From Clostridiales bacterium (GTDB lineage: Bacteria; Bacillota; Clostridia; Peptostreptococcales; T1SED10-28): a DNA stretch of 34,027 nt. Below the pieces are notes generated by a model. The model was given only the letters and a program-made list of their open reading frames with translations, searched no databases and was not told where the DNA came from. The stretch lies in contig SKRE01000154.1 of the NCBI GenBank assembly GCA_007118655.1, positions 1 to 34,027 of the forward strand, in the 5' to 3' direction. The translations under genes were made by a program, and so were the position numbers. This document shows, piece after piece, positions 1-34,027 of the stretch; positions within the stretch are counted from its first letter, which is position 1, and the number at the start of each line of letters is the position of its first letter.

Positions 1-32
1 TCCGTTGGTTAGTCGGTCCGTTGGTTAGTCGG
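1..32. repeat. Perfect 16-bp tandem duplication (TCCGTTGGTTAGTCGG x2) at the 3' end of def
   Basis: Read directly: tccgttggttagtcgg|tccgttggttagtcgg; the inner copy contains the def stop codon (tta 25-27). May continue outside the window. Confidence 0.9.
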
Positions 33-492
33 CCAGTTGTTCAGCAGGTTTGATCATCCGGTCTGTAAACAGCACGCCGTTTAAATGATCAATTTCATGA
101 CAGATTGCCCTTGCAAATAAATTTTTCGCTTCCACAACGATTTCCTGCCCTTGAGGATTCAGACCTTTCACGGTGACGGCTTCGGGACGGGGTACCTCTC
201 CGTTTACTCCCGGAAGACTCAGGCAACCTTCCTCATCAATTTCTTCTCCGCAGGTCTCTATGATCTCAGGGTTAATCAACTGCAGCAGGCCTTCCCCTAC
301 ATCCACCAGTATAATTCTTTTCAACACCCCTACCTGGGTGGCGGCAAGTCCCACGCCGTCAGCGTCGTACATGGTATCTTTCATATCCTCCAACAAAGTT
401 TTTACCCGGTCATCTATTTTTTCCACTTTTTTTGCTTTTTTACGAAGAATGGGATCTTCGTCTTTTCGAATGATTCTAATTGCCACTTTCAT
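25..492 (-). CDS. def: Peptide deformylase
   Basis: Motifs [19 protein letters not shown] and [11 protein letters not shown]; sits downstream of priA as in many Firmicutes. Confidence 0.97.
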
Positions 493-541
493 CTCCTCCT
501 GTGTTCATTAATCTCATCTGGTAATCAATCTATTCCCCAGG

Positions 542-2833
542 CTAAATTATACTGTAGGGATTAAAGTCGATGCTTAAGTTTACCTCATCGGGAACAAATT
601 GTTTTCTTTTATTAATACAAACATATTTGATAACTTTTTTCAATAGCTGTTTGTCGATTTCAATATTTTTTAGTAAAATTCGGTAACGGTAATTTTTATT
701 AATTTTTGAAATGACCGAAGGATTGGGTCCTAAAATACATTCTTCCAAACAGTCATTGTATCCTTCATTCTTTAAAATATATCGAATACCTTTGGAAACT
801 TTCACAGCCGTATCATACACCTTCTGTTCATCCTCCCCCATAAGATTTACTAAGTACAGCGTCTTAAAGGGGGGATATTCAAAGGCTTCCCGTAGGCCGA
901 TTTCTCTTCGGTAAAAACCTACATAGTCCTGTTTTATGGCTTCTTCAATACTATAGTGTTCCGGTTTATAAGTCTGAAGTACTACAGAGCCTAAGTCTTC
1001 TCCTCTTCCTGCGCGACCGGCTACTTGGGTCAGCAGCTGAAAGGTCCGTTCCGATGCCCGAAAATCCGGAAGATTCAAGATCGAGTCCGCAGCGATAATT
1101 CCCACCAAAGTAACCCCGGGGAAATCCAATCCCTTGGAAATCATCTGGGTCCCGATCAGGATATCCGCCTCACGGTTCTTAAATGCAGTTAATACCTTTT
1201 CATGGGCCCCTTTTTCCGTGGTGGTATCCACATCCATCCGAAGAATTCGCGCCTCGGGGAAAAGGTTTTCAATGTTTTTTTCCAGCTTTTGGGTGCCGTA
1301 TCCGAAATGCTTAATGGTTGTATTTCCACAGTCGGGACATTCGGTTATGGGCTTTTTCTTTTTTCCGCAGTAATGGCAAATAAGCTCATCGGAAGGCAGG
1401 TGATAGGTCATGGTGATATCACAGTCTCGGCATTTTTCCACATATCCGCATTTCTTACAGGAAAGAAAAGTAGAAAACCCTCGACGATTCAAAAATAAAA
1501 TCGTCTGCCCCTGTTTTTTCAAGTTTTCTTCAATTTGATTCTTTAAGCTTCCGGAAATCATGCTTAGATTCCCCACATCCAGTTCTTCCCGCATATCCAC
1601 CATTTCCACATGGGGCAGCTGATGCTTCGTTACCCGCCGGTCCAGGGAAATCAATTCATAGATCCCCTGTTCTCCCCGGTAGTAGCTTTCCACGGAAGGA
1701 GTGGCGGAGCCCAGAACCACTTGGGCCCCTTCTCTTTCACTGCGGTACCGGGCAACCTCTATGGCATGGTATTTGGGATTTTGTTCGGATTTATAAGTAT
1801 ATTCGTGTTCCTCATCCACCACAATCATTCCCAGGTTTTCAAGTTTGGCAAACACCGCGGACCGGGCACCGATTACGATTTTTGCTTTTCCCTGCTGAAT
1901 TTTTTCCCATTCGTAGTACCGTTCCTTCAAGGTTAGGGAACTGTGAATTAAGGCGATGGCTTCACCGAATCTCGCAGTGAACCGTTCCATGGTTTGAGGG
2001 GTCAGGGAAATCTCCGGAACCAAAACGATGGCGGTTTTCCCCAGCTCCAAGGCTTTTTCAATAAGTCCCAGGTAAATTTCGGTTTTCCCGCTGCCGGTTA
2101 CTCCATGGAGTAAAAAGGTCTTCCCTTTTTCTTTTTTTTCCTGGGTTTTCCCGAAGCTCTCCTTCATAGTTTCCAAAGCCTTCTTTTGTTCCGTGGTTAG
2201 GGGAACCCTGGGAGGGTTTTTGGGGGGCATCATATTTAACAGCCGGGAAGCCTTTTCTTTTTCTATGGTCTCAATGACTCCCTTATTCTCTAATGCCTTT
2301 ACCGCATTTTTGTATACGCTTTTGTTATCCGACAGAGATTTCAGCAACACTTCCTCGTCTTCGATCAGCTGCCGTAAAATTTCCCGTTGCCGCTTGGCGT
2401 TGTTCGGTGTTTTCTCCACTACTGTTTCCATATCTCCCCGGGAAACTTTCCGTCTCAAAAATACATCTTTTTTTTCTTTGATGTTCCCGTAGGCTTTCGG
2501 CGGCGCTACCGTGGAAATGGCTTCCATATAGGTGCATAAATAGGTTTTTTTCATCCATAGAATCATATCAATTTGCAACTCAGACAAGGGTGGTACGTTT
2601 TGTACCACCCCTTGAAGATTTTTTATGGTATACCGGGGCTTTTCAATATCCTTAATTCCAAGGACGTAACCCTCTATTTTTTTATGACCCTTTCCAAAGG
2701 TCACCTGAACCCGGCTTCCGATCTCCACAGCTTCCATTAAGTTCTGGGGGATTTTATAATCGAAGGGACGGTCGGTGTGATGGGAATTTTGATCAATAAT
2801 AACCTTGGCAACATTGACCTTGGCAACTTCCAT
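542..2833 (-). CDS. priA: Primosomal protein N' (replication restart helicase PriA)
   Basis: Walker A GVTGSGKTE, DEEHEYTYKSEQNP, Zn-binding CKKCGYVEKCRDC...CHYCGKK...CPDCG, GTQMISKGLDFPGV. Confidence 0.97.
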   Translation of the reverse strand: MEVAKVNVAKVIIDQNSHHTDRPFDYKIPQNLMEAVEIGSRVQVTFGKGHKKIEGYVLGIKDIEKPRYTIKNLQGVVQNVPPLSELQIDMILWMKKTYLCTYMEAISTVAPPKAYGNIKEKKDVFLRRKVSRGDMETVVEKTPNNAKRQREILRQLIEDEEVLLKSLSDNKSVYKNAVKALENKGVIETIEKEKASRLLNMMPPKNPPRVPLTTEQKKALETMKESFGKTQEKKEKGKTFLLHGVTGSGKTEIYLGLIEKALELGKTAIVLVPEISLTPQTMERFTARFGEAIALIHSSLTLKERYYEWEKIQQGKAKIVIGARSAVFAKLENLGMIVVDEEHEYTYKSEQNPKYHAIEVARYRSEREGAQVVLGSATPSVESYYRGEQGIYELISLDRRVTKHQLPHVEMVDMREELDVGNLSMISGSLKNQIEENLKKQGQTILFLNRRGFSTFLSCKKCGYVEKCRDCDITMTYHLPSDELICHYCGKKKKPITECPDCGNTTIKHFGYGTQKLEKNIENLFPEARILRMDVDTTTEKGAHEKVLTAFKNREADILIGTQMISKGLDFPGVTLVGIIAADSILNLPDFRASERTFQLLTQVAGRAGRGEDLGSVVLQTYKPEHYSIEEAIKQDYVGFYRREIGLREAFEYPPFKTLYLVNLMGEDEQKVYDTAVKVSKGIRYILKNEGYNDCLEECILGPNPSVISKINKNYRYRILLKNIEIDKQLLKKVIKYVCINKRKQFVPDEVNLSIDFNPYSII

Positions 2834-2863
2834 AAAATCCTTCCTTTCTTGAACCCCGATTCT

Positions 2864-4093
2864 TTAGAGGGTCTGAGACTTTTTCTTGCTCAGTACTTTA
2901 TCTAAAATATCATGGGCGACAGCTGACTTTTCCACTTTTTCGGTTTTATCCCAATCACCATTTTTATCAATGAAATAGACAATGTTGGTATCGTGGGCAA
3001 ACCCTGCCCCCTCTTCAGTTACATCATTGGCTACAATAAAGTCAAGGTTCTTTCGTTGAATCTTATCCTTTCCCTGTTCAATAATATTTTCCGTCTCTGC
3101 AGCAAAACCTACATGGATTTTGCCCGGTTCTTTAATTTTCCCCATCTCCAAAAGAATATCGGGGTTCCGGACCAGGGTTAACTGAATCTCCCCTTCTTGG
3201 GATTCTTTTTTCACCTTTTGCGCCTCCCGGATTTTCGGTCGGTAATCCGAGACCGCAGCGGATTTAATTAATACGTCACACTGGGGATAAGCTTCTTTTA
3301 CGGCTTCAAACATTTCTTCCGCGGTTTCAACAGAAACAACCTCTATCCCCTGGGGGGCTTGAAGACTGCTGGGTCCGGAAATCAGTTTTACTGCTCCCCC
3401 CCGTTTTACAATGGCTTTTGCAATTTCATAGCCCATCTTCCCCGTGGAATGATTACTCAAAAACCGGACCGGATCAATGATTTCCCGGGTAGGACCGGCG
3501 GTTACCAAAAACCGGAGCCCCTCCAGATCATTTTTCTCGGTTTGAAGTTCCTGCCGATAGATATTTTGCAGTTCATCCAGGATTATCGAAACTTCCTGGA
3601 GCTTTCCCTGCCCTTCATCTCCACAGGCCAGCATGCCGCCCTTTGGAGGAATAATATGATAGCCCCGCGCCATCAATGTCTCCATGTTTTTTTGCACCAC
3701 GGGATTTTCATACATTTTCGTGTTCATGGCGGGAGCAAACACCACGGGTTTGTTCGAGGCCATAATCGTGGTGGAAAGCATATCATCCGCAATGCCCGCG
3801 GCTACTTTCCCAATGATATTCGCTGTGGCGGGAGCAATCAGTAAAATGTCGGATTTTTGAGCTAAGGAGATATGCTCCATATCCCAATACTTAGGACTCT
3901 CAAACATATTGACGATTACGGAATTTCCCGTTAAGGACTGAAAAGTGTAGGGGGTGATAAATTCCGTGGCGGACTTCGTCATAATCACGTCAATATTTGC
4001 TCCGATTTTTTTCAATCCGCTGATGATCTCACAGGCTTTATAGGCTGCAATGCCTCCGGTTACACCAAGGACTACGTTTTTTCCCTGTAACAT
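2864..4093 (-). CDS. coaBC: Bifunctional phosphopantothenoylcysteine decarboxylase / phosphopantothenate-cysteine ligase
   Basis: N-terminal flavoprotein VTGGIAAYKACEI, PAMNTKMYENP; C-terminal VTAGPTREIIDPVRFLSNHSTGKMGYEIA. Confidence 0.96.
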   Translation of the reverse strand: MLQGKNVVLGVTGGIAAYKACEIISGLKKIGANIDVIMTKSATEFITPYTFQSLTGNSVIVNMFESPKYWDMEHISLAQKSDILLIAPATANIIGKVAAGIADDMLSTTIMASNKPVVFAPAMNTKMYENPVVQKNMETLMARGYHIIPPKGGMLACGDEGQGKLQEVSIILDELQNIYRQELQTEKNDLEGLRFLVTAGPTREIIDPVRFLSNHSTGKMGYEIAKAIVKRGGAVKLISGPSSLQAPQGIEVVSVETAEEMFEAVKEAYPQCDVLIKSAAVSDYRPKIREAQKVKKESQEGEIQLTLVRNPDILLEMGKIKEPGKIHVGFAAETENIIEQGKDKIQRKNLDFIVANDVTEEGAGFAHDTNIVYFIDKNGDWDKTEKVEKSAVAHDILDKVLSKKKSQTL

Positions 4094-4101
4094 TTAATCA
4101 C

Positions 4102-4314
4102 CTACTCTTCTTCAAGGGTTGTATAAAAAGTTTTATTTTCATAGATTTCCTGGGTTGCTATGGATACCGCTTTATTGGAATTCGGCATGTCCACCCTGGG
4201 GATCGAACCTAAATTGATTTCTCTGGCTCTTTTAGCCGTAAGCACCACTAAGGTATACTTACTTCCTACGATTTCTACTAAATCACTAACTGATGGGTTT
4301 AACATTGATAACAC
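4102..4314 (-). CDS. rpoZ: DNA-directed RNA polymerase omega subunit
   Basis: 70 aa, LVEIVGSKYTLVVLTAKRAREI; located between gmk and coaBC. Confidence 0.92.
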   Translation of the reverse strand: MLSMLNPSVSDLVEIVGSKYTLVVLTAKRAREINLGSIPRVDMPNSNKAVSIATQEIYENKTFYTTLEEE

Positions 4315-4318
4315 TCCT

Positions 4319-4924
4319 CTAGGTATATTTTTCAGTCCACTGTGGATAAATTCTTTCGGTTTTTAATTTTTCCGCTGATAAAATGCTTTGTACGTCCCCG
4401 GTTGCCCGATCCACATCATCATTGATTACACCGTAATGGTACTCGTGGATCTTTTGGATTTCTTCTTTTGCGGAATTCAGACGTTTTTCCATATCCTCTT
4501 CGGTTTCCGTTCCCCTGCCTACAATTCGACTTTTTAAGTCTTCAATTTTAGGGGGTAAAATAAAAATAAATACTCCTTCGGGGAATTTCTCCTTAACCTT
4601 TAAGGCACCCTCGGTATCAATTTCCAAGAGCACATCCTTTCCTTTTTGGAGCTGTTCCATCACGTTTTCTTTAGGGGTGCCATAGTAATTATCATACACC
4701 TTGGCATATTCTAAAAACTGTTCATTCTCCAAGCGTTCTTTAAACTCTTCCATCGTAAGAAAGTAGTAATTTTCCCCGTCTACTTCCCCTATCCTGGGAG
4801 GTCTTGTGGTGGCAGAAACCGAAACATGAATGCTCGGATCTTTTTTAAGCAACGCTTTGCAAATGGTTCCTTTTCCTGCTCCCGAAGGGCCGGATATTAC
4901 AATTAACAGTCCTCTGTTTTCCAT
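4319..4924 (-). CDS. gmk: Guanylate kinase
   Basis: GPSGAGKGTICKALL, SVSATTRPPRIGEVDGENYYFLT. Confidence 0.97.
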   Translation of the reverse strand: MENRGLLIVISGPSGAGKGTICKALLKKDPSIHVSVSATTRPPRIGEVDGENYYFLTMEEFKERLENEQFLEYAKVYDNYYGTPKENVMEQLQKGKDVLLEIDTEGALKVKEKFPEGVFIFILPPKIEDLKSRIVGRGTETEEDMEKRLNSAKEEIQKIHEYHYGVINDDVDRATGDVQSILSAEKLKTERIYPQWTEKYT

Positions 4925-4982
4925 ATCATCCCTCTTTCTGCTTATTTCCGCAACCTATTATGCTGTTCCTGCATTTTGATTC

Positions 4983-5279
4983 CTAGTCTTCTTCCTTTCC
5001 CAACTTTATATCTACAGAGGCTTCCGACTCTTCTTTTTCACGATTCTCCAGACGCTGAGCCACGGTCTCCGGTTGAACCGCCGATAAAATCACGTGTTCA
5101 CTATCCGTAACGATCACTGCCCGGGTACGCCTTCCATAGGTGGCGTCCACCAGCATACTTCTTTCTCTGGCCTCCTGAATCATTCGCTTGATCGGTGCCG
5201 ACTCGGGACTGACGATGGCCACGATTCTATTGACCGCCACGATATTTCCGAAACCGATATTAATTAATCCGCCGCTCAT
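4983..5279 (-). CDS. remA: RemA-like (DUF370) extracellular matrix regulator
   Basis: [55 protein letters not shown]; between yicC and gmk. Confidence 0.92.
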
Positions 5280-5350
5280 AATTCCCCTCCTTTATGACTT
5301 TTTGTCATGGATAGATCCCCTTATGGGTCTGGATTCCAATTTTCCATAAA

Positions 5351-6232
5351 CTATTCGATATTTTGAACCTGCTCCCGAATTTTTTCCAGGGCACTTTTTA
5401 CAATCACCACTTCATTGGAAATTTCCGTACTGTGGGATTTTGATGCAATGGTATTGATCTCCCGATTCATTTCCTGAATGATAAAGTCCAATTTTCTTCC
5501 CATGGGTTCTTCCACTTCCAAGGTCTTTCTAAATTGTTCCCCATGACTTTTCAGTCTTACGATCTCTTCGTTAATATTACTCTTATCCGCAAAGAACACC
5601 ACTTCTCCCTGAATCCGTTCTTCGTCAATATCCAGTTGATTCTGTACAAGCTCTCCGATTCGTTCCATTAACTTCTCCCGGTAGTATTCCACCTGGGCAG
5701 GAGCAAGTTTTTCGATGAGTTCCAATGACCCGTCGATGTCTTTTAGTTGATCGATTAAGTCATTTTCCGTTTTCTCCCCTTCTTTTTTCCGCATAAGGGA
5801 GAGTTGACTCAGGGCCTGAGTCAAAGCGGAATTTATCCCTTCTTCAATGACCTTTTCCTCTTCTTCCTTTGATTCAAGGGAGATCACATCCGGAAACCGG
5901 CCAATGGCCAGGGTATTTACATCATGGGTAATGGAAAGGTGTTCCCCGATAGCATTCAGGGCTTCATAATAGCCCTTGGCCAGTTTCAAGTCCACCCGTA
6001 CTTCTCCATGGGCGCCTTCAAGGGTTTCATAGTTCAGGAATACATCCACTTTTCCCCGCCGCACCTGTTCTTTAATCAATTTACGCATGGATTCTTCAAA
6101 GTTTAAAAACTGTTTGGGCATTCGAATATTCATATCCAAATAGCGATGATTTACGGACTTTACTTCAATGGAAAACGTTTTACTTCCAACCTGCGCTTCT
6201 CCTCTGCCAAATCCGGTCATACTGATTAACAT
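5351..6232 (-). CDS. yicC: YicC family endoribonuclease
   Basis: MTGFGRGEAQ...EVKSVNHRYLDMNIRMP...EMNREINTIASKS. Confidence 0.95.
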   Translation of the reverse strand: MLISMTGFGRGEAQVGSKTFSIEVKSVNHRYLDMNIRMPKQFLNFEESMRKLIKEQVRRGKVDVFLNYETLEGAHGEVRVDLKLAKGYYEALNAIGEHLSITHDVNTLAIGRFPDVISLESKEEEEKVIEEGINSALTQALSQLSLMRKKEGEKTENDLIDQLKDIDGSLELIEKLAPAQVEYYREKLMERIGELVQNQLDIDEERIQGEVVFFADKSNINEEIVRLKSHGEQFRKTLEVEEPMGRKLDFIIQEMNREINTIASKSHSTEISNEVVIVKSALEKIREQVQNIE

Positions 6233-6243
6233 AAGCGGACCTC

Positions 6244-7062
6244 CTATTTTGAGAATTTTAATTGATAGCTCCCTTCGCAGATGGTTTCTGCGGGACCTGT
6301 CATGGTTATAATCTTTTCCTCGTGATTAATTCCGATGAATAAACTTCCTCCGGGAGAATGGGCCGTAACCCTTGTTGAAAGCATCCCCCGAAGATTTCCC
6401 AAGACCGCCGCGGAAGTCATGCCCGTTCCACAGGCCAGCGTGTAGCCGCAGCCTCGCTCCCAGGTTTTGATTTCAATATTTTCTCTGTCCAGGACTTTTG
6501 CAAAGTTCACATTGGTGCCTTCCGAAAAACTATGATGGACTTCCAAAGCGGGCCCTAAATTCTTCAGCCGGTTTTTTGAAAGGGTCTCTTCAAAAATCAC
6601 CACATGGGGTACCCCTAAGATCAGGCTTCCGATTTCCAGGTTCTCCTCGTTTACTTTCAGGGTCCTGCGTAAAAAATCCAACTGATACCAGCCCATGTCT
6701 GCGGTAATATTTTCAGCAAAACCTTGGCCATCGACTTCCGTAACCTCCACATTTTTTACTCCGTCCAAGGTTTCTACGGTAAACCTCCGCTCTTTCACAA
6801 TGTTCTTATCAAAAACATATTTTGAAAAACAACGCAGGCCGTTACCGCACATTTTTGCAAGGGAACCGTCTCCGTTATAATAAACCATCTTCACATCGGC
6901 TTTCCCGCTTTTTTCCACGGCCATAAAACCGTCGGCACCCACACCGAAACGCCGGTTGCAGATTTTTTTTGCCAGATAGGAATAATCCCCGGGGGCTATT
7001 TGATCTTCAGTGATGATAAAATCGTTTCCTATTCCATGAATTTTCATAAAATCGATTTTCAT
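6244..7062 (-). CDS. dapF: Diaminopimelate epimerase
   Basis: MKIHGIGNDFI, GADGFM, CGNGLRCF, ERGCGYTLACGTG. Confidence 0.96.
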   Translation of the reverse strand: MKIDFMKIHGIGNDFIITEDQIAPGDYSYLAKKICNRRFGVGADGFMAVEKSGKADVKMVYYNGDGSLAKMCGNGLRCFSKYVFDKNIVKERRFTVETLDGVKNVEVTEVDGQGFAENITADMGWYQLDFLRRTLKVNEENLEIGSLILGVPHVVIFEETLSKNRLKNLGPALEVHHSFSEGTNVNFAKVLDRENIEIKTWERGCGYTLACGTGMTSAAVLGNLRGMLSTRVTAHSPGGSLFIGINHEEKIITMTGPAETICEGSYQLKFSK

Positions 7063-7196
7063 GATTTTCCTCTCATTTTCTTGTATTTTTAACAGTAAGC
7101 TTGCAATTATTATAACAAATCTTTTGATTTTTAACCACTAAGGGCGAAAGTTTCTTTTGTAATTCTTTTAAAGCCCCCGGGATCGGTCTTGAGATT

Positions 7197-7225
7197 TTGC
7201 CTTCCCCGGGGTTTTATGCTATATT
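7197..7225 (+). promoter_or_regulatory. Putative sigma-A promoter of the NFACT gene (TTGCCT-N17-TGCTATATT)
   Basis: -35 TTGCCT 7197-7202, 17-nt spacer, -10 TATATT 7220-7225 with extended -10 TG; the spacer contains the palindrome CCCCGGGG. Confidence 0.55.
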
Positions 7226-7256
7226 TAAGCCATAACCAAACCAAGGAGGAAAAATC

Positions 7257-9023
7257 ATGGCACTGGACGGCACCCTGCTTTACGGACTACAAAAGGAATT
7301 GGAAAATCTGCTGATTGATGGAAAGGTGGATAAAATTCACCAACCGGAAAAAGACGAAATCCATCTTTTAATTCGGAATCAAAAAATTAATTATCGATTG
7401 CTTTTATCCGCCCACAGCAATTATCCCCGAGTACACCTTACGACGATGCAAAAAACGAATCCTAAAAAAGCCCCCAGCTTTTGTATGCTCCTTCGAAAGA
7501 CGCTGCAAAACGGAAGAATTCGAAGCATAGAACAGCCTTTTTTTGATCGGGTATTAAAAATCACCATCGATTCCTACGATGAACTGAATATTTTGCAGCC
7601 AAAGGAATTGATCATCGAAATGATGGGCAAGCACAGCAATATTTTATTGGTTGACGGAGAAAGCAAAAAAATTATCGACAGCATCAAAAGAGTGGGCATG
7701 GAGGTCAGCAGTCTTCGCCAGGTCCTGCCGGGGCTTCCTTATGAGCACCCTCCCCTGGATAAAAAATCCCCCTTTGACATCGACTCTTTATCGACCTTTA
7801 TAGAAGTCCTCTCCCAACCACCAAAGGATTCCCTGATCAAAGGACTCTTTGGAAACATCATCGGATTTTCTCCCTTGATTTCCCGGGAACTCATTGAACG
7901 GGGGGGACTGGATGAGGACCTTCCCATAACCGCGGTGAAAGACGAGGACTTTTATGAGCTGTATCAGGAATATAAAAAACTGTTGGAAGCGTTACGAACC
8001 CACACCCTTTTCCCCGCAGTATATTTAGAGCATGGCAAGCCGAAAGCCTTCGGCATCTACCCCCTGACCCATCTTTCGGTCTATGAGCGTAAGGATTTCG
8101 ATCGAATCAGTGAAGTCTTGGAATACTATTACTTTACGAAGGATCACAAGGAACGTTTAAAACAGAAATCCCAAGACCTTCGAAAAACCGTAAGCCTTAA
8201 AGTGCAGCGTTTAGTCAATAAATACGGAAAGCTGGAAAAGGATTATAAAAATGCAGAAAATGCCGAGGCCCATAAACTTAAAGGGGATCTGGTAACGGCG
8301 AATCTCCATCGTATGAAAAAGGGGGACAAGGAAATCGAAGCACAAAACTTCTATGATCCGGAACAGAAAACCCTAAAAATCCCTTTGAACATTCGAATGA
8401 GCCCTTCTGAAAACGCTCAGAAATTTTACAAAAAATACAGCAAGGCTAAAAACGCGATGATCGAAATACGCAAGCAAATGATCCGAACAAAAAAAGAAAT
8501 CGAGTATTTACAAGGAATCCTTTCCAGTATTGATCATGCCCAGGATTTACCCGACATTGAAGAAATCCGGGAGGAACTGGAAGAACAAAAGATTGTCAAG
8601 TCCAAGAAAAAAGCCAAAAAGAAACAGCCGGCTCCTGCAAACCCCCTGGCTTTTGAAACCTCGGAAGGGTTTACGGTACTGGTTGGAAAAAACAACAGGC
8701 AAAATGAAAAAATCACCTTCAAAATTGCCGGTAAAGAGGATTTATGGTTTCATGTTAAAGATCAGCCCGGTTCCCATACGGTAATGCTTTTAGACGGAAG
8801 GGAGCCCGGGGAACAAAGTATTTTAGAAGCCGCAACTCTGGCTGCTTACTACAGTAAGGGACAAAATGCTACAAAGGTTTCCGTGGCCTATACCCAACGG
8901 AAACACGTGAAAAACCCTAAGGGCTCAAAGCCGGGAATGGTTATTTACGATAACTTCTCCACGGTTTTGGTAGACGCCCTGGAAGAAAATATTCAAACCA
9001 TAAAAAAAGTGGCCCACCCTTAG
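7257..9023 (+). CDS. rqcH: NFACT-family protein, Rqc2 homolog / fibronectin-binding protein A-like
   Basis: ALDGTLLYGLQKEL, coiled coil, C-terminal NFACT-R GKNNRQNEKITFK...DLWFHVKDQPGSHTVM; RBS aaggagg before ATG. Confidence 0.95.
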   Translation: MALDGTLLYGLQKELENLLIDGKVDKIHQPEKDEIHLLIRNQKINYRLLLSAHSNYPRVHLTTMQKTNPKKAPSFCMLLRKTLQNGRIRSIEQPFFDRVLKITIDSYDELNILQPKELIIEMMGKHSNILLVDGESKKIIDSIKRVGMEVSSLRQVLPGLPYEHPPLDKKSPFDIDSLSTFIEVLSQPPKDSLIKGLFGNIIGFSPLISRELIERGGLDEDLPITAVKDEDFYELYQEYKKLLEALRTHTLFPAVYLEHGKPKAFGIYPLTHLSVYERKDFDRISEVLEYYYFTKDHKERLKQKSQDLRKTVSLKVQRLVNKYGKLEKDYKNAENAEAHKLKGDLVTANLHRMKKGDKEIEAQNFYDPEQKTLKIPLNIRMSPSENAQKFYKKYSKAKNAMIEIRKQMIRTKKEIEYLQGILSSIDHAQDLPDIEEIREELEEQKIVKSKKKAKKKQPAPANPLAFETSEGFTVLVGKNNRQNEKITFKIAGKEDLWFHVKDQPGSHTVMLLDGREPGEQSILEAATLAAYYSKGQNATKVSVAYTQRKHVKNPKGSKPGMVIYDNFSTVLVDALEENIQTIKKVAHP

Positions 9024-9040
9024 GGTTGCCGCTTTTTTTT
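9002..9040 (+). terminator. Rho-independent terminator overlapping the 3' end of the NFACT gene
   Basis: AAAAAGTGGC...GCCGCTTTTTTTT hairpin with T-tract. Confidence 0.7.
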
Positions 9041-9064
9041 GTGCTGTGGGTCTGTTTTTTCCGG

Positions 9065-9589
<525 letters not shown>

Positions 9590-9618
9590 TCAGCTTCTCC
9601 CCTTTCATTGATTTAACC

Positions 9619-10545
9619 TTATTTTCCGCTTTTAAGATTTTTTAAGTCTGTGATCACTTTTTGAAAGTAATCCGGCACCGGTGAATCAAATTCCATGTAC
9701 TCTCCCGTACTTGGATGTACGAATCCTAACGTTTTTGCATGGAGCATCTGTCCCTCCCGGGAGAAGTGGGACTTCCTTGGACCATATACCGGGTCTCCCA
9801 CCAGGGAATGTCCGATATACTGAAGATGCACCCGTATTTGATGGGTTCTTCCGGTTTCCAAGCGTGCCTCCAGCAGGGTATGTTTTTCAAAGCGTTCCAG
9901 GACTTTTAAATGGGTTTTCGCATATCTTCCGTCGTCCAGGACGGTCATTTTCAATGGATTTTTGGGAGATCTTCCGATGGGCGCATCGATTACCGCTTTT
10001 TCTTCCTCCATCACCCCATGAACCAGAAGCAGATACTGTCGCGAAACCGTGCGGTCCTGCAGCTGTTTTTGTAAATCCCGATGGGCCTGATCGGTCTTTG
10101 CTACCATCAACAGGCCGGATGTATCTTTATCAATCCGATGAACAATACCCGGTCGAATAACACCGTTTATCGAGGAGAGTTTCCCCTTGCAGTGATACAT
10201 CAAAGCATTGACCAAAGTGTCTTCATAATTTCCCGCCCCGGGGTGTACGACCATTCCTTGAGGTTTGTTAACCACTAAGAGATCTTTGTCTTCGTAGATG
10301 ATTTCAATCGGTATATTCTCCTCTTTAATTTCCAAAGGTTTCGGTTCAGGAATTTCAATAATTATTTCGTCCCCTTCTTTTAGAAGGCTCCGATTTTTTC
10401 CCGGTTCCTGATTAACTAATGCCCGATTTTCTTTAATTAATTTTTGCAGGTAGCTGCGGCTGTACTCTTCTAAATTTTCGGCTAAAAATATATCCAGCCG
10501 CTTTCCTTCATCCTCCGAGTCAAGCATGAACTCGTGTTTTTCCAT
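9619..10545 (-). CDS. rluD: RluA/RluD family 23S rRNA pseudouridine synthase with S4 domain
   Basis: GIVHRIDKDTSGLLMVAKT, TGRTHQIRVHLQYIGHSLVGDPVYG. Confidence 0.95.
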   Translation of the reverse strand: MEKHEFMLDSEDEGKRLDIFLAENLEEYSRSYLQKLIKENRALVNQEPGKNRSLLKEGDEIIIEIPEPKPLEIKEENIPIEIIYEDKDLLVVNKPQGMVVHPGAGNYEDTLVNALMYHCKGKLSSINGVIRPGIVHRIDKDTSGLLMVAKTDQAHRDLQKQLQDRTVSRQYLLLVHGVMEEEKAVIDAPIGRSPKNPLKMTVLDDGRYAKTHLKVLERFEKHTLLEARLETGRTHQIRVHLQYIGHSLVGDPVYGPRKSHFSREGQMLHAKTLGFVHPSTGEYMEFDSPVPDYFQKVITDLKNLKSGK

Positions 10546-10547
10546 TT

Positions 10548-10997
10548 TTACAGCCCCTTTTCTATGGCTTTTTCATAAAATATAATGATCCCGATGGTAA
10601 TAATGGTACCGACCACAATAGCCATATCCGCCACGTTCCATACGGGCCAAATTCGAAAGTCTATAAAGTCAATCACAAATCCCAGGTACATACGGTCAAT
10701 TAAATTACCGATGGCCCCGACAAAAATAAGGTTCAAACCGATTTTCAGTATTTTAATTTCCGGTTCCATCTGACGTAAATACCACAGAATAAATATCAAG
10801 GTTACAATGGTTGCCACGATAAAAATCCAACGCTGGTCCTGTAATATTCCAAAGGCGGCTCCCCGATTTTCCACATAAGTTAAATGGAAAACATTTTCTA
10901 TAACAGGAATGCTTCCTACTTCTCTAAGATAGTTGTAAGCCCAATACTTTGTTGCCATATCCATGGCCAGTATGATGATAAACATGCCTATAATCAA
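10548..10997 (-). CDS. lspA: Lipoprotein signal peptidase II
   Basis: ENRGAAFGIL, GNLIDR, FPVWNVADMAI-like motif (IWPVWNVADMAIVVG). Confidence 0.96.
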   Translation of the reverse strand: MIIGMFIIILAMDMATKYWAYNYLREVGSIPVIENVFHLTYVENRGAAFGILQDQRWIFIVATIVTLIFILWYLRQMEPEIKILKIGLNLIFVGAIGNLIDRMYLGFVIDFIDFRIWPVWNVADMAIVVGTIITIGIIIFYEKAIEKGL

Positions 10998-11029
10998 AGC
11001 TAAAACTCCCTTCCTGGGGTCTGAAAATC

Positions 11030-11725
11030 CTATTCTTTTAAAATGTCTTTTACTAACTCCTTAGAACGAAAGGCTGCTTTCGCAACAAAGGTTTTATAGT
11101 TATCATTGGCGGAGCCGTCAGCTTTATCCGACATTGTGCGAATTACCACAAAGGGTATCCGGTTCATATAACAGGCCTGGGCAATACTCGCCCCTTCCAT
11201 TTCCGTACACAAAGCTTCAAACTCTTTTTCCAGACGGTTTTTCATTGTTATGCTGCTGACAAAAGTATCTCCCGACACAATTTTCCCCTTTTTAACTCCC
11301 TCTTTCCCAAATCTCTCAATGCCCTTCGTATAAGCTTTTTGAACCAAAGCAGGCTCTGCGGGAAAAATCGAGGTAACCATTCTCGGAATTTCTCCGAGCT
11401 TATAGCCAAACTCCCGGGCATCTACATCGTATTGCTGCAATTCCGTGGATACCACAATATCCAATATGTTTAAATTCTCCCCAAGGGCTCCGGCTACACC
11501 GGTATTGATGATTTTTTCCACGCTGAATTCACTGATCAGGATTTGCGTACAGATTGCTGCATTTACTTTACCGATACCGCTTTTCACCAGAACGATGGAT
11601 TTGTTTTCTAAAACGCCCTGATAGAAATGAAGTCCTGCAATCTCTTTTTCCAGATGAACTTCCATTTCTTTCTGTAATATTTCTACTTCCTCATCCATAG
11701 CTCCAATTATTCCATATTGAATCAT
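11030..11725 (-). CDS. mtnN: 5'-methylthioadenosine/S-adenosylhomocysteine nucleosidase
   Basis: IGIIGAMDEEVEIL-like N-terminus, KSGIGKVNAA, ALCTEMEGASIAQ. The tracked ORF starts at 11743; ATG at 11725 (MIQYGIIGAMDEE) is the more likely start. Confidence 0.94.
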   Translation of the reverse strand: MIQYGIIGAMDEEVEILQKEMEVHLEKEIAGLHFYQGVLENKSIVLVKSGIGKVNAAICTQILISEFSVEKIINTGVAGALGENLNILDIVVSTELQQYDVDAREFGYKLGEIPRMVTSIFPAEPALVQKAYTKGIERFGKEGVKKGKIVSGDTFVSSITMKNRLEKEFEALCTEMEGASIAQACYMNRIPFVVIRTMSDKADGSANDNYKTFVAKAAFRSKELVKDILKE

Positions 11726-11756
11726 GATAATCAATCCTTTCAATTAATTTATTTCA

Positions 11757-11796
11757 AAAAAAATCTCGCTCTCATCTCCTGTAGCGAGTTTCTTTA
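11757..11796 (-). terminator. Putative terminator after divIVA
   Basis: Minus strand ACTCGCTacaggagatgagAGCGAGATTTTTTTT. Confidence 0.65.
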
Positions 11797-12261
11797 TTAG
11801 TCAATTTCGTCATCTTGATTAAAGTTTACATCAAGAATCGTACTTAACTGAGATTCCAACAAGGTTTTACATCGCACTTTAAAAATATTCATCTGCTTTT
11901 TTGCCTCTTCATGCTGATCTTCTATTTTCGCTGTATCCCGTTTGGCCTTTTCAATCATCAGTTTCGCTTCATTTTCCGCTTTTTGTACGATCAATTGCGC
12001 TTCTTTATTGGCATTTCGTTTAACTTCATCTGCAGTACTCTGTGCCACGACCAAGGTATTTTTTAGGGTTTCTTCAATATTCTGATATTTTTCAGTATCT
12101 TCCTTTGCCCGTTGAACCTCTTCCTTTAGACGACTGTTCTCTTTATATAGAGATTCAAAGTCTGTCAAAATTTCATTTAGGAATTCTTCAACTTCCCGTT
12201 CCTTATAACCCCTTACCCCTTTGCTGAATTCTTTTTTTTCAATATCCAATGGAGTGATCAT
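11797..12261 (-). CDS. divIVA: DivIVA domain cell-division protein
   Basis: MITPLDIEKKEFSKGVRGYKEREVEEFLNEI followed by coiled coil. Confidence 0.95.
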   Translation of the reverse strand: MITPLDIEKKEFSKGVRGYKEREVEEFLNEILTDFESLYKENSRLKEEVQRAKEDTEKYQNIEETLKNTLVVAQSTADEVKRNANKEAQLIVQKAENEAKLMIEKAKRDTAKIEDQHEEAKKQMNIFKVRCKTLLESQLSTILDVNFNQDDEID

Positions 12262-12277
12262 CCTTTGTACCTCCTCA

Positions 12278-13066
12278 TTATAGCAACTTTTCCAACGTTA
12301 TTTTGATTCTTCCGGATTTCGTTTCCGTCCCAAGGGTTCGAAGATTTATTCTTCCAAAGCCCTTTGCAGAAATTTGATCCCCTTCCTGTAACTCCAGTGC
12401 GGTCTTCAGCACTTCCTGAAAATTCACTTTTACATCCCCTTTTTTAATAAGGCTCTGGGCATCCTTTCGGGAGAGCTTGCAAGCCAATCCTAAAACTGCA
12501 TCCAATCTTAGGGAGGACACACTGCCGGATATCTCCTTTACCGCTTCTTCCGGTTTTTCAATGTTTTCAAAATCATCCATTTCCACATCCACAGGAGCAT
12601 TTCCGACTTTTTCCAGTTGAAACAAAAGGTAATCCGCAATTTCCCGATCCACGATCATATGACAGTACGCTTCATGGACGATAATATCTCCGATCTTCTC
12701 CCGTTTTAATCCCAGGTTCATGACACTTCCTAAGTAATCCCGATGACTCAAGGTTTTAAACCGGTTTTTATTGTTGACTTTTATCAGGGCAATAGAAGGC
12801 GTTACCGTCTCCCGGGGTAAATAGTCGTGAAAAATGGTTATCACTTGACGCTCTGCCCCTTGATAACCACCTTCGATTTTATACGTGATCTCTTGAAAAC
12901 TATTTATAATTCCAATTACCTGCTGTTGTTCATAAGGCGTTAGAAATTCTGTCCATAGTATTTCGTGGTTTTTTAATGCCCCTTCCACTTTCCCCAAGGC
13001 TCTTACAACCCGTTCCTTTGCCTCTTGATCCTGTATATGCCGGGTATATTTTTCTTTATCGATCAA
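12278..13066 (-). CDS. ylmH: YlmH-like S4-domain RNA-binding protein
   Basis: HRDYLGSVMNLGLKREKIGDI, C-terminal S4 domain; next to yggT/sepF/divIVA. Confidence 0.93.
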   Translation of the reverse strand: MIDKEKYTRHIQDQEAKERVVRALGKVEGALKNHEILWTEFLTPYEQQQVIGIINSFQEITYKIEGGYQGAERQVITIFHDYLPRETVTPSIALIKVNNKNRFKTLSHRDYLGSVMNLGLKREKIGDIIVHEAYCHMIVDREIADYLLFQLEKVGNAPVDVEMDDFENIEKPEEAVKEISGSVSSLRLDAVLGLACKLSRKDAQSLIKKGDVKVNFQEVLKTALELQEGDQISAKGFGRINLRTLGTETKSGRIKITLEKLL

Positions 13067-13078
13067 AATATCCCTCCA

Positions 13079-13372
13079 TTACAGTACCATAAAGGCTAAA
13101 TTTCTCAGTAGGGGAATGATTAACCAATTGATTAAAAGTATGGCTACAATCGGTGAAAAGTCCAGCATCCCCTGATATTTAAACACGTTGTAAATTAAAT
13201 TCCGAACCGGTCCCAGTATAGGTTCTGTCACACTGTGCAGCAGTGCGGCAATGGGACTTGTGGGGTTGGGATTGACCCAGGACATGATGATTCTTGCCAG
13301 AATCAAAAAATTTATTATTCTTCCCAATTGAAATAGGGCTTGGCTTACGGTGTATGCGTCAAACAATGTCAA
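13079..13372 (-). CDS. yggT: YggT family membrane protein
   Basis: ILARIIMSWVNPNPTSPIAALLHSVTEPILGPVRNLI. Confidence 0.93.
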   Translation of the reverse strand: MTLFDAYTVSQALFQLGRIINFLILARIIMSWVNPNPTSPIAALLHSVTEPILGPVRNLIYNVFKYQGMLDFSPIVAILLINWLIIPLLRNLAFMVL

Positions 13373-13402
13373 ACAACTCCTTAATCTATGTCAGTTAACA
13401 TT

Positions 13403-13837
13403 CTATTTCTGCCAAGGAAAAGGTCCCTTTGATTTAAAATCTTCTCTTGTTCCGGCTCCGGTTAATTCTACATTACTGGGAGCTAAAATGAAAATTGATG
13501 CAGAAATTTTTTGAATGTTACCTTCTAAAGCATAAACCGCCCCTGATAAAAAGTCAAAGAATTTTTTTGCCAGTTCTGTTTCCACCTCTTCTAAATTAAC
13601 CACTACAGGCTTTCGGCTTTTTAGGTTATCCACGATAATAGAGGCTTCTTCGAAATCCTTAGGCTCGAAAATCACAACATTTACCTGTTCATTTTTGTGA
13701 AGGTTGTATACTTTATTTGTTTTTGAAGTTTGCATAGTCTGCTCCTCTACTACTTCGTCTTCATACTCTTCGTTATCCAATTCCTCATCATCCATCCCAA
13801 CAAAGTACTTCATTTTTTCAATAAGTTTTTCAGCCAT
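13403..13837 (-). CDS. sepF: Cell division protein SepF
   Basis: VVIFEPKDFEEASIIVDNLKSRKPVVVNLEE...FDFLSGAVYALEG. Confidence 0.95.
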   Translation of the reverse strand: MAEKLIEKMKYFVGMDDEELDNEEYEDEVVEEQTMQTSKTNKVYNLHKNEQVNVVIFEPKDFEEASIIVDNLKSRKPVVVNLEEVETELAKKFFDFLSGAVYALEGNIQKISASIFILAPSNVELTGAGTREDFKSKGPFPWQK

Positions 13838-13855
13838 TGTTAAAACCTCCTGTTA

Positions 13856-14557
13856 TTATTTTTTTAATTTCGGTCTTTCCCCAAATAATGTCCTTCCCAG
13901 TCGAACCATATTAGAGCCTTCCTCGATTGCTACCTCAAAATCGTTAGTCATTCCCATGGATAAATACTCCATGGTTACATTGTTGTATTCCTCTTTTTTT
14001 AGCTCTTCAAACAAATTTTTCAGTTTTTTGAAACATTCTCTGGTTTTCTCAGGATCTTCGTAGTAAGGAGCCATCGTCATTAGACCCCGAATCTTAAGAT
14101 GTTGAAAACTTTCTATATTTTTCAAGAAGGATGTTGCATCCTCCAAAAAAATACCGTATTTTGCATCTTCCTTAGCAACATTAACCTGTAATAAAGTATC
14201 CACGGAAAGGTCTTCTATTTCTCCCCGTTTTTCAATTTCTTTTGCCAGCCGCATGGAATCCAGAGAGTGAATCAGTTTGGTCTTTCCCACTACGTACTTT
14301 ACTTTATTCCGTTGGAGATGTCCAATCATATGCCAGTGTATCTCTTCTTTCCGGCTTTCCAGCAAATCATATTTTTCAACAAATTCCTGGGCTTTGTTCT
14401 CTCCGATCTCCTTAAGTCCTAAGGATAGGGCTTTTTCGATGGTCTCTGTGCTATGGGTCTTTGTCACCGCAATGACGGTAATCTCTTTGCCGTCGGGATT
14501 GGCCTTTTCAATTCTTTTTTGAGTATCCAGCCAGTTTTTTTTGATTGTCCTATTCAT
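13856..14557 (-). CDS. yggS: YggS family pyridoxal-phosphate-binding protein
   Basis: ITVIAVTKTHSTETIEKAL, IGENKAQEF, WHMIGHLQRNKVK, LSMGMTNDFEVAIEEGSNMVRLGRTLFG. ATG at 14557 preferred over 14587. Confidence 0.94.
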   Translation of the reverse strand: MNRTIKKNWLDTQKRIEKANPDGKEITVIAVTKTHSTETIEKALSLGLKEIGENKAQEFVEKYDLLESRKEEIHWHMIGHLQRNKVKYVVGKTKLIHSLDSMRLAKEIEKRGEIEDLSVDTLLQVNVAKEDAKYGIFLEDATSFLKNIESFQHLKIRGLMTMAPYYEDPEKTRECFKKLKNLFEELKKEEYNNVTMEYLSMGMTNDFEVAIEEGSNMVRLGRTLFGERPKLKK

Positions 14558-15485
14558 TGAGTTCTTCCTTCCCTTTACTGTTTCCATGGTTAATTAAAAT
14601 TTCGTCATATAGTGAAACCGTCTGCTGAAGATCCCCCTCGGAATCCGTGAATCGCTCAGCAGAGAGGATTGCCCGTTGTTCATCGGCTAGAATAATATTT
14701 ACAGGCACTTCCCGGTTGTTCCCGGATTTTCTTTGGGTTACATAAGCCTGTTCCTCTTGATAGTACACTGCATCAATGGGTACGCTTAAACCTTCTACTT
14801 TTCTTTTAATTAAAGTAAAATTTAGTTTTCGATGGTCATAAACACCCTCCAGATATTCTGTGCTCTCAAATAAGATTAAGGAAGGGTTGTTACTCTCTCT
14901 TTCCTGAATCCATACAATCTCTCCTCGAGCCCTATTGCCTTGGACTTCTATCCAGACCCTTTGACCCGGTTGTAATTTATCTGCTCTGTCCGGTGAAACA
15001 ACCCCTGCAGCACCCCAGTGGTAACCGGTAATGAGACGAATCCCGTCCTGGGTATCCATGTCCTCATTAGCCAAGAGCTCTTGTATGGTTTCCAGATAGG
15101 AAGGGGGATTATGCAGCACCTTTTTTAAGTTTAAACTTTTTTCAAAACCATCACGGCTGTCTGTAACAACTCCGGGACTTGGGCTGTTTAAATTATTTGT
15201 GATCCCTTGACCGTGGGCTACCCGCTCTCCTGATTCCACCGTCATTCCCCGGGAGTTATTTGTCAACACTTTTTCCTCCCGAAGGATTATCCCCTCAAAT
15301 GACAGGGTCTCTTCCAAGGTTCCATGGGTGATTGTGTGGAAATGATTGGAGTTTTCTGTTAAAATCGGTGTGGTCCTTGAGACAATGTAGACTAACACAA
15401 TCAACAGAATAAATGCTTTATTGAACTTCTTTTTCCTTCTTTTTTTCCATAGGGAATGGTTTATTATTCCATTTTCTGGTATCAA
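14550..15485 (-). CDS. HlyD-like / membrane-fusion-type protein with N-terminal TM segment
   Basis: Basic N-terminus plus TM (FILLIVLVYIVSR), LEETLSFEGIILREEKVL, SPSPGVVTDSRDGFE, LQPGQRVWIEVQGNRARGEIVWI; beside yggS/sepF. Confidence 0.7.
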   Translation of the reverse strand: MIPENGIINHSLWKKRRKKKFNKAFILLIVLVYIVSRTTPILTENSNHFHTITHGTLEETLSFEGIILREEKVLTNNSRGMTVESGERVAHGQGITNNLNSPSPGVVTDSRDGFEKSLNLKKVLHNPPSYLETIQELLANEDMDTQDGIRLITGYHWGAAGVVSPDRADKLQPGQRVWIEVQGNRARGEIVWIQERESNNPSLILFESTEYLEGVYDHRKLNFTLIKRKVEGLSVPIDAVYYQEEQAYVTQRKSGNNREVPVNIILADEQRAILSAERFTDSEGDLQQTVSLYDEILINHGNSKGKEELNE

Positions 15486-15593
15486 CGAAGGGAACCTCCC
15501 CTCTTCTTAGAATCCTTATTTAACTCTATTCTCCATTGATTTCAAAATTCCTGCCTGTTTTTGAATATTTTTCATAAAATAGCGATTTTTTTT

Positions 15594-15626
15594 CAAAAAA
15601 ACCGTCTTTTTATCATAAAAAGACGG
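15594..15626 (-). terminator. Rho-independent terminator of the 122-aa membrane protein gene
   Basis: CCGTCTTTTTATCATAAAAAGACGG with a T-tract on the minus strand. Confidence 0.85.
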
Positions 15627-15640
15627 GGTTTCGCAGGTAT

Positions 15641-16009
15641 TTAGAAAAATTTCCCATATTTACTAGCAACTTTTAGCTCTTTAATGGCATGAATTTCTAA
15701 ATTCTTAACTCCTTTAGATCCCATCAGCAAAATTGTCTTTTTATCCTTTGCCAAACCTAATACTGTTCCTTTTATGGACTTTGCGCTTTTCAGTTTGACC
15801 TTTATCTCATCCCCCGCCATCAATTCATGGGTTCCAAGTTTAAAATGCTTAATTTCCACTTCTTTAATCTGCTCCGGATCCACATTTTTATAATCCAGAT
15901 AGATCATATTGTTTTTTAAATAAATCTTTTCTTTCAGTACGATAAAAATGTATCCTGTCAGGCTGCCGATCCAGATAATCACGGCAAATCGGAGTACATA
16001 ATTGAACAT
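15641..16009 (-). CDS. Small protein with N-terminal TM segment, function unknown
   Basis: Intact 122-aa ORF, TM YVLRFAVIIWIGSLTGYIFIVL, own terminator; no family recognised. Confidence 0.75.
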   Translation of the reverse strand: MFNYVLRFAVIIWIGSLTGYIFIVLKEKIYLKNNMIYLDYKNVDPEQIKEVEIKHFKLGTHELMAGDEIKVKLKSAKSIKGTVLGLAKDKKTILLMGSKGVKNLEIHAIKELKVASKYGKFF

Positions 16010-16163
16010 AGTAAACTTCCTTTCTATAGTCAGGGCCCGATAGCTTCCTATTTTTCTAAGATACTACCTATTATAACATCTTTAACAATTTTTCAAAGGT
16101 TTTTTCCGAGGATTGGCGGATTTTTAGGGTAAATATATAAAAATCTCAAAAAGGGGTGTTCCC

Positions 16164-17471
16164 ATGAAGAGACGAAAACTGCTGGTTTTATCCATTGATG
16201 CCTTAAACACTAAGGATTTTAACATCATAAAAGAACTCCCGAACTTCTCCGAATTTTTTAAAAAGGGATCTTACGGCAAGACCTTAACAGGGGTTTATCC
16301 CAGTCACACCTATACCGCTCATGCTTCGGTCATCACCGGTGTTTATCCCGACAAACACGGCGTAATTTCCAACTACATCCCTACCCCGGGAGAACTGAAA
16401 CCGGATTGGCACTGGCAGTATGATCATATCCAAAGCCCCAACCTTTTGGATTTGGCCCTTGAAAAAGGATTAACCACCGCAACATTTTTATGGCCGGTCA
16501 CGGCAAAGGGGCCTCAAGATTATAATCTGCCGGAAATCTGGGATCCCCGGGGAGTAAAAAACCAGATATGGTTGTCCATATCCAACGGCACCCCCCTGTT
16601 TTTACTTCGCGTCTATAAAAAGTTCCGCCACCTTCTTCGGGGAACTAATCATCCGGAACTGGACGACTTTACCACCCAATGTGTTTTGGATTTATTATCC
16701 CGAAAAAATGTGGATCTGACCTTTGTTCATTTAACAGATCTTGATACCCATCGTCACTACTACGGAACGATGCATGAGGAAAGCCGGAAAGCGCTGGTTC
16801 GAACAGACCGACGATTGGGTTCGATTTTCTCTCTCCTTTCAGAAAAAGGGGAGTTGGAAAACACCGATATTATCGCCTTTGGGGATCACGGATTTTTAGA
16901 CATTACCCATCGTGTGCACCTCAATCATCTGTTTCTGCAAAAAAAATGGTTGGAATTCAATGAGCAGAACCGGCTGCTCCATTGGAAAGTCTGGGCCAAT
17001 TCCTGCGAAGGCTCCTGCCATATTTACCTTGAGGATCCGAAGGATCATAAATTCGAAACCCAGGTATACAACTACCTCCTGGAGCTTCAAAAGGATCCCG
17101 GTTTTGGCATCGAACAGATCTTTACCCGAAAGGTTTTCGATCAACTGCACACCGGAGGAGAGGCTTCTTTTATTCTAGAGGCCCGAAAGGGTTTTGCCTT
17201 TACCCATGACTGGCAGGGACCCGCCATTGAGCCGATTGAAAAAAATCCGGATAAAAAAACCATGATTGCCTGCCATGGATATTTTCCCCATAAAGGGGAC
17301 TACACTTCCTTAATCCTAGCTAAGGGACCCTCTTTTAAAAATGGAGGGGTGCTTGATTCGGCTCGTATCATCGATATTGCTCCGACCCTGGCAAGAATCC
17401 AGGATTTGAACCTTCCCTCCGCCGACGGACGGGTCTTGGAAGAGATCCTTACCCTCCCTCCAAAACTTTAA
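16164..17471 (+). CDS. Alkaline phosphatase superfamily / type I phosphodiesterase-nucleotide pyrophosphatase
   Basis: LSIDALNTKDF, GVYPSHTYTAHASVITGVYPDKHGV, DLDTHRHYYG, FGDHGFLD, CHGYFPHKGDY. Confidence 0.9.
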   Translation: MKRRKLLVLSIDALNTKDFNIIKELPNFSEFFKKGSYGKTLTGVYPSHTYTAHASVITGVYPDKHGVISNYIPTPGELKPDWHWQYDHIQSPNLLDLALEKGLTTATFLWPVTAKGPQDYNLPEIWDPRGVKNQIWLSISNGTPLFLLRVYKKFRHLLRGTNHPELDDFTTQCVLDLLSRKNVDLTFVHLTDLDTHRHYYGTMHEESRKALVRTDRRLGSIFSLLSEKGELENTDIIAFGDHGFLDITHRVHLNHLFLQKKWLEFNEQNRLLHWKVWANSCEGSCHIYLEDPKDHKFETQVYNYLLELQKDPGFGIEQIFTRKVFDQLHTGGEASFILEARKGFAFTHDWQGPAIEPIEKNPDKKTMIACHGYFPHKGDYTSLILAKGPSFKNGGVLDSARIIDIAPTLARIQDLNLPSADGRVLEEILTLPPKL

Positions 17472-17512
17472 AGGGCCGGTGAATCCGGCACCAATGAATT
17501 CGCAGCCAAAAA

Positions 17513-17551
17513 AACCTAAAGATTCAGTGAAATAATCTTTAGGTTTTTTTA
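17513..17551. terminator. Bidirectional terminator between the convergent phosphodiesterase and hemZ-like genes
   Basis: AAAACCTAAAGATTcagtgaaatAATCTTTAGGTTTTTTT. Confidence 0.9.
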
Positions 17552-17560
17552 GTTTTACGG

Positions 17561-19054
17561 CTAAAAGTCTTTTAAAATTTCCTCTTTTTTTTCCAGGGCT
17601 TCCTCAATACGGTCCATGTAATGCCCCAGACCTTTAATGTTTGGAACCCGTTTTACTTCATCGGTCTTTAAGTTTACAACCTTCGATACGGCTCCCGCTC
17701 CAAATCCCAGAATCGTCTCTTTTTCCGACATGATTTTCATATTGTACAGGGACTGCCCGCCTTTTTTGCTATAGCCCACATTTTCAAAATTCCCCAGCAT
17801 ATTCTTTTGTCGATACATATAATAGGGAATATAGCCATGCTCCTTCGTAAAACCCTCAATTTTGTCCAGCATTTTAAGAACCCCCTCTTCTCCGAGGGTC
17901 AATAGATCCTGGTGCTCTTTTAAATAAGAATTGGTTTTAATCGCAAGGGTATGCACCGTCAAATTTTCCGGCTGCAGTTTTGCAATTTCCTCCAGGGTAT
18001 GGTCCAGGGACTGTTCAGTTTCTCCCGGCAAGCCGATAATCAAATCCATATTCACGGATTCAAACCCCACTTTTCGGATCATCCCGTAGGCTTGATGAAT
18101 CTGTTCAGGGCTGTGTTTTCTGCCGATGGCGATCAAGGTCTCTTCATTCATGGTCTGAGGATTCAAACTGATTCTTCCCACCCCGTGATCTTTTAGACAC
18201 TGCAGTACTTCCATGGAAAAAGTATCCGGTCTTCCCGCCTCTACGGTAATTTCTTTTAGCCGGGAATAGCCTTCAAGATCCTGCAGCGCTGCAAACAAGG
18301 CTTCGAACTGTTCCCGGTTAAGGATGCTCGGTGTGCCTCCTCCCACATACAGAGTGTTGACTTTGATGTTCTTTTGATTAATTATTTTTATTGAAGCTTG
18401 CAGTTCTTGAATAAGCTTGGTTAAATACTGCTGTACTTCCCCTTCCTTACGATAAAGATCATTGGATGGAAAGGAACAGTAATAACAACGGCTGGGACAA
18501 AAGGGAATGCTGACATAAATATTGAGGGCTCTTTGCTCTAAGGGGTAAATTAATGCCCGCTCTTCCTTGGCAATGTCAATTAACAGCCGGGCTTTATCTT
18601 TTTCTAAGAATTTTTCTTCTGTCAGGGTTTGAAAAATCTCGTCGCAGCCCATAGAGGCTTCCAGCATATTCTGCACGATCTTTACCGGTCGGATCCCCGT
18701 AAAAATCCCCCATACCGGCTTTTTTCCCGTCAGCTCCCTCAGCACCATAAATAAGCAGCTTCGCAGAGCTTCTCTTTGGTTTTTGTCGTAGGCCAGGGCC
18801 TTTTCCCGGGGTTGTAACTTCTCATCGGGGATTTTCACCGGCCTTTGATGTTCTGCGGTTTTACCCTGAATCTTTCCTTGGGCAGCGGCCCGGAGAGTAC
18901 CCGTTAGATCCTTTTCCAAACGGGATATCACAAAATCCTTCTCCCGGGATAGCTGAGCCATTTCTTCGTATATTTCCACCTCGGAATCAAAGAGTTTGGT
19001 TAATTCCCTTGTATCGTAAATATTTTTATGTCCTCGTAGGATCACTTGAATCAT
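17561..19054 (-). CDS. hemZ: HemZ-like radical SAM coproporphyrinogen III oxidase-related protein
   Basis: Radical SAM motif CPSRCYYCSFPS, LYVGGGTPSIL, RISLNPQTMNEETL, NMDLIIGLPGE. Confidence 0.88.
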   Translation of the reverse strand: MIQVILRGHKNIYDTRELTKLFDSEVEIYEEMAQLSREKDFVISRLEKDLTGTLRAAAQGKIQGKTAEHQRPVKIPDEKLQPREKALAYDKNQREALRSCLFMVLRELTGKKPVWGIFTGIRPVKIVQNMLEASMGCDEIFQTLTEEKFLEKDKARLLIDIAKEERALIYPLEQRALNIYVSIPFCPSRCYYCSFPSNDLYRKEGEVQQYLTKLIQELQASIKIINQKNIKVNTLYVGGGTPSILNREQFEALFAALQDLEGYSRLKEITVEAGRPDTFSMEVLQCLKDHGVGRISLNPQTMNEETLIAIGRKHSPEQIHQAYGMIRKVGFESVNMDLIIGLPGETEQSLDHTLEEIAKLQPENLTVHTLAIKTNSYLKEHQDLLTLGEEGVLKMLDKIEGFTKEHGYIPYYMYRQKNMLGNFENVGYSKKGGQSLYNMKIMSEKETILGFGAGAVSKVVNLKTDEVKRVPNIKGLGHYMDRIEEALEKKEEILKDF

Positions 19055-19189
19055 TATTAACGCCCCTTTTCAGCAGTTGAGTTGATATTGTGCTATTGGT
19101 ATTGAATGGTATTGAAGTTTACAGTAAATTACTATAGAATCTTTTATAACATACTGTATGATAAAAAACAATAAGGATGTGGAAATCCC

Positions 19190-20428
19190 ATGAATAAAGT
19201 CCATCTTACCTTTGTCCAAATGGATATCGAGAAGAATCAATTTCAAAAAAACAAGGAGAAAATTCGAATGCTTCTTCAAAAGGCGGACCCTACGGATTTC
19301 ATCGTCCTTCCGGAGATGTGGTCCGTGGACTTCGATTTTAAGAACATGAAAAGTCATGGAGAAAATTATGATAAGCCTTTACAGTTTTTACAGCAGCTGG
19401 CCCGAAAACACAAGGCCACAATTGTGGGCGGCAGTGTCCCCCAGCAAACGGGGGACAAACTGTTTAACACCACCTTTGTTATCAATCCCACGGGAACCCT
19501 TCAGGGAATGTACTGGAAGATGCACCTGGTTTCCCAGGATAATTTGGAAGGTCAGATATTCGATCGGGGAGACAGAATTCCAAGGTTTTTCTCCCCTAAA
19601 GCCTCTTTTGGCGTTACCAACTGTTATGATCTTCGTTTCCCCGAGATTTTCCGGGGCATTTCGTTAAACGGCTCGGAAATTATTTTTCTGGTCGCCCAGT
19701 TTCCGGAACCTTTGTATTCCCACTGGATTACCCTGTTAAGGGCTCGGGCTATTGAAAACCAAGTATACATTGCTGCGGTCAACCGGGTGGGCCCCGGCTA
19801 TTTCGGTCACTCCCTGGTGGTGGATCCCCAGGGGGAAGTGATTTTTGAAGGAGACCAATCAGAAAATCTTTACCAGATTACTATTGATTTGGACCGGGTA
19901 AAGCAGGAAAAAGAAAAACGGAATGATTTATCCGTCATTAACGAACATGCCTATAATAAATGGGTCTACCCCCATAATTTTATCGGTGTGGGGGGCCTGC
20001 TGGAGATTGACGACAGGGTATTGATGGTTAAACAGAATTACGGCCGCCTAAAAGGCATGTGGTTAATGCCGGGAGGGCATCTGGACAAAGGAGAGAAGCT
20101 GAATCAGGGAGTGGAACGGGAGGTTCTTGAAGAAACCCAGATAAAAGGGGAAGCTACGGATATTATTGCCATTCGGTCCAACAGTACCGAAGAGGTTGTG
20201 GACTGCTACATCGTATTTAAAATGGACTATATCGAAGGCACACCCATCCCCGACGGATTCGAGAACACCGATGCCCGTTTCTTTACAAAAGAGGAAATCA
20301 TGACCCGCCAGGATGTGGCTCCCTTAGCTGCGGAAATCATCCAGTATTATTTTGAAAACAAACATCGGGGGTTTAAGGAACGTAAAGACTTTGCCTCCTT
20401 TAACGACGATTATACGCTTTACACCTAG
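19190..20428 (+). CDS. Carbon-nitrogen hydrolase (nitrilase/omega-amidase-like) fused to a C-terminal Nudix hydrolase domain
   Basis: Nitrilase E/K/C: LPEMWS, YWKMHLVSQ, FGVTNCYDLRFPEIFR; Nudix box GGHLDKGEKLNQGVEREVLEET. Confidence 0.92.
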   Translation: MNKVHLTFVQMDIEKNQFQKNKEKIRMLLQKADPTDFIVLPEMWSVDFDFKNMKSHGENYDKPLQFLQQLARKHKATIVGGSVPQQTGDKLFNTTFVINPTGTLQGMYWKMHLVSQDNLEGQIFDRGDRIPRFFSPKASFGVTNCYDLRFPEIFRGISLNGSEIIFLVAQFPEPLYSHWITLLRARAIENQVYIAAVNRVGPGYFGHSLVVDPQGEVIFEGDQSENLYQITIDLDRVKQEKEKRNDLSVINEHAYNKWVYPHNFIGVGGLLEIDDRVLMVKQNYGRLKGMWLMPGGHLDKGEKLNQGVEREVLEETQIKGEATDIIAIRSNSTEEVVDCYIVFKMDYIEGTPIPDGFENTDARFFTKEEIMTRQDVAPLAAEIIQYYFENKHRGFKERKDFASFNDDYTLYT

Positions 20429-20471
20429 GTTTTGAAGTGCCCTTTTTCGAATACCGGCCCTCAATCCAAAT

Positions 20472-20519
20472 AAAAGGTGCTGCCATCTCGGGATGTTTCC
20501 CGGGACAGCAGCACCTTTT
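20472..20519. terminator. Terminator between convergent genes
   Basis: AAAAGGTGCTG...CAGCACCTTTT inverted repeat with A/T tracts. Confidence 0.8.
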
Positions 20520-20563
20520 CTCCGTTCTTTTGCTTTCTCCTTACTCTTGCACCGTTTTTCCCT

Positions 20564-21112
20564 TTATTCTTCCTGATCCTTTTGAAATTCCACATAGGTC
20601 AGATTGGTCTCTAAAAATCGGGCGATGGCATACAGCGTATCGGACAGACGGTTGACATAACGGATCAGTTCTTTCCGGATGTCCGCTTCCTTACTCAGGG
20701 TAAGCATTCTTCGTTCTCCCCGTCGGCAAATGGTTCTTGCCAGATGAAGGGCTGCACTCTCCTGATTGGATCCGGGAATAATAAACATGGATTTTTCTTC
20801 CTTGTTCATCTTCTCCAGATAGTGGTCAATGAGTCCTTCCAGTTTTTTTATGTCCGCTTCTTTGATTTTCTCGGGGAAAGTCTCTCCCTTTGTGGTGGCC
20901 AGCTCTCCGGCTACATCAAATAGGCTGCGTTGAATATCAAAGAGAATTTTTCGGGTTTCTTCATCCTTAATAAAGCTGCGGGCCAGTCCAATGCTGGAAT
21001 TCAGTTCATCTATGGTTCCATAGCTCTCTACCCTTATGGAGTCCTTGTCCACCCGGGTGTCATCAAATAAACTGGTTTGTCCTTTATCTCCGGTTTTCGT
21101 ATAAATTTTCAT
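20564..21112 (-). CDS. PduO-type cob(I)yrinic acid a,c-diamide adenosyltransferase
   Basis: MKIYTKTGDKGQTSLFDDTRVDKDSIRVESYGTIDELNSSIG, ARTICRRGERRM, YVNRLSDTLYAIAR. Confidence 0.95.
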   Translation of the reverse strand: MKIYTKTGDKGQTSLFDDTRVDKDSIRVESYGTIDELNSSIGLARSFIKDEETRKILFDIQRSLFDVAGELATTKGETFPEKIKEADIKKLEGLIDHYLEKMNKEEKSMFIIPGSNQESAALHLARTICRRGERRMLTLSKEADIRKELIRYVNRLSDTLYAIARFLETNLTYVEFQKDQEE

Positions 21113-21212
21113 TAAAACACCCCATCTTTTTATATTTTTTAGGCATTACTCCTATACTCTATATTTTCCCTGCTTTCCGATAAGTAAACATCTTGATATG
21201 TTTTACGGTTTA

Positions 21213-22601
21213 TTATAAAATCAGCTGATCCTTCCCCGACTTTTTCGCAGCACATTCCCACTTGATGAGGTCCGCAATTTTTTCCAACCCTTTTCGAATC
21301 TCTTTTTCCTCAACATTGGCTATACTCATGCGAAAATAGGATTTATCGGTTTTTTCATGGAAAAACAGCCGCCCGGGAGCCACGATAATATTCATCGCTT
21401 CCAATTGGTTGATAAATTCCTGTTCATTTATCGTCTCTGGAAGTTCAAACCAGAAGTTCAGCCCCCCCTTTGGAAAAGTGAATTTCACGTTTTTCGGCAT
21501 TTTATCCCTGATTTCTTCCATGGCCAGGTCAAAACGTTTCTGATACAAGTTTTTCAGGGCTTCAATGTGTTTTCCCCACAACCCCTGTCCCATATACTCT
21601 TTTAAGGCTCTTTGCAAAAGTCCCGAGGTGGAAATATCGGAAATAAGCTTGGCTTCAAGAATAGCGGATTGGAGTTCTTCGGGTACCACCAAAAATCCTA
21701 ATCGAAGGCCGGGCATAAAGATCTTCGAAAAACTTTTTAAGTAAATCACTTTGTTTTCTTTATCCATGCTTTTAAGTGTCCTTGAATCCTGGGAATAAAA
21801 ACTTAAATCACTTAAATAGTCGTCTTCCAAAATGTAAAAGTCATACTCCTTTGCCAAGGATAAAAGCTTGTTTTTCTGATAACTGCTATAGGAGGTGCCC
21901 GTAGGATTTTGAAAATTCGGCATTACATACAGCAACTTGGGATCGGTTCGTTTTATGGCCTCCTCCAGCTTTTTCAAGTCCATTCCGTCGTTTTTCAGCG
22001 GTACCCCTTCCAGTTGTACTCCCCTGGACTTAAAAGCCCCGATGGCTCCCGTATAGGAGGGGTTTTCTATAATCACGGTGTCCTTTTCAGTAAGCAGGGC
22101 CTTTACTATAAGGTCAATTCCCTGCTGGGCACCGGAGATCACATGGATTTGGTCCTCATGACTTTGGATATTATACTTTCGGATGTATTCCCGAAGTTCC
22201 CGACGAAGCTCCATATCTCCCTGCCCAAGGGTGTACTCAAAGGCCTTTGCTCCGTCCTTATCCATTACATGATTGATGATTTTTTTAAAATCCTCTATTG
22301 GAAAAAAATCATAGGATGGGGTTCCGCTGGCAAAGTTCAGGATTTTTTCTTCCCGGGATTTAACAAAACTCCCGCTTCCCGGCTTTTTTATGATGTAATC
22401 CTTGTCTTCCAATACTTCATAGGCTCTTACCACCGTGGCGATGTTCACATCCAGTAACTCTGCAAGCTTTTTAATCGAAGGCAGCCGTTCTTCTCCTTTG
22501 ATGACCTTTTCTTCGATCAGTCCCAGGATCTGGTCTGCCAGTTGCTGATATAAATAATCCGTTCCCGTTTTAGCTAATTTGATTCCTCGATACTTCTCCA
22601 T
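21213..22601 (-). CDS. MocR/PdxR-type GntR-HTH plus aminotransferase-fold transcriptional regulator
   Basis: wHTH GEERLPSIKKLAELLDVNIATVVRAYEVLEDKDYI; PLP domain VMPNFQNPTGTSYS, YLKSFSKIFMPGLRLGFLV. ATG at 22601 (MEKYRGIK, RBS ggaggg) preferred over 22661. Confidence 0.93.
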   Translation of the reverse strand: MEKYRGIKLAKTGTDYLYQQLADQILGLIEEKVIKGEERLPSIKKLAELLDVNIATVVRAYEVLEDKDYIIKKPGSGSFVKSREEKILNFASGTPSYDFFPIEDFKKIINHVMDKDGAKAFEYTLGQGDMELRRELREYIRKYNIQSHEDQIHVISGAQQGIDLIVKALLTEKDTVIIENPSYTGAIGAFKSRGVQLEGVPLKNDGMDLKKLEEAIKRTDPKLLYVMPNFQNPTGTSYSSYQKNKLLSLAKEYDFYILEDDYLSDLSFYSQDSRTLKSMDKENKVIYLKSFSKIFMPGLRLGFLVVPEELQSAILEAKLISDISTSGLLQRALKEYMGQGLWGKHIEALKNLYQKRFDLAMEEIRDKMPKNVKFTFPKGGLNFWFELPETINEQEFINQLEAMNIIVAPGRLFFHEKTDKSYFRMSIANVEEKEIRKGLEKIADLIKWECAAKKSGKDQLIL

Positions 22602-22640
22602 AGGGCCCTCCCTTCCATAAAAATTTATGTATATTATACT

Positions 22641-22661
22641 ATAGCACACTGAAAATAGCAC
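22641..22661 (-). promoter_or_regulatory. Direct repeats GTGCTAT-N7-GTGCTAT at the MocR gene promoter
   Basis: ATAGCAC at 22641-22647 and 22655-22661, next to a TATAAT-like -10 on the minus strand. Confidence 0.45.
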
Positions 22662-22768
22662 TTTCCCTTAGGATCTTTGAAATTGACCTTTGTTAAAAAT
22701 TATGAGATAATAATTTTGTCAGTGGAATATTCTAAATTGTCGCAAAACTAATGAGGTGAGGTGTTTTT

Positions 22769-23728
22769 ATGAAAAATGTTTATAATGTAGGTATCATCGG
22801 CGTGGGGATTGTGGGAGAGCGATTGATTAAGACCTTCAATCAAAACCCCCGATTCCGCATAATACAAATTACCGACAAGAATCCTGAAAGACTTGGGGAA
22901 ATGGCTGAAAAGTATGATCTTACCGCCGTAAATGAATATCAGGAAATTCTTGATAATGCCTTGGTGGATCTGGTGTATCTTGCGGTTCCTCCCAAACATC
23001 ACCACAGCATTGGAATGAAAATCATTGAATCGGGAAAAGCATTCTTTTGTGAAAAGCCCTTGGCTAATTCCACCAAAGAAGCTCGGGATATGTACACCGC
23101 CGCACAGGAAAAGGGAATTATTAATGCGATGAACTTTCCTCTGCCCTATACAAATGCCGTAAAGAAAGCGGAAAATCTAATTAAAGAGAATTATATCGGC
23201 AAAATTCGAAGAGTGGAGCTTACGGGGTATTTTGCAGAATGGCCCAGACACTGGCAGCAAAATCCTTGGATTGACACAAAGGAACAGGGCGGTTTTACCA
23301 GAGAGGTCTTCACCCATTATATTCAATTAATTCAGCGTTTTTATGGTAATATTTTCGATATCCGCTCACAAATTAAGTATCCCGCTGACGAAGAATCAGC
23401 AGAGCGGGAACTTATAGCCACGGGATGTCTTACCAACGGTGTGAACGTTTTAATCAACGGACTTTGCGATGTGGGCCGGGAAGATTTCTTATCCTTAACC
23501 CTCTTTGGAGAAAACGGAGTAATTGCCCTGAGAAACTGGCGAAATATTTGGATTGCTCAAAAGGACGAAATTTTAAATAAACTTCCCTCGGAGGATGAAG
23601 ATACCACGGGTAAAATTGCAATGGAGCTTGCTAAGGCCCTGGATGGAGAGCCGGGAAATCTGGTAACCTTCAAGGACGGCTATGAAACCCATGGAATCAT
23701 CGAGGAACTGTTAAAGGGTCGTGATTAA
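22769..23728 (+). CDS. Gfo/Idh/MocA family oxidoreductase
   Basis: NVGIIGVGIVGERLIKTF, YLAVPPKHHH, FFCEKPLANSTKEA. Confidence 0.92.
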   Translation: MKNVYNVGIIGVGIVGERLIKTFNQNPRFRIIQITDKNPERLGEMAEKYDLTAVNEYQEILDNALVDLVYLAVPPKHHHSIGMKIIESGKAFFCEKPLANSTKEARDMYTAAQEKGIINAMNFPLPYTNAVKKAENLIKENYIGKIRRVELTGYFAEWPRHWQQNPWIDTKEQGGFTREVFTHYIQLIQRFYGNIFDIRSQIKYPADEESAERELIATGCLTNGVNVLINGLCDVGREDFLSLTLFGENGVIALRNWRNIWIAQKDEILNKLPSEDEDTTGKIAMELAKALDGEPGNLVTFKDGYETHGIIEELLKGRD

Positions 23729-24697
23729 AATCCCGATTAAGTAGATCCCGTACATTCCTAACAATGACCAACCCATGTTCTTTGTCAGCTGTTTTTTGCG
23801 ACTGTGCACAAAAGCCATAATCGCGGTAGTAATGATCAGTACAAAGGGCAAGTGGAATCCCAGTATACTGCTTCCGATGGGTACCGGTTCCAATGTTGCC
23901 ATTAGTCCAATCACTAAAATAATATTTAATATGTTTGCCCCCATAATATTGCCCACGGATAAATCCTGGGCTTTTTTTCTTATGGCGGAAATTGCAGTGA
24001 CCAGCTCCGGTAAGGAAGTTCCCACCGAGGTCATGGTAAGACCGATAATCAAGTCCGGCACACCCAGAAGCTGTGCGATGATTTCCCCGTTGTTTACTAA
24101 TAAATCCGCCCCGAATACAGTCATTCCCAGCCCTAAAATGAAAATGAATACGGAGTACAGCACTTCCTTTTTCTCTATTTTTACAGCGGGTGCAGCGCCC
24201 CGGTTTTCTTTAGCCCTTTCCAGTTTTTCTTCCTGTTGAATTTTCCGAGCCTCCCAGACATTTCGAAGCAGGTAAAAGACCAACAAACCAAGAAGCAGGA
24301 TTCCGGTCCAACGCAGAAGTTCGCCGAAGAGCAGTCCTAAGGCGATGACAAGCACCACAAGAAAAAACAGTCCTTTGCTGTTTTGTTTAAGGCTTTTGCC
24401 ATGATTGATTTTGGGCTGGGTAAAAATCAAGATCATCGCCAGTACCACGCCGGAGTTAAAAGCAATGGACCCCAGAACGTTTCCCATAGCCATATCCGTA
24501 TTCCCTTTCAATGCGGAATTCGTGGATACCATAGCCTCCGGCAAGGTGGTGCAAAGACTGACCAGGGTTGCTCCGATCATGATATCCGAAATTTTTAGCG
24601 CTCTTGCAATCCATACGGCACCTTCTACAAACCAGTCACTGCCTTTAATAATCAATAACAATCCTAAAAAAAACCATATAAACGGCATAATTTCCAT
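23711..24697 (-). CDS. Calcium/sodium antiporter (CaCA family, YrbG-like)
   Basis: Two alpha repeats: LPEAMVSTNSALKGNTDMAMGNVLGSIAFN and GTSLPELVTAISAIRKKAQDLSVGNIMGANILN. Confidence 0.93.
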   Translation of the reverse strand: MEIMPFIWFFLGLLLIIKGSDWFVEGAVWIARALKISDIMIGATLVSLCTTLPEAMVSTNSALKGNTDMAMGNVLGSIAFNSGVVLAMILIFTQPKINHGKSLKQNSKGLFFLVVLVIALGLLFGELLRWTGILLLGLLVFYLLRNVWEARKIQQEEKLERAKENRGAAPAVKIEKKEVLYSVFIFILGLGMTVFGADLLVNNGEIIAQLLGVPDLIIGLTMTSVGTSLPELVTAISAIRKKAQDLSVGNIMGANILNIILVIGLMATLEPVPIGSSILGFHLPFVLIITTAIMAFVHSRKKQLTKNMGWSLLGMYGIYLIGILITTL

Positions 24698-24811
24698 ATA
24701 ATGTCCTCCATTTTTCCTGCCTTGTGTCTTCCCATGGATTTTATTATAACCATATTTTTATAATATTACCAGGAATCCTTAAGGGCTGTTGTTTTTAGGT
24801 TTTGAGGTTTG

Positions 24812-25630
24812 CTAATCAGTAAAAAACGGCATAATTACTTCAATTATTCGGTTAGCGATTTTTTCATACCCGGCTCCGTTGGGATGCAGCAGATCCGGGG
24901 AAAGGCTTTCCGTCAGCTGAAATTGAAAAAGGTCATAGGTGGGAATCCAAACAAAATCCTGTTCTTTTTCAATCATCTGATAGGTTATGGCGTTCCACCG
25001 CAGCAAAAATTCAGTCTCCTCCGGGCTTTCATCTGAGTAATCCAGATTGTACAGTCCTAAAAACACCACCAGGGCCCCGGGGTTCGCTTCCCGAATACGC
25101 CGGATGGTTTCCTCCAAAGCTTCTTGATACCCTTCTTCGATGTTCTGATAGGCTTCCGTCCATTCACTGGCAGGCAGTCCTCTTATGCTTCGTACATCAT
25201 TTCCCCCGATGGAGATCATAATCATATCCGTATGTTGAAGTTCTTCTTGGAACTCATTATTATTCAACAGTTCCAACATCTCTGAAATTCTGAAACCCTC
25301 CACTGCATAATTATCGTGAATAATCGGCACATCCAGGAATTCATCGAGCTTTTGAACGGTTCTCCCTGCAAATCCCAGGCCTTCTTCATCGCCGGTTCCC
25401 CGGGCTAAAGAATCTCCAAGGGTCAAAATGTGATGCCCGCCATCGTTTACTTCCTCTATTTCTTCACTTCGTTCCTCTATCCTGTTTTCTCCATTAGCGG
25501 TTTCTTCCTCCTGCATGGCTCCTTGGGTCACCTGGAAGGCTTGAAGGATTCCAAAAATGAAAAAAGGAACAGCAATAATTACACTTACCAATGTTATGGG
25601 CCAAATTGCTTTTTTTATCGATTTTAACAT
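24812..25630 (-). CDS. SGNH/GDSL-type lipase/esterase with N-terminal signal anchor
   Basis: ILTLGDSLARGTG, ISIGGNDVR, DLLHPNGAGYEKIA. Confidence 0.9.
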   Translation of the reverse strand: MLKSIKKAIWPITLVSVIIAVPFFIFGILQAFQVTQGAMQEEETANGENRIEERSEEIEEVNDGGHHILTLGDSLARGTGDEEGLGFAGRTVQKLDEFLDVPIIHDNYAVEGFRISEMLELLNNNEFQEELQHTDMIMISIGGNDVRSIRGLPASEWTEAYQNIEEGYQEALEETIRRIREANPGALVVFLGLYNLDYSDESPEETEFLLRWNAITYQMIEKEQDFVWIPTYDLFQFQLTESLSPDLLHPNGAGYEKIANRIIEVIMPFFTD

Positions 25631-25640
25631 TTTTCTCCTC

Positions 25641-26654
25641 CTAATCTAAAATATCCTTATAAGAAAATACTCCAAAGGCTACCAGGGTGGCAGCCAAGGC
25701 CCAAAGCAGCAATACACCGATGGAAAAACTTAAACTCAGCCCCTCCACCGGCTGTAGATCCCCGGATAAAAAGTCGGTCAGACGAAGATTCACATTGAAT
25801 AAATACCGGGTGATTTCCCAGTCACTGATAAAGAAACTTAAAAACGTTCCCCCGATTAAGGAAGACATCATAATCCCGATGGATGCCGCCGTGCTTTTTA
25901 CCAGGACGGAAACCATCAAGGCCATCTTTCCAATGGAAAAGGCCACGATATATCCCAGGGAATAGGTCATAAAAATATAGGTTCCCCGGGATACGGTTTG
26001 AATATTGGAGGCATCCAGCTCTCCGTTAACCACACGAAACCCCGTAATCACCGGTTCCCTAAAACCACCGTGCCCGAAGGTAATATAGGAAATCCCCAAG
26101 GCAATAACTGCCATCAGCAAAATTACGATCATCTCTAAAATTGTCAGTGCCAGTAATTTGGAAGTCAAGATCTTCCAACGGGGAACCGGCCGGGTCATCA
26201 GCAGTTTAATCGTTCCCGTGGTGGATTCCTTGGATACAATATCCGATGCCAACAGGATGATCAGCAGGGGAAGAAACAGGAATATGGATTGCTCCATAAA
26301 GTTGCTCATAAACTGGGCCGCACTGAAAGTGGTGGGATTGATATCCTCGGCTAAATAATACCGCAGCTGCTCTGCTCGTACTTGGATGCTTGCTCTTCCT
26401 TCTTCGGGGATAAAGGGATTGTCCAGCCGTCTTTCCAGGTCCAGAAGCTGCTGATTCGTAATTTCCCGCCAGTCGTCCACGTCGTCGATCCCAAGCCTCT
26501 CGGCAATTTGGCTTTGGGTCCGCTCCCTTGTATAATGTTCTCCATAGGCAAATAGACCGATCAGGATGATCAAAATTCCAACAATCACCCAGAGACGCTT
26601 TTTCATAATGATTTTAAAAACTTCGTTTCCCACTAAGCTATACAATTTCATCAC
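25641..26654 (-). CDS. ABC-2 type transporter permease
   Basis: N-terminal TM, long extracytoplasmic loop, DIVSKESTTGTIKLLMTRPVPRWKILTSKLLAL. Confidence 0.88.
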   Translation of the reverse strand: MMKLYSLVGNEVFKIIMKKRLWVIVGILIILIGLFAYGEHYTRERTQSQIAERLGIDDVDDWREITNQQLLDLERRLDNPFIPEEGRASIQVRAEQLRYYLAEDINPTTFSAAQFMSNFMEQSIFLFLPLLIILLASDIVSKESTTGTIKLLMTRPVPRWKILTSKLLALTILEMIVILLMAVIALGISYITFGHGGFREPVITGFRVVNGELDASNIQTVSRGTYIFMTYSLGYIVAFSIGKMALMVSVLVKSTAASIGIMMSSLIGGTFLSFFISDWEITRYLFNVNLRLTDFLSGDLQPVEGLSLSFSIGVLLLWALAATLVAFGVFSYKDILD

Positions 26655-27558
26655 CCGCTGTCAGGGCTAAGAAAAGATCCTCTAGGGATTTTTGATTTTT
26701 ATTCACATAGAGTAACCCCACATCCGCTTCCATAAATCGTTTATTCACCATGGATACCTGATCTTCCCCGATAAAGGCCAGCAAGGTTTGATCTTCCTTT
26801 AACTGTACCGCCGTTTGAAATTCTTCCTCCAGGATTTTTTTTCCTTGCTGAACCTCTTTGATCTTCCATATAATTCCCTGATCCTTCACGATGTTTTTTA
26901 CCGTGGTCACTTGAACCACTTCCCCCTGTTTGATAATCGCCACCCGGTCACACATCATTTCAATTTCCGCTAAAATATGACTGGAAACCAGCACCGCCAT
27001 AGACTCCTCATGGGCTAATTTTTGAATCAGTTTTCGAAATTCACTGATTCCTGCGGGATCCAAACCATTGGCCGGTTCATCCAGAATCAATAGTTTCGGT
27101 CTTTTCATGATGGCCTGGGCAATACCTAATCGCTGCTTCATCCCCAGGGAGTAGGTATATACCTTATCATCAATTCTCTTTTCCATACCCACAAGGGATA
27201 CCACTTCTTTCATTCTCTCCTTGGTGATTCCTTTTTCCATGGAGGCCAGAATTTTAAGGTTTTCCCACCCGGATAAATAATCATACATTTCAGGATTTTC
27301 AATAATGCACCCCACATTTTTCATAGCCTTTACAAAGTCTTTTTCAATGGAATGCCCCGCGATAAAAACTTCCCCTTTCGTCATCCGGATAAGTCCTACA
27401 ATCATTCTAAGGGTTGTGGTTTTCCCGGAGCCGTTGGGCCCTAAAAACCCTAGAACTTCTCCGGAAAACAGTTCCAAATTAATGCCTTTAATAATTTTTT
27501 TGCCTTTGATGGCTTTATGCACATTGCGCAGTTCTAGCACCAGCTCACTCATTTTCAT
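26638..27558 (-). CDS. ABC transporter ATP-binding protein
   Basis: GPNGSGKTTTLRM, YSLGMKQRLGIAQA, LLILDEPANGLDP. Confidence 0.95.
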   Translation of the reverse strand: MKMSELVLELRNVHKAIKGKKIIKGINLELFSGEVLGFLGPNGSGKTTTLRMIVGLIRMTKGEVFIAGHSIEKDFVKAMKNVGCIIENPEMYDYLSGWENLKILASMEKGITKERMKEVVSLVGMEKRIDDKVYTYSLGMKQRLGIAQAIMKRPKLLILDEPANGLDPAGISEFRKLIQKLAHEESMAVLVSSHILAEIEMMCDRVAIIKQGEVVQVTTVKNIVKDQGIIWKIKEVQQGKKILEEEFQTAVQLKEDQTLLAFIGEDQVSMVNKRFMEADVGLLYVNKNQKSLEDLFLALTAGDEIV

Positions 27559-27634
27559 TCCAGCTCTCTGTTTTAATTTTTATCTGGGATATTTATACCC
27601 AGAGGCCTCTGCTTATCCCATATAATTTATTCTC

Positions 27635-28741
27635 CTAGGCCTTAAAATTATAAATCGGTTTCAAATGTTTAAGAATCAGCACGGTAGGATGAATATGCTT
27701 TAGGATGTCCTCCATGGGTTTATATGCCATGGGGGCTTCGTCTAGGGTCTTAGAGCTTACGGAGGAGGAATAAATCCCCTTCATGGACTGTTTAAAAGCT
27801 TCCATGGATACCTGTCTTTTCGCTTCCCGCCGACTCATCAACCGGCCCGCACCATGGGGGGCGGAGTAGTTCCAATCCGCATTCCCAAGTCCTTCTCCCA
27901 GGAGACTGCCGTCCTTCATATTAATGGGGATCAAGACCTTTTCCCCTTTTTTAGCGGAAACCGCTCCCTTTCGAAGAATGTTTTCCTTAAGATCTATATA
28001 GTTGTGAATGGTATGAAAACTCTCTTCCATAGTAAAGGGACGGTTGAAAAATTCTTCCATCACTTTTCTTGCCATCACTTCCCGGTTAACCTTTGCATAA
28101 CGTTGAATCAAGTCCATATCGTGTAAATAATCTTCCAACTCTTTTCCTTCAAGGTAGCAAAGCTCTTTTGGAATTTCCCTTTGATCCTTTAGATTTTTTT
28201 GAGCGATTTTTTGATAGTATCTTGCAATCTGATTTCCTAAATTACGGCTGCCGCTGTGAAAAACCAGATACTGTTCCCCTTCGTCATCCCTATCAATTTC
28301 AATAAAATGGTTTCCTCCCCCAAGACTGCCCAGGGCTAAATTAAATTCCTCCGCACTTTTATCCAAGGCAGCAATGCCCTTAAGGCTCTTGATTTCCTTC
28401 ACATAATCAATCTGGGGCTTCTTATGATTTTTAAAACCGCTGGGAATGTTTCCCCGAATATACAAATCCAGTTTCCGTAAATCCACTTCCTTCTTTCCGA
28501 TGGGTACCGTAAGCATGCCGCAGCCAATATCCACCCCCACAAGATTGGGCACCACTTTATCCGTTACGGTCAGAGTCGTCCCGATGGTTGAACCCATACC
28601 CGCATGGGCATCGGGCATCACCCGTATTTTAGTATCTTTTAAAAACCATTGATCGCATAAAGTTTGAATCTGTTCTTTTGTCTGCTCCTCCAGTTCATCG
28701 CTGAAAACCTTGGCTTCGTTGTATTTTCCTTTGATTATCAT
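27635..28741 (-). CDS. rtcB: RtcB family 3'-phosphate RNA ligase
   Basis: MPDAHAGMGSTIGTT, GVDIGCGM, SLGGGNHFIEI, VFHSGSRNLGN, YSAPHGAGRLMSRREA. Confidence 0.95.
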   Translation of the reverse strand: MIIKGKYNEAKVFSDELEEQTKEQIQTLCDQWFLKDTKIRVMPDAHAGMGSTIGTTLTVTDKVVPNLVGVDIGCGMLTVPIGKKEVDLRKLDLYIRGNIPSGFKNHKKPQIDYVKEIKSLKGIAALDKSAEEFNLALGSLGGGNHFIEIDRDDEGEQYLVFHSGSRNLGNQIARYYQKIAQKNLKDQREIPKELCYLEGKELEDYLHDMDLIQRYAKVNREVMARKVMEEFFNRPFTMEESFHTIHNYIDLKENILRKGAVSAKKGEKVLIPINMKDGSLLGEGLGNADWNYSAPHGAGRLMSRREAKRQVSMEAFKQSMKGIYSSSVSSKTLDEAPMAYKPMEDILKHIHPTVLILKHLKPIYNFKA

Positions 28742-28764
28742 GGTTCTCCTCCTTTCTTAACCCA

Positions 28765-29013
28765 TTATTCGGATAAATGCTTTTCAATAATACCCGGCAT
28801 TTTAAAAATCGAGGGTACCCGGCCTTCCACCGCAATTTCTCCGTTGATGATCAAGGCAGGGGTCTCTGTCACTCCATAGCTATGAAATTCCCGGGGATTA
28901 CAGATCATGGTTATTTCACTTTTAACTTCTAATCGTTTTAAGGCCTCATCCACGATGGGCCGAAGTTTTGAGAATCCTCATCCGATATCCTCCAATATAA
29001 TAATAGGCAGCAT
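28765..29013 (-). CDS. Candidate selenoprotein: 82-aa small thioredoxin-fold (thioredoxin_3 / redox-active-disulfide-like) protein with in-frame UGA (Sec12)
   Basis: ATG 29013-29011 with GGAGGG 5 nt upstream; codon 12 is TGA (28980-28978), then open to TAA. Product MLPIIILEDIG[U]GFSKLRPIVDEALKRLEVKSEITMICNPREFHSYGVTETPALIINGEIAVEGRVPSIFKMPGIIEKHLSE; cis-Pro loop ETPALIINGE; U at the first position of the expected CxxC. The tracked 62-aa ORF begins only after the TGA. Confidence 0.75.
28942..28961 (-). promoter_or_regulatory. Candidate bacterial SECIS hairpin downstream of the in-frame UGA
   Basis: RNA GGCC-CAU-(CGUGG)-AUG-A-GGCC: 4 GC pairs, C-G, A-U and U-A, one bulged A, loop CGUGG starting 24 nt after the UGA, G among the first two loop nt. 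Confidence 0.65.
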
Positions 29014-29082
29014 CAAATCCCTCCAATCTATTAATATATTACCCATTTTTTTGTTTTATTATGAACTTCTTTTGGATTTTCA

Positions 29083-29111
29083 TTGACAAAGTTTGATTTG
29101 CTCCATATAAT
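29083..29111 (+). promoter_or_regulatory. Consensus sigma-A promoter TTGACA-N17-TATAAT upstream of the split permease
   Basis: TTGACA 29083-29088, 17-nt spacer, TATAAT 29106-29111. Confidence 0.9.
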
Positions 29112-29125
29112 GATATCAGATTAAC

Positions 29126-29144
29126 ACCCCCTTGCCTAGGGGGT
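29126..29144. promoter_or_regulatory. Putative repressor operator: ACCCCCT-TGCCT-AGGGGGT
   Basis: Perfect 7-bp inverted repeat with 5-bp spacer, 14 bp downstream of the -10. Confidence 0.6.
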
Positions 29145-29163
29145 CAATGAAAGGAGTTTTTAC

Positions 29164-29643
29164 ATGTTTACGGTAATTCTCTACGTATTGGCCTCAATCT
29201 TATTATTGCTGTCTTTTGTTAAGGATCGAACGAAAACTAAAAAAGCCTTGATCAAAGCCTGGAAATCTTTTGAAAGCATTCTGCCCCAATTTATCGGCAT
29301 CCTGGTGATTATCGGTTTAATGCTGGCAGTGATCGATCCGGAGACCATCTCCCGACTGATCGGAGGAGAATCCGGATTTTTCGGGATGCTTCTTGCCGCC
29401 ATTGTCGGCGGCATAACCTTAATCCCCGGCTTTGTAGCCTTTCCCCTGGCTGCAACTTTACTGAATAACGGAGCGGGTTTTATGCAAATTGCTGTTTTTA
29501 TCTCCACCTTAATGATGGTGGGTATCGTAACCCTACCCTTGGAGATTCAGTATTTTGGGAAACGGGCAGCGATTCTTCGAAATACCCTGGCCTTTTCCTT
29601 TTCTTTTGTGGTAGCCTTAGTGATTGGAGTGGTGTTAGGATGA
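29164..29643 (+). CDS. Permease half-protein (COG0701/DUF318-like), subunit A
   Basis: 159 aa, about 5 TM; IVGGITLIPGFVAFPLAATLLNNGAGFMQIAVFISTLMMVGIVTLPLE; RBS aaaggag. Confidence 0.8.
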   Translation: MFTVILYVLASILLLLSFVKDRTKTKKALIKAWKSFESILPQFIGILVIIGLMLAVIDPETISRLIGGESGFFGMLLAAIVGGITLIPGFVAFPLAATLLNNGAGFMQIAVFISTLMMVGIVTLPLEIQYFGKRAAILRNTLAFSFSFVVALVIGVVLG

Positions 29644-30179
29644 AAAAAATACTCAATCGTTACAAGTTTGCACTTATTTTAATATTCCTCAATGTGATTC
29701 TTTTATTTCTCCTGCCGGAAATCGGCTTTTCTTCCTTAGGGCACACAAGGGATAATACAATGGAAATGCTGTACGTGGTCCCGCCGATTTTTATCATTCT
29801 CGGCCTGTTGGATGTTTGGGTGCCCCGGGAAACCATGATCAAGCTTATGGGAGAAAAATCCGGTCCCCTGGGCAAATTAATCGCCTTTTTAATGGGATCC
29901 CTGGCAGCAGGACCCTTGTATGTGGCTTTTCCCGTTGCCGGTCTTTTGCTTAAGAAAGGCAGTAAATTTTCCAATGTACTGATTTTCATCGGTGCCTGGT
30001 CCACAACCAAAATTCCGCTGTTATTATTTGAAGCAAGCGCTCTGGGTTGGACCTTTATGCTTACCCGGTTTACGGTTAATATCTTTGTGATCCTTCTGAT
30101 CGCAGGATTGACGGAAAAGTTGTTAAACACCGCGGATAAAACCCAGATATACGAAAAAGCTCACTCCTTAAGTAATTAG
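29640..30179 (+). CDS. Permease half-protein (COG0701/DUF318-like), subunit B
   Basis: 179 aa; LMGSLAAGPLYVAFPVAGLLLKKGSKFSNVLIFIGAWSTTKIPLLLFE; 4-nt ATGA overlap with subunit A. Confidence 0.8.
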   Translation: MKKILNRYKFALILIFLNVILLFLLPEIGFSSLGHTRDNTMEMLYVVPPIFIILGLLDVWVPRETMIKLMGEKSGPLGKLIAFLMGSLAAGPLYVAFPVAGLLLKKGSKFSNVLIFIGAWSTTKIPLLLFEASALGWTFMLTRFTVNIFVILLIAGLTEKLLNTADKTQIYEKAHSLSN

Positions 30180-30200
30180 GGAATGAGCTTTTATTTTATT
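30154..30200 (+). terminator. Terminator overlapping the end of permease subunit B
   Basis: AAAAGCTCAcTCC...GGGAaTGAGCTTTTATTTTATT. Confidence 0.8.
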
Positions 30201-30216
30201 GCCTGTATATTTTTTT

Positions 30217-30672
30217 CTACCAAACCTCGACAAAAGCCGCATTGCTGTAGATATCTTCCAATCTTGTTTTATGCTGCTGCTCCATTTTTACCAGTTCTTC
30301 AAAGGTTGCCTTTTGCTTTTCTTCTTCGCTGGCCTCTGCAAACTGGCGATACATATTCATCGCTTCTTCTTCTTTTTTCATGGCCAGAGCAATGGCGTCC
30401 TTAAAACTCATATCCGTGGACAAAGTCTTTTCCTCTACGGTCTCCGAAAGCTGAAAGTCTTTGTTTTCCTTAAACTTCATGGTTTTCATATCATTGTTCA
30501 AATAACCTTCAAGCAGTACTTTGTGTTTGGTTTCTTCCTCTGCAAGGTCCTCAAAAGTTTTTTTCAGATTCTTGTCTTGAATTTTCTCCGCCGCTGCTTT
30601 GTAAAACTCATGGGCTTCCACTTCGTTTTCCACAGCCATCTCTAAAATATCCTTATAAGTTTTCATCTTCAT
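30217..30672 (-). CDS. Rubrerythrin-like ferritin-family protein (no rubredoxin domain)
   Basis: Two EExxH-type half repeats: ENEVEAHEFYKAAAE...EEETKH and KKEEEAMNMYRQFAE...KMEQQHKTRLE; C-terminal NAAFVEVW. Confidence 0.88.
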   Translation of the reverse strand: MKMKTYKDILEMAVENEVEAHEFYKAAAEKIQDKNLKKTFEDLAEEETKHKVLLEGYLNNDMKTMKFKENKDFQLSETVEEKTLSTDMSFKDAIALAMKKEEEAMNMYRQFAEASEEEKQKATFEELVKMEQQHKTRLEDIYSNAAFVEVW

Positions 30673-30700
30673 ACACCTCCATTTTAATAGCTACAATATC

Positions 30701-30730
30701 ATCATAGCCTACTTTTACTGAAAAAGTCAA
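30701..30730 (-). promoter_or_regulatory. Putative sigma-A promoter of the rubrerythrin-like gene (TTGACT-N18-TATGAT)
   Basis: Minus strand TTGACT (30730-30725), 18-nt spacer, TATGAT (30706-30701). Confidence 0.65.
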
Positions 30731-30840
30731 TCGAAAATTGATATTAATTTAACAACTATTCCATGGGACTCCAAGTGCATCGTCTTTACTCTGTCCTTAA
30801 ATCATTTGCCTGATTTTTATACCCCTATTTCCAAGATCAA

Positions 30841-30912
30841 AACCGGTAATTCAACATCCCGGGGCCCTTACATACTAAGTCGGACAAGTTAAGAGGACAA
30901 GGATTACCGGTT
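30841..30912. repeat. Inverted repeat AACCGGTAAT...ATTACCGGTT with 52-nt interior, downstream of pepF
   Basis: 30841-30850 and 30903-30912 are exact reverse complements. Confidence 0.85.
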
Positions 30913-30930
30913 ATTTTCCTTAAAACAATA

Positions 30931-32715
30931 TTATACTTCTTTACTGAGTCTTATAAACTCTTCGATATCTTTTTCAATAAGGGCTAAGGAGCTTTTCCAG
31001 AATTCCGGATTCTGAACATCAATGCCTACCATTTTTGCCACGTCCTTTATTTCATTTTTTCCCGTAGCCTTCAGCAGTTTTGTATATTCCGGTACAAAGG
31101 CCTCTCCCCGTTTTAAATACTCCGCATATACCCCTTTGGCAAACAACAGTCCGAAAGCATAGGGGAAGTTGTAAAAACTGAGTCCTGCGGAATAGTAATG
31201 GGGCTTGTTGACCCACATGTAGGGATGCAGGGCATTATGGTCCAAACCTTCGCCGTAGGCCTGTTTTTGTGCCCAAAGCATGGTATCTTTCAGCTCCTGA
31301 ACCGACAGGGCATGATCTTCCCGAATTTCAAATACTTTACTTTCAAAAAGGAAGCGTGCCATAATGTCCACAATAACCTGGCCGGCTCCTTGCAGATTCG
31401 CTTCCAATATTGTGAAGGCCTCTTTTTTATCGGCTTCCTTTAAGGCGGCCTTTACAACAATGGTCTCGCAAAATATCGAAGCGGTTTCTGCAATAGGCAT
31501 GGTATATCCGCTGTTAAGAAGATGCTCCTCTTTTAAACACTCGCCATGAAAGGCATGACCCAGTTCATGGGCAAGGGTGGTCATATTGCTGAAGCTTCCG
31601 TCGAAATTTGCGAGGATCCGGCTTTCTCCTATGGGGTGGATGTTTGCACAAAAAGCGCCTCCCCGTTTTCCCTCTCGAGGTTCAGCATCAATCCACTCTC
31701 TATCAAAGGCTTTTTTTGTAAACTTCTCCAATTCCGGACTGAAGGTTTTAAAATTCTTCAAAACAAAATCCCGGGCCTCTTCATAGGTAAAACTCATATC
31801 CGCCTCGCCGATAGGAGCAAACATATCGTATAAGGGAAGACCGTTTTTATGACCGAGAAGCTCTCCTTTTCGTTTGTAGTACTCCCGGAATTTCGGCAAA
31901 CTTTCCTTCATGGCCGTAAGCATGGCGTCCAAGGTTTTTTGATCAATTCGGGATTTTAATACGGTCTCTTCCAGGGGACTCTTGTAACCCCGCATTTTTG
32001 TCGTCGTAAGAACTTCCCCCTTAATACCGTTTAGGGCTGCGGCGGAAGACTCCTCAATTTTTGTATATGCCTTTAGCTCTGCCTCATATCCTTTTTTACG
32101 CACCTCCGGGTCCTTATGAAAGGCCAGGTTTCTTGCGGCGGGTAAGGGTAATTTTTGCTCCTTGCCATCCAGTTCAATCTCCACCATTAAGGTGGAAGAG
32201 ATTACATTTTGAAGATTAGACCAGGCCTTTGATCCGGTCTCCTGCATCTTTGCAATGGTCACTTCCTCTTCTTCGCTAAGCAGGTACCGGGTCTTTTGGT
32301 ATTTTTCCATCAAGTAAAACTCGTATTCCCGGAGTTTTTCCGAGGAATCAATCAAGCTTTTTAAGTCCTTCCGCTCCTTTAACCATTTATCAAATAGCAC
32401 CGAGGCTTTGGTAAGGTCGGTAATTGCTTTATTGATTTTTTCCATGTACTTTGTGGCTTCCTCATCCCGGGCATTTGTGGCGGCCCTTAGATTGGCAAAG
32501 GTCATCAGCTTGCGCATAAGAGAACCCACGTCTTCCTGGTCCTCAATGACTTTTATAAGCTTTTCTACAGGGCGATCCGGGTCCTTTAGATTTTCATTCG
32601 CCCATTCAGTCATTTCCTGAATCTTGCTTTTCAATAGTTGAAAATCTTTTTGAAATTCTTCGGAATCAAAGGATAGGTACAAAGCATCCAGGTTCCATGT
32701 TTTTTTCATAATCAA
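30931..32715 (-). CDS. pepF: Oligoendopeptidase F (M3B family)
   Basis: TTLAHELGHAFHGE zinc motif; 594 aa with conserved C-terminal FYNFPYAFGLLFAKG. Confidence 0.96.
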   Translation of the reverse strand: MIMKKTWNLDALYLSFDSEEFQKDFQLLKSKIQEMTEWANENLKDPDRPVEKLIKVIEDQEDVGSLMRKLMTFANLRAATNARDEEATKYMEKINKAITDLTKASVLFDKWLKERKDLKSLIDSSEKLREYEFYLMEKYQKTRYLLSEEEEVTIAKMQETGSKAWSNLQNVISSTLMVEIELDGKEQKLPLPAARNLAFHKDPEVRKKGYEAELKAYTKIEESSAAALNGIKGEVLTTTKMRGYKSPLEETVLKSRIDQKTLDAMLTAMKESLPKFREYYKRKGELLGHKNGLPLYDMFAPIGEADMSFTYEEARDFVLKNFKTFSPELEKFTKKAFDREWIDAEPREGKRGGAFCANIHPIGESRILANFDGSFSNMTTLAHELGHAFHGECLKEEHLLNSGYTMPIAETASIFCETIVVKAALKEADKKEAFTILEANLQGAGQVIVDIMARFLFESKVFEIREDHALSVQELKDTMLWAQKQAYGEGLDHNALHPYMWVNKPHYYSAGLSFYNFPYAFGLLFAKGVYAEYLKRGEAFVPEYTKLLKATGKNEIKDVAKMVGIDVQNPEFWKSSLALIEKDIEEFIRLSKEV

Positions 32716-32952
32716 CCTCCTAATTTTGTGTTATTTCTATGATATCTTTCTATTGGAAACATTTCAACAATTATTTCGGTATTCAAATTAGTTTTTTTAT
32801 TCGTATAATTATTTTTTTAGTTATGCCTCTTTTTCAAATCGTCTTAATCCCCCCTCTACTAATAAATCAAAGCTTTTATACACTTTGCATTCCGAATACT
32901 ATATAATGAATACAGATTACATATGAAATATTACAATATAAGGAGTGATATT

Positions 32953-34027
32953 TTGGAATCCGAGAAGAAAACCCCCCACTTATCATTAAAAATACAAATT
33001 CTTTACGGCCTCGGGGTAAGTTATGCCATTGTGGACCAAATCTTTGCCCAGTGGGTACTGTATTTTTACCTGCCGCCTTCCACTTCGAGTTTGACCCCCT
33101 TATTGCCGCCGATATTAATTTCCTTTGCACTGCTGATCGCCCGTTTTGTGGATGTGATTTTCGAGCCTATTGTGGGCTATTTGTCCGATCGTTTTGATTC
33201 CCGTTGGGGTCGAAGAATTCCCTTCATTTTCGCGGGAATTTTACCCCTTTCCCTAAGTACCGTTGCCTACTTTTATCCCGTTACCGGGGAAGGAAATCTT
33301 TCAACATTTCTCTACTTATCCGTAGTAGGGTCTCTATTTTTCATCTTTTATACCATTGTGGGAGGACCCTATAACGCATTGATTCCCGAGATCTCCCAAA
33401 GCAGAAGCGACCGTTTGAATCTATCCACCTGGCAGTCGGTTTTTCGTCTTCTTTATACTGCCATTGCCATGATTTTACCGGGAGTGCTGATCGAAGTCCT
33501 TGGGGGCGGCGATGATTTACAAGGGATACGCTATATGGTAATTTTACTTTCCCTGCTGGCCTTAATCGGTGTTTGGATTACCTCTTTTACCATAGACGAG
33601 CGAAAATATTCCGGCGGCAAGATTTCAACAGAGCCCTTCTTCGCCTCCATTAAATTAGTGCTGAAAAGCCGTCCCTTTGTCATGTATTTGTTCGGCTTTT
33701 TATTTTTCTTTTTAGGTTTTAATACGCTGCGGGCCTCGTTAAACTATTACGTTGAGGATATCATGGGCTACAGCACCGCCTATATTACCTTGGCCTCGGC
33801 CATGCTTTTCGGAGTTTCGGCTCTATGCTTTTATCCGATCAATAAATTGTGTAAAAAAATCGGCTATAAAACCCCTATGTTAATCTCTTTAGTCCTGCTG
33901 ATTGTCTTATCCCTAGCCTTGTTTGGAGTAGGACGGATTTTCCCCGAATTTTTCGGATTTATCATTTTTGCCTTGATCGGCATTCCCGTGGCGGGAGCCG
34001 CATTTATCTTTCCCCCGGCCATGCTCA
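32953..34027 (+). CDS. MFS / GPH-family (sugar:cation symporter-like) transporter, truncated by window end
   Basis: TTG start with aaggagtg RBS; LYGLGVSYAIVDQIF...ARFVDVIFEPIVGYLSDRFDSRWGRRIPFIFAG; open to the window end, so missing from the ORF track. Confidence 0.88.
   Translation, partial: MESEKKTPHLSLKIQILYGLGVSYAIVDQIFAQWVLYFYLPPSTSSLTPLLPPILISFALLIARFVDVIFEPIVGYLSDRFDSRWGRRIPFIFAGILPLSLSTVAYFYPVTGEGNLSTFLYLSVVGSLFFIFYTIVGGPYNALIPEISQSRSDRLNLSTWQSVFRLLYTAIAMILPGVLIEVLGGGDDLQGIRYMVILLSLLALIGVWITSFTIDERKYSGGKISTEPFFASIKLVLKSRPFVMYLFGFLFFFLGFNTLRASLNYYVEDIMGYSTAYITLASAMLFGVSALCFYPINKLCKKIGYKTPMLISLVLLIVLSLALFGVGRIFPEFFGFIIFALIGIPVAGAAFIFPPAML

Follow-up and report, generated by a model that had tools for sequence, protein, structure and literature searches.

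The minus-strand frame at positions 29013 to 28765 of a clostridial contig almost certainly encodes a selenoprotein with a minimal thioredoxin fold, to judge from its sequence and from those of its relatives. The contig was analysed over its whole stretch of 34,027 nucleotides, which we call the window, and its host is presumably a soda-lake clostridium. The high confidence covers the identity of the gene as a selenoprotein gene and the fold of its product. The task of the protein in metalloid or thiol handling is graded separately.

The frame reads MLPIIILEDIG-U-GFSKLRPIVDEALKRLEVKSEITMICNPREFHSYGVTETPALIINGEIAVEGRVPSIFKMPGIIEKHLSE, contains a single in-frame TGA and ends at the TAA at 28765-28767. 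If the TGA (codon 12, 28978-28980, minus strand) is taken as a selenocysteine (Sec) codon, the product has 82 amino acids and matches PF13192 Thioredoxin_3 with 44.7 bits (1.4e-11), above the curated cut-off of 24.8. Its active site would be GUGFSK, with Sec12 followed by Ser15 (28969-28971), the position of the resolving Cys in CxxC relatives; in our alignment A1 this position holds Ser in all Sec members and Gly in the only Cys form. The ATG at 29013 has the ribosome binding site GGAGGG 5 nt upstream (29019-29024), and comparable sites lie 5' of the homologues. The start, the spacing, the TGA at codon 12 and the frame open to the TAA had all been described in the initial annotation and are present in the sequence as described. 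Alignment A1 also agrees with its placement of the UGA at the N-terminal catalytic Cys and of Ser15 at the resolving Cys.

Mechanical ORF calling yields a shorter frame (28765-28953, minus strand), which begins at a GTG after the UGA and was correctly regarded in the initial annotation as a misannotation. This GTG-started ORF could be taken to mean that the UGA does end translation, the outcome being an 11-residue leader and, after a restart, a shortened protein. Such a protein, however, would have neither the first strand nor the active site; upstream of the UGA every homologue keeps conserved, in-frame codons; and the restart codon lies inside the region of a conserved hairpin. Restart is accordingly a very improbable account of the locus.

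Conservation of the UGA across the order argues for its being a sense codon. A first search, of 98 related genomes, detected the gene, each time with a single internal TGA, in every one of the five genomes of the genus, the window's own included, and in further genera. A profile built from the 16 members of alignment A1 was then run on 395 genomes of the order and returned 23 close homologues at 92 bits or more; the next match (66 bits) is an ordinary protein without a TGA. The same codon is TGA in 22 of the 23, from 20 genomes, 12 genera and 6 families, and among these 22 stop-bearing homologues it is never TAA or TAG. We read 21 of the 22 genes in sequence, and the TGA stands at the aligned codon in each. 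(Contigs L005, L006 and L007 are the same as those of genomes G003, G004 and G001 and were counted once.) A phylum sample of 399 genomes gave no further member at the level of 92 bits or more, and the plasmid and viral collections searched held no relative of the gene. Two genomes, G066 (one copy on contig C37) and G110, each carry two copies of the TGA gene in different neighbourhoods. Homologues with TGA and one with Cys thus align at U12, the kind of support that the initial annotation had looked to; the aligned Cys residues are that of G018 (CCKGGK) and the first Cys of the GCxxC paralogues. In the tree, 22 rows (the 21 Sec proteins and the Cys form) are separated from 32 relatives by a branch with support 100/100. 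Of these relatives 31 have CxxC-type sites and one has UxxC; the final tree leaves out P_L109, a row in the wrong frame, and one long-branch paralogue. These comparisons support the assignment of the gene to a clostridial subfamily of selenoproteins that occurs in 12 genera or more.

A single in-frame stop might also mark a pseudogene, in which a chance nonsense mutation has hit an ordinary CxxC thioredoxin-like gene. In practice the conservation of the TGA has already refuted this reading, since the same stop, always TGA, would have to be shared by 22 homologues of 12 genera. In addition, selection downstream of the UGA is purifying within the genus (dN 0.07-0.17 against dS 0.40-1.24), the hairpin is conserved, and the resolving site holds Ser, never Cys. 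The initial annotation had considered a chance nonsense mutation unlikely; with the TGA kept in 22 homologous genes and the downstream codons under purifying selection, we see next to no chance of it.

The second line of evidence is a hairpin in the mRNA. At 28943-28960 (minus strand), 17 nt after the UGA, the window has the SECIS-type structure GCC-CAUC-GUG-GAUG-A-GGC with covarying pairs. Its apical loop lies 24 nt after the UGA and begins with G, and an A is bulged on the 3' side; this position of the loop and its leading G fit what we take to be the bacterial SECIS pattern. The consensus of 21 members is GCC-CAUC-GUN-GAUG-N-GGC, likewise starting 17 nt after the UGA. Of the 147 pairs possible in these members, 140 form. 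In 2000 synonymous shuffles that kept each protein and its local codon use the number was 93.2 +/- 4.3 and at most 107; these figures overstate independence because of the shared descent of the members and the overlap of the hairpin with conserved codons. Compensatory changes on both sides occur at three of the seven pairs, and the covariation score is above all 500 shuffles. Together with the loss of the hairpin in the Cys form, the compensatory changes are evidence independent of the shuffle numbers that relatedness inflates. The paired cells amount to 94.7% in the hairpin and to 24-51% when its strands are slid. Within the genus the hairpin codons show fewer synonymous differences (0.17) than codons 26-79 (0.34). 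The structure is not equally good everywhere: in four members, which form five or six pairs, the hairpin taken singly does no better than chance (P 0.08-0.28), and G095 and G010 have a weak lower stem. An Rfam scan of the region found no family matching the hairpin. Minimum-energy folding of the UGA region by itself is not decisive (z from -1.7 to +0.6); the covariation in the family is. The SECIS-like hairpin which the initial annotation had placed after the UGA therefore stands as the conserved element at 28943-28960, but the small stem that the folding program puts next to the UGA is unconserved.

Is the genome equipped to insert Sec? The initial annotation had made its reading depend on selA, selB, selC and selD. 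The MAG to which the window belongs is 63.8% complete, in 200 contigs. Its SelD is over the cut-off (L117:373-1287, contig C109) and has the canonical in-frame TGA in SSGUAGK. Neither selA nor a full selB nor the gene for tRNA-Sec (selC) was found in its contigs; four candidates for tRNA-Sec were rejected as tRNA-Gly, Ser, Leu and Glu. In the congeners G001, G002 and G003 (completeness at least 98%), the genes selA and selB and that for tRNA-Sec (anticodon TCA) sit in one cluster, so that one missing contig would explain the three absences. The expectation thus holds for selD in the MAG itself and for selA, selB and selC in near-complete congeners, while the 64% MAG has none of the latter three. 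Overall, 18 of the 20 genomes that carry the TGA gene have selA; the other two are the window's MAG (64%) and G004 (79% complete).

A further gene of the MAG (L120:1429-2160, contig C59) has an in-frame TGA in TAGUGTCH, adjoins a GRDB-family match and is identified by its sequence as PrdB of D-proline reductase. A TGA-bearing PrdB and SelD in the same genome point to Stickland-type fermentation of amino acids and to the use of Sec. GrdA, which was also sought in the MAG, gave a sub-threshold match only, in an uninterrupted ORF.

These known Sec sites bear on another possibility, namely that UGA has been reassigned throughout the genome to Trp or Gly and is here an ordinary sense codon. TGA is indeed rare as a stop in the window (one of 29 genes). 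Yet that one gene, permease A, is terminated by TGA, none of the 29 has an internal TGA, and the in-frame TGAs found in the genome are those of SelD and PrdB. The Cys ortholog, moreover, points to Cys/Sec chemistry at the codon. The initial annotation had already cited permease A in arguing against genome-wide reassignment, and we agree that such a reassignment has hardly any probability. As to the stops themselves, the 29 genes use TAG 16 times, TAA 12 times and TGA once; for a clostridium TAG is unusually common and TGA rare. We also considered an ORF joined across a TGA at 17561-19357 (minus strand), which would link a 95-aa ORF to a radical-SAM-like gene. It was rejected as due to chance, the TGA being in the upstream part, antisense to another ORF.

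The sole exception among the 23 homologues is instructive. In G018, a genome in one contig and 99% complete, Cys occupies the UGA position (CCKGGK). The same genome has no SelA match, and no SelB, SelD or tRNA-Sec above the cut-off. Its hairpin is lost, with none of the seven pairs formed. Since orthologues of the genes that surround the TGA forms of G062 and G007 flank the Cys gene, the locus is the same. The tree does not decide whether Cys came from Sec (AU p 0.16 and 0.24, the latter for a Sec-only clade), and a derivation of the Cys form from a Sec form would rest on synteny.

An AlphaFold2 model of the protein is a confident minimal thioredoxin fold (mean pLDDT 94.4). The nearest solved structure, both in fold and in sequence, is MTH895, 1ILO (E 2e-4, TM 0.75). 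What sets the subfamily apart is its active site. In all 21 Sec proteins read, the resolving Cys is replaced by Ser, and each of them has exactly one other Cys, either 26 residues after Sec (U+26) or just before it (U-1), never both or neither. The window protein belongs to the GU type, with Gly before Sec and Cys at U+26, which comprises eight members from genera g1 and g23; the other 13 are of the CU type, with Cys at U-1. As the GU type forms one branch (98/95), the pattern probably reflects one switch that has been kept ever since. The CUGG of the CU-type relatives resembles the adjacent Cys and Sec in the tail of mammalian thioredoxin reductase (Gly-Cys-Sec-Gly). That tail is C-terminal in a flavoprotein and is not a thioredoxin-fold active site, and the window protein is of the GU type.

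The sole other Cys of the window protein is Cys38 (28900-28902, minus strand), proposed from the pattern of Cys across the family as the partner thiol of Sec12. It directly follows strand 32-37 of the model. In the thioredoxin topology such a strand ends on the active-site edge, and for this reason a selenenylsulfide between Sec12 and Cys38 is plausible in the model.

These observations point to the following mechanism. SelB carrying Sec-tRNA-Sec would recognize the hairpin at 28943-28960, so that ribosomes read through UGA-12. The product would be a minimal fold of the MTH895/ArsE (Thioredoxin_3) type, with Sec12 in place of the N-terminal catalytic Cys and Ser15 in place of the resolving one, and its partner thiol would have moved to Cys38 or, among the sister groups, to the position immediately N-terminal to Sec. 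Comparison of sequences establishes how codon 12 is read, that the hairpin is present, to which fold family the protein belongs, and that the CxxC pair is lost and one Cys stands elsewhere instead. Beyond this, we infer that Sec12 might attack a substrate disulfide, a sulfenic acid or a metalloid thiolate, that Cys38 might resolve the adduct as a selenenylsulfide, and that thioredoxin reductase or a low-molecular thiol might then reduce it. It is also conceivable, and here we are decidedly tentative, that the rebuilt pair (Sec first, resolving Cys lost, partner at U-1 or U+26) makes the protein a selenenylsulfide enzyme with a dedicated client, which could be the ArsP_1-type permease system or, in the window's genus, RtcB.

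How does the subfamily relate to known systems? It shares with the MTH895/ArsE family (TIGR00412; PF13192; 1ILO) its length, its fold, the segment GV..TPAL.ING and its presence in ars-type clusters, and in six genomes (G095, G066, G032, G057, G090 and G110) it stands in tandem with CxxC members of that family. It differs in that Sec and Ser replace the first and the second Cys, and it forms a separate branch (100/100). Against TIGR00412 the window protein scores 42.1 bits, below the curated cut-off of 62, and the CxxC pair of that model is missing, all Sec members being UxxS.

A compilation of 2026 lists as PF13192 selenoproteins only Sec.1 (CxU) and Sec.2 (UxC) of Brachyspira (PMC13188914). 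Like the window protein they are Thioredoxin_3 selenoproteins clustered with a Cys homologue, but in them Sec precedes the Trx domain, as part of an N-terminal extension (PMC5330540), whereas Sec12 is inside the domain, at the CxxC position. The UxxS motif is listed for other families only, namely arsenate reductase TIGR00014, peroxiredoxin-like cd02970 and rhodanese form 1 (PMC13188914). These too have Ser three residues after Sec, as here, in different protein families. SaoT (NF040730) with the SaoE/SO_0444 efflux genes is another thioredoxin-like Sec protein in a metal-linked cluster, and a permease next to the gene in G066 is related to SaoE; SaoT, however, is listed as UxxC, and neither the window protein nor the A1 members matched NF040730. 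No dedicated model of NCBIfam 20.0 was matched by the subfamily proteins. The subfamily is missing from the compilation of 2026 (PMC13188914), and genome annotators may already label some of its members. Outside the clostridial subfamily, the deltaproteobacterial MAG SM23_61 has a Thioredoxin_3 gene (L008:4992-5222) of UxxC type, in which TGA takes the place of the first Cys in CxxC (GMGUPKC).

Suggestions about function come from the neighbourhood. Divergent from the selenoprotein gene in the window is a split ArsP_1-like permease, its only neighbour there of ars type. Permease A, the first half (29164-29643, plus strand), matches ArsP_1 at 1.3e-5 with 25 bits, below the cut-off of 32.3. Permease B, the second half (29640-30179, plus strand), matches above the cut-off (2.7e-14), and the TGA stop of A overlaps it in ATGA. 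The two halves are 62% (A) and 50% identical to a pair near a copy of the gene in G066, within an ars region (L066:3586-11750, contig C37). There ArsR, ArsM, ArsN1 and a CxxC gene of the ArsE family lie directly upstream of the selenoprotein gene, an ArsP_1/SaoE-related permease lies downstream and an ArsC-type protein is encoded further on. (The ArsN1 is arsinothricin acetyltransferase.) Both ArsR and an ArsP_1 permease occur near the homologue in G095, G007 and G032, and ArsR in G006 and, by similarity, in G057. A CxxC paralogue is directly upstream in G095, G032, G057, G090 and G110. The metalloid link is not universal, because the gene comes after ilvBN in genus g23, and loci of the G061/G062 type have other neighbours. 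Judging from the neighbours, the usual task may be the handling of metalloids or thiols with ArsP_1-type permeases under ArsR regulation, for which we would allow a chance somewhat below even.

On its other side the gene is followed by rtcB, encoding a 3'-5' RNA ligase (27635-28741, minus strand; Pfam RtcB 7.4e-68), 23 nt downstream and with its own ribosome binding site. In G002 (L056:1-387, contig C2) the contig ends 3' of the selenoprotein gene in an apparent transposase fragment, and rtcB is on another contig. Could the main job of the selenoprotein in this genus be to keep the neighbouring RtcB reduced, by analogy with human thioredoxin and PYROXD1, which guard the active-site cysteine of RTCB? 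The gene order is suggestive: rtcB lies 23-26 nt 3' on the same strand in four of the five congeners, and the VDIGCG cysteine is kept in the window's RtcB. Oxidised human RTCB, moreover, is bound and reactivated by thioredoxin (PMC10653391). But the linkage was found nowhere else among the loci examined than in this one genus, whose whole neighbourhood is conserved, and even there it is broken in G002. RtcB was also not found in 7 of the 17 Sec-form genomes searched, and as a general partner it was therefore rejected. Maintenance of RtcB within the genus appears improbable to us, and we favour the selenol redox or metalloid role linked to ArsP_1.

Beyond what the initial annotation described, the analysis brought to light the wider subfamily, the displaced partner Cys, the syntenic Sec/Cys pair and the ArsP/ArsR and rtcB surroundings. 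Whatever its exact task, the protein adds a subfamily to the prokaryotic selenoproteome, and gene-calling programs for which UGA is a stop would cut the gene short in 12 or more genera. With its partner Cys in one of two positions, the subfamily offers a case in which the rewiring of a thioredoxin active site around selenium can be put to the test. Finally, one syntenic locus that occurs in a Sec and a Cys form, where hairpin and Sec machinery have been lost together, is a natural experiment on the exchange of Sec for Cys.
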